Assembly (NCBI GenBank): GCA_013141455.1
Contig: JABFQW010000036.1
Location: 1 to 64,000, forward strand
Reading direction: 5' to 3'
From: Bacteroidales bacterium
Lineage (GTDB): Bacteria; Bacteroidota; Bacteroidia; Bacteroidales; F082
Length of the DNA stretch: 64,000 bases
Shown here: positions 1-64,000 of the stretch, piece by piece
Layout: each line of letters opens with the position of its first letter
How positions within the stretch are numbered: the first letter of the stretch is position 1
Notes under the pieces: model-generated
Seen by the model: only the letters and a program-made list of their open reading frames with translations
The model's database searches: none
What the model was told of the DNA's origin: nothing
Position numbers and translations under genes: made by a program

Positions 1-1
1 T

Positions 2-124
2 GGGAGTAAATTATTAGGAACAAAAGAGACCATCAAATTGTGGCTTGCAACCATCCTTGCATCACCACAAGCGTATGATTTGTTTTTGCAATTTAAGGAA
101 AATGCTGTTAATATTAGAACTTAG
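2..124 (+). CDS. 3' end of a CDS truncated by the left window edge (...KLLGTKETIKLWLATILASPQAYDLFLQFKENAVNIRT*), function unknown
   Basis: Frame open from base 2 to TAG at 122-124; too short to assign a family. Confidence 0.4.
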   Translation, partial: GSKLLGTKETIKLWLATILASPQAYDLFLQFKENAVNIRT

Positions 125-279
125 CCCTTTGGTTTTAAAATGGAATGAACTGGTAGAATAGTATTGAACAAAGCCAATTTAATGAATGCAATTCATCTGT
201 TAGTATTAAGTGTTAATGGGTGTAGAATACAAATTCGCTCTTATTGAAGGAACTAACTGACCAATTCTGAGCGAGTCTT

Positions 280-1212
280 TTAGCCAAATAATGTATCTGT
301 CAATATTGAATATAACTTTCTCTCAATAATAATATCAGCATCATCAATATTTCCAATCAATAACGGTGAATTTGCATCATGATTCTTTATATTCTCAATT
401 ACTTTTTCGTTACTGTAATTAGCATAGCAATACAGGCAGTTATGCTGACATGAATTATACCCGCCAATATCAATACTTTCGATGCATCCGCATGTTTTCC
501 TCTGATTTTTATCCTTTTGGGCTATTATCTGCTTCTTCGTAATTCTTTCTATCAGTTTATCATCAATACATTTCCCGTGGTTAATCCCAAAACGGCTTAA
601 ATCATATTCCTCGGCACAGGTTTCAAGGATTAAACCATTGGCTGATGCCATGCGTTGCATTTGATTTGCTAATGTGTAAATCTCTGATTCGGTGAGTGTT
701 CTGACAGAAGTTCCTTTCAGGTTTCTTTCCGATTTCTTGTAAAAATCGATAAAACTAATAATGCATTTCTCAGTGTATGGGGCTAAACTTTTAAGAAGCA
801 GTTCGAACCACCTGATATGGTAATCAACAGTATATTCATTGCTTAGTAGAATCGGATCGTATCTCCAGATCATTCTTTCCTTACCAAGCTTTCGGGATAA
901 TTTTTTGAATGACTCAATGATAATTGGTTTCTTTGGAACATGCTGCTCAATCGCTGATTCATAGGTGTTTATAGTGAATTGGAAATAATAATTGTAATCA
1001 GATAACAGATGTAAATTTTCGATAAATTCATAAGATGGATTTTTCGTCCAGAAGACGATGCAGTCAATGACATTTGGATGCAGCGAAATCCTGGAAACGG
1101 CATTTGCCTTGAAAGGATTGCGGGTGTAAACAAATCCCTCTTTTATTCTGTTAAAAAACCAGGCAGAATAAAATGCAGGAATATCAGTTCGTCGGCTTAC
1201 ACTTAAAATCAT
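280..1212 (-). CDS. DUF1848-family protein with C-terminal CX3CX2C cysteine cluster
   Basis: N-term MILSVSRRTDIPAFYSAWFFNRIKEGFVYTRNPF and C-term CGCIESIDIGGYNSCQHNCLYCYANY typical of DUF1848. Confidence 0.85.
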   Translation of the reverse strand: MILSVSRRTDIPAFYSAWFFNRIKEGFVYTRNPFKANAVSRISLHPNVIDCIVFWTKNPSYEFIENLHLLSDYNYYFQFTINTYESAIEQHVPKKPIIIESFKKLSRKLGKERMIWRYDPILLSNEYTVDYHIRWFELLLKSLAPYTEKCIISFIDFYKKSERNLKGTSVRTLTESEIYTLANQMQRMASANGLILETCAEEYDLSRFGINHGKCIDDKLIERITKKQIIAQKDKNQRKTCGCIESIDIGGYNSCQHNCLYCYANYSNEKVIENIKNHDANSPLLIGNIDDADIIIERKLYSILTDTLFG

Positions 1213-1436
1213 GCGGTAAATTTACAGCTAAACTGAATAATTCATCTCGCAAAGGGGCAAAGTTATGAATTACAACAGTTTAATGCCAGGAATACAACCA
1301 TCTATTTTTTTTCAATAGTTTTCACTCAAATACATATACACTGTGACTTAGTGGATTTGCAACTTTTTTTTGTGAATAAGACAGGCTAAACCCATGTAAT
1401 AACAAAGTCATGGATTTAAGCGTTAGTAAGAAATGA

Positions 1437-1460
1437 AATAAACTGGCAGGTCAGTTTATT
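1437..1460. repeat. Perfect 9-bp inverted repeat AATAAACTG-N6-CAGTTTATT upstream of lptB
   Basis: Read directly from sequence. Confidence 0.6.
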
Positions 1461-1505
1461 CAATTGCTCCGGAAAAGCTGTTTTAAACCGTTCATGCATT
1501 ATTGT

Positions 1506-1513
1506 TAACTTTG
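1506..1513 (+). promoter_or_regulatory. Putative Bacteroidetes -7 box TAACTTTG upstream of lptB
   Basis: Matches TAnnTTTG, 24 bp before ATG at 1538. Confidence 0.55.
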
Positions 1514-1537
1514 TCAATCAATTTCAAACGCTCTCGT

Positions 1538-2275
1538 ATGATTCTCAGAACCGAAAACCTGATTAAGAAATATCGCCAACGCACTGTGGTAAAGGATGTT
1601 TCAGTATATGTAAACCAGGGTGAAATTGTCGGTTTGTTAGGCCCGAACGGAGCCGGAAAAACCACCACTTTCTATATGATCGTTGGTTTGATTAAGCCCT
1701 TATCGGGTCATGTTTGGCTCGAAGATACTGAGATTACTGATGAACCTATGTTCAGGCGGGCGCAAAAAGGAATTGGTTATTTAGCTCAGGAAGCCTCGGT
1801 ATTCCGTCAGATGAGTGTTGAGGATAATATTCTCTCGGTGATGCAGTTCAAAAAGAATATGACGAAAGATCAGCAACACGAGAAATTGGAAAGTCTTTTG
1901 GATGAATTTGGGTTGATGCACCTGCGAAAAAGCAAAGGAATCCAACTTTCAGGCGGTGAACGCCGTCGAACCGAGATTGCGCGTGCACTGGCCGTTGATC
2001 CGAAATTTATTTTGTTGGATGAACCATTCGCAGGTGTTGACCCTATTGCCGTGGAAGATATCCAGACGATTGTTGCTAAGTTGAAAAACAAGAATATCGG
2101 TATTTTAATCACCGATCACAATGTGCACGAAACTCTTTCAATTACTGACAGGGCTTATTTGTTATTCGAGGGGGCAATCCTTATGGCAGGCACTTCGGAG
2201 GAACTTGCGGCAGACGAACATGTACGTAAAGTTTACCTTGGACAGAATTTTGAACTAAGGCGCAAGGATATTTAG
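1538..2275 (+). CDS. lptB: LPS export ABC transporter ATP-binding protein LptB
   Basis: Walker [10 protein letters not shown], signature LSGGERRR, Walker [14 protein letters not shown]; start moved to ATG 1538 ([12 protein letters not shown]) because the track start overlaps the -7 box. Confidence 0.92.
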
Positions 2276-2342
2276 TACTTGCCTTGAGATACTAAAGCTC
2301 GTCAAGTTTTTAAAGTGTTATATTGAGATTATCGTACCTCCC

Positions 2343-2370
2343 ACTTCTCTCGTCGTTCCGCCGAGGCAGG
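2343..2370 (-). repeat. Dispersed repeat family A, degenerate copy (core ACTTCTCTCGTCGTTCCGCCGAGGCAGG)
   Basis: Similar to copies at 15511-15549, 15599-15637 and 48408-48446. Confidence 0.45.
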
Positions 2371-2377
2371 TTACTTC

Positions 2378-3106
2378 CTACTGAATATCAGTCAAAAACA
2401 CCACCAATGACAGGAAAAGATAAGTCAGGACGATAAAGGGTATGGCCACAAACTGCAGTGTGATCACTAATGTGAGCGAGATTAGAATAAACAGGTATCG
2501 AACCTCGTTTCCTTTTATCTTGAACGATTTGAATTTCATGGCAAAAAGCGGAAGCTCGGCAACCATTAGCAACGACATCATGATGGCTATTCCAAGATAG
2601 AAATAGGTATTTGTTACCACCATATAAAACAATGTCTGTCCTTCGTAGAGCTGTGCCTTCATCAAAGGTAATGCAGCAATGAGTAGGCCCGCAGCAGGCG
2701 ACGGCAGACCGATAAATGATGTGGTTTGTCGTTCATCGACATTAAATTTTGCTAATCGCAAGGCAGCAAAAAGTGGTACGATGAAGGCGATAAAGGGTAT
2801 GATATCAATTTCGAAAAGCATAAAACTTTGTCTTCCATGACTATCGAGTATCAACTGATACATGATAAACCCGGGAGCCACTCCAAAGGAAACCATATCG
2901 GCAAGCGAATCAAGATCACCACCTATTTTTGAAAATACCTTCAAAATACGAGCAAGGAAACCATCAAAAAAATCAAAAATGGCAGCGACAAATATCATTA
3001 TGCCTGCCATTTTTAAATTCCCCTGCGAAAAAAACAGTATTGAAATGACGCCTGACAATAGGTTCATCAGGGTGATAAAATTCGGGATGTAGTTCTTGAT
3101 TTTCAT
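2378..3106 (-). CDS. pssA: CDP-diacylglycerol--serine O-phosphatidyltransferase
   Basis: CDP-alcohol phosphatidyltransferase motif FDFFDGFLARILKVFSKIGGDLDSLADMVSFGVAPG; start probably ATG 3106 (MKIKNYIPNFITL). Confidence 0.9.
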   Translation of the reverse strand: MKIKNYIPNFITLMNLLSGVISILFFSQGNLKMAGIMIFVAAIFDFFDGFLARILKVFSKIGGDLDSLADMVSFGVAPGFIMYQLILDSHGRQSFMLFEIDIIPFIAFIVPLFAALRLAKFNVDERQTTSFIGLPSPAAGLLIAALPLMKAQLYEGQTLFYMVVTNTYFYLGIAIMMSLLMVAELPLFAMKFKSFKIKGNEVRYLFILISLTLVITLQFVAIPFIVLTYLFLSLVVFLTDIQ

Positions 3107-3139
3107 AGCAGGCTTATTGTTGATGGTTACAATTCCAAA

Positions 3140-3147
3140 CAAAGATA
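3140..3147 (-). promoter_or_regulatory. Putative -7 box TATCTTTG for pssA
   Basis: CAAAGATA on + strand, overlapping the upstream ORF-track start codon. Confidence 0.5.
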
Positions 3148-3237
3148 AGAAGGCAATTCAAAATTAGCCGGATTTAACCATATTAATTCGTTTTTCAACA
3201 AAAAACGATCGAAGATGGTTCGTCATTACAAGCTTTG

Positions 3238-3245
3238 TATCTTTG
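3238..3245 (+). promoter_or_regulatory. Putative -7 box TATCTTTG for queA
   Basis: Only 9 bp before ATG 3255. Confidence 0.5.
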
Positions 3246-3254
3246 CAAACGGAT

Positions 3255-4493
3255 ATGGAAAACTTAAAATTGATTGAGTCTGCGGCGTTCGACTACACCT
3301 TGCCCGACAACAAAATAGCGCGTTACCCCCTTGCCCGGCGCGAAGATTCGAAGTTATTGGTCTTGAAAAATGATGGAATTGTAAAGAGTCAATTCATTAA
3401 TATCGGTGATTTTTTACCCGAAAAGGCAATATTGGTTTTTAACGACACAAAAGTAGTTAAGGCGCGTTTACTTTTCCATAACGCCAGCGGGGCGGCCATT
3501 GAATTGTTTACGTTGGAACCGGAAGATAAAAGCGCCGATTTGCAACTGGCATTCGCACACGAATCACCTGTCATCTGGAAATGTTTGGTAGGCAATTCGA
3601 AGCGGTGGAAATCTGGCACACTGGAGATGAATTTACTTGATAATCATAAGCAAATCACCTTATCTGTCGAAAGAATACGAAAAGAAGATGATTATTCGGT
3701 GATACAGTTTTCGTGGGATCAGTCTGGGATTTCATTTGCCGAAATACTTGAGTTGGCTGGTGAAATGCCGCTTCCTCCCTATTTAAACCGTAAGGCAGAA
3801 AGTTCGGATCTGGAGCGGTATCAAACTGTGTTTGCTACGTATGAAGGATCAGTTGCGGCGCCAACAGCCGGGCTTCACCTAACAGAAGAGCTGATAAAAA
3901 GTTTGAAATCGAAAAATATCTTTTTTGAACGGCTTACTTTGCATGTAGGCGCCGGAACTTTTAAACCATTGTCGGCGCTAACCATCGGCAATCATGCAAT
4001 GCATGACGAGAAAATCAGCATCACCCGCGCAACAATCCAGCGCTTGCTGCAACTTGCCGGTAATCCTGTTATCGCGGTTGGAACAACAAGTTTAAGGTCA
4101 CTTGAAAGCTTGTTTTGGATTGCAACACTGATCAGGAATAATAAGGATATCCATGATATTACTGTAGATCAATGGTTTGCTTATGAAAATCATGTTTCGG
4201 AGATTAACAGTTCAACAGAAGCTTTACAGCTTCTGATCGATTATCTCGACCACCATCATGCAGATGTTTTACATGCTACAACTTCAATCATGATTGTTCC
4301 GGGTTACCGGTTCAGGATAATCAATGGTTTGGTTACTAATTTTCACCAACCAAAAAGTACATTATTATTGCTTGTTTCGGCTCTGATTGGCGATACCTGG
4401 AAAGAGGTGTATCAGTACGCGCTCGAAAACGATTTCAGGTTTTTAAGTTATGGAGACAGCTGTTTGTTTATGCAGAAACAAGAAATTCAATAG
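3255..4493 (+). CDS. queA: S-adenosylmethionine:tRNA ribosyltransferase-isomerase
   Basis: FDYTLPDNKIARYPLARREDSKLLVL, EGSVAAPTAGLHLTEEL, LHVGAGTFKPL, TNFHQPKSTLLLLVSALIG. Confidence 0.95.
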   Translation: MENLKLIESAAFDYTLPDNKIARYPLARREDSKLLVLKNDGIVKSQFINIGDFLPEKAILVFNDTKVVKARLLFHNASGAAIELFTLEPEDKSADLQLAFAHESPVIWKCLVGNSKRWKSGTLEMNLLDNHKQITLSVERIRKEDDYSVIQFSWDQSGISFAEILELAGEMPLPPYLNRKAESSDLERYQTVFATYEGSVAAPTAGLHLTEELIKSLKSKNIFFERLTLHVGAGTFKPLSALTIGNHAMHDEKISITRATIQRLLQLAGNPVIAVGTTSLRSLESLFWIATLIRNNKDIHDITVDQWFAYENHVSEINSSTEALQLLIDYLDHHHADVLHATTSIMIVPGYRFRIINGLVTNFHQPKSTLLLLVSALIGDTWKEVYQYALENDFRFLSYGDSCLFMQKQEIQ

Positions 4494-4541
4494 GTTATGA
4501 TTTGATTCCTTGTTATAGCTTGTTATCGTACCGAATATGTC

Positions 4542-4549
4542 TAATTTTG
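4542..4549 (+). promoter_or_regulatory. Putative -7 box TAATTTTG for M48 peptidase gene
   Basis: TAnnTTTG with TTG at 4520-4522 about 19 nt upstream. Confidence 0.45.
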
Positions 4550-4571
4550 CAAGGTTCAAATAATTTTAAAC

Positions 4572-5387
4572 ATGAAAATAACAATCGCTAAACTATCGAT
4601 TTTAAGTGCTTTTATCTATATCGCGGCTCATTTTTCTGCATGTAGTACTGTCCCGATCACTGGCCGCCAACAACTCAATATTGTACCGGCATCGCAAATG
4701 ATGTCGATGAGTTTTCAACAGTATGACGAATTTCTGAAGACAAATAAATTGTCTTCCGATTCAAAGCAAACCGCTGTTGTTAAGAATGTTGGCAAGAAAA
4801 TTCAATATGCAGTGGAGAACTATTTTGCGCAAAAAGGAATGTCGGCAGAACTCAAAGGATACAAATGGGAGTTCAACCTTATCGATAGTAAGGAAGTGAA
4901 TGCATGGTGTATGCCTGGTGGAAAAGTAGTCGTTTATTCAGGAATTTTACCGGTAACCCTCGACGAAACCGGCTTAGCCGTTGTGATGGGTCACGAGATT
5001 GCACATGCCATTGCCGAACATGGCAGTGAACGAATGAGTCAGGGACTAATGGCTGAATTGGGTGGTATGGCGCTGGCAACAGCCTTGCAGGAGAAACCTG
5101 AGCAAACACAAATGCTTTGGATGACCGCATTTGGTATTGGCAGTCAGGTTGGGGTTATGTTGCCTTTCAGCCGGTTGCATGAGAGTGAGGCCGATCATCT
5201 GGGATTGATTTTTATGGCAATGGCAGGTTACAATCCTGAAAAAGCCATTGGTTTTTGGGAGCGCATGGCTAAGATGAAGAACGGACAGGCGCCTCCGGAG
5301 TTTTTAAGCACGCATCCGTCTGATGCCACCCGTATCGCTGGCATTAAGAAGGTTTTACCTGAAGCGATGAAGTATTATAAAAAGTAA
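4572..5387 (+). CDS. M48 family metallopeptidase, lipoprotein
   Basis: Lipobox FSACS; HEIAHAIAEHGSERMSQ (HEXXH); SRLHESEADHLGL. Confidence 0.9.
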   Translation: MKITIAKLSILSAFIYIAAHFSACSTVPITGRQQLNIVPASQMMSMSFQQYDEFLKTNKLSSDSKQTAVVKNVGKKIQYAVENYFAQKGMSAELKGYKWEFNLIDSKEVNAWCMPGGKVVVYSGILPVTLDETGLAVVMGHEIAHAIAEHGSERMSQGLMAELGGMALATALQEKPEQTQMLWMTAFGIGSQVGVMLPFSRLHESEADHLGLIFMAMAGYNPEKAIGFWERMAKMKNGQAPPEFLSTHPSDATRIAGIKKVLPEAMKYYKK

Positions 5388-5533
5388 AATTGTAAAAAGA
5401 AAATGCAGAATTCAAAATATGTTCAATGTGATTGAATCATCTTTTTATTCGTAATGAATTCGGTAGTTTTGAACTTTGGATAAGCCTTTTTTAGCATATT
5501 GTTTTGTTGGATTTCTGACTGACCCTGGAGTGA

Positions 5534-6238
5534 TTACTCCTTCACTTCCAATTTGAAACCAATACCATGAATGTTTGAGATGGCAACATTAGGGTCATCT
5601 TTTAGATATTTCCTGAGCCGTGTGATAAAAACATCCATGCTCCTGCCGATAAAATAATCGTTGTTGCCCCAAACTGTTTTTAAAGCGTGATCGCGTGTTA
5701 AGAGTTTGTTTTTGTTTAAACACAGCAATTTCAATAAGTTCGACTCTTTTTGGGTTAAAGTCTGTATGCCGAAATCAGATTTCAGAATCATATTTGGAGC
5801 ATCGAAAACAAATTTACCAATATCAAAAACCTCATTCATTTGTTCGGGATCGTCAAGAATATTTCTTGAGCATCTTCGCAGTATCGCTTTGATACGAAGG
5901 TTTAGTTCTTCCGTGCTGAAAGGCTTGGTAATATAGTCGTCGCATCCCTGGTGAAATCCTTTGAGCCGGTCCTCATTCAGCGATTTTGCCGTTAAAAAGA
6001 TGATTGGTATCTGATTATTCTTTTTGCGAATAAGTGCCGCAAGCGAAAATCCGTCCATCCTGGGCATCATCACATCAAGGATGCACAAATCAGGCGTTTC
6101 TGACTGAAAAATTGCATAACCTTGTTCACCATCATGAGCCACAGAAATCTTGTAATGCATTAGTTCGAGAAAATCCTGAAGCAACATGCAAAGATTTGGG
6201 TCGTCTTCAACGAGCAATATGCGGGCGTTATTCTCCAT
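5534..6238 (-). CDS. OmpR/PhoB-family response regulator (RprY-like)
   Basis: Receiver domain LLVEDDPNLCMLLQDFL, LDVMMPRMDGF, winged-helix Trans_reg_C C-terminus. Confidence 0.9.
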   Translation of the reverse strand: MENNARILLVEDDPNLCMLLQDFLELMHYKISVAHDGEQGYAIFQSETPDLCILDVMMPRMDGFSLAALIRKKNNQIPIIFLTAKSLNEDRLKGFHQGCDDYITKPFSTEELNLRIKAILRRCSRNILDDPEQMNEVFDIGKFVFDAPNMILKSDFGIQTLTQKESNLLKLLCLNKNKLLTRDHALKTVWGNNDYFIGRSMDVFITRLRKYLKDDPNVAISNIHGIGFKLEVKE

Positions 6239-6240
6239 AA

Positions 6241-7527
6241 CTAATCGTTAGACAGGGAATTATAAGGTAAAAAAACTTCGAATCTGGAACCATGTCCAAG
6301 CTGACTTGTGAGCGTTATTGAACCATGATGCATTTCAACAATTTGTTTAACATAATAAAGTCCAAGGCCAAAACCCTTTACATCATGCACATCTCCTGTG
6401 TGGACACGATACAGATTTTTGAAGACAAGATGTTGATTATCAGATGAAATACCGATCCCATTGTCACTAATTACAATTGTAACGCCTTTTTTATCGGAAT
6501 GGGTTGATAATTCGATCTGTGGATCGTCCTTTGAATATTTCAATGCATTATCGATCAGGTTTGCCAAAACATTGGTCAGGTGCATACGATCACCGGCGAT
6601 AAGTGCATTTTCGGCCTTAAAACTTGTCGTGATTTTTGCCGATTTTTCAATTGCCTTTATCTCGAAATTTTCGACCGTTATTGATATAAGTTTATGAATG
6701 TCAACTTCTTTCAATTGCATTTTCGCCTCACCTTTATCGAGAATAGCGATCTGCAACACCTGCTCAACCTGATTTTGAAGACGGAAATTTTCGTTGTAAA
6801 TAACCGAAGCATACTTCATCGTTTTCAAAGCGGATTGATTAACTTCGGGTTTCATGAGCATCTCCGAGGCCAGCGAAATGGTTGCAATCGGTGTTTTGAG
6901 CTCATGTGTCATATTGTTAATGAAGTCTGTTTTCATCTCCGAAAGCTTTTTCTGGCGGATGATCGTTACAATCGTAAACCAGAAACTAAAGATTACAATA
7001 AGTAAAAATACGGCTGAGAGCAGCATCCATTTTACCATCTGTCCAAAGAGCAGACTTTGCTGTTTTGGAAAATACATGGTAAAATAGTAATCGCCTGGTT
7101 TGAATAACGCCTGGATTGTTTGCTGATGCTCCGATTCGAGAAGTTGCTGTTTGTATTTGTCAAAATTACCCATCACGAATTTATCATTGCGACGGTTATA
7201 GATGGCATATTCATAGCCCTTGGATATCTGCATACATCCAAGTTCGGCTTCTATCAATGAGTCTAATACTTTGGGTTTTACAACATCCAGAATATTGCTT
7301 TTATCCATATAGCAAGGCGAAGCCATACATAATCTCCGAAGGGTAGAATCGTTGTTAGACTCTATTAAGCGGTTCAGCACTGTTTTCATCGCGATACGCA
7401 CACTGTGATTGAAATGACTTTCTTTCAGTTCAATAGCATTACGAACCCAGTAAACTTGTGTAAACACTACGCCAAGAAGTGAAATAAATGTGATGATAAT
7501 GAGTAAAGTAAATAGTTTTGGCTTCAT
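6241..7527 (-). CDS. Sensor histidine kinase (RprX-like), partner of the adjacent response regulator
   Basis: H-box NNMTHELKTPIATI, N-box NLIDNALKYS, G-boxes ISDNGIGIS and GFGLGLYYV; start MKPKLF at 7527 favoured because a -7 box lies at 7548-7555. Confidence 0.9.
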   Translation of the reverse strand: MKPKLFTLLIIITFISLLGVVFTQVYWVRNAIELKESHFNHSVRIAMKTVLNRLIESNNDSTLRRLCMASPCYMDKSNILDVVKPKVLDSLIEAELGCMQISKGYEYAIYNRRNDKFVMGNFDKYKQQLLESEHQQTIQALFKPGDYYFTMYFPKQQSLLFGQMVKWMLLSAVFLLIVIFSFWFTIVTIIRQKKLSEMKTDFINNMTHELKTPIATISLASEMLMKPEVNQSALKTMKYASVIYNENFRLQNQVEQVLQIAILDKGEAKMQLKEVDIHKLISITVENFEIKAIEKSAKITTSFKAENALIAGDRMHLTNVLANLIDNALKYSKDDPQIELSTHSDKKGVTIVISDNGIGISSDNQHLVFKNLYRVHTGDVHDVKGFGLGLYYVKQIVEMHHGSITLTSQLGHGSRFEVFLPYNSLSND

Positions 7528-7547
7528 CAACTTGCTGTATTTCAAAG

Positions 7548-7555
7548 CAAAAGTA
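7548..7555 (-). promoter_or_regulatory. Putative -7 box TACTTTTG for the histidine kinase/response regulator operon
   Basis: CAAAAGTA on + strand. Confidence 0.5.
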
Positions 7556-7566
7556 AACGATCTGCC

Positions 7567-7619
7567 TTAACTTAACCGGCTATTAACATTTCGTTAACAG
7601 TATTTAACAGGCCATTAAC
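7567..7619. promoter_or_regulatory. Array of TTAAC direct repeats with 10-11 bp phasing between divergent genes
   Basis: TTAAC starts at 7567, 7572, 7583, 7594, 7604 and 7615. Confidence 0.65.
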
Positions 7620-7641
7620 AACGACAGTAATATTTAGTGGA

Positions 7642-7649
7642 TACATTTG
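7642..7649 (+). promoter_or_regulatory. Putative -7 box TACATTTG for the Cys/Lys-rich peptide gene
   Basis: TAnnTTTG 27 bp upstream of ATG 7676. Confidence 0.6.
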
Positions 7650-7675
7650 CCTCACAAACATAAAAAATAACTCAA

Positions 7676-7909
7676 ATGAAAAAATTAGCTTTAAGTCTGT
7701 CAATGATTGTTTTTCTTGCCTTAGGTAGCACCGCATTTGCTCAGGATGTTAAACCGGAAGCAAAAAAAGCAGAAACAAAAAAAGAATGTACTGCACCTGA
7801 GAAAAAAAGCTGCTGCGCTGATAAAAAAGCCTGCGCTGATTCAAAAAGCTGCACAAAAGAAGAAAAAAAATCATGCACTACTGAAACCAAAACTCCGGAT
7901 AAGAAATAA
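7676..7909 (+). CDS. Small secreted Lys/Cys-rich protein, function unknown
   Basis: Signal peptide MKKLALSLSMIVFLALGSTAFA followed by a K/E/C-rich tail with several C residues; followed by a terminator. Confidence 0.75.
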   Translation: MKKLALSLSMIVFLALGSTAFAQDVKPEAKKAETKKECTAPEKKSCCADKKACADSKSCTKEEKKSCTTETKTPDKK

Positions 7910-7936
7910 TTATTTGGTTGTGTTTAATACAATGAG

Positions 7937-7970
7937 AAGCCTTTCGAACAATTCGGAAGGCTTTTTCGTT
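7937..7970 (+). terminator. Rho-independent terminator
   Basis: AAGCCTTTCGAA-CAA-TTCGGAAGGCTTTTT. Confidence 0.75.
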
Positions 7971-7988
7971 TTCTACATTTTCAATCAC

Positions 7989-7996
7989 TACTTTTG
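7989..7996 (+). promoter_or_regulatory. Putative -7 box TACTTTTG for the OsmC-family gene
   Basis: TAnnTTTG 15 bp before ATG 8012. Confidence 0.5.
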
Positions 7997-8011
7997 CACA
8001 AAATAAATAAT

Positions 8012-8419
8012 ATGGCAACATCAGAAACAATATATGTGGGCGGTCTGAGAACCGAAATGACCCATGTTCAATCGGGTAATACGGTAATAACCGATGCACC
8101 GGTTGACAACCAGGGCAAAGGAGAAAAATTTTCACCAACCGATCTTGTAGCTTCAGCCTTAGGAAGCTGTATGCTCACTATCATGGGAATCGCCGCCAAC
8201 GAGCACAAATTCAGCATCGACGGGGCAAAAGCATCTATCACGAAGATCATGGCCTCCGATCCAAGGCGGATAGCCGAAATAATCGTTGATTTAAGTTTTC
8301 CGGGTGTTTATACCGATAAACAAAAGAGGATTATTAAAGTAATCTCTGAAACCTGCCCGGTAGCATTAAGTTTGCATCCTGATCTGAAACAAACAATTTC
8401 GATAAAGTTCGGAGAGTAA
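8012..8419 (+). CDS. OsmC family protein
   Basis: KFSPTDLVASALGSCMLTIMGIAA and CPVALSLHPDLK motifs; start moved to ATG 8012. Confidence 0.85.
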   Translation: MATSETIYVGGLRTEMTHVQSGNTVITDAPVDNQGKGEKFSPTDLVASALGSCMLTIMGIAANEHKFSIDGAKASITKIMASDPRRIAEIIVDLSFPGVYTDKQKRIIKVISETCPVALSLHPDLKQTISIKFGE

Positions 8420-8421
8420 AC

Positions 8422-8805
8422 ATGATTTCGATTCAGATACAAAAGGGTGTGAAGGGGACACAGGAACTCACTGTGACAGAGAATGATACTGCCTTAAAAT
8501 ATGGTTCGGGTCTGGTTGCCGTTTTTGCAACGCCAGCCATGATCGCCCTGATGGAAACCACAGCGCTTAAAAGTATTGCATCCTATTTGCCTGAGAATGC
8601 AACAAGTGTTGGTACCGAAGTGAATATGAAGCATTTACGGGCTTCGGCTGTTGGTCATACCTTGCGGTGCGAAAGCGTAATCACTGAAGTGAAAGGTAAT
8701 AAGATCACTTTTGAACTTACAGTTTGGGATGATTCAATATTGGTGGGACATGGCATGCATGTTCGGCATATTATTGATACGGAAAAATTTTTGACACAAT
8801 TATAA
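8422..8805 (+). CDS. Thioesterase family protein (hot-dog fold, FlK-like)
   Basis: GSGLVAVFATPAMIALMETTALKSI, VGTEVNMKHLRASAVG, HVRHIIDTEKF. Confidence 0.75.
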   Translation: MISIQIQKGVKGTQELTVTENDTALKYGSGLVAVFATPAMIALMETTALKSIASYLPENATSVGTEVNMKHLRASAVGHTLRCESVITEVKGNKITFELTVWDDSILVGHGMHVRHIIDTEKFLTQL

Positions 8806-8835
8806 CAATTACCAAACCAACACCAACCACCGAAT

Positions 8836-9243
8836 ATGAATTTTAAGATGCTCTGGTTTACTTGTTTAATTGCCCTTGTAACCACACTATTGTTGTCATC
8901 CTGCCAGGATGAAATGGTTAGTCAGCAGATGAATTGTCAATTACTCACTGCCCCGATACAGTTTGCTGAAGACAGCATCCAGGTGGTTTACCATCTCGAG
9001 GCAAAAGGTGATTGTGAATTGGAGAGTTTCTTTTATAATACCGATAATCAAAAAGTTACAATCACAAATCCAGATACAATCGTCGAAGTTTTTGTTACAC
9101 TTTCTGCACAAAAATCGATTCAGGCAGGCGCTTTCGGAACGGCTATGGATGGTTCAATCAGAGTAAGTTTCAAGGCAACTGGCATCGGCAAAACCTATGA
9201 GGCTATGGATCAATGCCAGCAAAATATCTTGAAGGACAAATAA
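8836..9243 (+). CDS. Hypothetical lipoprotein
   Basis: Lipobox-like LLLSSCQDE; no family recognised. Confidence 0.6.
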   Translation: MNFKMLWFTCLIALVTTLLLSSCQDEMVSQQMNCQLLTAPIQFAEDSIQVVYHLEAKGDCELESFFYNTDNQKVTITNPDTIVEVFVTLSAQKSIQAGAFGTAMDGSIRVSFKATGIGKTYEAMDQCQQNILKDK

Positions 9244-9265
9244 AAAACTACAATTTTCCTGATAT

Positions 9266-12061
9266 CTATTGTATCAGAATCTTTGCTGTTTCAATCTTAT
9301 CACCGCCTTTGATTACAACAAAGTAGAAACCATCCGGTACATTCATCAGCGATTCAAATTTTATTGATTGCTGACCTGATTGTGAAAAATGATGGTCTAT
9401 TTGATCAATTACCTGGCCAATTGAATTGTAAATCAATATATTATATTCGCCAACTTCCTTAACCTCCACCTGTAATTCGATATTACCATTTGAAGGATTC
9501 GGAATAACTTTTATTGAAGAATTATTTCCGTATTTATTCTCATTCACCCCGATTGTGGGTGATACCAATCGTTTTGTTGTGTAAACCCTGAATTCACCGG
9601 CACCTAACAAAATAGGTGCATTGGCATTTACCACATCAATGGAGTCGTTATGGAAATAGTCGAACCATTTACCCAGTTTTAAAAACTTTGGGTCGATTTC
9701 ATTCTCCCACACATCAAAATTTGCCAATACAGCCACCGACATATCTGTATTTACCAGATGCAGACTTTTGTTCAGTCCGGTTGCATTTAAAGTGTAATCA
9801 GTCGTTTTAAACACCTCATGCGATTTACGCAGCTCCATCAGGGCCGAGTAATAGTTGTAGAGTCTTTTTCTGTCGGGGTTATCGAAATAATTCCACAGTA
9901 TGGGTTTCGGACATACCCTACAATCCTGATAATTGATACTAATATCATAGCCGAGTTCTCCAAATTGCCATATCATTTTTGGCCCCGGTATAAGCAGGAA
10001 CATGGCGGCTGCTGCGGCGCTCCGACGGGTAGCGATATCGATTAGTTTCACATTGTGGTTCGGATTTTCGCTATTACCATAGGTGATGTTTTTAAACATC
10101 TGGCGTTCTTCGTCGTGACTTTCCATATATCCCACCAGATGTGGTTTCGAAAAACCCCTTTTCTCATACGAAACCCACGAAAAATCCGATTCACTTTCAT
10201 AGCCCATCGTCGCCTGGTTGTAATTGTGTACGCTGTTTCCCCACACCATCATGCCATAAGCAGTCAAAACCTTTTCTTCTGAATTGTCGGCGAAATGTTC
10301 AAGAATCACGTAAGCGCTATCATTCACCTCCCAGATTTTGTCGGCCATTCTTTCCAGGATAGCGATCCGCCAGGGATTGTAGGCACCTCCATCACCCACC
10401 ACATTGGAGAACCCTTTCGTGAAATCGAAACGGAATCCGTCCACCTTAAATTCATTCAGCCAGAAAGCATTTACCCGGTCAACAAAGTCTTTTGTGTTTT
10501 GACTTTCGTGGTTAAAATCGTTACCCCAGCAATAAGGTTCGTGTGGACAAACCTGGTTATACCATGGATTATTCGCAGCCGGCCGGTTGTTTGCGGCATC
10601 GTAATACAATTGTACCATCGGTGATTGCCCGTAAGAATGGTTCAGTACCATATCGATAATTACAGCAATGCCTCTCCGGTGGCATTCATCAATAAAGGCT
10701 TTGTAATCGTTGTAAGTGCCATAGGCTTTGTCGGTCGCGAAATAATATGCCGGATTATAACCCCAGGAGTCATTGCCTTCAAACTCGTTGATTGGCATCA
10801 GTTCGATGGCTGTAACACCAAGATTTTGGAGATAATCCAATGTATCTTTCACTGTTTTGATGTCACGCGTTGATACAAAATCACGGATGAGAAGTTCATA
10901 AATGAGTAATTCATCATTCGGTCTTGGGTTGAAATGCTCTATCTGCCAGGTGTAAGCTTGTTGCGCTGTTTGAAATATACTCACGAAACCAGTAGTTTTT
11001 CCAACGGGATAAGGTTTCAGATTTGGATAGGTCGTGTTTGGGATGTATAAATCGTTCCATGGATCAAGCACCTTGTTGCAATATGGATCGCCAATCTTTA
11101 ATTCACCATCAACAAGATACTGGTAGGCATATTCTTTACCTGGTTCTAAATTATTGATCTGTAACCAGTAACGTCTCGAATCGGGGGTGCGTTTCATATA
11201 ATTTCCATCTTCAATCTGCCAATTGTTAAATTCACCCAACACAAAAGCAAATGATTTGTAAGGAGCAAACAGACAAAGTAAAACGGTTGAATCGTTGAGG
11301 TAATTGATTCCATCCACCATGCCTGAAGGGAGCTCAGCAATGGTGACGGCTGAACGGATAAAATAGCTGAATGAGTCGGCCACTACTTCGGTGTTTGCAT
11401 AGGCGATGGCTTTCACCATCGATGTTCCCGAACCGTTGGCAGTTATGGTGTATTCAAGGGTCGATGAAGTTGTCGAGGTAACTCTGGTATTGTTAATGAG
11501 TAATACGGTTGAGTCAGCGTTATTTGAAGCGACTGACACCGGTATGATGGCTCCTGATTCAACAAGTACCTGATCGAGTGTGGGTTGAATAAAAGCCACA
11601 TTCAATCCTGCAGGATAAACATCATAAAATATATCACCACCTTCGGCAGTTTTACCTTCGAGCCAGCTACCATTAACCTGCACACCGCTTCGGAAAACGA
11701 AAGCGAGTTTCAATATCGTTTCACCCACCGGTACACCATAATAATCACGGATTCCGGGTGTGATCGATAAGGTATAAACATCCGTGGCGATACGGGTGAG
11801 TTTCGTTTCGGGGAGGTTCTGGCCCCAATCGGATACCACATATTTCCAGTCGGAGCCACCGGTCGAGTTATTCGTAATTACACCGGTATGGGCATAAACA
11901 TCGCCGGTGTAGCCTGCCAAACCACCGCTACCTTCGGCAGCATGAAAAGTGACAACCACTGCATCCAAATCAGTTGGAAACGCCGGATCAACCACAATCA
12001 CCTGTCCGTTGACGGTGTAGAGTGTTGACATTATGATAAGTAAAAAGAATAGTTTTTTCAT
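9266..12061 (-). CDS. Secreted GH13 alpha-amylase-family protein with T9SS type A C-terminal sorting domain
   Basis: GH13 motifs VIIDMVLNH, VDGFRFDFTKGF, VILEHF, YMESHDEE; C-term VIPNPSNGNIELQV...GEYNILIYNSIGQVI...DGFYFVVIKGGDKIETAKILIQ. Confidence 0.92.
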   Translation of the reverse strand: MKKLFFLLIIMSTLYTVNGQVIVVDPAFPTDLDAVVVTFHAAEGSGGLAGYTGDVYAHTGVITNNSTGGSDWKYVVSDWGQNLPETKLTRIATDVYTLSITPGIRDYYGVPVGETILKLAFVFRSGVQVNGSWLEGKTAEGGDIFYDVYPAGLNVAFIQPTLDQVLVESGAIIPVSVASNNADSTVLLINNTRVTSTTSSTLEYTITANGSGTSMVKAIAYANTEVVADSFSYFIRSAVTIAELPSGMVDGINYLNDSTVLLCLFAPYKSFAFVLGEFNNWQIEDGNYMKRTPDSRRYWLQINNLEPGKEYAYQYLVDGELKIGDPYCNKVLDPWNDLYIPNTTYPNLKPYPVGKTTGFVSIFQTAQQAYTWQIEHFNPRPNDELLIYELLIRDFVSTRDIKTVKDTLDYLQNLGVTAIELMPINEFEGNDSWGYNPAYYFATDKAYGTYNDYKAFIDECHRRGIAVIIDMVLNHSYGQSPMVQLYYDAANNRPAANNPWYNQVCPHEPYCWGNDFNHESQNTKDFVDRVNAFWLNEFKVDGFRFDFTKGFSNVVGDGGAYNPWRIAILERMADKIWEVNDSAYVILEHFADNSEEKVLTAYGMMVWGNSVHNYNQATMGYESESDFSWVSYEKRGFSKPHLVGYMESHDEERQMFKNITYGNSENPNHNVKLIDIATRRSAAAAAMFLLIPGPKMIWQFGELGYDISINYQDCRVCPKPILWNYFDNPDRKRLYNYYSALMELRKSHEVFKTTDYTLNATGLNKSLHLVNTDMSVAVLANFDVWENEIDPKFLKLGKWFDYFHNDSIDVVNANAPILLGAGEFRVYTTKRLVSPTIGVNENKYGNNSSIKVIPNPSNGNIELQVEVKEVGEYNILIYNSIGQVIDQIDHHFSQSGQQSIKFESLMNVPDGFYFVVIKGGDKIETAKILIQ

Positions 12062-12135
12062 GGTAAAAGTATTATCGTGATTAAATCGTAATGTTGTTTA
12101 TTTATTGAGTCCCCTCCGAAAAGCAAACTATTGCC

Positions 12136-12177
12136 ACAAAAACACCAAATTTCACCAATGGTGAAACACTGATTGTG
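12136..12177 (-). repeat. Dispersed repeat family B copy 1 (contains TTTCACCA-A-TGGTGAAA palindrome)
   Basis: Reverse complement matches 56418-56459 at 36/42 positions without gaps. Confidence 0.6.
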
Positions 12178-12301
12178 CGTGTTTGGAGTATTTTGGAGAT
12201 TTGGAGTATTCGTAGCATTTCTTTTTTTAACAGTTTTCGGAGTGGGCTCTTTATTGAAATTCAAAAGTATAATGCTTAATCTGTCAATCAGTCTGATTTT
12301 T

Positions 12302-13702
12302 TTATAATTCAAATTCATCGCCCGATTTTGGAATGAGGATATTTTTGAATCCTTTCGTTTGCAACTCGGCGGAATATTTCTGCTGTACCGGATACTCTCC
12401 ATGAACAAGATAAATACGTTTCATTACGTCTTTGTCCTGACAGCCTAAGTAATCCGACATTTCGTTGTAGTCGGCATGTCCGCTGAATGAATCGATTTTA
12501 AAAATCTCAGCCCTAACCGGATGTGGAATCCCAAAGATTGATATTTCATCATCGCCCCGGGTGATCCTGGCACCAAGCGTTGTTGGTGCGCAATAACCAA
12601 CGATGAGAACAGAATTTGCCTGATTTTCGATATTGTTAGCCAGATGATGTTTGATGCGTCCGGCTTCCATCATTCCTGAAGCAGAGATGATGACACAGGG
12701 TTCGTTTTTATCGTTCAGTTTTTTCGAATCTTCCACATTTTTAATATAGTGCAATCCACCAAAACCAAATGGATCAGGATCGGTTTGAAGCATTTCGGTA
12801 ACTTCATTGTTAAAACATTCGGCATGCATGCTGAATATATCGGTTGCGTTTACGGCAAGCGGACTATCAACGTAAATAGGTATTTTGGGTAATAATCCCT
12901 CGTTGGAAAATTTATTCAGTACGTAAACGATTTCCTGGGTTCGGCCAATGGCAAAAGAAGGAATAATCAGTTTTCCCTTTTTTTCGACACAGGTTCGTTT
13001 CACGATGCGTAATAGTTCAGCTTCAGCACCCTGCCGATCCTTATGAAGGCGGTCGCCATAGGTTGATTCGGCAATCAGGTAATCACACTGTGGAAATGCA
13101 TCGGGAGGTCTGAGAATATAATTTTGCGGACGGCCAATGTCGCCTGTGTAGGCTAATCGTGTTTTTATGCCATTTTCCTCTAACTCAAGTGTAACAATAC
13201 CACTACCCAACAGATGACCCGAATTGGTAAATTTGACTTTTGTGTGTTTATCAATCTGAAGTTTACGGTTATAAGCCACACCAATAAACAGCTCCATGCA
13301 ATTGATGGCATCCTGTTTGGTGTAAATTGGCTGAACAGGAGGGAGGCCTTTCCGGGCTTGTTTTTTATTGAACCAAAGGGTGTCGTGTTCCTGAATAAAA
13401 CCACTGTCGGCCAGCATGATAGCGCATAAATCGCGTGTAGCTGAGGTGCAGATCACAGAACCGCGGAATCCTTTTTTGTAAAAATAGGGTATCATCCCTG
13501 AATGGTCGATGTGGGCATGTGAAAGTATGATATGGTCAATCTCTGCCGGATCAACACCGGGATTACGGTTCATACTATCCGTTTCGAGGCCTTTACCCTG
13601 AAAGGCACCGCAATCGAGCAGTATTTTCTTTCCTTGTGCAGTGGTAATGAGGTGTTTACTACCTGTTACTTCGCGGGCTGCGCCTAAGAATTTAATTTTC
13701 AT
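12302..13702 (-). CDS. MBL-fold beta-CASP RNA metallo-hydrolase (RNase J/CPSF73-like)
   Basis: SHAHIDHSGMIPYF, STYGDRLH, SASGMMEAGRIKHHL, FSGHADYNEMSDYL. Confidence 0.9.
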   Translation of the reverse strand: MKIKFLGAAREVTGSKHLITTAQGKKILLDCGAFQGKGLETDSMNRNPGVDPAEIDHIILSHAHIDHSGMIPYFYKKGFRGSVICTSATRDLCAIMLADSGFIQEHDTLWFNKKQARKGLPPVQPIYTKQDAINCMELFIGVAYNRKLQIDKHTKVKFTNSGHLLGSGIVTLELEENGIKTRLAYTGDIGRPQNYILRPPDAFPQCDYLIAESTYGDRLHKDRQGAEAELLRIVKRTCVEKKGKLIIPSFAIGRTQEIVYVLNKFSNEGLLPKIPIYVDSPLAVNATDIFSMHAECFNNEVTEMLQTDPDPFGFGGLHYIKNVEDSKKLNDKNEPCVIISASGMMEAGRIKHHLANNIENQANSVLIVGYCAPTTLGARITRGDDEISIFGIPHPVRAEIFKIDSFSGHADYNEMSDYLGCQDKDVMKRIYLVHGEYPVQQKYSAELQTKGFKNILIPKSGDEFEL

Positions 13703-13988
13703 GCTATTTTATTTTCGGGAAATGAGAATACCCATTTATATCATCAAAGATAATGCTTTTTTTTGCCTACTTATCAGATAAGCCATTCAACAGCAACTAT
13801 GGAATTTCCATCGGTTGCGGGATTAGTTTCGGCCATGCATATGATTAAAATTGCATGCGTGTTATATGCTCAATGGTGTATTCAACAGATGTGTATGCGT
13901 GCAGAGAGCAAATCGGCAACAGTCAGGAATTTATTTATAAGTTTATACAATAGCCTTACACGGTGAATGTTTCGAAAACTATTGAGGT

Positions 13989-15293
13989 TTATAGGTTCGG
14001 TATAAGCAAATATTTCCAAACAGGTATTATTTCAATTATTCCGGATTCAAGCCTGATACTTTCTGTTTCTTTTTGGGTTATGATAAATCCAGTATTTACA
14101 TTCAACTCTATCATGGCGGTTTTTAATGCATTGATTTCTCTCATCCGCGTAGTAGGATTTACCAGCGTTTCGCAAACTTGCAGAAGAATAAGCTTGCCCT
14201 CAGCATTGTTAAAAACAAAATCAACCTCCAGATTTCCCTTTGTTTTGTAATAGAAAATATCAGCTGTTAATCGCCTGATAGCCAAAAAGATAATATTTTC
14301 CAAAATATGTCCGGTATTTGTTAAAATACCCGATGATACTGACCGAATCAATGCATGGTCAACGCAATATATTTTTTTTGAATTGGCGTTTGAACGACGA
14401 AATGATGCATCAAACAAACGTACTGTGTAGAGAAAGTAAGCGTCTTCGAACCATTTAAGGTACTCCGAAACAGAACTCTTGGGTACATTATATCCAAGGG
14501 ATTTTAGAAATCCGGTGAGGCTGTTAATAGTGTACATGGAGGCGATATTTTCCAGTAAATTTTTTGCCAGATCAACCAGGGCTCTTGGATGGGAGATATC
14601 GTATCGTTCAATTAAATCGCGAAAAAGTATCGAGTCGAAATACTCCTGATGTACTTTGATCCGCAACGATTTTTCTAATCCAACAACTTCCGGAAATCCA
14701 CCACAATTCCAATAACTCTGGTATGCATTTTCAATAAAATGACGCTGTTGTGAGTTGAGTGGAAGGTCATTTTTAATGGTAAGATGATCAGTATATTCTT
14801 TAAAAGAGAAGGGGAAAAGTTCCCATGACAACGCCCGACCCCGCATTTGCGTCGCAATTTCCTTTGATAACATTTGTGCCGAAGACCCTGATATATAGAC
14901 GACTACATTTTCTGTTCTTAAAATTCGATCGACGTACGCTTCCCAGCCTGGTACGTTTTGTATTTCATCAAAAAAACAATAGATGGTTTCCTGAGATTTT
15001 TTATGTGGATAAAGTGAATAAAATGATTGTAACACCATATCTAATCCAAATGAGTAAAGATTTGAAAGGCGGTCGTCAAAGAAGTTAAGATACAAAATGT
15101 TTTCTTTAGAAACACCTTCCAACATCAAGTTCGCCGCTATCTGATGCAGTAACGTGGATTTTCCTGATCTGCGAACACCAATGATTATTGTTGCTTTGTT
15201 ATTTACCCGCGTTGGCTTAAGATGCCGTGTAGTACCTGTAAACAATGACCCTGACTGTGCATCAATTATCATTTCTTTCAACAATTCTTTCAT
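13989..15293 (-). CDS. AAA ATPase with DUF4143-type C-terminus
   Basis: Walker A GVRRSGKSTLLHQI, Walker B-like YCFFDEIQNV, C-term YYKTKGNLEVDFVF. Confidence 0.85.
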   Translation of the reverse strand: MKELLKEMIIDAQSGSLFTGTTRHLKPTRVNNKATIIIGVRRSGKSTLLHQIAANLMLEGVSKENILYLNFFDDRLSNLYSFGLDMVLQSFYSLYPHKKSQETIYCFFDEIQNVPGWEAYVDRILRTENVVVYISGSSAQMLSKEIATQMRGRALSWELFPFSFKEYTDHLTIKNDLPLNSQQRHFIENAYQSYWNCGGFPEVVGLEKSLRIKVHQEYFDSILFRDLIERYDISHPRALVDLAKNLLENIASMYTINSLTGFLKSLGYNVPKSSVSEYLKWFEDAYFLYTVRLFDASFRRSNANSKKIYCVDHALIRSVSSGILTNTGHILENIIFLAIRRLTADIFYYKTKGNLEVDFVFNNAEGKLILLQVCETLVNPTTRMREINALKTAMIELNVNTGFIITQKETESIRLESGIIEIIPVWKYLLIPNL

Positions 15294-15510
15294 CTTGCAA
15301 TTATATTAAGTGGTAAATATTATTACCGATTTAATGCAAAATTAGTAATTCTCGTTACCGATTGTTGTTTTGCTTCAATTATTTTCGATTCTTGTACCCT
15401 ATCTCACATGCCGACAGCTTTCGTGCTATTTAAAATTTCTAATCGTTGCCCGGCCGGGGTTGAATAGTTACGAATGTTTAATAGAGTTAATTGCTAATAT
15501 TCTTTCAGGC

Positions 15511-15549
15511 TGAGCAGCCTGACTCGGCAACTTGACGAGGAAGTCGAGG
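15511..15549 (+). repeat. Dispersed repeat family A copy 2
   Basis: TGAGCAGCCTGACTCGGCAACTTGACGAGGAAGTCGAGG. Confidence 0.6.
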
Positions 15550-15598
15550 CCCACTAAAAAAAGTCTGATACTGCGTGTTTTAAAGCTTAACGATTACA

Positions 15599-15637
15599 TT
15601 TCGACTCCCTCGTCATATTTCCGAGGTAAGCTGCTCA
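15599..15637 (-). repeat. Dispersed repeat family A copy 3, inverted relative to copy 2
   Basis: Reverse complement TGAGCAGCTTACCTCGGAAATATGACGAGGGAGTCGAAA; 30/39 identical to copy 2. Confidence 0.6.
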
Positions 15638-15901
15638 ATGTTACAGTGATTCAAGTTTTTCCCAATTGAAAATTATTATCATCAAATTAAACAGATACTA
15701 AGTGTTTGTAATTCAGCGTGAATTATCATCCTTTAAAAAGACTCTTGGTTGGGCTTATCAAAAAAAACAGATAGTTTGCTTTTTTTAGTCTCATACTGAT
15801 AAATTTTGGGTAAATAAAAAAATACTACTGAATAAACTTCAGAAAATTTCTTGTTCTAAATTTTAAATTTTCAGGTTTGTGTATCTCAATGGAGAAAACA
15901 T

Positions 15902-15937
15902 AAAAAAAGAGGCCATCTCCTGAGAGCGGCCTCTTTT
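15902..15937 (-). terminator. Rho-independent terminator of the sus-like operon
   Basis: On minus strand: AAAAGAGGCC-loop-GGCCTCTTTTTTT. Confidence 0.8.
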
Positions 15938-15953
15938 CAGAGTGAGTTATCGA

Positions 15954-17804
15954 TCAGTTTTTAACGATCGAATAGGTTGGTATTGTACCATTCAGATACA
16001 ATTTAATGGTGTAATTTCCAGCTTCGGTAACCGCAATATTTGGTCCACCATATTCGAGGTTATCTGTTGTTCCTCCCAAATTAACTGCCCAATCATCGTT
16101 GGCCCTGAATTTGAATTCACCCGCAATAAGGTCAACAGTGATAGTCATCGCGTTGTTGATTGCATCCCAACTCATATTCTGATCCGAGTCCCATCCACCA
16201 GGTGTGGCACTTCCGATCAATCCCCATCTGTTGGCACTGTATGTGTAGGCAAATGGGTTACTCAGGTCGAGGGTAAAGAAATAATCATCTTCCAGACTAA
16301 CCGGGATATTCGAACCACCTGCGTCTAATGTTCCGTTAGCGGCAGTACTGCCATAATTGTAATCCCAGTTATGGTTAGCTCTGAATTTGAATTCAGCAGC
16401 AGTCAGGTGAATAGCACCTTTCCAGGTTCTGGATTCTGGCTCATAGCTTAATGCGGTTTCATCATCCCAGCCTGATGGAGTTGCACTGCCAATTACTCCC
16501 CATTGGGTAGCAACGGCTGTATATGTCAATGTTGCAGCATCGGCATTCAATTTATAATATCCGGCAGGTGAGTTCATGTTTCCACCATTAGGATCTAAAA
16601 TACCAGCGCCGCCATCGCCATAATTAGGACCATCCCAATTAGGCTGGGTAGCAAATTTCCATTCATTTGTTCCATTTGCCATATACACATAACCTTCCAA
16701 CTGATCAGGGGCAGTTTCTAAGCTTTTTACCTGAGGTGAGTTTTCAGGGCTCCAATCAGCATAGGTTGTGCCCGGATAACTTGCTGCTACATAATTCCCC
16801 GGAACATACCAAACACGGATCGGGATCAGGGTTGTGAACGAAAATTCTTCGCCGTAAGCCGTCCCAACACTGTTGGTGGCATAAGCACGAACGTAATAGG
16901 TCGTCAGGCCTTGCAAACCTGTCATCGGACTTTGGAATTCACCCAAACCGGCACCATTTTTCGTGGTATCATCGTTTATTGTTGGATTGGATAAAATACC
17001 GAAACAAACACCACGTGCTGTGACTTCTACACCACCGTTATTTGTAACATTTCCACCACTGACGGCTGATAATCCGGTGATATTGGTAACCGCTGAAGTG
17101 CTGACAACAGGAACAACAGGGGCAAGGGTGGTAAACTCAACTTGCTGGCCGTAAGTCGTTCCTACGCTATTTGTTGCATAAGCACGGACATAATACTTAG
17201 TAGAAGCGCTCAGGCTTGTAAATGAACTGAAAAATTCTCCTACTCCGGCAGTGTCTGCAATAACATTATCGGCGAGGGTGGGTTCAGGATTCAAACCAAA
17301 ACATATACCCCGTGCAGTAATTGCTGAACCGCCATCGGAAGTAATATTTCCACCTCCATTGGCTGAAGTGCTTTGGATGTTTGTAATTGCTGAAGTAGTG
17401 ATAAATGGAAGTACGGGTAGTGTGGTAAAATTAAATTCTTCCCCGTACATAACACCACCAGCATTAACCGCATAAGCTCTGACATAATAGGTCGTGAAGA
17501 AACTTAATCCGCTAAGGGTAATGGTATAGGCAGCATTCTTTGTATCGCCTGTAAACGCGATCTTATTGTTGTCGATAGTAGGATTGGCGGCGGTATTGTA
17601 ACAAACGCCCCTTTCGGTAAAGCCATCACTGCCAGCTACAACAAAACCAACGACAGTGGCTGAATCTGATGTAACATCGAATACCTGTGAAGTGGACAAC
17701 TTTGGATCCAATTTCACATCCGGATTCTCCTTGGTACATGAAACGGCTAATAAGGCCGTTATTACCAGGACCGAAAATATTTTCAAAATTGAAATTCTTT
17801 TCAT
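15954..17804 (-). CDS. SusF/SusE-family outer-membrane lipoprotein with three tandem FN3-like repeats and SusE/F starch-binding-type domains
   Basis: Lipobox LAVSCTKE; repeated TTYYVRAYA.N..G..YGE.F.FTTL units; repeated WGxIGSATPxGWD...EFKFRAN units. Confidence 0.82.
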   Translation of the reverse strand: MKRISILKIFSVLVITALLAVSCTKENPDVKLDPKLSTSQVFDVTSDSATVVGFVVAGSDGFTERGVCYNTAANPTIDNNKIAFTGDTKNAAYTITLSGLSFFTTYYVRAYAVNAGGVMYGEEFNFTTLPVLPFITTSAITNIQSTSANGGGNITSDGGSAITARGICFGLNPEPTLADNVIADTAGVGEFFSSFTSLSASTKYYVRAYATNSVGTTYGQQVEFTTLAPVVPVVSTSAVTNITGLSAVSGGNVTNNGGVEVTARGVCFGILSNPTINDDTTKNGAGLGEFQSPMTGLQGLTTYYVRAYATNSVGTAYGEEFSFTTLIPIRVWYVPGNYVAASYPGTTYADWSPENSPQVKSLETAPDQLEGYVYMANGTNEWKFATQPNWDGPNYGDGGAGILDPNGGNMNSPAGYYKLNADAATLTYTAVATQWGVIGSATPSGWDDETALSYEPESRTWKGAIHLTAAEFKFRANHNWDYNYGSTAANGTLDAGGSNIPVSLEDDYFFTLDLSNPFAYTYSANRWGLIGSATPGGWDSDQNMSWDAINNAMTITVDLIAGEFKFRANDDWAVNLGGTTDNLEYGGPNIAVTEAGNYTIKLYLNGTIPTYSIVKN

Positions 17805-17834
17805 ATTCTATTTTATTTATTGATTTAGTTTCAA

Positions 17835-17901
17835 AAACTTTGGTGGTTCACTGTGCCGGTTTTAAGCGAGGCCCCGAACAAGCACAGTGAGCCCAAAGTT
17901 T
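17835..17901 (-). repeat. Two-segment inverted repeat (hairpin) between susE-like and susF-like genes
   Basis: AAACTTTGG-tggt-TCACTGTGC ... GCACAGTGA-gc-CCAAAGTTT; T-run follows on the minus strand. Confidence 0.65.
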
Positions 17902-17909
17902 AAGGAATT

Positions 17910-18926
17910 TTAGTTTTTAACAATTGTACATGTACCGGTAGCATCGTTAATGATGGTCAGGTTGATGGTATAATTCCCTGCTGTTACAGGGAGGTTGGCG
18001 CCGCCTTGTACCAGATTGTCAGGGGTTCCACCGAGGTTCCATGCCCAACCATCATCTTTTCTGAATTTTATTTCACCATCAACCAGGTCAATCGTGATAT
18101 ACCAGGTCTCAGTTTGTGAATCGTAATCCATTTTCTGGTCAGGGGTATCCCAGCCGTTAGGAGTAGCAGAACCAATAAGTCCAATCATATAAGGGGTCAG
18201 GCTATAAGTAAGATCATTGGTGTTAGCATTAAGCTTGTGCCATCCCGCTGCTGCCGGAACAAACGCGGCACCATCTATTACAAGATTGCTTCCGCTTGCT
18301 CCATATACAATGTTTGCATCCGGATCTAATAAAGTAAACGGGTTTGCTGGATCAAGTTTCACAAATCCGAAATATGTACCATCGCCAAGAGCAGACTCAA
18401 TTTTCTGATCAATACCAGAATCGATAAGGTTCAATCGTGGTAAACCATATAAGGTAACTTCAGCTGTTTTTATTTCAGATGAATATTCCAATGGATTTGA
18501 ACTGGTTCCTAACGCACCTGTTCCGGCATCAACAACCAAAACAGCTCTGATGCGAAAATCGATAGTTGAAACAGCATCGGCCGGGAATTTTTTCAGTAAC
18601 AATCCATTCAGGTCGCTTACCGTAATTTCAAGATTGACAAGATTAACCGCGGTAAGGATGGTTGTAGATTCTGCGAAATTATTCCCTGAAGCACAGGCTT
18701 CCAGAAAATAGTTGGCAGAGGCTGCAAATCCGGGATTGACCGGGGTACCGGTAAATACAAGCACGTTTGTCCCATTGTTTCGCGTTAGTGTTAAGTCGGG
18801 AACTGTTGTAAGTGATGGGGCAACAGGATTGGCTAACATCGTGATTTTGTCTCCATCCTTCTTGCAACCGGTGAAAATACCAATCAACCCTATCAATGTT
18901 ATAGTTAAAATTAGATTTCTTTTCAT
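17910..18926 (-). CDS. SusE/SusF-family outer-membrane lipoprotein
   Basis: Lipobox GIFTGCKK; SusE-like N-terminal domain; IGLIGSATPNGWDTPDQKM... domain shared with the downstream gene. Confidence 0.82.
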   Translation of the reverse strand: MKRNLILTITLIGLIGIFTGCKKDGDKITMLANPVAPSLTTVPDLTLTRNNGTNVLVFTGTPVNPGFAASANYFLEACASGNNFAESTTILTAVNLVNLEITVSDLNGLLLKKFPADAVSTIDFRIRAVLVVDAGTGALGTSSNPLEYSSEIKTAEVTLYGLPRLNLIDSGIDQKIESALGDGTYFGFVKLDPANPFTLLDPDANIVYGASGSNLVIDGAAFVPAAAGWHKLNANTNDLTYSLTPYMIGLIGSATPNGWDTPDQKMDYDSQTETWYITIDLVDGEIKFRKDDGWAWNLGGTPDNLVQGGANLPVTAGNYTINLTIINDATGTCTIVKN

Positions 18927-18944
18927 TTTCTAATGTTTTAGAGA

Positions 18945-20582
18945 TTAATAACCAGGATTTTGATTGATATTCGGATTAGCTGACACTTCAGCTCCCGGGA
19001 TCGGGAAAAGGTTCATGTGATTATCTGTTGATGAACCGTCAAAGGAACCACCTTTCCATGCCCAGGTATAGGTTCCGTCAGTGAATTGACCAAAGCGAAT
19101 TAAATCAGTGCGTCTTTGGGCTTCATAATAGAACTCTTTACCGCGTTCGTTCAATAAAAATTGATCGGACAGATCGGCTGAGGTTATATTACCTGAATTA
19201 TCACCATAAGCACGTTCTCTAATCGAATTGATGTCTGCAACTGCAGTTGACAGGTCCCCGAGATTATAGGATGCTTCAGCTCTCATTAATAAGGCATCTG
19301 CATAACGGAAAATCGGAAAATCGGTGCATGCATAAGCATTATTATAGTTGGTAGCTTGCGAGCCATCGGTATTCTTTGCAGTAAATTTATAAACGCCGAT
19401 TCCATAATCGCCACTTGAAGAAGCACTTGGGATATCGGCACTCTTTTTAACGCGCAGATATACCCTTTGGTCTTTGCATTGCTCAAAGAATGGATCAGTA
19501 TCCCATGGAACAGGGACATCGCCATAAGTAGCGAGGGTATCAACCATCACATTCATGAACTGTTTCCTTGCTCTGTTTCCATTCCAGTTAGTGTTGTTGG
19601 TCAGGCCATGAAAATCTTCTGCCCTAAGATAATTGGCATCGCTGCTCGATTCAATGATAAAAGTGGTTCCGACAAAACCCTGGGTATTGATTCCATCCTG
19701 AGCCCAGGCAAAAATCATTTCAGGATTATGATAACCATCATTATCAGCACTGAAATTCTGTCTGTAATCGGCAGCAAGGGTGTATGCACCGCTATTAACA
19801 ACCATATCGGTATAAATTTTGCAACTATCCCATTTGGCAGTTCCGGTATAAACTTCGGCATTCAGATAGAGCCTGCCAAGCAACATCCAGCATGCAGCCT
19901 GATCGGCCTGTGGATAGGAGAATCCTGGTTCGCCCAACTTACTTTCAATACTGAGCAATTCAGAAACTACATATTTGAACAATTTCGCACGGGCTACGGT
20001 AACATCCGGATCCAATTGCTTTGGATAAAACGTTCCGACTCCATCGGCCTCCGTGGTAAACGGGGGATTGCCAAACAGATCCATATGCCAGTAATAAGCA
20101 AGTGCCCTCAGATAACGGGCTTCGGCATTGTACCGAATTACTTTAGGATCAGTGTTGTCCTTGGTAAATTTAATGAATTCGTTGGCATAAGTGATACTTA
20201 AACCCAAACGCTGGTATAATGCAGTAAGAAACGGATTACTTGAACTCCAGGTTTGTGTGTTTAAATCGGCAATACCAACATCGCCCCATGCACAGATTGC
20301 TTCATCAGTCGTAATTTCCTGCACATTCCATAATGCCCGGGTGGTCGTGAAGAAATTCCCATCGGATGCTGTGATATCATCCCCACCAGTACCGCCTTGT
20401 CCTGAAATGATAAAGCTGGCGTAGATTTTACCCAAAACTTCTTTCAGATACTCAGGGTCATCACCTAAATTTTCTGACAGGATAGTACTCGGGTCTTTTG
20501 GTTTTATATCGAGGTCTTTCACGCAGGATACTATCATCAGCGTTGAAAGCAAAATTCCTATAAATAGTTTATTTTTTTTCAT
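18945..20582 (-). CDS. RagB/SusD family nutrient-uptake outer membrane lipoprotein
   Basis: Lipobox MIVSCVKD; YNAEARYLRALAYYWHMDLFGNPPF; FPIFRYADALLMRAEA; NPNINQNPGY end. Confidence 0.93.
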   Translation of the reverse strand: MKKNKLFIGILLSTLMIVSCVKDLDIKPKDPSTILSENLGDDPEYLKEVLGKIYASFIISGQGGTGGDDITASDGNFFTTTRALWNVQEITTDEAICAWGDVGIADLNTQTWSSSNPFLTALYQRLGLSITYANEFIKFTKDNTDPKVIRYNAEARYLRALAYYWHMDLFGNPPFTTEADGVGTFYPKQLDPDVTVARAKLFKYVVSELLSIESKLGEPGFSYPQADQAACWMLLGRLYLNAEVYTGTAKWDSCKIYTDMVVNSGAYTLAADYRQNFSADNDGYHNPEMIFAWAQDGINTQGFVGTTFIIESSSDANYLRAEDFHGLTNNTNWNGNRARKQFMNVMVDTLATYGDVPVPWDTDPFFEQCKDQRVYLRVKKSADIPSASSSGDYGIGVYKFTAKNTDGSQATNYNNAYACTDFPIFRYADALLMRAEASYNLGDLSTAVADINSIRERAYGDNSGNITSADLSDQFLLNERGKEFYYEAQRRTDLIRFGQFTDGTYTWAWKGGSFDGSSTDNHMNLFPIPGAEVSANPNINQNPGY

Positions 20583-20602
20583 ATCTGTTTTTATTTAAGG
20601 TA

Positions 20603-23600
20603 TTAATAACCCAAACTTATTCCAATTAAAAAAGTACGTGGCCTGGGATAAAAATTGTTATCAATACCAGGTACACTCATGCCATTCACGGTTGAATAGG
20701 CAACTTCAGGATCAATACCGCTGTAGTTAGTGATAGTAAGCACATTTTGAACCGTAAAGCTCACACGTGCACTTAGTTTTTTGCCCACATTATTAAATTT
20801 GTAGCCAATGCTTAAATTGTCCAATTTAAAGAATGAAGCATTCTCTACAAAATAGTCGCTTGTAAACTGGCGTTTTACGAATTTGGTATCATCCAGCGCT
20901 GTGGTCTGATTTTTCCAGTATCCAATCTGGGACATCTGATCATAAGAAGCACCGGCTGCTACCTGATTATAAACATAATTCCCTATACTGGCACGCGTTG
21001 AAGCAGCCACATCGAAATTCTTGTAGGTAAAACGTGCCGAGAGACCCATGAGATAATCAGGTGCAGGATTGTGGTAGATATATTTATCGCTGTTATCCCC
21101 GTTAACAAAGCCACCTTCACCGGATAGGTCAACATACAAACCTTCAATCGGGTTGCCATTGTTATCGTAAACCTGTTGGTTCATGAAGAATGAATAAGCA
21201 GGCTGTCCTACACGGGTAACCTGTTTCTGACCTGTGAAGGCATCTCCGTAAAGAATTCCAATAAATTTAGGATCATCGGTTGAGAGTAGTTTTGTAACCT
21301 CATTTTTGTTGTAGGTTAAATTAAACCCGATATTTAAAGACATATCATTTTCAAGTATCGGGACAAGGTTCAAGGTCAGTTCAGCTCCTTTGTTCTCGAG
21401 GCTCCCTACATTGGTAATCAATGTGTTGGAGAAATTACTTCCGGTAGGAATGGTGATTAAACTTAACAGGTCATTCGTTACCCGTTTGTATAAATCAAAC
21501 GATCCTGTAATGCGATCTTTTAAAAAGCCAAAATCGATACCAATATTCTGGGTTGTGGTTTCTTCCCATTTGATATTGGGGTCGTAGGCACTCGGTCGTA
21601 AGGTCGGGATAAATTCGCCATCGATCATATAATAATTACCTGACGTAGAGCTAATGTATCGGGCCATATATGGATAATAATTATCGCCTATATCCTGCTG
21701 TCCGGTAATACCCCAGCCCACGCGGAGTTTTAAATCAGAGAGGTAACCAACGTCTTTCAGGAAGCCTTCCTCATTGATTTTCCATGCAAAAGCAGCGGCA
21801 GGGAACAAACCCCAACGATTGTTTTTGGGAAAACGAGACGAACCATCGTCACGAATCGTTAAGGTTAACAGGTACTTTTCATCGAATGTATAATTCAAAC
21901 GACCAAAGAAAGAAAGTAGTTGTAACTCAGAGATTCTTGTAGTACTGTCATTCTTTTCATATGGATGTATTGGTTTCCCTGTTTCAGGATTAATGGTGTT
22001 ATCAACATAGCCTCGGCGATAATTAAAATTCTCAAGTTCGAAATGTTGCCATGAATATCCACCGGTTAAATCAATTTTACTATTGATCTGGCTGATTTCT
22101 TTGGTGTAGTTCAGATAAAAATCAAGAAGATTATTTTTGTTGGTTCCGTTGTAGTCGGTAAGCTGACCCCAAAGATTACTTGTGAGTGCAGTTGGAGAGG
22201 TTGTTGGACGATTATTATGCCCTTCGCTCTTTGTATAGTCGGTAGCCAGGTTCAGATTTGCGCGCAATTCGGGAAGGAACGGTATTGTATAATCCAATTG
22301 TATATTGCCTATAAACCTGTTTACTGTAGATTTATTATCGGCTTCCAATAATTGTTCAACCGGATTAGGTGTCCCAAGGTTTGCTCCTAAACTACTCCAT
22401 TGAAAATAACCATTGGTAAGTTCATTATCACTTTTAACAGGATGCGAAGGATCCATATTTATTGCATTGCCCACAGCACCTGCATCACCAAAGTTATTAT
22501 TTGTGCTCATTCCTTTAGCATTAATGTTCACCTTCAGCCTATTGTTCAGGAAAGTGGGATTAAGGCTAACTGTTCCGGTGAATCTTTGCATATCAGTATT
22601 TCTCAAAATACCTTCCTGACTCGAATAACCTAAGGAAACCCTGTACGGAAGTATTTTATAGGCACCAGTTATACCAATATTATGATCATGCGATATAGCA
22701 GTACGGTAGATTTCCTTTTGCCAGTCTGTGTTTCCGGAACCTAATTTCAAATGAGTATCAGGGTCGTACAATGCAGGATTATTAAATGCAATTTCTCTGA
22801 TCTGATCCCCTGAATACACATCTAATAATTTCGTAGCAGATGAAACCGAAGCGGTTCCATCGTAAGTGATTTTCATCCGTGAACCTATCGCACCCTTTTT
22901 GGTTGTGATAAGGATTACACCATTCGATGCCCTTGATCCGTAAATAGCTGTTGCAGAGGCATCTTTCAATACCGTAAATGACTCAATATCATTTGGATTA
23001 ACAAATGACAGGAAGTTTGAACTTCCCGAAATATTGTTATTGTCAATAGGAATTCCATCGATAATAATGAGTGGATCGTTCGACGCTTGCAACGAAGAAC
23101 CACCCCGGATGCGAATGGTAGAACCGCTTCCCGGAGCACCACCGGCAGTTGTAACGACTACACCGGCGCTTTTACCAACCAACAGATCCTGGGGTGACGT
23201 GATTGCCCCCTTATTGAAATCTTTTGAGCTGATTGTCGAAATTGAGCCCGTTGCATCACTTTTTTTGACCGTACCATAGCCAATAACAACGATCTCGGAA
23301 AGATCGGTTGCCGATTGTTTCAGGCTTACTTTGACAGGTGAGGTTGAGGTTACTTCAACTTCAGCGTTTTCGTAACCGATGTAAGAAAAGACCAATAATG
23401 ATCCTTTCGGGACGCTTAAGGTGAAACCACCGTTGATATCGGTAGTTGTACCTGTAGCTGTATTCTTTACCACGATGGTTACGCCGGGTATGGGTGTTCC
23501 GTCGGTGGCATCTTTGACTGTTCCGGTAACCATCAGATTTTGGGCAAACGATGTTATACCAATCGCCCAGAATAAGATGAGAAACAATCCTTGCATCAAC

Positions 23601-23617
23601 TTAATGTGTTTCTTCAT
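20603..23617 (-). CDS. SusC/RagA family TonB-linked outer membrane protein
   Basis: Carboxypeptidase-regulatory N-domain, VVIGYGTVKKSDATGSIS, plug and SusC C-terminal beta-barrel end. Confidence 0.95.
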   Translation of the reverse strand: MKKHIKLMQGLFLILFWAIGITSFAQNLMVTGTVKDATDGTPIPGVTIVVKNTATGTTTDINGGFTLSVPKGSLLVFSYIGYENAEVEVTSTSPVKVSLKQSATDLSEIVVIGYGTVKKSDATGSISTISSKDFNKGAITSPQDLLVGKSAGVVVTTAGGAPGSGSTIRIRGGSSLQASNDPLIIIDGIPIDNNNISGSSNFLSFVNPNDIESFTVLKDASATAIYGSRASNGVILITTKKGAIGSRMKITYDGTASVSSATKLLDVYSGDQIREIAFNNPALYDPDTHLKLGSGNTDWQKEIYRTAISHDHNIGITGAYKILPYRVSLGYSSQEGILRNTDMQRFTGTVSLNPTFLNNRLKVNINAKGMSTNNNFGDAGAVGNAINMDPSHPVKSDNELTNGYFQWSSLGANLGTPNPVEQLLEADNKSTVNRFIGNIQLDYTIPFLPELRANLNLATDYTKSEGHNNRPTTSPTALTSNLWGQLTDYNGTNKNNLLDFYLNYTKEISQINSKIDLTGGYSWQHFELENFNYRRGYVDNTINPETGKPIHPYEKNDSTTRISELQLLSFFGRLNYTFDEKYLLTLTIRDDGSSRFPKNNRWGLFPAAAFAWKINEEGFLKDVGYLSDLKLRVGWGITGQQDIGDNYYPYMARYISSTSGNYYMIDGEFIPTLRPSAYDPNIKWEETTTQNIGIDFGFLKDRITGSFDLYKRVTNDLLSLITIPTGSNFSNTLITNVGSLENKGAELTLNLVPILENDMSLNIGFNLTYNKNEVTKLLSTDDPKFIGILYGDAFTGQKQVTRVGQPAYSFFMNQQVYDNNGNPIEGLYVDLSGEGGFVNGDNSDKYIYHNPAPDYLMGLSARFTYKNFDVAASTRASIGNYVYNQVAAGASYDQMSQIGYWKNQTTALDDTKFVKRQFTSDYFVENASFFKLDNLSIGYKFNNVGKKLSARVSFTVQNVLTITNYSGIDPEVAYSTVNGMSVPGIDNNFYPRPRTFLIGISLGY

Positions 23618-23697
23618 ACATTAGATTTGTTAAAAATTAGACATATTATTGATTTGAATTAGTGAAAAAAATTCGAATAACTTTTTCTGAGGTGTGT

Positions 23698-23728
23698 CAA
23701 ATGTACACAATCTCAGGCAACAATCAAA
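23698..23728 (-). promoter_or_regulatory. Putative susC promoter: TTTG-N19-TACATTTG
   Basis: + strand CAAATGTA 23698-23705 and CAAA 23725-23728; matches Bacteroides TTTG/TAnnTTTG consensus. Confidence 0.65.
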
Positions 23729-23795
23729 ATTAACATAAAATTAATACTTGTAAACATTTATTAACATTTGTATGTTAAATTTGATGGATAAAATT

Positions 23796-23810
23796 TTTCA
23801 AACGATTGCA
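23796..23810 (-). promoter_or_regulatory. LacI-type operator candidate (TGCAATCGTTTGAAA on minus strand)
   Basis: CAATCGnTTG palindrome shared with 26151 and 59636. Confidence 0.5.
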
Positions 23811-24196
23811 TTAATATTTTTGTCCTGTTTTTGAGTATGATTTCGTATCCTTTTGATCGATATTGTTTAATACAAAGATCATCATTTACTTGTTAGATAT
23901 GCTTTTTCATGCAATACTTTTGAAAATATGGCATGAAATCCAAAGTTTTGTGAATAGAAAAATGGGGCATTTTTTGGTAGTTATTTCAAATAAGGGCATC
24001 AGGCTGTACGGTAATTGTAAAAACCCTACATTTGAATGATGACCCGGTTGAAGTTATTAAATCATAACATGGGAGTAAGGTAAATCTATTTAAAAATTAA
24101 ATTAAGATATATAGCAATAAATCAATTAATTATACTATATCTCCAACGTATGGGAATATATTTTGTTGTATCAATGTTTTTAAAGTATTTCTGAAG

Positions 24197-26053
24197 ATGA
24201 AAAATAAAATAATTGCCCTTTTGGCCATAGTTTTGATCAATATAATGGGATGTGCCTGCCAGACAAAAACGGACGGAATTGTGAATAAGAATCCACCCGG
24301 ATGGGCTTCTGAAGCTATTTGGTACCAGATTTTTGTCGAGCGCTTTAGCAATGGGGATACGATGAATGATCCCCTCGCAGAGAATATACGTACTGCTTCT
24401 GATTTTTTTACTGTACCAGCCAATTGGCACACAACACCGTGGACGCAAAACTGGTATTTGCCTGATGATTGGACAAGTGATCTGGGCAAAGACTTCTATT
24501 CTAACCTCCAACTCCGTCGATATGGCGGAGATTTACAAGGGGTTATGGATAAGCTTGATTATCTCTCCGATCTGGGGATTAATGCGGTTTATTTTAACCC
24601 GCTCAATGATGCCCCCTCACTACATAAATATGATGCCCGTAATTACCATCATGTCGATGTAAATTTTGGACCCGATCCTGAAGGCGATAACGCGATCATT
24701 GCCTCCGAGGATCCTGCTGATCCAGCCACCTGGAAATGGACATCAGCTGATAAGCTCTTCCTTGAGGTGGTTGATTCATTGCATCATCGTAACATAAGGG
24801 TAATACTGGATTATTCGTGGAACCATACCGGGGTCGAGTTTTGGGCCTGGAAAGATATTATGAGTAAGGGAGAAAACTCGCGTTATGCTGACTGGTATAA
24901 TATTGTTTCATTTGACAAGCTTGAAACGCCTGAAAATGAGTTTGATTATAAGGGTTGGCTGAATATCAAAGCCCTTCCCGAAATAAAAAAGGTGAATACA
25001 AAAGAAGCGCATCGCAATGGTTTTCCATTTGAAGGGGACCTCGATGCCGGGGCTAAGGCGCATATTTTGGCGGTTACCAAACGTTGGCTGGCACCAGATG
25101 GTGACGTTACGAAAGGAATTGACGGTTATCGGCTCGATGTGGCCGACCATGTACCCATGGGATTCTGGCGCGATTACAGAAAATTTGTTAAAAAAATAAA
25201 TCCCGATGCTTATCTGGTTGGCGAAATATGGTGGCAGGAGTGGCCCGATATTTTAATGAATCCTGTTCCTTATATCAGTGGAGACGTATTCGATGGAATC
25301 ATGTTTTATCATTTATATCGCCCGGCAAGATATTTCTTCGCTAACACCGACTTTAGTATATCTGCCGGACAGCTCACGGATAGTCTGAAATTTCAATGGA
25401 ATAGGATTCCCGTTGAAACCCGGACTGCCATGATGAATACTGCCTCAACCCACGATACGCCACGCTTGTTGAGCTCTTTTTATAACAAGGGCAAGTATAA
25501 ATTTCACGCCAAACCTAACGAAGATGAAAATTACAAGGCAGGAAAACCTGACCATGAAACCTATCAACGGCTTCGGCTTTACCTGATGCATCAATTCACC
25601 AATATTGGCGCACCACATATCTGGAATGGAGAAGAAATGGGCATGTGGGGTTCAGATGATCCTGATTGTCGCAAACCTTTGTGGTGGCCCGGAATGGAAT
25701 TTGAATCCGAAAACCGTTTATCGGTTTCGGGAACCGACTTGTCGGTGGATCAGGTTAGATTCGATAGCCTTATATATTCGTTTTATAAGAAACTTATTCA
25801 GATCAGGAAAGATAACAAGGTGTTGGCGCACGGAGAAATCGGGTTTTTGAATGCCGTTGGCAAACAATGGTCATACCGTCGATTTGATGATCGGGAAGAA
25901 ATTGTGGTTTGTTTTAATTTGGATACAATACCCTACACCATGGCATTGCCTTCGAAAGCAAAATACAAAGAGTTAATTGATCAGCAAATAATATCTGATA
26001 GCGTTGTATTACAGCCACTTACTGGAAATATATTGAAACGGCTGAATCCATGA
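24197..26053 (+). CDS. GH13 alpha-amylase/neopullulanase-like lipoprotein
   Basis: Lipobox NIMGCACQ; AIWYQIFVERFSNGD; VILDYSWNHTG; GYRLDVADHV; LVGEIWW; TASTHDTPRLL. Confidence 0.92.
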   Translation: MKNKIIALLAIVLINIMGCACQTKTDGIVNKNPPGWASEAIWYQIFVERFSNGDTMNDPLAENIRTASDFFTVPANWHTTPWTQNWYLPDDWTSDLGKDFYSNLQLRRYGGDLQGVMDKLDYLSDLGINAVYFNPLNDAPSLHKYDARNYHHVDVNFGPDPEGDNAIIASEDPADPATWKWTSADKLFLEVVDSLHHRNIRVILDYSWNHTGVEFWAWKDIMSKGENSRYADWYNIVSFDKLETPENEFDYKGWLNIKALPEIKKVNTKEAHRNGFPFEGDLDAGAKAHILAVTKRWLAPDGDVTKGIDGYRLDVADHVPMGFWRDYRKFVKKINPDAYLVGEIWWQEWPDILMNPVPYISGDVFDGIMFYHLYRPARYFFANTDFSISAGQLTDSLKFQWNRIPVETRTAMMNTASTHDTPRLLSSFYNKGKYKFHAKPNEDENYKAGKPDHETYQRLRLYLMHQFTNIGAPHIWNGEEMGMWGSDDPDCRKPLWWPGMEFESENRLSVSGTDLSVDQVRFDSLIYSFYKKLIQIRKDNKVLAHGEIGFLNAVGKQWSYRRFDDREEIVVCFNLDTIPYTMALPSKAKYKELIDQQIISDSVVLQPLTGNILKRLNP

Positions 26054-26150
26054 ATAAAGTAATTAAGTTATCGTTTTGGGATTAACTTTTCTCTGATTTT
26101 CGTTTTCTAAAACAATGATTATTATTGGCTTGAAACCATGAATGCTGTCG

Positions 26151-26160
26151 CAATCGGTTG
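26151..26160. promoter_or_regulatory. LacI-type operator candidate CAATCGGTTG upstream of the lacI-family gene
   Basis: In GCAATCGGTTGAAATATTTCC, matching 59635-59657. Confidence 0.55.
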
Positions 26161-26265
26161 AAATATTTCCGCTATGCTTTTTTTTAAAGTCAATAATCAT
26201 TTATTGTACTAATTTTATACTGTTCTTTGTAAGAAATTGTATTGTCTTCACATTGATTAAAAAGC

Positions 26266-27279
26266 ATGAAACACCAGATAACGATTAAAGATATTGCGAA
26301 TAAACTCGGGCTTTCGACCTCCACTGTTTCCCGGGCGTTAAAAGACCATCCCGATATCAGCCCGAAAACAAGGACAGCGGTGAAGGAACTCGCCGGACTG
26401 CTGGGTTATCGCCCGAACAGGATCGCACTGAACCTTCGGAATAGTTCTACCCGCACCCTTGGTTTGATCATTCCTGAGATTGAACACTATTTCTTCTCGG
26501 CTATAATCAATGGTATCGAAGAGGTGGCGTACAAAAACGATTATAGTGTGATGGTGTTTCAATCGAATGAATCATACAAACGTGAGGTAATCAACACACA
26601 AGCCGTACTTACCAACAGGGTGGATGGGGTGTTGGTATCCTTCTCGAAAGAAACGCGCGATTTCAGCCATTTTCAACGCCTGATTGACAATGAAATACCC
26701 GTTGTTTTTTTCGACCGGGTTACCGAGGAGCTACAGGCCGATCAGGTGGTTGCCGACGATTACCAGGGTGCTTTTCTGGCTGTAAACCATCTGATCGAAA
26801 AAGGGTGCAAACGTATTGCACATTTTGCTGCCCCGCAAACACTTGCTATTGGTAAGAACCGCTTATTGGGCTACCACGATGCCTTGTTGAAACACAATAT
26901 ACCTTTTGTACAGTCGCTTGTTGTTTTGGCAGATACTTTTGAAACTGCGAAAAAAGCCGCCCACGACATTCTCCGTAAACCTGATCACCCCGACGGTTTT
27001 TTTGCCGTGAATGATATGTCGGCTATTGCAATCATAAAAGCAGCCTATGAATTAGGTATAAAAGTGCCTTCCGATATTAAGGTTGTTGGATTTGAAAACA
27101 GCAAATCATCTGCTTTAATTGAACCTGAACTTACCTCGGTGGATCAGTTCGGATTCGAACTTGGCCGGGAAGCTTGTTTGTTGCTGCTCAAACGCCTGAA
27201 AGATGATGAAGACATCACTACGTTTAAAGCGGTGAAGAAAGTGATTAAAACCAAATTAGTTATTCGGGGTACAAGTTGA
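26266..27279 (+). CDS. LacI-family transcriptional regulator
   Basis: ITIKDIANKLGLSTSTVSRALKDHPDISPKTR HTH plus periplasmic-binding-like domain. Confidence 0.95.
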   Translation: MKHQITIKDIANKLGLSTSTVSRALKDHPDISPKTRTAVKELAGLLGYRPNRIALNLRNSSTRTLGLIIPEIEHYFFSAIINGIEEVAYKNDYSVMVFQSNESYKREVINTQAVLTNRVDGVLVSFSKETRDFSHFQRLIDNEIPVVFFDRVTEELQADQVVADDYQGAFLAVNHLIEKGCKRIAHFAAPQTLAIGKNRLLGYHDALLKHNIPFVQSLVVLADTFETAKKAAHDILRKPDHPDGFFAVNDMSAIAIIKAAYELGIKVPSDIKVVGFENSKSSALIEPELTSVDQFGFELGREACLLLLKRLKDDEDITTFKAVKKVIKTKLVIRGTS

Positions 27280-27295
27280 AAAGTCAGGAGTGAAT

Positions 27296-27622
27296 CTATT
27301 CCCAGGGTTTCCAGAGATTCTCTCTGAAATTTACTATTTTGTTATTTTCAATTATAAAACCTTCGTTTTCAAGTAGTTTCTGCATTAAATCGGGGCTTCC
27401 GAAATGAAATTTACCGGTAAGCATACCATTACGGTTCACCACACGATGGGCCGGAACAGGCTCAGTGTTGTGGTGCGACTGGTTCATGGCCCAGCCAACC
27501 ATACGCGCCGATCCTTTCGTTCCTAAATATTCAGCAATGGCACCATAAGTGGTAACCTTACCATACGGAACACACTGTGCTACTTCGAGTACCCGTTTGA
27601 AGAAATTATCTTTTTCACTCAT
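27296..27622 (-). CDS. MGMT-family alkyltransferase-like protein (ATL; PAHRV instead of PCHRV)
   Basis: VPYGKVTTYGAIAEYLG...VPAHRVVNRNG. Confidence 0.88.
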   Translation of the reverse strand: MSEKDNFFKRVLEVAQCVPYGKVTTYGAIAEYLGTKGSARMVGWAMNQSHHNTEPVPAHRVVNRNGMLTGKFHFGSPDLMQKLLENEGFIIENNKIVNFRENLWKPWE

Positions 27623-28293
27623 TTTTTAAGCTGAAAAGTAACATATTTGATAGTCAATCCCTCATTTAGCCATCGTTGTTCATAAAACGTGCGTATGTTT
27701 TTTACTTCCATAGGCTGTTCAATAGCATACAGGTCATCGGTCGAAAACAGCAGGGTATGCTTCTCTTTTTCGATCATTTCGCACGTAAAATCATATAATA
27801 AAACACTGTCTGTCTTCAAATGGATGATTCCATCTTTTGATAGAAAATTCCGGTAAACATCCAAAAATTTTGGGGAGGTCAGTCGCTTGCGTTCGCGCGA
27901 TTGCCGGGGTTGCGGATCGGGGAAGGTGATCCAGATTTCACTTATCTCATCAGGGTCAAAGTAATGGCCGATCAATTCGATGCGTGAGCGTATGAAAGCA
28001 ACATTGGGCAGTGATTCTTCGTCTGCGGTTTTCAGTCCCCGCCATAACCGGGCACCTTTAACATCGATACCTATGAAATTTTTATCAGGATTGGTACGGG
28101 CCAGACCAACAGTATATTCACCTTTACCGCAACCAAGCTCAAGCACAATGGGGTTTTGGTTTTTAAAGAAATCAGTATGCCAATTTCCTTTTAAAGGGAA
28201 TTCCTCTGCCTGTACCTGTTCGAATGTTCGTTGAAATAAATTGCCGAATGTCTCATTTTCAACAAAATGATGGAGTTTTTTCTTTCTTCCCAC
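27619..28293 (-). CDS. trmB: tRNA (guanosine(46)-N7)-methyltransferase
   Basis: VLELGCGKGEYTVGLA, NFIGIDVKGAR, WITFPDPQPR. Confidence 0.93.
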   Translation of the reverse strand: MGRKKKLHHFVENETFGNLFQRTFEQVQAEEFPLKGNWHTDFFKNQNPIVLELGCGKGEYTVGLARTNPDKNFIGIDVKGARLWRGLKTADEESLPNVAFIRSRIELIGHYFDPDEISEIWITFPDPQPRQSRERKRLTSPKFLDVYRNFLSKDGIIHLKTDSVLLYDFTCEMIEKEKHTLLFSTDDLYAIEQPMEVKNIRTFYEQRWLNEGLTIKYVTFQLKK

Positions 28294-28310
28294 AACAATA
28301 AAATTCTGAA

Positions 28311-29564
28311 TTACACTTTAAGGAGCCAATAATCTGACTGCTCTTCTTTACGGATAACATTGAGTCTTTCTCTGGCCTGCTCAAGATAATCGAAGCGCTC
28401 GATACTTACCATCCACAATCCCCGTTTATTTTGGCCAATATGTTCGGCTGTGAAACCTTTGGCCTGTAAATCGAGAATGAGTTTATCGGCGTTCGATTTT
28501 TCGCGAAAAGCGCCTGCAATAATCAGATACTGAGGCCCCTGTGGTTTTGAAATAATCACTTCAGGTTCAGGTGTACTTACAACTACTTCCTGAGGGACTT
28601 CTTCATCTTTTGTTTGTGATTGAATAGTATCGATGTCTGATGAAGAAGAAAGATAAGGTAATGAAGCTGTATCTTGTTGATAAGCCGAATCCTGTGTAAT
28701 CTCAGTATTCATGGTAACTGATTCCAGATTATTATCTATCGTGTTCGTTTGTGCAATCGCTGTTTCGCTTTCAGGTGAATTACTGGCTTTTACTTTTGGC
28801 AGTATCTTTTCGAGTGGGAATTTTTCGCTATTCACAGCGATATAATCGTTTGGGCTGGAATAGAAGAATGGAACCAACCCCGCGTAGGCGTTGTAATAGC
28901 GCTGAACGACATGTTTGTTCATATAGGCCCAGCCGGCTCCCATCATAACGACCAGAGCACCAATAAACATCAGTTGCCTGACGTATGGATTCGGCCTTTT
29001 CGAAGCTACCATGGTTTTGCGGTGATCCGGTCTCTTCTGATCTTTTTGTTCGGAAACCTGTGTCTTTTTCGGCGAATCAGCAGTTTCAACACTTTCGTGA
29101 TTCTTTCTGAAAATCTTGTTCTCAATCTTTTCGGGTAGGCCTTCCCTCATGATAGCCGGTGAAACGAAACTGCTAAGGCCAAAGGAAGAGGCCATGAAAT
29201 TCTGATTTTCATCGGGATGAAAAACGATCTGCTTATCCTGATTATAGGCAAGACTTCCGATATTTCGGAAACTAATCCTATGCCCTTTGTTTAGCCCATC
29301 AATACATTTGTGAACAAACCGGTCAAGATTCGATTTGGCATCCTGATACGATATGTTTTCGGAACGGGCAACTAATGAGAGTAATAAACCATCGTTTGCA
29401 CGAAGATGCGGATTAAACACGATTTCGCGTGAAGGGGGTTTAAACTGATGTTTGAGTGGATGGATTTGGGCGCCATGGTCCTTCGATATGAAACCACCCA
29501 AACCAGGAATGACAACACATTCATGCTCGTAAAGTAAATCAGAAATGTAAAGCGCTATTTTCAT
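28311..29564 (-). CDS. CCDC81-like prokaryotic HU-domain protein with C-terminal SPOR domain
   Basis: N-term LYEHECVVIPGLGGFISKDHGA; internal TM; C-term YLIIAGAFREKSNADKLILDLQAKGF. Confidence 0.85.
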   Translation of the reverse strand: MKIALYISDLLYEHECVVIPGLGGFISKDHGAQIHPLKHQFKPPSREIVFNPHLRANDGLLLSLVARSENISYQDAKSNLDRFVHKCIDGLNKGHRISFRNIGSLAYNQDKQIVFHPDENQNFMASSFGLSSFVSPAIMREGLPEKIENKIFRKNHESVETADSPKKTQVSEQKDQKRPDHRKTMVASKRPNPYVRQLMFIGALVVMMGAGWAYMNKHVVQRYYNAYAGLVPFFYSSPNDYIAVNSEKFPLEKILPKVKASNSPESETAIAQTNTIDNNLESVTMNTEITQDSAYQQDTASLPYLSSSSDIDTIQSQTKDEEVPQEVVVSTPEPEVIISKPQGPQYLIIAGAFREKSNADKLILDLQAKGFTAEHIGQNKRGLWMVSIERFDYLEQARERLNVIRKEEQSDYWLLKV

Positions 29565-29627
29565 TTACGTTTTGTAGTTCAATCCTGTTAAAAAATCAGG
29601 CAGCTAAGATACGAAGTTTACGTCTTT

Positions 29628-30368
29628 TCAGGTAAAAAGTTTCAATACTTTTTCGAGATCGGCAGGTGTGTCAATACCAACACTTTCGGTGGTCGTAATG
29701 CCGACAGCGATTTCGATTCCGTTTTCGAGCCAGCGTAATTGTTCGAGTGATTCGGCCTTTTCGAGTGTTGAAGGAACAAGTAGGTTGATTGCTTTCAGGC
29801 TTGATGTCAGGTATCCATAAATACCAAGATGCTTATAAAAACGATGTGTTGAAAGCCATTGTGCCGGCTCAATATTACGCAGGTACGGGATGGCATGACG
29901 ACTGAAATAGAGTGCCTTGCCCGAACTTGTGAAAACGACTTTGACTGTGTTCGGATTGAAAAGTTCTTCTTCTGTTTGAATCCTGAATGCCAGCGTACTT
30001 ATCCCGGCATTTTTGTTTTCGAGTAAGCTGACTACCTGGTCGATCTGCTCAGGCTGAATAAAGGGCTCGTCGCCCTGAATGTTGACAACCGCATCAAAAT
30101 CAGTATTTTGTAATTTCAATGCTTCATAACATCGGTCGGTACCGCTCACATGGTCAGTACGTGTGAGTACGACATGGCCGCCAAATGATTTTACTTCATC
30201 CTGAATCCGGGTATCATCTGTTGCAACAACAACTTCATGGAGTAAAGAGGCTTTGGTTGCTTGTTCATACACCCGCCTGATCATGCTTTTACCATTGATC
30301 ATGGCGAGTGGTTTGCCCGGGTAACGGGTTGATGCAAAGCGGGCAGGAATAATGCCTAATGTTTTCAT
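29628..30368 (-). CDS. kdsB: 3-deoxy-manno-octulosonate cytidylyltransferase
   Basis: IIPARFASTRYPGKPL; DAVVNIQGDEPFI; RHAIPYLR. Confidence 0.95.
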   Translation of the reverse strand: MKTLGIIPARFASTRYPGKPLAMINGKSMIRRVYEQATKASLLHEVVVATDDTRIQDEVKSFGGHVVLTRTDHVSGTDRCYEALKLQNTDFDAVVNIQGDEPFIQPEQIDQVVSLLENKNAGISTLAFRIQTEEELFNPNTVKVVFTSSGKALYFSRHAIPYLRNIEPAQWLSTHRFYKHLGIYGYLTSSLKAINLLVPSTLEKAESLEQLRWLENGIEIAVGITTTESVGIDTPADLEKVLKLFT

Positions 30369-30375
30369 ACGTAAT

Positions 30376-30544
30376 AGTTCAGAGTTCGGAGTTCGGAGTT
30401 TGCAAAGCCATAATTAAGATTCTAAAATGATGAAATCAAAATTCTTAACATTATTTTGATCAGGAAACCTATAAACTTATCAACTTATCAACCCATCAAC
30501 TGTCACCCTGAGCGAAGGGCATCAACTTATCAACTTATCAACCA
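30376..30544. repeat. Low-complexity intergenic tract: AGTTCGGAGTTCGGAGTT and ATCAACTT-type tandem units around CACCCTGAGCGAAGGG
   Basis: Repeats read directly from sequence. Confidence 0.55.
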
Positions 30545-30549
30545 GTCCC

Positions 30550-31161
30550 CTAAAACAACCCATGTAAGTTTGTGTTTACTTTCTCATTCACAAAACTCAG
30601 GTCTTCCGGTTTTTCGAGATCGATATCATCCACCTCAAAAATGAGTAGTTTCCCGATGGTATAGGTCGAAATCCAGGCTTCATAGCGTTCGTTAAGTAAT
30701 TTCAGGTAATCGATCCTGATACTGGCTTCATATTCGCGGCCACGTTTCTGAATCTGATTAACTAAGGTGGGAACCGAAGCCCTTAGGTAAATAAGCAAAT
30801 CGGGAGGTTGAATAAATTTACTCATGAGTTCGAACAACGAGCTGTAATTATCGAAATCGCGTGTTGACATCAGGTTCATGGCATGAAGGTTGGGAGCGAA
30901 AATGTACGCGTCTTCATAAATGGTACGATCCTGAATAATGGTTTTACCGCTGTTTCGAATATCAATCACCTGCCGGAACCGGCTGTTCAGGAAATAGACC
31001 TGTAGATTGAAAGACCAGCGTTGCATATCTTCATAAAAACTATGCAGATAAGGATTGTTTTCAACATCCTCATAATGAGGTGTCCAATTAAATTGTTTCG
31101 ATAACAATCGTGTCAGGGTTGTTTTGCCCGAACCAATGTTTCCTGCTATTGCGATATGCAT
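30550..31161 (-). CDS. Deoxynucleoside kinase
   Basis: IAIAGNIGSGKTTLTRLL; DRTIYEDAYIFA; YLRASVPTLVNQIQKRGREYE. Confidence 0.9.
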   Translation of the reverse strand: MHIAIAGNIGSGKTTLTRLLSKQFNWTPHYEDVENNPYLHSFYEDMQRWSFNLQVYFLNSRFRQVIDIRNSGKTIIQDRTIYEDAYIFAPNLHAMNLMSTRDFDNYSSLFELMSKFIQPPDLLIYLRASVPTLVNQIQKRGREYEASIRIDYLKLLNERYEAWISTYTIGKLLIFEVDDIDLEKPEDLSFVNEKVNTNLHGLF

Positions 31162-31203
31162 GGTGCTTTATTTTAGGGGTGCGAATATAATAAGATTCTC
31201 AGT

Positions 31204-32727
31204 TTATTTTGCGGGATTGATAGCAGATAAAATTTGTTCCACGATGTCGCGGTTATTCGAAAGGCGCGGAACCTTATGCTGACCGCCTAATTTACCATTG
31301 ATTTTTAACCACTTATAAAATGTTCCGGATTCCATTTGCCTGATAACCGGAGGGCGAAGTATCATATTGTGGTAGCGTTTGGCTTCATAGTCCGAATTAA
31401 GCGATTTAAGTGCATTATCGAACGTTTCGGCAAAATAGTCAATATTTGGCGGAGGCGTTTCAAATTCGATCAGCCATTCATGGGCGCCCGAATCCTTTTC
31501 TGAAAGGTAGAGTGGGGCGGCAGTGTATTCTACAATATTTACCTGGCATTTGCTGCAGGCGATGGCAAGCGCTTTTTCGGCATTGTCAACAATCAGTTCT
31601 TCACCAAAGGCGTTTATGAAATTTTTTGTTCGTCCCGTGATTTTTATTCTGTATGGATTTATTGATGTGAATATCACGATATCTCCGATCAGATAACGCC
31701 ACAATCCCGCGTTCGTACTGATAATAAGCGCATAGCTGTGATTTATTTCGACCCGATCGAGCTGAACTACTTTTGGTTGCTGATCATTCAGGTTCTCCAC
31801 CGGTATAAATTCATAAAAAATTCCATAATCGAGCATCAACAACAAATCTCCTGATGTTATTTGATCCTGTATCCCGAAAAATCCTTCCGATGCATTATAC
31901 GTCTCCATATAATTCATGGTTGGCGAGGGGATGAGTTGTTTGAATTGCAGACGATAGGGATCAAAATTGACACCGCCATGAAAGAAAACTTCGAGGTTAG
32001 GCCAAACTTCACAGAGGTTTTCTTTACCGGTGAGTTCGAGCACTTTTTTTATCAATACCATTGTCCATGAGGGTACTCCCGAAATACTTGTTACATCATG
32101 ATGCATGGTCTCACGTGCCATCAGATCTATTTTTTCCTCCCATTCGTCCATCAGGGCGATGGAAAGGTTTGGTGTTTTCATAAACTGTGCCCAGAAAGGT
32201 AAATTCTGTATGATTATCGCCGATAAATCACCATCGTAATACGATTCATTGTTTACCTCGCTTATGCTGTGACTTCCACCCATCACCAGACCTTTTCCAT
32301 CGAAGATCATGGTTTCAGGGTGATTATGTACGTAAAGCGAAAGCATATCTTTACCACCCTTAAAATGGCATTCATCTAACGATGAGTTACTTACAGGAAT
32401 AAACTTACTTTTGCTTGAGGTTGTGCCCGAAGATTTGGCAAACCATTTTATCTCTTCGGGCCATAATATGTTTTGTTCGCCATTTCGCAACCTGTCGATA
32501 TATGGTTTCAGGTCTTCGTAGGTGCTTATCGGAACCCTTTCGTTGAATTGCCTGACGTCTTTAATGCTTTTAAAATCGTACTTCTTGCCCCATTCGGTCG
32601 TTTTTCCCATATAAATAAGCCGGTTAAACCATTCAGCCTGAACGTCATGCGGGTATTTTATAAACAACTCTATCTGATGAATTCTTTTGTTCATCAACCA
32701 GGATACCAATGTATTGATTATAGCCAT
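31204..32727 (-). CDS. GH3 auxin-responsive-promoter family protein (acyl-adenylating-like)
   Basis: WFAKSSGTTSSKSKFIPVS; YNASEGFFGIQD; GLWRYLIGDIVIFTS. Confidence 0.9.
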   Translation of the reverse strand: MAIINTLVSWLMNKRIHQIELFIKYPHDVQAEWFNRLIYMGKTTEWGKKYDFKSIKDVRQFNERVPISTYEDLKPYIDRLRNGEQNILWPEEIKWFAKSSGTTSSKSKFIPVSNSSLDECHFKGGKDMLSLYVHNHPETMIFDGKGLVMGGSHSISEVNNESYYDGDLSAIIIQNLPFWAQFMKTPNLSIALMDEWEEKIDLMARETMHHDVTSISGVPSWTMVLIKKVLELTGKENLCEVWPNLEVFFHGGVNFDPYRLQFKQLIPSPTMNYMETYNASEGFFGIQDQITSGDLLLMLDYGIFYEFIPVENLNDQQPKVVQLDRVEINHSYALIISTNAGLWRYLIGDIVIFTSINPYRIKITGRTKNFINAFGEELIVDNAEKALAIACSKCQVNIVEYTAAPLYLSEKDSGAHEWLIEFETPPPNIDYFAETFDNALKSLNSDYEAKRYHNMILRPPVIRQMESGTFYKWLKINGKLGGQHKVPRLSNNRDIVEQILSAINPAK

Positions 32728-32797
32728 AAACTTGTTGGGTACTTTTTTAGAAAAAACAAATTTACAAAATGGCGGCGTGTAATTCGAATTAATTCAG

Positions 32798-32809
32798 GAA
32801 TTTTAACGC
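32798..32809 (+). repeat. Left 12-bp direct repeat GAATTTTAACGC flanking MITE-like element
   Basis: Identical to 32932-32943. Confidence 0.65.
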
Positions 32810-32931
32810 AATGTTGTTTAGTTTAAAATTCTTACGCTGACAGGACCTACGGACGCTGTCAGGTTAACCAGACCTTTCAGCGTCAAAAGACCTGAAAGCG
32901 TCAAAAATAAATTTACTAACTAAACAACAAT
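32810..32931. mobile_element. Candidate 122-bp MITE-like element
   Basis: TIRs AATGTTGTTTAGTT / AACTAAACAACAAT (13/14); internal hairpin and 18-bp tandem units; flanking 12-bp direct repeats. Confidence 0.5.
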
Positions 32932-32943
32932 GAATTTTAACGC
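32932..32943 (+). repeat. Right 12-bp direct repeat GAATTTTAACGC
   Basis: Identical to 32798-32809. Confidence 0.65.
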
Positions 32944-32947
32944 TCGA

Positions 32948-34024
32948 TTATTTTGGTGCTTTTAAAATCAGGTAAACACCAAGGATCGCGAAAATTATAT
33001 TGGGCAGCCAGGCTGCAAAAGCGGGATGTAGATTTCCATAGGTTGCAAACACAGTTGAAAATTGCATGAATAGGATATAGGAGAAGGTGATACCAATTCC
33101 CAATCCGAGGTGCATCCCGATTCCTCCCCTAACTTTTCGGCTTGATAAAGCAACACCGATAAAAGTCAGTACGATTATGGCCACCGGTGAAGCAAGTCGT
33201 TTATGCATCTCCACCTCATATTTGACAACACTGGCGCTTCCTTTCAGGTGCTCGCTTTCGATATGGTGTCTTAGTTCCCAAAAATTCATTACCTCAAAAT
33301 CCTGGCTTATTTTATAGAGATCGGTAGGCAGCAGGTTTAGCGTAGTGTCTTTCTCTTTTCCTTTCACGATAGTTTCATGTAAACTGTCGATTTGGCGTTC
33401 TAAATAATTGACAATACGCCATTTATGAAAGATGGAATCGAACTCAATGCGCTCTGAACTTAATTTATAGGTCATCTGCTGATTTTCGAATCGTTCCAAT
33501 GTAAACTTATAACCTGTGTTTACTTTGTTATTGAATGATTCAACATAAACAAAAACACCTTTTTCAATTTGTATGTGAATATTTTTGCCTTTATCATCAG
33601 CGAGCTTTCCCATGTATTTATTTTTGAAATCGCGACGAACCTGATCGGTGCGTGGAATAAGGAAATTGCCCAGATAAAGTGAAACTGCACCCAGGAATAA
33701 GGCTGCCATCAGATAAGGACGAAGCAAGCGTATGAAGCTTACACCACTGCTCAGGATAGCAACAATTTCAGTATTTCCTGCCATTTTTGAAGTGAAGAAA
33801 ATGACCGAGATAAAGGTGAACAGATAAACATAAAGATTGATAAAATAAGGGATGAAGTTAATGTAGTAGTCAAATACGATGGCTTTTATCGGTGCATTAC
33901 TTTTCAAATAATCTTCAATATTTTCAGAGATATCGAAAATGATCACGATGATTATAAGCAACGAAATGGCGTACACGAATGTCCCCAGGAATTTTTTAAA
34001 TATGTACCAATCAATTATTTTCAT
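32948..34024 (-). CDS. LptF/LptG family LPS export permease
   Basis: MKIIDWYIFKKFLGTFVYAI...FFTSKMAGNTEIVAILSSGVSFIRLLRPYL. Confidence 0.9.
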   Translation of the reverse strand: MKIIDWYIFKKFLGTFVYAISLLIIIVIIFDISENIEDYLKSNAPIKAIVFDYYINFIPYFINLYVYLFTFISVIFFTSKMAGNTEIVAILSSGVSFIRLLRPYLMAALFLGAVSLYLGNFLIPRTDQVRRDFKNKYMGKLADDKGKNIHIQIEKGVFVYVESFNNKVNTGYKFTLERFENQQMTYKLSSERIEFDSIFHKWRIVNYLERQIDSLHETIVKGKEKDTTLNLLPTDLYKISQDFEVMNFWELRHHIESEHLKGSASVVKYEVEMHKRLASPVAIIVLTFIGVALSSRKVRGGIGMHLGLGIGITFSYILFMQFSTVFATYGNLHPAFAAWLPNIIFAILGVYLILKAPK

Positions 34025-34088
34025 TTCGCTATATCAACCGGGTTACAATTGTTTTATTGTTTGTCATGCACTTAACCTTCATTCTTAA

Positions 34089-35219
34089 TTATCTTCGTCT
34101 GATTAATTTCGGTACCATCTGATCTTTCCATGTACTGAAATCACCTTCGATGATGTGTTTTCGTGCTTCTTTAACCAACCAAAGGTAGAATCCAAGATTA
34201 TGCAGACTTGCCACCATGCTTCCCAACATTTCTTTGGCAGCGAAAAGATGGCGCAGGTATGCTTTCGAATAGTGTGAATCAACAAATACCAGTCCGTTTT
34301 CGTCTATCGGGCTAAAATCATCTTTCCACTTCTCATTTTTGATATTGATGATGCCTTCGCTCGTAAAAAGCATTCCGTTGCGTCCATTTCGTGTAGGCAT
34401 AACGCAATCGAACATATCAATACCAAGTGCGATGCTCTCCAGGATATTGGCTGGTGTTCCCACACCCATCAGGTATCGTGGTTTATCCTGTGGTAAAATA
34501 CCACATACCAGTTCGGTCATTTCATACATTATCTCGTGGGGCTCACCCACCGATAATCCGCCAATAGCATTGCCATCGGCGCCTTTCGATGCGACAAATT
34601 CGGCCGATTGCGCTCGGAGGTCCCTGAACGTACTTCCCTGAACGATGGGGAACAACGATTGCTGGTAACCGTATAAGGGCGTTACTTTCTGAAGGTGTTC
34701 GAAACAACGGTCCAGCCAATGATTTGTTATGGTTAGGGATTTTGCAGCATATTGATAATCACAGGGGTAGGGTGTACATTCGTCGAATGCCATGATGATA
34801 TCGGCGCCGATCGATCGTTGTATTTCCATCACGCGTTCGGGTGTGAACTTATGCCGTGATCCATCGATATGCGATTGAAAAGTGACACCTTCTTCGGTGA
34901 GCTTGCGTCTTGCACTTAATGAGTAAACCTGATATCCGCCGCTATCTGTCAAAATCGGTTTGTCCCAACCGTTAAAACGGTGCAGACCACCAGCCTGTTC
35001 AAGGATTCCGGTGCCGGGTCGCAGATAAAGGTGATAGGTGTTTCCAAGAATAATCTGGGCTTGAATATCGTTTTTCAATTCGCGCTGATGAACCGCTTTC
35101 ACTGTGCCCGCCGTTCCGACAGGCATAAAAATGGGTGTTTCTATGTCGCCATGATCGGTTGTCAGTTTTCCGGCACGTGCCGAAGACCTGGCATCACGAC
35201 CAATTAATTCAAAATCCAT
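34089..35219 (-). CDS. tgt: tRNA guanosine(34) transglycosylase
   Basis: DSGGYQVYSL, FDECTPYPCDY, IGGLSVGEP, FDCVMPTRNGRNG. Confidence 0.95.
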   Translation of the reverse strand: MDFELIGRDARSSARAGKLTTDHGDIETPIFMPVGTAGTVKAVHQRELKNDIQAQIILGNTYHLYLRPGTGILEQAGGLHRFNGWDKPILTDSGGYQVYSLSARRKLTEEGVTFQSHIDGSRHKFTPERVMEIQRSIGADIIMAFDECTPYPCDYQYAAKSLTITNHWLDRCFEHLQKVTPLYGYQQSLFPIVQGSTFRDLRAQSAEFVASKGADGNAIGGLSVGEPHEIMYEMTELVCGILPQDKPRYLMGVGTPANILESIALGIDMFDCVMPTRNGRNGMLFTSEGIINIKNEKWKDDFSPIDENGLVFVDSHYSKAYLRHLFAAKEMLGSMVASLHNLGFYLWLVKEARKHIIEGDFSTWKDQMVPKLIRRR

Positions 35220-35263
35220 TCAATAATTTTTCCACAAATATACGGTTTATCTTAAAGTTTGGA

Positions 35264-35271
35264 TAAATTTG
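35264..35271 (+). promoter_or_regulatory. Putative -7 box TAAATTTG upstream of glycosyltransferase
   Basis: TAnnTTTG consensus. Confidence 0.45.
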
Positions 35272-35293
35272 CCAAACCAAAAGCGATTCCACC

Positions 35294-36430
35294 TTGATCG
35301 AAACTTATATTAAAACACTGACATATATTGTTTTAGGTATTGCAGGCTCAAGCTTGCTTATTCATTTGATATATTATTGGGCAGTTTTTGCAAGGGTATC
35401 CTTCTTTAAAAGCAAAAAGGCTGTACCAGCGCAGTCGCCCCAGGTAGCTGTTTCGATCGTAATCAGTGCCCGGAACGAATATTTGAAACTCGAACGCAAT
35501 CTCCCTTTACTTTTCGCACAAGATTATCCTGATTTTGAAGTAGTAGTGGTCAATGATTGTTCGGATGATGGTTCGGAGGAAATGTTGACGGATTATGCCC
35601 GTCGCGAGCCAAGGTTAAAGCTTGTACATATAAGGCAGAGTCTTAATTTTTTTCAGGGAAAGAAATTTCCATTGAGTATTGGCATAAAATCGGCCAAAAA
35701 CGAAATATTGCTCCTTACAGATGCTGATTGTGCACCCCGGAGCAATCAGTGGATAAATTCCATGGTTGCGGCTTATCGTGAAAAAACCGAGATGGTGCTT
35801 GGTTACGGCCCTTACCAGCGGAAAGCAGGATTACTAAATCTTCTTATCCGTTTCGACACCCTTCATATCGGACTTCAATACCTTTCCTACGCACATGCAG
35901 GCGCACCGTATATGGGTGTTGGTCGTAATATGTCGTATCGTAAGTCGTTGTTTTTGAAGAATAAAGGATTCACTTCACACTATAGCATCCCTTCGGGCGA
36001 TGATGATCTTTTTGTTGCCAAAGTAGCAAATAAGAGAAATACACGCATCGTGATTCATGAAGATTCGAGGACTTATTCGGAACCTTCAAAGAATTTTTCG
36101 GCCTGGGTGCGGCAAAAACGCAGGCATTTATCAACAGGTAAATATTACAGTGCAGGAGTGAAATTTAAGTTGGGTTTGTATTATTTTACCCAGTTTTCGT
36201 TTTATGCTGCCTGTGCCGGCTTGTATTTTTTACCCATTCATTTTGTTTTTCCAACTGCCTTGCTGGCTTTCAGGCTGATCAATCAACTGATAATATTTGG
36301 CGCCGCCTCCAAAAGGCTTGGCGAAAGAAGTATCTGGTTGATTACACCCTTCGCCGAATTGTTTTTCATGTTTTTTAATCCAATTGTCGCGTTCACCAAT
36401 ATCTTTTCGAAACAGGTGCGATGGAAGTAA
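35294..36430 (+). CDS. Membrane-associated family 2 glycosyltransferase
   Basis: VSIVISARNEYLKLERNLPLLFAQDYPDFEVVVVNDCSDDG; LLTDADCAP; QKRRHLSTGKYY; C-terminal TM segments; TTG start. Confidence 0.88.
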   Translation: MIETYIKTLTYIVLGIAGSSLLIHLIYYWAVFARVSFFKSKKAVPAQSPQVAVSIVISARNEYLKLERNLPLLFAQDYPDFEVVVVNDCSDDGSEEMLTDYARREPRLKLVHIRQSLNFFQGKKFPLSIGIKSAKNEILLLTDADCAPRSNQWINSMVAAYREKTEMVLGYGPYQRKAGLLNLLIRFDTLHIGLQYLSYAHAGAPYMGVGRNMSYRKSLFLKNKGFTSHYSIPSGDDDLFVAKVANKRNTRIVIHEDSRTYSEPSKNFSAWVRQKRRHLSTGKYYSAGVKFKLGLYYFTQFSFYAACAGLYFLPIHFVFPTALLAFRLINQLIIFGAASKRLGERSIWLITPFAELFFMFFNPIVAFTNIFSKQVRWK

Positions 36431-37029
36431 ACGAGCGCCTTTCGGAGAAAGGTCAGCGTGATTTTCACCTTGTTCAGCGGGCACTGAATGAATCTGATCA
36501 GAAAGCATATGCCGAATTACTTTACTATTATCGTGATTCGCTTTATTTTTTGATGATGAAGATGACCAATAACGCAACTGATGCTGAGGACCTTACTATT
36601 GAGGCATTTGGTAAAGCTTTTAAAAAACTTGATCAATATACATCTGATTATGCTTTTAGTACCTGGTTGTTCAGGATTGCCGCCAACAATTGCATCGATT
36701 TTATCAGGCGAAAACGAAAAGATGCATTAAACCAAAGCTCGGATATCGACATTGATTTCTCTTCAAATTTTGCCCGTAAAACAGCTTCAACCGGCTTAGA
36801 TCCTGAAGAGAATATTATAAATGATCAAAAGATAAGATTAATGCGCAGTGTTGTTGAAAAACTAAAACCTCACTACCGGCAGCTTGTCGAATTGCGCTAT
36901 TTTGAGGAAATGAGTTATGATGAAATTTCGGTTCAGCTTCATTTACCATTAGGTACCGTGAAAGCACAACTATTTCGTGCACGTGAATTACTTTACCAAA
37001 TCCTGAAAAACAGTAAAGAGAAACTATAA
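36421..37029 (+). CDS. ECF-type RNA polymerase sigma factor
   Basis: DAEDLTIEAFGKAFKKLDQYTSDYAFSTWLFRIAANNCIDFIRRKR; YDEISVQLHLPLGTVKAQLFRARELL. Confidence 0.92.
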   Translation: MEVNERLSEKGQRDFHLVQRALNESDQKAYAELLYYYRDSLYFLMMKMTNNATDAEDLTIEAFGKAFKKLDQYTSDYAFSTWLFRIAANNCIDFIRRKRKDALNQSSDIDIDFSSNFARKTASTGLDPEENIINDQKIRLMRSVVEKLKPHYRQLVELRYFEEMSYDEISVQLHLPLGTVKAQLFRARELLYQILKNSKEKL

Positions 37030-37107
37030 ACACCGAAAAACCAGACCCCTGAATAATTAAACTTACTATGTTAATGCAGACCAATTTTACTGTTAATTAA
37101 TTATCAG

Positions 37108-37115
37108 TAAATTTG
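37108..37115 (+). promoter_or_regulatory. Putative -7 box TAAATTTG upstream of the DegT-family gene
   Basis: TAnnTTTG, 24 bp before ATG 37139. Confidence 0.5.
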
Positions 37116-37138
37116 CCAAAAAATCAAACATATATTCT

Positions 37139-38269
37139 ATGAAACAAGTTCCAATGGTTGACCTGATTGGTCAATATAACAAAATTAAGCCGGAGGTGGA
37201 TGCAGCAATTGCTGAAGTATTAGGCAATGCTTCGTTTATTAATGGTCCGGCAGTAAAGAAATTTCAGGCTGATCTTGAAAAATATCTTGGTGTGAAGCAT
37301 GTGATCCCTTGCGCCAATGGCACTGATGCCTTACAGGTGGCGATGATGGCGTTGAACCTGCAACCTGGTGATGAGGTGATTACTACTTCGTTCACTTTTA
37401 TTGCAACAGCTGAAGTAATTGCATTACTGCATCTTACACCTGTATTAGTTGATGTATTGCCCGACACGTATAATATTGACCCTGCGGCTATCGAGCGTGC
37501 GATCACACCAAAAACAAAGGCCATCGTTCCGGTACATCTTTTTGGACAATGTTCGGATATGGACGCCGTTATGGCTATTGCAGATAAATATAATTTGTTG
37601 GTTATTGAGGACAATGCCCAGGCTATTGGCGCCGATTATCACTCAAAAGATGGCTCGGTAAAGAAAGCAGGAACAATCGGACAAATTGGGTGTACTTCAT
37701 TTTTCCCTTCCAAAAACTTAGGTTGTTATGGTGATGGCGGTGCCATTTTTACCAATGATGATGCCCTTGCCGCACAAATGCGCGTGGTTGTAAATCATGG
37801 GATGACGGTGCGTTATTATCACGATTATGTTGGGGTAAACTCACGATTGGATAGTATTCAGGCTGCGATTCTGGATATTAAACTGAAACATCTTGACGAA
37901 TACGCCGACGCCCGCCGGTTTGCTGCAAATTTTTATAACGAGGCTTTCGCATCATGCAGCAAACTCACAACCCCCAGAACCGCTTCATTTACAAATCATG
38001 TTTTTCACCAATATACGTTGGTAACTGATGGAATTGACCGTCAGAAACTGATGGACCATTTGCAATCGAAAGGGATTTCGAGCGCCATTTATTATCCGGT
38101 TCCATTGCATGAACAAAAGGCGTATCTCGATCCCCGCTACAAAAGCGGCGATTTCCCTGTAACTGAAGCGCTGTGTAAAACCGTTTTCTCACTGCCTATT
38201 CACACTGAATTCGACATTGAAACACTGCAGTACGTAGTTGATTCTGTTTTGGAGTTTGTCGGAGCGTAG
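37139..38269 (+). CDS. DegT/DnrJ/EryC1/StrS aminotransferase (WbpE/WlbC-like)
   Basis: [55 protein letters not shown]. Confidence 0.92.
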
Positions 38270-38291
38270 CTCACTTTTTAAACCTCATTTT

Positions 38292-38876
38292 ATGAATAAC
38301 AAACCACTTTATTTTGCCCACGAATCAGCCATTATTGACGAAGGATGTGAGATCGGAGAAGGAACAAAAATCTGGCATTTTTCACATATCATGTCGGATT
38401 GCATTATTGGTGAACGTTGTAACATCGGTCAGAATGTTGTTGTTTCACCCGGAGTAATACTTGGGAGAAATGTCAAAATTCAGAACAATGTTTCCATCTA
38501 TACCGGCGTTATCTGCGAAGATGATGTATTTTTAGGCCCCTCAATGGTTTTTACGAATGTCATCAATCCGAGAAGCGCCGTTAACCGTAAGAGTGAGTAT
38601 GCGCGGACTTTAGTTAAAAAAGGAGCATCCATCGGGGCAAATGCAACCATTGTGTGCGGTCATGATATTGGTGAATTCGCGTTTATCGGTGCCGGCGCTG
38701 TGGTAACAAAGGAAGTCCCGGCCTATGCTTTGGTGGTTGGAAATCCGGCCCGGCAGATCGGTTGGATGAGCGAGTTTGGTCAGCGCCTGCATTTTGATAA
38801 AGATGGTGTTGCTATTTGCGAAGAAAGCAAAGAAAAGTACCAACTCGAAGGCAATCTTGTCAGAAAAATCCAATAG
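38292..38876 (+). CDS. Left-handed beta-helix N-acetyltransferase (WbpD/WlbB-like)
   Basis: Hexapeptide repeats; [30 protein letters not shown]; start corrected to ATG 38292. Confidence 0.88.
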
Positions 38877-38895
38877 CATCAAATAAACATTTGTA

Positions 38896-38903
38896 TATCT
38901 TTG
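38896..38903 (+). promoter_or_regulatory. Putative -7 box TATCTTTG upstream of galE
   Basis: TAnnTTTG, 17 bp before ATG 38920. Confidence 0.5.
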
Positions 38904-38919
38904 ATTTAAATAAACGACT

Positions 38920-39939
38920 ATGAAAATATTGGTGACAGGTGGTACGGGATTTATCGGATCACATACGGTAGTGGAATTGCAACAACAAGGGTATGAAGTG
39001 GTTATCGTTGATAATCTTTCAAACTCACAGGCCGATGTTGTTGATGCAATTACTTCAATAACAGGAATTAAACCACATTTCGAACAGTTCGACCTGATTG
39101 ATCGTGAAAAGACTTCTGCATTTTTTAAAAAGCATAACGACCTGTCAGGGGTGATTCATTTTGCAGCTTTCAAGGCCGTTGGTGAGTCGGTTGAGAAACC
39201 ATTGCTCTATTATCGTAATAACTTAGTTTCGCTCATGAATATTCTCGAAAGCATGATCGAAAATAATATCCCGAATCTTGTATTTTCATCCTCCTGCACC
39301 GTATATGGCCAGCCTGATGTATTGCCGGTATCAGAAAAGGCGCCAATCAAAAAAGCCGAATCACCTTACGGAAACACAAAACAGATATCGGAGGAGGTGA
39401 TTTTCGACACGGTTAAATCGTCGAAACTGAATGCCATCGCACTGCGGTATTTTAATCCTATCGGCGCGCATGAATCGGCTAAAATAGGGGAGTTGCCTAT
39501 TGGTGTGCCTAACAATCTTGTTCCGTTTATCACCCAGACTGCCATTGGATTACGTAATCAACTGAGTGTATTTGGTGAGGATTATAACACCCACGATGGT
39601 ACAGCGGTTCGCGATTATATTCATGTGGTTGATCTGGCCAAAGCACATGTTGTTGCTGTGAGAAGAATGATTGAGTCGAAGATGAAACAGTCATTTGAAA
39701 TTTTTAATCTTGGCACAGGAACCGGACTATCAGTTTTGGATGTGATAAAGTCATTTGAGAGAGTCTCGGGAGAGAAATTGAATTACAAGATCGTAGGACG
39801 ACGTGCCGGTGATGTGGAGCAGGTGTGGGCCGATCCGACCTATTCGAATGAAGAGCTGGGATGGAAAGCGATGAAAACTGTTGATGAGATGACAGCCTCT
39901 GCCTGGAAGTGGGAAAAAGTGTATCGTGGAAAAAGATAG
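38920..39939 (+). CDS. galE: UDP-glucose 4-epimerase
   Basis: VTGGTGFIGSHTVVEL; SSSCTVYGQPDVLPV; YGNTKQISEE; RYFNPIGAHES. Confidence 0.94.
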   Translation: MKILVTGGTGFIGSHTVVELQQQGYEVVIVDNLSNSQADVVDAITSITGIKPHFEQFDLIDREKTSAFFKKHNDLSGVIHFAAFKAVGESVEKPLLYYRNNLVSLMNILESMIENNIPNLVFSSSCTVYGQPDVLPVSEKAPIKKAESPYGNTKQISEEVIFDTVKSSKLNAIALRYFNPIGAHESAKIGELPIGVPNNLVPFITQTAIGLRNQLSVFGEDYNTHDGTAVRDYIHVVDLAKAHVVAVRRMIESKMKQSFEIFNLGTGTGLSVLDVIKSFERVSGEKLNYKIVGRRAGDVEQVWADPTYSNEELGWKAMKTVDEMTASAWKWEKVYRGKR

Positions 39940-39986
39940 GCAACAGATTGAACCAGATTTATTGATTCAGATAAATTAAGTTAATA

Positions 39987-40002
39987 CCACAGATTCACAG
40001 AT
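39987..40002 (+). repeat. Left arm of 16-bp perfect inverted repeat CCACAGATTCACAGAT
   Basis: Reverse complement is present at 40443-40458. Confidence 0.75.
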
Positions 40003-40055
40003 CAAAAAAAATTGAAAATAACTGATTAGGTTAAAAGCATAGATTCAAAATAATT

Positions 40056-40443
40056 ATGGTGTATTCTGATGAAATATATCCACTTCAAATCGAAACCTAT
40101 GCAATAATTGGGATTTGTATGGAAGTTCATCGTGTATTGGGCAGAGGATTTTTTGGAAGTAGTTTATAAAGATGCATTAGAAATAGAGTTTCAACAAAAC
40201 AGTATTCCTTATGAAAGGGAGAAAAAATATGATCTGGCCTATAAAGGACATAAATTGAATCGTACATATTTTGCTGATTTTGTAATCTTTGACAAAATAT
40301 TGTTGGAGGTAAAGGCTTAAAATGGAATTGTTGCAGAACATTATAAGTGGGTAACTAATTATCTTGCTATTTCAAAGTTACCATTAGGATTACTTGTTAA
40401 CTTTGGGGAGAAATCATTAGTATCAAAAAGAATTATACTATAA
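40056..40443 (+). pseudogene. GxxExxY-family protein, disrupted by a frameshift in a T6 run and an in-frame TAA
   Basis: MVYSDEIYPLQIETYAIIGICMEVHRVLGRGF[fs]LEVVYKDALEIEFQQNSIPYEREKKYDLAYKGHKLNRTYFADFVIFDKILLEVKA*NGIVAEHYKWVTNYLAISKLPLGLLVNFGEKSLVSKRIIL*. Confidence 0.85.
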
Positions 40444-40458
40444 TCTGTGAATCTGTGG
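40443..40458 (-). repeat. Right arm of 16-bp perfect inverted repeat (ATCTGTGAATCTGTGG)
   Basis: Reverse complement of 39987-40002. Confidence 0.75.
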
Positions 40459-40493
40459 CTCTAATTTTTTAATCATCATAATTAAATCTGAAA

Positions 40494-41546
40494 ATGAAAA
40501 AGATCCTCATCACCGGCGGAGCCGGTTTCATCGGTTCGCATGTCGTGCGACTTTTTGTTAACAAATACCCAAGGTACCAGATTTATAACCTCGATGCACT
40601 TACCTATGCCGGTAATTTATTCAATCTCAAAGATGTAGAGAGTTATCCAAACTATCATTTCATCAAAGCTGATATTACGGATGGTGAGAGAATGATGCAG
40701 TTATTCGAAAAATATGAATTCGATAGTGTAATACACCTTGCCGCCGAATCGCATGTTGATCGTTCCATAGCCAACCCGATGGAGTTTATCATGACCAATA
40801 TCGTGGGCACTGTGAACCTGTTGAATGCAGCGAATCATTCCTGGAAAAATGACTTTGAAGGCAAACGGTTTTATCATATCTCAACCGATGAGGTATATGG
40901 ATCATTGGGTGCGAAAGGTTTTTTTACCGAATCGACGGCTTATGAACCACATAGTCCGTATTCGGCATCCAAGGCAAGCAGCGACCATTTGGTGAGGGCT
41001 TATCATGATACATATAAGTTGCCAATGGTTATTTCGAATTGTTCGAACAACTATGGTCCAAACCAGTTCCCAGAGAAACTCATCCCTTTGTTTATCAATA
41101 ATATACGTAATAATAAGCCCTTACCCGTTTATGGTAAAGGTGAAAATATCCGTGATTGGTTATATGTGGTTGACCATGCCCGTGCTATCGATGATATTTT
41201 TCATAAAGGCAGTGATGGACAAACATATAATATCGGGGGTCACAACGAGTGGACCAATATCGACCTGATCAAACTGATGTGTAAGGTGATGGATGAAAAG
41301 CTGTTCAGGGAAGAAGGGACATCAGAGAAATTGATAACTTATGTGAAAGACCGTGCCGGTCACGATCTGCGCTATGCTATCGATTCAACGAAATTGCAAC
41401 GTGAATTGGGCTGGGTTCCATCGCTTCAATTTGAAGAAGGTATCCGGTTGACCGTTGACTGGTATCTGGGTAACCAGGAATGGCTCGATGAAGTTACATC
41501 GGGTAACTACCTGAAATACTATGAGAAACAGTATGAGGAGAGATAG
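40494..41546 (+). CDS. rfbB: dTDP-glucose 4,6-dehydratase
   Basis: ITGGAGFIGSHVVRLF; HLAAESHVDRSI; STDEVYGSLG; YSASKASSDHLVRAY; NCSNNYGPNQFPEKLIPL. Confidence 0.95.
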   Translation: MKKILITGGAGFIGSHVVRLFVNKYPRYQIYNLDALTYAGNLFNLKDVESYPNYHFIKADITDGERMMQLFEKYEFDSVIHLAAESHVDRSIANPMEFIMTNIVGTVNLLNAANHSWKNDFEGKRFYHISTDEVYGSLGAKGFFTESTAYEPHSPYSASKASSDHLVRAYHDTYKLPMVISNCSNNYGPNQFPEKLIPLFINNIRNNKPLPVYGKGENIRDWLYVVDHARAIDDIFHKGSDGQTYNIGGHNEWTNIDLIKLMCKVMDEKLFREEGTSEKLITYVKDRAGHDLRYAIDSTKLQRELGWVPSLQFEEGIRLTVDWYLGNQEWLDEVTSGNYLKYYEKQYEER

Positions 41547-41692
41547 GCAATTTAAGAATTGTCTTGTCATTGTTTTTAAATAGAGTGATACAAATGAACT
41601 CACTCGGTAGAAATGACTAAGTACAGAAATTCTTTTAGTAATTACTGACAGATTTATTTTTCGTAACTGCTTAGATTTTATATGAATTTTAA

Positions 41693-43456
41693 ATGAAATT
41701 TCGCATCAATTGGTCGTTTGTTAACGAGAGAAACGTATTCATTCTTTTCACTGTTGCAAATCTGATCCCGGTATTTTTGACCTATTATGTAGGATCGTTG
41801 GATGGCCCTAAGCATCTGCAGGTTTCAAATATGATGATTCAACTGTGGAAAGGGAATGAAACTTACCGGCAGTTTTATGTTTTCGATCCGCTTTTCAACG
41901 GGAATGTATTGGGGAACTATATAATTGCTTTATTCAATCTGGTGCTTCCGGCATGGCTTGCTGAAAAATTGTTTATAACAACTTATCTTATCTCGCTTGT
42001 TACCGGATTCAGATATTTGGTTGTCTCAATAAAAGGGAAGTCGGATTATCTTACCCTATTGATTTTCCCTTTTACCTATACATCATTGTTCATGTTGGGT
42101 TACTACAATTTTAGCTTGGCGATTGGCCTCATGTTTTATACACTTGGATATTGGATACGGCAGCATAAGTCCATGAATATTCTAAAATCAATCGTGCTGA
42201 CATTGCTGATCCTGTTTACTTATTTTGCACATCTTTTCATTTTTGGATTTTTATTGGCGATAACCGGATTTTATACTGTATTTGAATTTTTTAATGAATT
42301 AGCTTTAAAGGAGCCGAATACATTCAAAAAATTCCTGAACAGGACGGGGATTCTGATTGCCAGCGCCATGCCGTCATTAATACTCTCAGTTTTTTATATT
42401 AGAGAGATACTTAAATACCCTGCCGGCGATGGGGCGACAGGTCAGTTCGGTTTTTTGAAGAAGATTAACGATCTTAATATATTGATTGGTTACCATCGCA
42501 ATATGGAATTGGTGTATGTGAGGGTGATATACTTTCTTGTTATATCGTTGGTGGTCTGGATACTTATCAGCAGGATTATTGGTTATATAACACGATACAG
42601 ATCAGTGAAATATCGTTTGATTGATTTCCTGCTGAAAAGTGATTTTTGGTTTTTGGTAACCATCCTTATCTTCGGATTTTACCTTTTTCTTCCGAATCAA
42701 ATGAATTCTGCCGGAAATGTATCCATGAGAGTGGCCATACTACTGATTTATATGTTAATACTCTGGATAAGTCTTCAGGATTTTCCAAAAAAACTCGTTT
42801 TTATACCGGTTTTAATCATTCTTTATGCCGGAATTTCGTTAAAGAGCATCCATGTAAAATTTCTTAAACCCCTTGATGAGATTGCTCTTGAACTTCAATC
42901 TGTTGAAAAACTGATTCCTGAAAACTCAGTGATTCTGACAGCTAATTTCAGCGAGAACTGGATATTAAATCATTTCCGGAGTTATATTGGTACGAAAAGG
43001 CCGGTGATTGACCTGAGAAACCAATCCTGCTCGAAACTTTTTGTTGTGAACTGGAACCATAAGGAAATGCCATTTACTTTTGTGGGAGCAAAAGATGCCC
43101 AACATTTTACTGGATTTCATAACAATCCACGAAATCAGTTCGTTACGATAGTTGACTATATTGTGATTATCGATTTCTTGCAATTTGAAAAGTTTGATCA
43201 AAATGATCCATTACCACAAACACTGAAAAGAGATTACGAATTGGTATATAAAGCTGAGAATAAATTTGTGGCTGTATTTAAATTCGCTGCACAGGAAAAG
43301 GTGGAAGCATACCGTAAATATATTTTGGGGAATTCCAAATCAATGGAAATGATCAAAAAGAAGGCCCAACATTTTGAAGTTCCTTTAGAAACTGCTTTAG
43401 AAAGAGACGCTTTGTGGCTTTATGATCAGGCATTTCCTATACCAGAAGAAAATTAG
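41693..43456 (+). CDS. Polytopic membrane protein, uncharacterised (polysaccharide region)
   Basis: Many hydrophobic TM segments followed by a soluble C-terminal domain. Confidence 0.65.
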   Translation: MKFRINWSFVNERNVFILFTVANLIPVFLTYYVGSLDGPKHLQVSNMMIQLWKGNETYRQFYVFDPLFNGNVLGNYIIALFNLVLPAWLAEKLFITTYLISLVTGFRYLVVSIKGKSDYLTLLIFPFTYTSLFMLGYYNFSLAIGLMFYTLGYWIRQHKSMNILKSIVLTLLILFTYFAHLFIFGFLLAITGFYTVFEFFNELALKEPNTFKKFLNRTGILIASAMPSLILSVFYIREILKYPAGDGATGQFGFLKKINDLNILIGYHRNMELVYVRVIYFLVISLVVWILISRIIGYITRYRSVKYRLIDFLLKSDFWFLVTILIFGFYLFLPNQMNSAGNVSMRVAILLIYMLILWISLQDFPKKLVFIPVLIILYAGISLKSIHVKFLKPLDEIALELQSVEKLIPENSVILTANFSENWILNHFRSYIGTKRPVIDLRNQSCSKLFVVNWNHKEMPFTFVGAKDAQHFTGFHNNPRNQFVTIVDYIVIIDFLQFEKFDQNDPLPQTLKRDYELVYKAENKFVAVFKFAAQEKVEAYRKYILGNSKSMEMIKKKAQHFEVPLETALERDALWLYDQAFPIPEEN

Positions 43457-43615
43457 ATCTTTAAGGAATGTTGAAAATAATATTAGAGATAGACAGTTAT
43501 ATTGCAGCATGTTATGATTTGTTGTTGAGTATTTGTTCCAAGGTTTAAGAAGGAAAGCGCACAGCGTTTTCGCGTATATTTAACATTAGTTTTCGTTAAT
43601 TATCGATCAATAGAA

Positions 43616-45484
43616 ATGTGGGATACACAAAATTTAACCATTAAAAAAACATCCATGATTGTTGTTTGGATGCTGATAATTTTGTTGGGCATTCTTAAAT
43701 TTTCCTATCTTCAAACCAATATCCTGAGTTATGATTATTTTGGATTATATCTTTATCTTCCGGCAACATTTATATACCACGATCCGGCAATAAGTGATAT
43801 AAGCTGGTTGGAACAGATCAACGCGACCTATCACAATACCCCCATGTTTTACCAGTTGCAAACTCTGGGTGATTTGCACCTGATACGATTCTTTTGCGGG
43901 ATGGCTATATTACTGTCTCCTTTCTTTTTTCTGGGGCATTTCATCGCTTTGTTGACGGCGTATCCGGCGGATGGTTTTTCTTTTCCCTATCAGCTTTCAA
44001 TGGCGATAGCGGCGTTTTTTTATGTTGCTTTGGGCTTATGGTTTGCCCGGAAGATACTGCTGAAATATTTCGATGACAAAACTACTGTTATAACGCTGAT
44101 ATCCGTCTATTTGGGAACCAACCTGTTATTCTGGACAACTTTTGATGCAGGGGCACCACACACTATTTTGTTTACTTTATATACCATATTGATTTGGTTT
44201 ACAATCAAATGGCACGAAAGGCCTCGTAAAAGTTCTGCTATCATAATCGGGATCATATTAGGACTGATCATTGTTTCAAGGCCAAGTGAAATTATTGCTA
44301 TACTTATACCAATGTGCTGGAATATAAGCGGAAAAGAGTCGTTTCTGAATAAAATCAGAATGGTTTGGAAGTATAGGTTTCACGTGATTCTTTTGGGGAC
44401 AGCAGCTTTTTTGATGGGACTTCCCCAGATGGCTTATTTTTATCATTACACAGGTAAAATATTTCTCTCAACCTATACCGATCCACAGTCGATACTCGAC
44501 CTGTGGAATCCACGATTTGCCTGGGTTCTATTCAGTTACCGTAAAGGATGGTTTGTGTATGCACCATTGATGGTTTTCTCTGTCATCGGCTTATGGTGGA
44601 TGGTTAAACGGAAAATCACACTGGCTTTGCCTGTCATTCTTTTCTTCTTGATAAACCTATATATTATTGCTTCCTTTACAAGTCTGATAAGCTTTGGCTA
44701 CAGGGCGTTTATCCAATCATACGCATTAATGATGATTCCATTGGGATTTGGTGTCAGCTATCTGAGAAATAGAGGAATTTATATTCGAACCATATCATTG
44801 GTGATACTTATCTTTTTTATGTTTTTTTCTTTAATTCAGGTTTGGCAAATCAAAGACGAAGTTATACATGCGACCAGGATGACCCGGGAATACTATTGGA
44901 AGATCTTTGGTAAAACCAAAGCAAGTATGGACGACAAAAAATTGCTTATGATCAATCCATTTCTTGATGATGAAACTGGAAATAAATTAGTTGATTCACT
45001 TAAATATTCAAAATCTATTTTGGCTTTTATTGATATGAACCAGCCTTTGAAGGGACTTGAAAAGTTTCAGAAACTGAAGGGCGATACCGATACAATTGAT
45101 AAATGTTTCGAAACCGGGATTGATATGCAGTTCTCGCCAAGTGTTAAAATACCCTATGAACAGATTACAAACAAGGACCATTTCTGGGCCAGGGTATCAT
45201 TTGCATATAAATCCGATTCAATTGTTAACCCTTCTGAATTGGTTTTGGTAGTGACTTTTACATATCGTGGAAAAGTGAAAGCCAATTATGGGATTCCCTA
45301 TAAATACCGGTATTTCGAAATCCCCTTCGACATGGCAAAAGTAGGCTCTTGGCAAAATTTTACAATCGATTATTTATCACCGGAAGTTACCACATATCAG
45401 GATAGGTTTGAGACATATGTTTTGAATAAGGGGAAAGCAAAAGTACAAATCGACGATTTTAAAGTGATTAAATTTGAACCATAA
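43616..45484 (+). CDS. Polytopic membrane protein, glycosyltransferase-39/PMT-like, with C-terminal soluble domain; paralogue of 45523..47364
   Basis: FGLYLYLPATFIYHDPAI...YHNTPMFYQ...GHFIALLTAYPADGFSFPYQLS shared with the convergent neighbour. Confidence 0.7.
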   Translation: MWDTQNLTIKKTSMIVVWMLIILLGILKFSYLQTNILSYDYFGLYLYLPATFIYHDPAISDISWLEQINATYHNTPMFYQLQTLGDLHLIRFFCGMAILLSPFFFLGHFIALLTAYPADGFSFPYQLSMAIAAFFYVALGLWFARKILLKYFDDKTTVITLISVYLGTNLLFWTTFDAGAPHTILFTLYTILIWFTIKWHERPRKSSAIIIGIILGLIIVSRPSEIIAILIPMCWNISGKESFLNKIRMVWKYRFHVILLGTAAFLMGLPQMAYFYHYTGKIFLSTYTDPQSILDLWNPRFAWVLFSYRKGWFVYAPLMVFSVIGLWWMVKRKITLALPVILFFLINLYIIASFTSLISFGYRAFIQSYALMMIPLGFGVSYLRNRGIYIRTISLVILIFFMFFSLIQVWQIKDEVIHATRMTREYYWKIFGKTKASMDDKKLLMINPFLDDETGNKLVDSLKYSKSILAFIDMNQPLKGLEKFQKLKGDTDTIDKCFETGIDMQFSPSVKIPYEQITNKDHFWARVSFAYKSDSIVNPSELVLVVTFTYRGKVKANYGIPYKYRYFEIPFDMAKVGSWQNFTIDYLSPEVTTYQDRFETYVLNKGKAKVQIDDFKVIKFEP

Positions 45485-45522
45485 TATTTTTTTACGATCT
45501 TTTATATCTGATTTTTTTCTAA

Positions 45523-47364
45523 TCAATACGTTGGTTCATATGCAGTTATGCGAATATTGTCAAGATAAACATCCGCTTTGCCTTTCAAGTAAAAGTTTGT
45601 CTGGAACCTATCGTTAGGACGGCGAACTTCTGGCGTAAGGTAATCCATACTCACTTTATTCCATTGTCCGGCAATTAATTGCGTTGAATCAAAGCTGGTT
45701 ATTCTTTCACTATAAGGATATTCATTATGTTCAAAATTCATTCCAAGCAGCAGTGGATTCGTCATGACATTCCCAGTTACCAAGACATCTGCTTCTACCC
45801 GAATAATAGCGTATTCCTTGTTTGTTAATAGTTCATACGGAATCTCAAATTTCAGGAAGCAACAATTTTCCTCACTAAGTTTAAACACTTTTGTCAGGTT
45901 TATTGTATCGGGATTATTTTTAATAAAATGGCCGTTTTTTTCAAAATCTTGAAAATCAAGTTGTTTTAAGGTGTATTTTGAACTGTCTTGTAATAAGTAG
46001 GTTGGATTAGCATTTCGGTCTATTAGCAATAAATCATTTTTTATAACAGATTTATTCTTCTGTAGAAATACTGCTGCATAAGCCTTCTTTGTCATCCGTG
46101 TTGGATGAATCATCCCATTTAAAAATTGCCACGATTGAAAAATATTGAAAATCAATAGAATACCAAGCAACATCAAAAAACCGGCGAATATTTTGTTACT
46201 TCTTCCCCTGACATAGGTTAACAAGCTCCCGAAGGGAAATGCCAACATAACATACATTGGAATGACGGCCCGTTGACTGAAGCAATCGGCATACCACCAG
46301 CAGGACCAGCTGGCAATCACATAAAATGAAACTATAAAAAACAGAAATATAGCCGGAAACAAATTTTTCATCGAACGATACATGGTAAAAAAACCGGCCA
46401 ATGCAAATGCCATAACTGGTGTATAAATGAGCCAACCTTTCCTGAAGCTGAACAAAACTTCCATCAGGTACGGATGGAGAAATTCCATGCCTTCACCCGC
46501 GTTTCCTCCATAACTATTGAATAGAAATTTCCCGGTCATTTGCTTCCAGTAAATAAGCTGAAAAAATCCAATTATGAAAATTATCAAAAGCATCAGACCA
46601 ATTGATTTCCAGTTTTTTAAAAGAAATTGAATCCTTTTTTTGAATTGAATTCCTGGCATATTCCAAAGTAGTGGGATCATTAAAACCAATATCTCTGTCG
46701 GACGACTCAATGCTGATAATCCGATAGTAATTCCAAGCCCGATTGAATACTTTATTTGTAAAGTTTCGTGCCAGCGAATCGTGAACCAAAGGATCAATGA
46801 AAACACGAAAAAAAGATAGTTATGCGACATTAAACCCTGTCCATGAATACTGGTGTGTAACATGAAATTCGTTCCGAAAACCAAGACAATCAACAAAATA
46901 GAAGTAATGAATTCATCAAAATATTTTAGTAATGACTTTCTAAAAAAAAAGAGGCCAACACCTGTATAGATGAAACTTCCATATAATAGTGACAATTGAT
47001 ACGGGAGAGAGAAACCGTCAGCATCATATCCTGTAAGAAGTGATATCATGTGACCTGTAAAAAACCAGGGGCTGTAAAGAAGTGCCATGCCCATTGGATA
47101 TTTCATTACCCAGTTCCCGTTTAGCATAGGCAATGCCTGGTAAAATGTCGGAGTGTTATGGTATTTTGCGAGTATCTGTTCAACAACCGCGTGGTCCTTC
47201 AAACCTAAGTCATTGTATATAAATGTAAATGGAAGATAGAGATAATAACCAAAGATGTCCCACGACAAGACTGAATGTGGAATAACGGTAAAAATGTTCA
47301 AGGCCAATATCAAAAGAACGAGGACAAGAGTATAGAATGATAGGCCTTTTTTTATCATCTTCAT
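45523..47364 (-). CDS. Polytopic membrane protein, convergent paralogue of 43616..45484
   Basis: FGYYLYLPFTFIYNDLGL...YHNTPTFYQ...GHMISLLTGYDADGFSLPYQLS. Confidence 0.7.
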   Translation of the reverse strand: MKMIKKGLSFYTLVLVLLILALNIFTVIPHSVLSWDIFGYYLYLPFTFIYNDLGLKDHAVVEQILAKYHNTPTFYQALPMLNGNWVMKYPMGMALLYSPWFFTGHMISLLTGYDADGFSLPYQLSLLYGSFIYTGVGLFFFRKSLLKYFDEFITSILLIVLVFGTNFMLHTSIHGQGLMSHNYLFFVFSLILWFTIRWHETLQIKYSIGLGITIGLSALSRPTEILVLMIPLLWNMPGIQFKKRIQFLLKNWKSIGLMLLIIFIIGFFQLIYWKQMTGKFLFNSYGGNAGEGMEFLHPYLMEVLFSFRKGWLIYTPVMAFALAGFFTMYRSMKNLFPAIFLFFIVSFYVIASWSCWWYADCFSQRAVIPMYVMLAFPFGSLLTYVRGRSNKIFAGFLMLLGILLIFNIFQSWQFLNGMIHPTRMTKKAYAAVFLQKNKSVIKNDLLLIDRNANPTYLLQDSSKYTLKQLDFQDFEKNGHFIKNNPDTINLTKVFKLSEENCCFLKFEIPYELLTNKEYAIIRVEADVLVTGNVMTNPLLLGMNFEHNEYPYSERITSFDSTQLIAGQWNKVSMDYLTPEVRRPNDRFQTNFYLKGKADVYLDNIRITAYEPTY

Positions 47365-47378
47365 TATTTAAAGAAATA

Positions 47379-48119
47379 TCAAACTGAAATTCGGTTAATA
47401 TTCCCACGCAGCAAATTATACTTCATAATGCACCAAATCGCCCTAAATCCATCCGAAGCTTTTATCTTTTTACCTTCATCGTAAGTACGTCCATAATACG
47501 AAATGCCTACCTCATAAATTCTTATTCTTTTGACGCGCGACATTTTTGCTGTTACTTCAGGTTCAAAACCGAATCGTTTCTCTTTGAGGTTCAGGTTTTT
47601 AATAACAGGTGATCTGAATAATTTATAACATGTTTCCATATCAGTCAGATTCAGGTTGGTAAACATATTCGACAGAAAAGTAAGGAATTTGTTACCTAAG
47701 GTATGCCAGAAGAACAATATTCTGTGGGGGTTGCCTCCCATGAATCGTGAGCCATACACTACATCGGCAAAACCATCCAACATTGGTTTTAACAGGATAT
47801 TAAAATCTTCAGGATCATATTCAAGGTCAGCATCCTGCACAATGATGAAATCGCCGGTTGCCAGTTCAATCCCTTTATGAATTGCGGCACCTTTGCCCTG
47901 GTTTTTTGATTGATTAAATAGCCTGATATTTAGTTTGTTATTTGAATTTTGAAAATCATTTACAACGTCAGCAGTTTGATCGGTAGAACAGTCGTTTACA
48001 ACAATGATTTCTTTGCTAATATCATCTATCAGCGTCACATTTGTTACCTTTTGAAGGATTTTCGTGATCGTTTTTTCTTCATTAAAAGCCGGAATGATGA
48101 TAGAAAGTGTAAATGGCAT
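47379..48119 (-). CDS. Family 2 glycosyltransferase (dolichyl-phosphate mannosyltransferase-like)
   Basis: LSIIIPAFNEEKTI; IIVVNDCSTDQTADVV; FIIVQDADLEYDPEDF. Confidence 0.92.
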   Translation of the reverse strand: MPFTLSIIIPAFNEEKTITKILQKVTNVTLIDDISKEIIVVNDCSTDQTADVVNDFQNSNNKLNIRLFNQSKNQGKGAAIHKGIELATGDFIIVQDADLEYDPEDFNILLKPMLDGFADVVYGSRFMGGNPHRILFFWHTLGNKFLTFLSNMFTNLNLTDMETCYKLFRSPVIKNLNLKEKRFGFEPEVTAKMSRVKRIRIYEVGISYYGRTYDEGKKIKASDGFRAIWCIMKYNLLRGNINRISV

Positions 48120-48407
48120 GGAATAATACAGATTTATAGTTTCTGAAATTAATATACAAATCCCATTTTATCGGGATGTTTTTTTGAAGTAACAAAGGTA
48201 AGAAAAGACTTACATTGTCGAAAAAAGGATTTTGTTTCTGCAATGTCTTTATAGAGCAATGGATTTTTGCCAGATAAGCAGAGAGCTAAACTGTAACTTA
48301 GTCCATCGGAAAACGACAAATATATTTCAATGTCATTTATTTGGTGATTAATCATCATAGAAAATTCATAAACTTTCCTTCGACTCCATTTAGGATGACT
48401 GTCATTC

Positions 48408-48446
48408 TGAGCAGCCTGTCTCTCCTTCAAGACAAGGGAGTCGAAG
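48408..48446 (+). repeat. Dispersed repeat family A copy 4
   Basis: TGAGCAGCCTGTCTCTCCTTCAAGACAAGGGAGTCGAAG; 29/39 identical to copy 2, same length. Confidence 0.55.
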
Positions 48447-48865
48447 ACTGTTTTTCATAACTTTTCGTACTCTATCCAGAATGAATCCAGTATTGGTACA
48501 GTAATAGTAGATATGGATGGCATTAATTCCCTATTTCATAGAACGGTATCAAGTTGTCACTATGCCGTTTCTTTGTTAAAATCTTAGCAGCATTCATCTG
48601 TTAAACAGAAATTTTAAACTAATTTTGATAGCGTAAATGTAAGGATTGATCGTGTAGTGATTTGTAATTCATTACATTCGTTGAGAATTCAATTATATTT
48701 GTTTTCAATTTTACAATTAAGCATAGATAATATTAGCATTATTGCTAAATTTCAGGGTTAATCAATTTCGATGATTTTCGTCCTGAAATATAATTTATTA
48801 AGATGAAACAGGACAAAATAACAGGGATTCCACCCATTGGTATCCGGCATGCCAACTTATGAAGC

Positions 48866-51214
48866 ATGAAAAATAGTATGTCGGAAATTAACCATAAAAA
48901 ATTATTGCAATGGGTACCGGCAATACTTGTTTTTGCCTTTATCTTTCCTTTTTTTAAAGATGTTCTGCTATCACCTGGTAGTTTTTTGCTGTTAATGGGT
49001 TCCGATGGCATCAAGAACTACTATACCTATTCATGGTATATCGTTAACAATAAGGAGTTATTGAATTTTACCGGGATGAATTACCCGTATGGCGAAAGTA
49101 TTTTTTATCTCGATAGCCAGCCCTTTTTATCTGTTATGTTTTATTTTATTAAAAACATATTTCCAGGCTTTGGGCACTATATTATTGCATTATTGAATCT
49201 GATCATTATTTTTTCTCCTGTGATATCTGCTTTTGTGTTGTTCCATATCTTTAAAGTATTGAAGGTATCCACCTTACTTTCGATAACTGCATCGGTAGGG
49301 ATTGCCTTGCTTTCACCTCAATTTCACCGGTTTGCAAGTCATTTTGCGCTCTCTTTTTCTTTTTTTATTCCGGTAACCATTTATTTATTAATTAAAGATG
49401 ATCGTTGGCGATGTTTAACGCGTAACAGTGTTTCTCTGTCTGTTTTTACCATGGTTATGTTTCTGGTTCACGCCTATCTTGGGATGATTGTAGCCTTTAT
49501 GACAGCTTTGTTTTTTATGTTTCGGTTTTTAATTCAACCAGATTTTAAATCATTCAAAATACATTTTATAAAAGCTACGGTGATATCAATTTTACCGTCT
49601 GTTATTTTTTTCTTATTAATCAGTTTAACTGATTCGCACACAGGTCGAAATACGAATCCTTCCGGTTTTTTTACTTATGTAGCGTCATTTGTTACTATTC
49701 TATTCCAAAGTGAACCATTTGCAATTTTGAAAATACACTTTTCAACGAAATGGGAACAATGGGAAGGTTGGGCCTATATCGGTCTTTTTTCGATCGTTTT
49801 CTTTGTGCCATCAGTTATATTGCTAATATACAGGAGATTAAAACACCTTGGAAATGATACAGATAGCTTGATATCAGGTTTATTATTCGCTTCTTTGATT
49901 ATGCTTGCTTTTTCGTTTTCTTTCCCTTTCAATATGGGATTGGAGCATTGGGTTGAAGCATTCCCTATCATCAAGAAATTCAGATCAGTTGGGCGTTTTG
50001 CCTGGGTGTTTTATTATGTTTCCGGCGTTTTGGCGGTCTGGTTTTTAAATTCAGTTGCAACAACTAAATTCAGAAAACTTATTATTGGAGTATTGCCAAT
50101 ATTATTTGTCATTGAAGCATTTCCTGTTTATAAATCTTATGCCAAATTCACGAATAAAACACCTAACCTCTTTGATATCAATATGGTAGGCGAAGAATTG
50201 AAGGAAGTTATTTCCGAAATTGAAAGTAAGAATTATCAGGCGATCTTACCTTTGCCTTATTACCATATTGGCTCAGAAAACTACGGTAAAATTGGTGCCT
50301 CCAAAGTTTATAAGGAATCGATGATTATTTCATATCATACCCGTCTCCCACTTTTTTCGACGTATTTAACGCATACCAGTATCTGGGAAAGCAAAAATTG
50401 TGTGCAATTACTTTCACCGGTTTACTACGATAAAGCAATTAAAGAGTCGATTCCGAATACTAAGGATATTTTAATTTACTGGAGCAACGAACCTATAAAT
50501 CAATATGAAAAAGATTTGCTTAAAAGATCAACTGAAGTATTCAGGAACCCAACCGGCTCACTTTACCGGATAAGCATTCATGATCTTTTTAGCATAGATC
50601 CGGCTGCAGGTGTATTACATTTTGAACAGATAAAACAAGGTTTAACATTTAAAAATGATCATTATCTAAAAAGTGGAACTGCTACTTTCTATTATGATAA
50701 TTTTGATCGCCTCGGTCATGATACAGTGTACAGTGGAAGTGGATCATATTTAGGATACGATGGCATGTCGAATCTACTTGCCAGATTAGACTCAGGTTTT
50801 CTTGCCCCAAATCGAACGTATATCTTGTCGTACTGGAAATATAATAAGGGAAAAAATTTTGGACAGGGAATGTTAAATGCTCTTGGTATTGTTACAGAAA
50901 ATAAAGGTTGGATAAAGTATGCGGCGCCTAAGTGGAGTTGTGTTATCAATGGCGACTGGACTCTGTTCGAATTAGAATTTACGCCGAAATTGGATAATAG
51001 TTTAATAGAGATATGGGAGAATGAGTATTCGATTAGTACAAAGGGAATCAAATCAATCATTGATGAACTACTGATTTATGAAAAGAACGATACAATTTAC
51101 AGAGAAATTTACAGCAACAATGGTGAATTTCTTGGCGTGTTCATGAATAACCATCCGCTTTTGAAGAAAAATATTCCATATCTTCCATCAAAGAAAGATA
51201 AAGAATACAAGTAA
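48866..51214 (+). CDS. Large polytopic membrane protein with extracytoplasmic C-terminal domain (DUF6311/YfhO-like organisation)
   Basis: MGSDGIKNYYTYSWYIVN...NYPYGESIFYLDSQPFLS, multiple TM segments; alternative start ATG 48878. Confidence 0.65.
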   Translation: MKNSMSEINHKKLLQWVPAILVFAFIFPFFKDVLLSPGSFLLLMGSDGIKNYYTYSWYIVNNKELLNFTGMNYPYGESIFYLDSQPFLSVMFYFIKNIFPGFGHYIIALLNLIIIFSPVISAFVLFHIFKVLKVSTLLSITASVGIALLSPQFHRFASHFALSFSFFIPVTIYLLIKDDRWRCLTRNSVSLSVFTMVMFLVHAYLGMIVAFMTALFFMFRFLIQPDFKSFKIHFIKATVISILPSVIFFLLISLTDSHTGRNTNPSGFFTYVASFVTILFQSEPFAILKIHFSTKWEQWEGWAYIGLFSIVFFVPSVILLIYRRLKHLGNDTDSLISGLLFASLIMLAFSFSFPFNMGLEHWVEAFPIIKKFRSVGRFAWVFYYVSGVLAVWFLNSVATTKFRKLIIGVLPILFVIEAFPVYKSYAKFTNKTPNLFDINMVGEELKEVISEIESKNYQAILPLPYYHIGSENYGKIGASKVYKESMIISYHTRLPLFSTYLTHTSIWESKNCVQLLSPVYYDKAIKESIPNTKDILIYWSNEPINQYEKDLLKRSTEVFRNPTGSLYRISIHDLFSIDPAAGVLHFEQIKQGLTFKNDHYLKSGTATFYYDNFDRLGHDTVYSGSGSYLGYDGMSNLLARLDSGFLAPNRTYILSYWKYNKGKNFGQGMLNALGIVTENKGWIKYAAPKWSCVINGDWTLFELEFTPKLDNSLIEIWENEYSISTKGIKSIIDELLIYEKNDTIYREIYSNNGEFLGVFMNNHPLLKKNIPYLPSKKDKEYK

Positions 51215-51280
51215 TGCAGAACCACAGGTAGTAACACACTATTAAATTAAAATCAGGTGAACAGCTAAAACCTTTTCCCG

Positions 51281-52702
51281 TTAAAACCTAAAATAAATAA
51301 AGGGATTAAATCCGGAAGCTGTTATCGAACTCAGGCTGATGATGAACAGGATGATCGAAGCAAAAGTCATGAAAACAAGCGTACGCAACTTATGTTCTTT
51401 GCCCAGCATTTTGTTTTGCCACGGCTCGTTCGATGGTAAATAGGCCATGAAAGCAAATATGGCAGCTATTCCCAGCATCACCCAAACCTGTTGTGTAACG
51501 TAAATTGACTCTCCTCCGCGGAAAGCAAACATACCGTTGATGAAATCTGTAGCATGTGTCAGCGTATCTGCCCGGAAAAGCACCCAACCAACCATGGTGA
51601 TAATGAATGTGATTGCCACACTCGGAAATTTACCGATTTTGCTATACAGTTTTATTAAAAATAATCGGTCGGCAACCAAAAATGTGCCATGAAATGCACC
51701 CCAGACGATAAAATTCCATGCTGCGCCATGCCAGAGGCCTGAGACAAGGAATACAAACCAAAGATTGAAATAAAGCCGTCCTGCACTCACCCTGTTACCG
51801 CCCAAAGGCAAATAAAGATAATTTCGCATCCATCTGCCTAAGCTGATATGCCAACGGCGCCAAAACTCAGAAATATTTTGCGAAATGTATGGATTGTTGA
51901 AGTTTTCGATGATGTCAAAACCTATCATACGCAACAATCCGATAGCCATGGCCGAATAGCCCGCAAAGTCATAATAAATCTGAAAAGTATATGCTAACAC
52001 CCCCATCCATAAGGTATATGAGGAGGTAGTGGCAGCATCGCTTGCAAAAACCAGATCGGCATAAGCTCCTAACGGATTGGCTATCATTACTTTCATCCCG
52101 AGTCCGATGGCGAAACGGAAGAAACCGGTCAGTTTGTTGTCGGTGGTGTCGTTTTGCGATCGGTCAGTAATCTGATCGGCCAGCTCGTGATAACGAATAA
52201 TGGGTCCGGCAATTAATTTTGGAAAAAGGATAATATATAACTGATAGTCCCAAAAATTATAGAGTGGTTTGTGAACCCTGCGATACACATCAACAACGTA
52301 AGTGATTGTCTCAAAGGTGTAGAACGAAATCCCTATGGGTAATATCAGTTTCGTCCATGTTATATTTGATCCGCCAAATACTGATAACACAGCATTTACG
52401 TTCTCAATAAAAAAATTAGAGTATTTAAAATAGAAAAGCAATCCAAGATTTACCGATACCGAAAGCGTTAACATCAAACGCCGATGGAGCACACTTTTGG
52501 TATTCGACATCCATTTTACAAGATGAAAATCGAGAAAGGTTGTCCCGAGAATTACAAAAATGAAACGTGGGGCTCCCCAGCTATAGAAAAAGATACTGAA
52601 GATGAGGATGACAATATTCTTTAACTTTTTGGGAACCAGATAGTAAGTGATTAAAAACGCGGGAAGAAAGTAAACCAAAAAAAGACTACTGCTAAATACC
52701 AT
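51281..52702 (-). CDS. MBOAT family O-acyltransferase (AlgI-like)
   Basis: FLVYFLPAFLITYYLVP; FPKLIAGPIIRYHEL; FNNPYISQNISEFWRRWHISLGRWMRNYLYLPLGG; VSGLWHGAAWNFIVWGAFHG. Confidence 0.93.
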   Translation of the reverse strand: MVFSSSLFLVYFLPAFLITYYLVPKKLKNIVILIFSIFFYSWGAPRFIFVILGTTFLDFHLVKWMSNTKSVLHRRLMLTLSVSVNLGLLFYFKYSNFFIENVNAVLSVFGGSNITWTKLILPIGISFYTFETITYVVDVYRRVHKPLYNFWDYQLYIILFPKLIAGPIIRYHELADQITDRSQNDTTDNKLTGFFRFAIGLGMKVMIANPLGAYADLVFASDAATTSSYTLWMGVLAYTFQIYYDFAGYSAMAIGLLRMIGFDIIENFNNPYISQNISEFWRRWHISLGRWMRNYLYLPLGGNRVSAGRLYFNLWFVFLVSGLWHGAAWNFIVWGAFHGTFLVADRLFLIKLYSKIGKFPSVAITFIITMVGWVLFRADTLTHATDFINGMFAFRGGESIYVTQQVWVMLGIAAIFAFMAYLPSNEPWQNKMLGKEHKLRTLVFMTFASIILFIISLSSITASGFNPFIYFRF

Positions 52703-53041
52703 ACCTGATCTGGTGAATATTTGTTTCATGCAAATTTAGAAGAAATATCTGTTAGAAATGTATTATTCGATATTTATCAAATTAGCCGTTTTTATCAATT
52801 GGTATTTATTTTTTACTTCTTCTGAACCCTTAATTAAGAAAATGATTAAACGTCAAATGATTAATGAAAAATTAATATACTGTTAAATTGCTATAAATCA
52901 ATCGTGTATGCGCTTATATGTTTTTTAACATATTTTAGCATTGCTATATTCTTCGTCTTAAATTCGCCTAAGGTTACCAAAAACTTATTATTCATTGATT
53001 GTTAATCAGAAAATCAATCGTTACAACTAAATCTACAAAGT

Positions 53042-56000
53042 ATGAAAAAAAGACTATTTTTTTTGATGTTACTGTGTTTGTCGATAGGCAGCGCAGTATT
53101 TTCACAGGGTGTCACTACGGCATCGTTGTCAGGCACTGTTTCTGACGAAAAAGGCGAGGCAGTGATGATGGCCAATGTTTTAGCGGTTCACACACCCAGC
53201 GGAACACAATATGCAACAACCACCATGGAGGACGGTCGTTTTCAAATGCGGAATATGCGTATTGGTGGACCGTATAAGGTAACAGTTACCTATGTTGGAT
53301 TTGAAAATACCAGCGCAACTGACATTTTTCTGCAATTGAACAACACATCATTTGTTAAATTGATAATGAAAAGCACCAGCCAGCAATTGGGCGAAATAGA
53401 AGTAAAAGCCGACCGGGAGATCATACGCGAACAAACCGGTGCAATGACCAATCTCGAAAGCAAACAGATCACCTCCTTACCTGGTATCACCCGCAGCCAG
53501 CAAGACTTAACCCGTCTGACGCCCCAAAGCGATGGTAACAGTTTTGGCGGTAGAAATGTGTTGTACAATAACTTTTCATTGGATGGTTCTATTTTCAATA
53601 ACTCATTTGGATTAGATTATGCAACTCCTGGCGGGCAGTCGGATGCTCAGCCTGTTTCATTGGATGCCATCGATCAGATACAGGTTTCATTGGCTCCATT
53701 CGATGTGCGCGAAGGTGGTTTTACAGGAGCTGGAGTAAATGTTGTTACCAAATCGGGAACCAACGATTTTAAAGCAACTGCCTATCATTATTTCAGGAAC
53801 GAAGGCATGATTGGTAAAAAAATCAGTGGCGAAGACGCGCCAAACCTCGATTTCAGTACAAGTCAAACAGGCTTGAGTGTTGGCGGACCTATCATAAAAA
53901 ACAAATTGTTTTTCTTTGTGAATGCCGAAATGGAACGCGCCAATCAGTTGGCACATGGATTTGTTGCCAACAATGGCACAAACGATGGTCAGCCGAATGT
54001 AACGAGTGTTTCGGAAGCCGATATAAAAGCCGTTCACGACCATCTTTTAAATGAATGGGGATATGAAGCCGGTGCCTATCAAGGCTATAACCACGAAAAA
54101 TCGAACAACAAATTCCTTGTAAAACTGAATTATAATATCAGCAATAACCACAAATTAGTGCTTCGTTATAATATGCTCGATGCATCGAAAGACATTCTTC
54201 CACACCCTGAAGCTATTATCGGACGCGGCCCGACCAGTTACCGGCTTCCTTTCGAAAATTCATCCTATACAATCTTCAATAAAATTCACTCATTTGTTGG
54301 TGAGTTGAACTCTAATTTCTCGAACAAGATTTCGAATAAATTATTGGTTGGTTACACCGTTTTTGATGATAGTCGTGAACCAAAATCAGCGCAGTTCCCT
54401 GTGATTGACATCTTTGATCAAAACGTACTCGCCATCTCAGCAGGCTCTGAAATGTTTTCAACACATAATACTTTGAAACAAAATGTGTTGCAGTTTACCG
54501 ATAATGTAACCTATTATGCTGAACGTCATACTATTACGGGTGGTGTCAACTTCGAAAAATTCTATTTTGAAAACTCATTTAATCTTTTTTATTACCCCTG
54601 GCATACGTTTGGAGGCGTTGACGGATTTTTATCACAAACAAAAGATTCAATCGATTTTAATGCCGAAGTGGCCACTGCCAATGCTAAACCTTATTCCTTA
54701 TCAATCGTCGATGTGGCTCAGTTGGGTATATATGGTCAGGATGAGTTTCAGCTTAATGAAAACTTCAAACTCACCTTTGGTCTTCGTGTTGATATTCCTA
54801 TTTATTTAAATAAGCTCGCCGTTACGACTGCTTCGGAGGAAGCTGCAAATTTTGATGGATGGGTCGATAAAGACGGGAATACGGCAAAACTTGATCCTGC
54901 TGTCTGGCCAAAATCGCGATTGATGTGGTCGCCACGTCTTGGATTCAATTATGATGTTCATGGCGATAATACCCTTCGTTTCCGTGGAGGAACCGGAATC
55001 TTTACAGGCCGCATTCCCTTTGTATGGTTAGGAAATCAAGCCTCAAACCCGGGTATCAATCCTGGCTACACTTTCCAGGTTAATTCTACCACCGAAAACT
55101 TCAAATTCCCGCAAGTCTGGAAAACAGATATCGCCGTTGACTGGGCTTTCAGCGAAGGTTGGGTAAGCACTTTCGAAGCTATATATGGCAAAGATATCAA
55201 TGCGATCGTTCATCGTAATTACAATATGAAGGCTCCTTCACAAAAATTATCCGGAGCCGACGATCGTGAAATTTTTGCCGGATTTAACGAGACAAATATC
55301 TATTCGGCTTCAGAAGGTTCGGTTGGTTTCCTCGAAGCAGGTTATATCGTGATGGACAACGTGAAGGAAGGTCATCAACTGAGTTTGACCGGTAAGATTG
55401 CAAAAGAGTGGGGATTCGGTTTAAAAGGCGATCTCGCTTACACCTATCAGCAATCGAAAGATTATACCTCGATACCTGCCGAAATTGCCGCAGATGCTTT
55501 CCAGCGTAATCCTGTGGTAGGTAATCCAAATACACCTTCTGTTTCCTGGTCACGATATGGGTTGAAACACCGTTTCATTTCGAGCTGGATGTATGCAAAG
55601 GAGTATAAATCAATGGTTTCTACCTTTGGTATGTTTATCGAACTTGGACAGGGGAACCGTTATTCCTATACTTATGCCGGCGACCTTAACCGCGATGCCA
55701 TCGTAAACAATGATTTACTTTACGTTCCTTCGGCTAAAGCTGATATTAATTTTGGCAGTGTTGACAGCGAAGGGAATGGCTCACTTGCCGCTGATGCTGA
55801 TGAACAATGGGCTGCTTTGAGTGCTTTTATCGATCAGGATCCATACCTGAAAAACCGGAAAGGCGATTATGCCGAACGCAACGGCGCTTCATTACCCTGG
55901 TTCTCTCAGATTGACTTCCGCTTTATGCAGGATTTTAATTTCAAGGTGAAAGAACGTAAACATACGATTCAGGTGTCATTGGATATCATGAACTTAGGTA

Positions 56001-56188
56001 ACCTGATCAATTCAAACTGGGGTGTTCGCCAGTTGGCCCGCACTTATAACCCAATTAGTGTTACAGGTATCGACAAAGATAATGTACCTTATTATCATTT
56101 TAATTCCGATTTAAAGACCTCGTATGTTGACGATTTTTCGACCCGTTCGAAATGGCAGATGCAATTGGGGATTCGCTATATCTTATAA
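53042..56188 (+). CDS. TonB-dependent receptor (carboxypeptidase-regulatory N-domain, Oar-like)
   Basis: Signal peptide; GTVSDEKGEAVMMANVLAVHTPSGTQYATTTMEDGRFQMRNM; NVVTKSGTNDFKATAYHYFRNE. Confidence 0.9.
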   Translation: MKKRLFFLMLLCLSIGSAVFSQGVTTASLSGTVSDEKGEAVMMANVLAVHTPSGTQYATTTMEDGRFQMRNMRIGGPYKVTVTYVGFENTSATDIFLQLNNTSFVKLIMKSTSQQLGEIEVKADREIIREQTGAMTNLESKQITSLPGITRSQQDLTRLTPQSDGNSFGGRNVLYNNFSLDGSIFNNSFGLDYATPGGQSDAQPVSLDAIDQIQVSLAPFDVREGGFTGAGVNVVTKSGTNDFKATAYHYFRNEGMIGKKISGEDAPNLDFSTSQTGLSVGGPIIKNKLFFFVNAEMERANQLAHGFVANNGTNDGQPNVTSVSEADIKAVHDHLLNEWGYEAGAYQGYNHEKSNNKFLVKLNYNISNNHKLVLRYNMLDASKDILPHPEAIIGRGPTSYRLPFENSSYTIFNKIHSFVGELNSNFSNKISNKLLVGYTVFDDSREPKSAQFPVIDIFDQNVLAISAGSEMFSTHNTLKQNVLQFTDNVTYYAERHTITGGVNFEKFYFENSFNLFYYPWHTFGGVDGFLSQTKDSIDFNAEVATANAKPYSLSIVDVAQLGIYGQDEFQLNENFKLTFGLRVDIPIYLNKLAVTTASEEAANFDGWVDKDGNTAKLDPAVWPKSRLMWSPRLGFNYDVHGDNTLRFRGGTGIFTGRIPFVWLGNQASNPGINPGYTFQVNSTTENFKFPQVWKTDIAVDWAFSEGWVSTFEAIYGKDINAIVHRNYNMKAPSQKLSGADDREIFAGFNETNIYSASEGSVGFLEAGYIVMDNVKEGHQLSLTGKIAKEWGFGLKGDLAYTYQQSKDYTSIPAEIAADAFQRNPVVGNPNTPSVSWSRYGLKHRFISSWMYAKEYKSMVSTFGMFIELGQGNRYSYTYAGDLNRDAIVNNDLLYVPSAKADINFGSVDSEGNGSLAADADEQWAALSAFIDQDPYLKNRKGDYAERNGASLPWFSQIDFRFMQDFNFKVKERKHTIQVSLDIMNLGNLINSNWGVRQLARTYNPISVTGIDKDNVPYYHFNSDLKTSYVDDFSTRSKWQMQLGIRYIL

Positions 56189-56211
56189 TAAATCAAGTGT
56201 TTAGCTAATTG

Positions 56212-56246
56212 AAAGGTCGTTTATCGAAAGATGAACGGCCTTTTTT
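56212..56246 (+). terminator. Rho-independent terminator
   Basis: AAAGGTCGTTTatcgaaagatGAACGGCCTTTTTTTA. Confidence 0.75.
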
Positions 56247-56417
56247 TATCTCAAAATGTAAAATGCAAAATGCAAATGGTGGGTCGGATTTTTAGAGCAG
56301 GAACAATTTGAATGTAATGAAGGAGTTCACTCCGAAAACTGATTATAATTGGAATGCCACCAACAACGAAGCCCTGACCAACGATAAATTCTAAGCTTCT
56401 AAAACGTACCAAAGCCT

Positions 56418-56459
56418 CACAATCAGTGTTTTATCTTTATTAAAATTTGGTGTTTTTGT
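56418..56459 (+). repeat. Dispersed repeat family B copy 2
   Basis: CACAATCAGTGTTTTATCTTTATTAAAATTTGGTGTTTTTGT; 36/42 identical to the reverse complement of 12136-12177. Confidence 0.6.
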
Positions 56460-56549
56460 ATTTTGGGGGCAATATTTGAGTTATAGAAGTGATCTCAACA
56501 ATCAAACCGTAATTTTTGGTTATTTTTACCCTGTATTTTACCAAAAAGT

Positions 56550-59426
56550 ATGAAGTTAGCTTTTTTTCATTATAACTGGATCATTTTCACTGGTACGCTT
56601 TTAGTGAATGTATGTTTTTTGGCATCAGTTAACAGACTCTGCGCTGAAAGTCATATCAGCGTCAACAGTTATAAAAAAGCTGATTATGGCGGAGGAAATC
56701 AAAACTGGGATATCAGCATCAATGAAAAAGGTGTTGTTTTCGTCGCTAACAATGCCGGCCTGTTGGTACTCGATGGGTCGGGAACCCATTTGTATAAAAT
56801 CCCCGGCAACCAGATCATTCGTTCAGTTGCAGCTATCGGTGATAGAGTTTATACCGGATCATTTGAAGAATTCGGCTATTGGCAACTAAATGAATCTACA
56901 GCCTGGGAGTATCATTCATTGGTTTCACTACTTAAAAACTTTGATTTTCATAATGAGGAAATCTGGTCAATCGTTCAGCATAAAAACAAGATTTATTTCC
57001 AAAGCTTTGGAGCAATATTCTATTACGATCAACAAACCATCGAACCATTACAGATTCCAGGCTCGGTTTTGTTTTTATTACAATGTGGCGAACATCTTTA
57101 TACACAACATGTTCAGGGGAAACTCTATGAAATTATTGATAAACAATTGATTGGTGTTTCAGGAAGTGAGATTTTCAGCCAGACTGAAATCAAAACAATC
57201 TTAGCACTCGATCATAATAATTTACTTATCGGAACAAGTTCGAAAGGATTGTTTAAATACAATGGTTCAAATTTTGAACCCTGGAAAACTGAAATTAATG
57301 CAAGTTTGATCGAAAGCACGGTGAATAAAGGATTGCGAATTGGGAACAATTTGGTTTTTGGCACGATACTGAATGGTGTTTTTATCATGGATATGACCGG
57401 AAAAGCGATTGACCACTTTCACAGTGGTAATTCGTTACAGAACAATACCATACTTGCTTTGAAAAGCGATACAGATGGCAATCTCTGGGTTGGGATGGAC
57501 AAAGGCATCGATTATCTATCGTTCAATACCCCGATCGATGTCTATCACGAAACGGAACTGAACATCGGAATGGTTTATACGGCTGCACTTTACAACAATG
57601 AACTTTATGTTGGAACAAATCAGGGTGTTTATTATTATTCACTTAACGGTGATGGTTTGGTTGATGATTGCCGTTTTTTGCCAAATAGCCAGGGGCAGGT
57701 TTGGTTTTTAAAGAAAATCAGTGGTAAACTCTATTGTGGAATGAATAGTGGAACCTATGTAATTGAAAATCATAATCTTATTCGTGTTTGTGATGTCAGT
57801 GGTGGATACAATCTGGTGAATGCACGTGCAGGAAACAAAGAATTGTATTTGCAAAGCACCTATTATTCCATCGTGGTTTTCGAAAAAAATGAGAATATCT
57901 GGGAGAAATCGCATCTTCTCGACGGATTTGTTGCCCCCGTCAGATATCTTGAGATGGATCATCTGGGTAATATTTTGCTCGGGCATTCAATTACAGGCCT
58001 TTATCTTTTGCAACCCGATGCCACTTATCGTTCCTCCGCAATGGTGAAAAAAATAGGTGAACCGGAAGGGCTTTTTTTTCCGGCGAGCCGGGTTTGTAAA
58101 GTGGACAACCGTATCGTTATTCCTGGAAGTGATTCACTATACCAATGGGATGCCATACATGGTAAAATTGTTCCGTTCACCGAATTAAATATTCAACTTG
58201 GTGATTTTAAGGCTTCTAAAAATATTATTCCGGTTTCAGATGATCAATATTGGATGGTAAACGGTAAGGAAGCAGGGCTTTTTGAAATCCGGTTTGGTAA
58301 GGCCAGACTGATTTACCGTATCATACCGGAAGCATTTGGTATTGAATTAGTTGAGAATAATGAAAATATCGTCGCACTCAATGATAGTCTGCATCTTATC
58401 TGTATAGAAAACGGTTTTGCTATATTGAATATACACAAAATGAATCAGTTAACTGAGTTGACCGGACCTCCGGTGATCAAAAAGATTACGATAAGTAATG
58501 GTGACAATGAAATTAAAACGTATTCCAAGCCATGGGAATCACAAAAAAGTTTGAAAAATGTATTCAACAACATCCGGATTACTTTCGCCTCTGAAGAACC
58601 TGTTGGAAAAAAAAATTACTTCCGCTATCAGTTGCAGGGCTTCGAAAGTGACTGGAATGAATGGGAAACCACTTCGACAGTTACATACAACCGTTTACCT
58701 CCGGGAGAATATAAATTCAGGGTGAAAACACTCACAAACAAGGGAATTGAAACGGATACAAGCGTGCTTTCCTTTGAGATATTACAACCCTGGTACCTGA
58801 CTTATTTCGCGTTTTTTGTATATTTTATTCTCACTATCACTTTTGTATCATTGATTAGAACGAATTATAAGCGCAGACGATGGCGCCATCAGGAACAAGC
58901 CTTGAAATTAGAAAACGAAAAAATGCGGGCCTTGAAGGATAAAGCTGAGGCTGAGATGATAAAAGTTGCCAATGAGCGGTTGCAATCGGTGGTTTCTTTG
59001 AAAAACATGGAGCTGGCAAAAAATACAATGTCAATTATCCGCAAAAATGAAGCGTTGATTGAGGTAAAGGATGAAATCGGGAAACAGAAGGAAGAGTTGG
59101 GGTATCGGTTGCCCAACAAATACTTTGATAATATCGTACGTTTGATTGACAAAAATATAACGAGTGATCATGACTGGGAAATATTCGAATCACATTTCGA
59201 TCAGGCGCATGAGAATTTTTTCAAGAAGCTTAAGGCACAATACCCCGACCTTACCCCGCACGATTTCCGTTTATGCGCTTATCTTAAGTTAAATCTTTCC
59301 TCTAAAGAGATTGCACCATTACTTAATATCACGATACGTGGTGTTGAAGAAAAGCGTTATCGTTTGCGAAAACGTCTTAATCTGGCTTCTGACCAGGGTC
59401 TGACCGAATTTATCATGAAATTTTAG
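56550..59426 (+). CDS. One-component transmembrane regulator: two-component-regulator-propeller repeats, Y_Y_Y domain, TM, coiled coil and LuxR-like HTH, no kinase domain
   Basis: Repeated DGNLWVGMDKGI-type blades; NNIRITFASEEPVGKKNYFRYQLQGFESDWNEWE; C-term LTPHDFRLCAYLKLNLSSKEIAPLLNITIRGVEEKRYRLRKRL. Confidence 0.85.
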   Translation: MKLAFFHYNWIIFTGTLLVNVCFLASVNRLCAESHISVNSYKKADYGGGNQNWDISINEKGVVFVANNAGLLVLDGSGTHLYKIPGNQIIRSVAAIGDRVYTGSFEEFGYWQLNESTAWEYHSLVSLLKNFDFHNEEIWSIVQHKNKIYFQSFGAIFYYDQQTIEPLQIPGSVLFLLQCGEHLYTQHVQGKLYEIIDKQLIGVSGSEIFSQTEIKTILALDHNNLLIGTSSKGLFKYNGSNFEPWKTEINASLIESTVNKGLRIGNNLVFGTILNGVFIMDMTGKAIDHFHSGNSLQNNTILALKSDTDGNLWVGMDKGIDYLSFNTPIDVYHETELNIGMVYTAALYNNELYVGTNQGVYYYSLNGDGLVDDCRFLPNSQGQVWFLKKISGKLYCGMNSGTYVIENHNLIRVCDVSGGYNLVNARAGNKELYLQSTYYSIVVFEKNENIWEKSHLLDGFVAPVRYLEMDHLGNILLGHSITGLYLLQPDATYRSSAMVKKIGEPEGLFFPASRVCKVDNRIVIPGSDSLYQWDAIHGKIVPFTELNIQLGDFKASKNIIPVSDDQYWMVNGKEAGLFEIRFGKARLIYRIIPEAFGIELVENNENIVALNDSLHLICIENGFAILNIHKMNQLTELTGPPVIKKITISNGDNEIKTYSKPWESQKSLKNVFNNIRITFASEEPVGKKNYFRYQLQGFESDWNEWETTSTVTYNRLPPGEYKFRVKTLTNKGIETDTSVLSFEILQPWYLTYFAFFVYFILTITFVSLIRTNYKRRRWRHQEQALKLENEKMRALKDKAEAEMIKVANERLQSVVSLKNMELAKNTMSIIRKNEALIEVKDEIGKQKEELGYRLPNKYFDNIVRLIDKNITSDHDWEIFESHFDQAHENFFKKLKAQYPDLTPHDFRLCAYLKLNLSSKEIAPLLNITIRGVEEKRYRLRKRLNLASDQGLTEFIMKF

Positions 59427-59634
59427 TATAAGTTTCTTCGTTTGGATTATATAATAAATATTGAAATTTTAATTTCATAAATTCCTAATATTGAAATCAT
59501 TATAATTGTGTTTCGATTCATTGACGTGTTGATGACTAGGCGTTTTTATATGGCTTTTTTTATTGAAGTAATGAAATTGAAGTAAACTTTATACTTTTCA
59601 TTTCTGCTTGTTATACATTAGCTGCTCAATCCCT

Positions 59635-59657
59635 GCAATCGATTGAAATATTTTCAT
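59635..59657. promoter_or_regulatory. LacI-type operator candidate GCAATCGATTGAAATATTTTCAT upstream of the second susC-like gene
   Basis: Perfect CAATCGATTG palindrome; shares GCAATCGnTTGAAATATTT with 26150-26168. Confidence 0.55.
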
Positions 59658-59813
59658 CGAAAGCTTATTTGGGATGATCACCAGGCGTAGATACAATGGA
59701 TAGTTCTTTATTTACGAATCGAAAATCAGCAACACAAAAAGCGCTGCATGCAGTGTTTTTACAATCATAAATCAAAATAATTCACTAATCCTAAAATCAT
59801 CAAAACCAATGTT

Positions 59814-62800
59814 ATGAAGAAACATTTACTACAAACTCAAGTAAATAGGTGGATGAAAAGCATGTTATTGCTTTTTCTGGCCTTTATTGGTACTGCTGTA
59901 TTCGGGCAGGGTCGCAATATCAGCGGGACCGTTTACGATCAGTTGACAAACGAATCATTGCCAGGAGCCTCAGTACTGATAAAGGGTACAACAAAAGGTA
60001 CTTCAACTGATATCAACGGCCAATTCAACCTGATGGTCAACGCAGGTGAAAACACGCTGGTTATTAGTTTTATCGGTTATGAAACTACTGAGGTAGCCTT
60101 AGGCAGCCAAAATGTTGTGAGTATCATGCTTACTCCCGAAAAAACATCATTACAGGAAGTAGTCGTTGTAGGGTATGGAACAATTAAAGTGAAAGATCTG
60201 ACTTCCTCCATTACAACCATTAAATCGGAGGAACTGAGCAAAACGCCATCTTCAATGCCAATGCAGGCTTTGCAGGGAAAAGTTGCCGGTTTACAGATAG
60301 TGACAAACGGTGGCCCCGGAAACTCACCAACTGTTAGGGTTCGTGGTATTGGTTCATTCCCCGGACATGATAACGAAGCACCCTTATATGTTGTTGATGG
60401 AATGTTTTTTGATAATATCGATTTTCTGAATCCTTCAGAAATTGCTTCTATCTCTATATTGAAAGATGCTTCAGCAGCAGCCATCTATGGCGTAAGAGCA
60501 GCCAACGGTGTTGTATTAATCGAAACCAAATCGGGATCATACAATCAAAAACCGGAGTTTACCTATAGTGGTTATGCAGGTTATCAGGTTGCACAGGATG
60601 TTGTGAAAATGGCCAATGCCGAGCAGTTTACAGCTATGGCCATGGAATCGGGTTCAGCGGCAGATAAATCTTTTATCGAGGAAGCGATGCAACGCTATGG
60701 CAGAAGTCGCGTTAATCCATTTATACCGGATGTAAATACCGATTGGTACAATGAAATACTTCGTCCGGCAAAGATCAGCAATCACAGTCTTGATTTTTCG
60801 GGTGGTAACGAAATTGCAAAATATTCAATCGGCACAAACTACTTCTTTCAGGAAGGTCTCCTGAATATGAAAAATGAATACGAAAGAATGAACCTCCACT
60901 CAAAAATTGATTTGAAAGCTACTGATTGGCTCACTATCGGATGCAACATTGTTTATAGTAATGCTACCAAGTATAATGATCAGGCAGGTGCATGGAATCA
61001 GGCTTATTTTGCGGTTCCGATTATGCCGGTGCATGATGAGTTTAATACCAACGCATCACCTACCAATTATGCCAGCGCCCGGAGTTTAGGTTATAGAGAT
61101 GGCCAAAACCCTTTCCCGGCAATGGATTTTAATATCGATGGTATGAAAATCAAGAAGATAATCGCCAACTTCTATATGGAGTTCGATCTGGTTCCCAAAA
61201 CATTGACTTTCAAAACAACGTACAACAATTATTTTATGGCCATTGATCAAAGGGTTGTCAATCTTCCCTGGTATATTGATGACGGTTTTCAGAATGTAGA
61301 TGCGACGCTGACACGCACTATCTCTAAGGATGACAACAAAATATGGGATAACATCCTTACATTTACCGAGAGTTTTGGTGCCCACAATCTGACGATTATG
61401 GCAGGTACTTCATTTAAGGATGAGAGTTTTCAGAAACTCACTGCACAAGGTAAAGATTTCCCGACCAATATGGAGCAATCATGGTATATCAGCCAATCAG
61501 CAAATATTCCTTCTGAACAAGTTTCGGATGATGGAATCCGTATGTACGGAATGTCTTATTTCAGCAGATTAGCATATAATTTTAAGGATAAATACCTGTT
61601 ATATGCTACAGTACGTGCTGATGGAAGTAATAAATATCAGCAAACCTGGGGCTATTTCCCAACGATAGGTGTCGGCTGGATTTTGTCTGAAGAAAACTTC
61701 CTGAAAGGCAACGTAAATATCCCTTTCCTTAAACTTCGTGCAAGTTGGGGTCAGCTTGGAAACGATCATATTCAGGCCAGCGATGGAGCATATACAACAA
61801 GTATTGCCAATACCACACTTGGTGGAATTCAATATGCAGGTACTGTCGTATCAAATTCCTTTTCTTATCTCAAATGGGAATTGGTTGAAGAAACAAATAT
61901 TGGTATAACAGCCAAATTATTGAATGATAAATTGTCAGCCGATCTGGATTATTATATTCGTGATACCAAGAAAGCAGCCATACCGGTAATCATTCCGGCT
62001 GTTGGCACCAGTGTTATGAGACCTGTTGGGACAATCAGGAATTCAGGAATCGAACTTTCATTGGGTTGGTCGGATAGAATCAACGATAAACTATCTTATA
62101 GCGTTGGGGCCAATGTTTCAACACTGAAAAATGAAGTACGTGATTTGTATGGCCAATCATATCTTGATGGTGGCACAGCCGAATTTCGTCAACGTACTTA
62201 TGTTGGAGAGCCTTTGATGGCATTCTATGGTAGAGAAGTTGCCGGCATTTATCAAAACCAGGCTGAAATTGATGCTGATCCTGTTGCAATTACCAATGGC
62301 CTTGTCCCAGGTGATTTCAAGTATAAAGATCAGAATGGCGATGATGTTATTGATGATGACGACCGTGTGATCCTGGGGTCTTACTTCCCGAATTTGATCT
62401 ATGGTGGTAATTTTAGTATCAATTATTCTGATTTTGACCTCTCATGCAGTGTGTATGGCCAGTCGGGCAATAAAATTCTGAACCGTAAACGCGGTGAACT
62501 CATCTGGACAGCGGATGGAAACTTAGATGCCGATCTGGCAACGAACCGTTGGCATGGTGAAGGAACTTCCAATATTTATCCTTCATCTGCAGGGTTACGG
62601 AAAGGTTGGAACCAAAAAATGAGCGATTATTTTGTTGAAGACGGTTCATTCTTCCGAATCCAGAATGTTCAGGTCGGTTATACGATTAGAGACAGTAAAT
62701 GGCTTGGTGGACAATTCCCCGAGACAAGAATTTCATTTACCGCTGAACGCCCGCTAACCTTGTTTTCTTACAATGGTTTTACGCCTGAAGTTGCCAATGG

Positions 62801-62864
62801 TGTGGATACTCAAACCTATCCTATACCTGCAATTTATACAATTGGCCTGAATGTTAAATTCTAA
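59814..62864 (+). CDS. SusC/RagA family TonB-linked outer membrane protein (second pair)
   Basis: GQGRNISGTVYDQLTNESLPGASVLIKGTTKGTSTDINGQF; VVVGYGTIKVKDLTSSITTI; typical SusC barrel. Confidence 0.95.
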   Translation: MKKHLLQTQVNRWMKSMLLLFLAFIGTAVFGQGRNISGTVYDQLTNESLPGASVLIKGTTKGTSTDINGQFNLMVNAGENTLVISFIGYETTEVALGSQNVVSIMLTPEKTSLQEVVVVGYGTIKVKDLTSSITTIKSEELSKTPSSMPMQALQGKVAGLQIVTNGGPGNSPTVRVRGIGSFPGHDNEAPLYVVDGMFFDNIDFLNPSEIASISILKDASAAAIYGVRAANGVVLIETKSGSYNQKPEFTYSGYAGYQVAQDVVKMANAEQFTAMAMESGSAADKSFIEEAMQRYGRSRVNPFIPDVNTDWYNEILRPAKISNHSLDFSGGNEIAKYSIGTNYFFQEGLLNMKNEYERMNLHSKIDLKATDWLTIGCNIVYSNATKYNDQAGAWNQAYFAVPIMPVHDEFNTNASPTNYASARSLGYRDGQNPFPAMDFNIDGMKIKKIIANFYMEFDLVPKTLTFKTTYNNYFMAIDQRVVNLPWYIDDGFQNVDATLTRTISKDDNKIWDNILTFTESFGAHNLTIMAGTSFKDESFQKLTAQGKDFPTNMEQSWYISQSANIPSEQVSDDGIRMYGMSYFSRLAYNFKDKYLLYATVRADGSNKYQQTWGYFPTIGVGWILSEENFLKGNVNIPFLKLRASWGQLGNDHIQASDGAYTTSIANTTLGGIQYAGTVVSNSFSYLKWELVEETNIGITAKLLNDKLSADLDYYIRDTKKAAIPVIIPAVGTSVMRPVGTIRNSGIELSLGWSDRINDKLSYSVGANVSTLKNEVRDLYGQSYLDGGTAEFRQRTYVGEPLMAFYGREVAGIYQNQAEIDADPVAITNGLVPGDFKYKDQNGDDVIDDDDRVILGSYFPNLIYGGNFSINYSDFDLSCSVYGQSGNKILNRKRGELIWTADGNLDADLATNRWHGEGTSNIYPSSAGLRKGWNQKMSDYFVEDGSFFRIQNVQVGYTIRDSKWLGGQFPETRISFTAERPLTLFSYNGFTPEVANGVDTQTYPIPAIYTIGLNVKF

Positions 62865-62883
62865 TCCTCAAAACTTTTTAAAA

Positions 62884-64000
62884 ATGAAACGAAATAAATA
62901 CTTCATAATAATAACTCTTTCGGTGGGTGTGCTTTTTTTGTCAAACGGTTGTAAGAAATACCTTGACGATCCTAAAGAAAACCTTGCATACACTGATGAG
63001 ACTGATTATACAATCAGTAGCAATATGATAAAACCTATTTTGGGTACATACTCAGAATTTAATAATACCGAATGGGAGGATTTTCCGTTGATAGCCGTGC
63101 GCGGCGATGATGTAAATGCCGGTGGGCTTGGCGATCAGCAGGATTTTGCTGAAACTGACAGATACAACTATAACAAGGATTTTTGGATGTATAATTCCTT
63201 ATGGCAAAATTACTATACGAATATGTTCTCTGCCAATTCGGCCATAGAACAAATTGTACTGTACAAGGAAAATGGTGCAAATCAAACCTTGGCCGACCAA
63301 TATATTGCCGAAGCAAATGTGTTGAAATCATGGTGGTTGTTCAACCTGAGCCGTGTTTGGGGCAGCATTTTAATCCCGGCAGATGCAACTCCTTCATCAT
63401 TGTATGTAACGCCCTTATCATCAAAAGAAGAGGTTATGCAATATATTTCTGATCTGATGGATGAGGCCATTCCTAATCTCGTAGCCGTTAGACCAAACGA
63501 ACGTGCCGATATACCTGGCGGTGTAACAAAATACACGGCATTGGCCATGAAAGCTCTGGCAAATCTTGAGTTGAAAAACTATCAGGCTGTTGCTGAAGCG
63601 ACTGGTGAAATCATCAATTCAGGAAAATATTCACTTGAGGTCGATTATTATAATTTATTTAAAATCCCGGGTAAACTGAGCAATGAAAATTTATGGGAAA
63701 TGCAATATTCTGACCTTGGACAGGGTTCGGGTGATAACTTTTCATATTTGTTTGCATTTTTCGGCCCATCTGATTGGAATCCCGCTGTCGCCGGTTCTGG
63801 ACCTGGTTGGGGTTTCTGGGAACCAAGTTTGAAGTATATCAAATTCATGCTCGACAGGGGTGAATCCATACGTCTCGAAACAAGTGTAATCTTCACCAAT
63901 CGGGGAATCACAGAATTGAAATCGGACCCTAATTATACTAATTTGCCTACATGGATTTCGAATACAACCAGATCTGGAGATGAGTTTAAAGATTATGCAC
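62884..64000 (+). CDS. RagB/SusD family lipoprotein, truncated by right window edge (absent from ORF track)
   Basis: MKRNKYFIIITLSVGVLFLSNGCKKYLDDPKENLAYTDETDYTISSNMIKPILGTYSEF...; directly downstream of SusC; open to the last base. Confidence 0.9.
   Translation, partial: MKRNKYFIIITLSVGVLFLSNGCKKYLDDPKENLAYTDETDYTISSNMIKPILGTYSEFNNTEWEDFPLIAVRGDDVNAGGLGDQQDFAETDRYNYNKDFWMYNSLWQNYYTNMFSANSAIEQIVLYKENGANQTLADQYIAEANVLKSWWLFNLSRVWGSILIPADATPSSLYVTPLSSKEEVMQYISDLMDEAIPNLVAVRPNERADIPGGVTKYTALAMKALANLELKNYQAVAEATGEIINSGKYSLEVDYYNLFKIPGKLSNENLWEMQYSDLGQGSGDNFSYLFAFFGPSDWNPAVAGSGPGWGFWEPSLKYIKFMLDRGESIRLETSVIFTNRGITELKSDPNYTNLPTWISNTTRSGDEFKDYA

Follow-up and report, generated by a model that had tools for sequence, protein, structure and literature searches.

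The stretch analysed here (the window) comprises 64,000 nucleotides of contig C14 from a 4.39-Mb Bacteroidales assembly and carries, on its minus strand, an operon of a sensor histidine kinase and a response regulator that faces a divergently transcribed gene for a small secreted peptide (Table 1). The intergenic region between them holds a series of TTAAC direct repeats, and this setting, an array lying between a two-component operon and a gene for a secreted Cys/Lys-rich peptide, was borne out as described in an earlier note made from the sequence alone. The regulator had been placed by that note in the OmpR/PhoB family, and both of its domains scored above the cut-offs (PF00072, 107 bits; PF00486, 59 bits). 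Scores with more specific models were below their thresholds, at 285 bits against the 370 required for the RprY equivalog (NF051850), and at 181 against 270 (NF053854) and 155 against 296 (TIGR02154) for PhoB. Judged from its sequence, the adjacent regulator is RprY-like and not PhoB.

The kinase is PhoR/PnpS-like, with scores under the cut-offs of those families. Its start is probably the ATG at 7527 rather than the TTG at 7545, because the latter lies just 3 nt past the -7 box of the operon. Numbered from this ATG, two extracytoplasmic cysteines, Cys72 and Cys98, are conserved in 34/42 and 28/42 sequences, respectively. Comparison of an AlphaFold model of the sensor (pLDDT 88) with the PDB gave no significant match; the top match, the zinc sensor CzcS, had a non-significant E value of 0.41 and was not used as evidence.

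The peptide itself had no match to any Pfam or NCBIfam family. A signal-like N-terminus was present in all peptides found at related loci, and the CC pair in 29 of 31. The hairpin 3' of the gene resembles an intrinsic terminator; shuffled sequences yield 2.3 such sites per region by chance, and its weight rests on its location. Further downstream, the OsmC-family and FlK-like thioesterase genes (7994-8805) hint at a link to redox or detoxification.

Table 1. Features of the window and of comparison loci; coordinates preceded by a locus handle refer to that locus.
Feature	Position	Strand	Remarks
Response regulator, receiver and winged helix, RprY-like	5534..6238	-	RprY 285 bits, PhoB model 181
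Sensor histidine kinase	6241..7527	-	Short extracytoplasmic domain between two membrane helices
-7 box TACTTTTG, kinase/regulator operon	7548..7555	-	27 nt from core
Two extra abutting TTAAC words (7567, 7572)	7567..7576	+	Lineage-specific, not in orthologs
Core operator (putative), TTAAC at 7583, 7594, 7604, 7615; spacing 11-10-11	7583..7619	+	Basis: conservation; consensus TTAACATWTCR-TTAACAGTWW-TTAACAGnnnn-TTAACA
-7 box TACATTTG, peptide promoter	7642..7649	+	27 nt past start of last unit
77-aa secreted peptide	7676..7909	+	Sec-type signal sequence; rich in Lys, Asp and Glu; six Cys, two of them in a CC pair
Intrinsic terminator-like hairpin, 3' of peptide gene	7934..7966	+	
OsmC-family protein	7994..8419	+	ATG 8012 likely; downstream position conserved among closer relatives
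FlK/hotdog-fold thioesterase	8422..8805	+	Likewise conserved downstream among closer relatives
Probable Pho boxes (TTAA[CT], 11-bp spacing)	L031:7131-9012 and L032:7021-7440		Upstream of pstS, around porin gene, upstream of PlcP-Agt-like phosphoesterase-glycosyltransferase pair
Candidate small RNA divergent from rprXY	L044:8136-8274 (contig C109)		Orthologs L099-L107, L109-L112, L114
Class B loci	L144, L145, L147, L149-L152, L156, L157, L165		

Geometry and conservation of the TTAAC array

All six TTAAC words reported earlier are present, exact to the base, with starts at 7567, 7572, 7583, 7594, 7604 and 7615. The longest exact chain at 10/11-bp spacing in the window is made up of five of them (7572-7615); in 150 simulated 64-kb sequences with the dinucleotide make-up of the window, no chain exceeded two units. 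A weaker three-unit TTAAC/T array with 11-bp spacing is found on the minus strand at 52860-52886. A scan of the 4.39-Mb genome for TTAAC repeats, as suggested in the earlier note, returned three perfect units at 11-bp spacing at a single position, and the perfect four-unit 11-10-11 array likewise occurs once.

Conservation was assessed with the kinase protein, not DNA, as the query, and the 30 top-ranking loci, among them that of the window, reach down to 43% kinase identity. The note had made its reading depend on conservation of the repeats next to orthologous regulators, and a perfect array was indeed found between kinase and peptide in 29 of these 30 loci. The TTAAC columns of the footprint are invariant by construction, and we cite only this count and the other columns, in which the base after each unit, not selected for, was A in 110/116 cases and the linkers had a mean information content of 0.96 bits, against 0.33 and 0.17 in the flanks. 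The array is kept beside orthologous systems to about 40% kinase identity and in at least 12 GTDB families, with the 11-10-11 phasing fixed. Words 7567 and 7572, by comparison, are missing from orthologous loci, including those of the same genus; the conserved element is the four units at 7583-7619 only, not all six words. Its direct repeats with 10-11 bp periodicity on one helical face have the form of a tandem operator of the OmpR/PhoB family. An origin of the array by chance, through the low complexity of AT-rich DNA or from some unrelated kind of repeat could appeal to the abundance of TTAAC in a genome so rich in AT (145 copies on the two strands of the window), but it is contradicted by the simulations, by reversed-pattern controls and by 20 fixed positions conserved across families; it was ruled out on the conservation data, and its probability seems to us negligible.

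Both divergent -7 boxes of the earlier note, TACTTTTG on the minus and TACATTTG on the plus strand, were recovered, and TTTG is missing about 19 nt upstream of each, as it had stated. Of the features of a sigma-ABfr promoter, the -7 boxes are present and conserved and the -33 TTTG is absent from both promoters, as would fit an activator-dependent promoter. The further claim that TTAAC units occupy the -33 regions needs one refinement: the word at 7572, 11 bp upstream of the core, covers the -33 position on the kinase side, but it is not conserved and is not a core unit. On the peptide side the last unit, counted from the -7 box, spans -27 to -23 and touches the start of the would-be -33 element (19-nt spacer). 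The distance from the start of the last unit to the peptide -7 box (TAnnTTTG) is 27 nt in 27 of 31 loci, 28 nt in three and 26 nt in one, and the gap between core and -7 box on the kinase side is 26-28 nt in nearly all loci with a recognisable box.

Co-occurrence with the kinase was followed in 37 genomes of the family, searched for arrays with at most one mismatch; these genomes are related and do not represent 37 independent trials. All 28 genomes with a full-length kinase had a perfect array, one in each, and no perfect array turned up in the nine without the kinase. Several of these nine retain RprX-type kinases and PhoB-like regulators, and every one among them to which the PhoB model was applied gave matches, mostly under its cut-off. 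In an order-wide scan of 393 genomes with a sequence-only pattern of array plus -7 box, 55 genomes matched (reversed control, 0), and 28 of the 30 pattern loci that were fetched adjoin a kinase related to that of the window. These 28 comprise 18 class A loci, which have the window's module, and 10 class B loci; at least 12 GTDB families are represented by class A plus L118. In class B, a paralogous kinase lies beside an 11-10-11 array of TTAACYTTTCC type, which mostly faces a larger secreted or periplasmic protein, often with a DT-rich N-terminal segment. A phylum-wide scan with the bare array matched six of 396 genomes, and those matches inspected, other than the window's own, adjoin unrelated genes; outside the order Bacteroidales the bare array is uninformative. 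Within the window's own genome, scans with three mismatches and with half arrays gave the rprXY region as the sole plausible extra site, a one-target statement that covers strong sites only, two-unit sites escaping such scans.

One genome (G015) separates the components naturally. Its kinase/regulator operon adjoins the tmRNA and has no array there; the one perfect array of this genome lies on a different contig, 27 nt from a peptide -7 box, with the OsmC and thioesterase genes following the peptide as in the window. Because array and peptide are kept together here with the kinase operon elsewhere, the array belongs to the peptide promoter. It follows from this arrangement that the regulator can act in trans and that autoregulation is dispensable.

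Candidate regulators of the array

The genome encodes five further winged-helix proteins. Four of them are PhoB-like (C20), CusR-like (C89), KdpE-like (C122) and RprY-like (C109, nearer to RprY than the adjacent regulator), and the fifth, encoded within the pst operon, is a PhoB-like domain that lacks a receiver. The best PhoB candidate of the genome is the C20 protein, scoring 213 and 210 bits with NF053854 and TIGR02154, which is below cut-off. Were the array a Pho box bound by this PhoB, the kinase operon and the peptide would belong to the phosphate-starvation regulon. TTAA[CT] arrays precede pstS and the PlcP-Agt-like pair and lie around a porin gene in the same genome, and one stands upstream of a PiT-type transporter in another genome (G003); the PhoP boxes of Bacillus subtilis are TTAACA-type repeats. 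Common to the array and to the boxes of PhoB and B. subtilis PhoP are the word itself, its direct repetition at intervals of about one helical turn and a regulator of OmpR/PhoB type. However, the Pho-type sites at phosphate genes are spaced 11-11-11 where at least three units are clear, in contrast to 11-10-11, and about 15-16 nt, not 27, separate the start of their last unit from the -7 box. The array is absent from genomes that have PhoB-like regulators and lack an ortholog of the kinase, it adjoins the kinase in 28 of 30 pattern matches, and the adjacent regulator is not a PhoB. A Pho box was thus rejected on spacing, -7 offset and co-occurrence, and we consider it distinctly improbable. 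PhoB nevertheless apparently uses the same TTAAC word in this genome, and its cross-binding to the array is possible. Between pstS-like and pstC-like genes lies a gene (L031:5978-6283, contig C5) for a PhoB-type winged-helix protein, 101 aa long and without a receiver, with an ortholog near L180; this protein could compete for, or constitutively occupy, the Pho boxes.

Binding by the RprY paralog (C109) in place of the adjacent regulator would agree with the TTAAC array at the promoter of its own pair, from which a divergent -7 box is again 27 nt away, and with a recognition region that resembles that of the adjacent regulator; by its score (320 bits) the paralog is also below the RprY cut-off of 370. 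Its arrays, however, are mostly 10-10-10 in relatives, with different linkers, and genomes that have RprX-type kinases but lack the window's kinase have no 11-10-11 array, so that we regard this assignment as highly improbable. It could also be envisaged that the adjacent regulator, once bound to the array, acts as a repressor at the peptide promoter, at that of the kinase or at both; P. gingivalis RprY has been grouped with repressing OmpR/PhoB regulators (introduction of PMC6032018). The array, however, lies upstream of the -7 box and not over it, at a constant 27 nt, and the promoter has no -33 element, which fits activation; repression thus appears unlikely.

The proposed circuit and its relation to known systems

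Our preferred reading, which we hold with good confidence for the full circuit, is that 7583-7619 is the operator of the adjacent RprY-like regulator (5534-6238), which would activate the peptide gene via TACATTTG. Sequence, conservation, geometry, co-occurrence and the separation in G015 were observed; binding, activation rather than repression, the dimer arrangement, the signal and the function of the peptide are points that we infer. OmpR/PhoB-type regulators bind direct repeats head to tail, and the phosphorylated regulator is predicted to bind here as two such dimers, one on units 1-2 and the other on units 3-4. With a period of 21 bp, or two helical turns, the 11-10-11 spacing would suit two dimers in exact helical register, all four winged helices lying on the same face. 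Directly next to the last unit is the place of the missing -33 element, and the bound regulator may replace that element and thereby promote transcription of the peptide from TACATTTG; this is the simplest reading. The claim of the earlier note that the regulator drives the peptide is well supported by the fixed 27 ± 1 nt offset, the phasing and the co-occurrence with the kinase. The same complex would also stand upstream of the kinase/regulator promoter, and autoregulation, likewise proposed in the note, is probable. It is less certain, however, because the units point toward the peptide and the kinase operon of G015 has no array.

The peptide would be the probable main dedicated output, acting in the envelope within the pathway sensed by the kinase, and could perhaps bind a metal or thiol, or feed back on the kinase. 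As a hypothesis, the two conserved Cys of the kinase and the CC pair of the peptide suggest a metal or thiol signal.

The closest known relative is RprXY, of which RprY binds its own promoter in P. gingivalis (PMC5706477) and rprXY is reported to be essential in B. fragilis (PMC4072883). RprY is the best family model of the regulator, both systems are kinase-regulator pairs, and rprXY of this genome also has a TTAAC array; on the other hand, the regulator is under the RprY cut-off, the same genome has a closer rprXY pair with another array spacing, and the window's module faces a peptide gene where rprXY faces a putative small RNA. PhoP of Riemerella anatipestifer, a two-component regulator of the same phylum, has a DAP-seq motif with the core TTTAACA; ahead of its own operon it binds a region of 35 nt, and it gave 583 peaks (PMC9603813), in contrast to one perfect array per genome here. 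The gene order recalls CpxRA-CpxP, in which a two-component operon is divergent from a small secreted protein and regulator sites lie in the shared intergenic region (PMC3158067), the shared operator being predicted from sequence in our case. CpxRA, however, has a broad regulon, and the peptide is unlike CpxP/Spy in being short and Cys/Lys-rich and in lacking a Pfam or NCBIfam match, so that homology to CpxP is not indicated. In the literature searched, mostly without subscription papers, we found no description of the array, the module or the peptide family and no definition of operator sites for Bacteroidales RprY-like regulators. The type of operator is already known; the module, its strict geometry, its near one-site distribution and its uncharacterised secreted product set this case apart.

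The array supplies an operator grammar for Bacteroidales RprY-like regulators and links a sensor with a secreted Cys-rich protein, neither of which is characterised. As rprXY is reportedly essential in B. fragilis, direct tests of this regulator family would become feasible with a readable site and a reporter of a single output. The PhoB-type and RprY-like sites, which use one word in different phasing, offer a natural test of insulation between paralogous regulators. It is a tentative idea, and one that we think may well not hold, that the Bacteroidales contain paralogous RprXY-type systems, each wired by an array at 27 nt to essentially one divergent product and insulated from PhoB by spacing. 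With the same reserve, the products might be a secreted Cys-rich peptide, a larger periplasmic protein (class B) and a noncoding RNA (rprXY). If true, these would be nearly one-target circuits, in which a single product closes a feedback or buffering loop.

The candidate for such an RNA is a conserved stretch of 118-138 nt, found in 15 genomes behind the rprXY array, where no ORF is present. An Rfam search gave no match and RNAalifold found no consensus structure; individually, four of five examples folded better than their shuffles (z -3.3 to -5.3) and one did not. The stretch includes TTTCATAA as an invariant block, a second block resembling GGTTTTTGGT and an intrinsic terminator.
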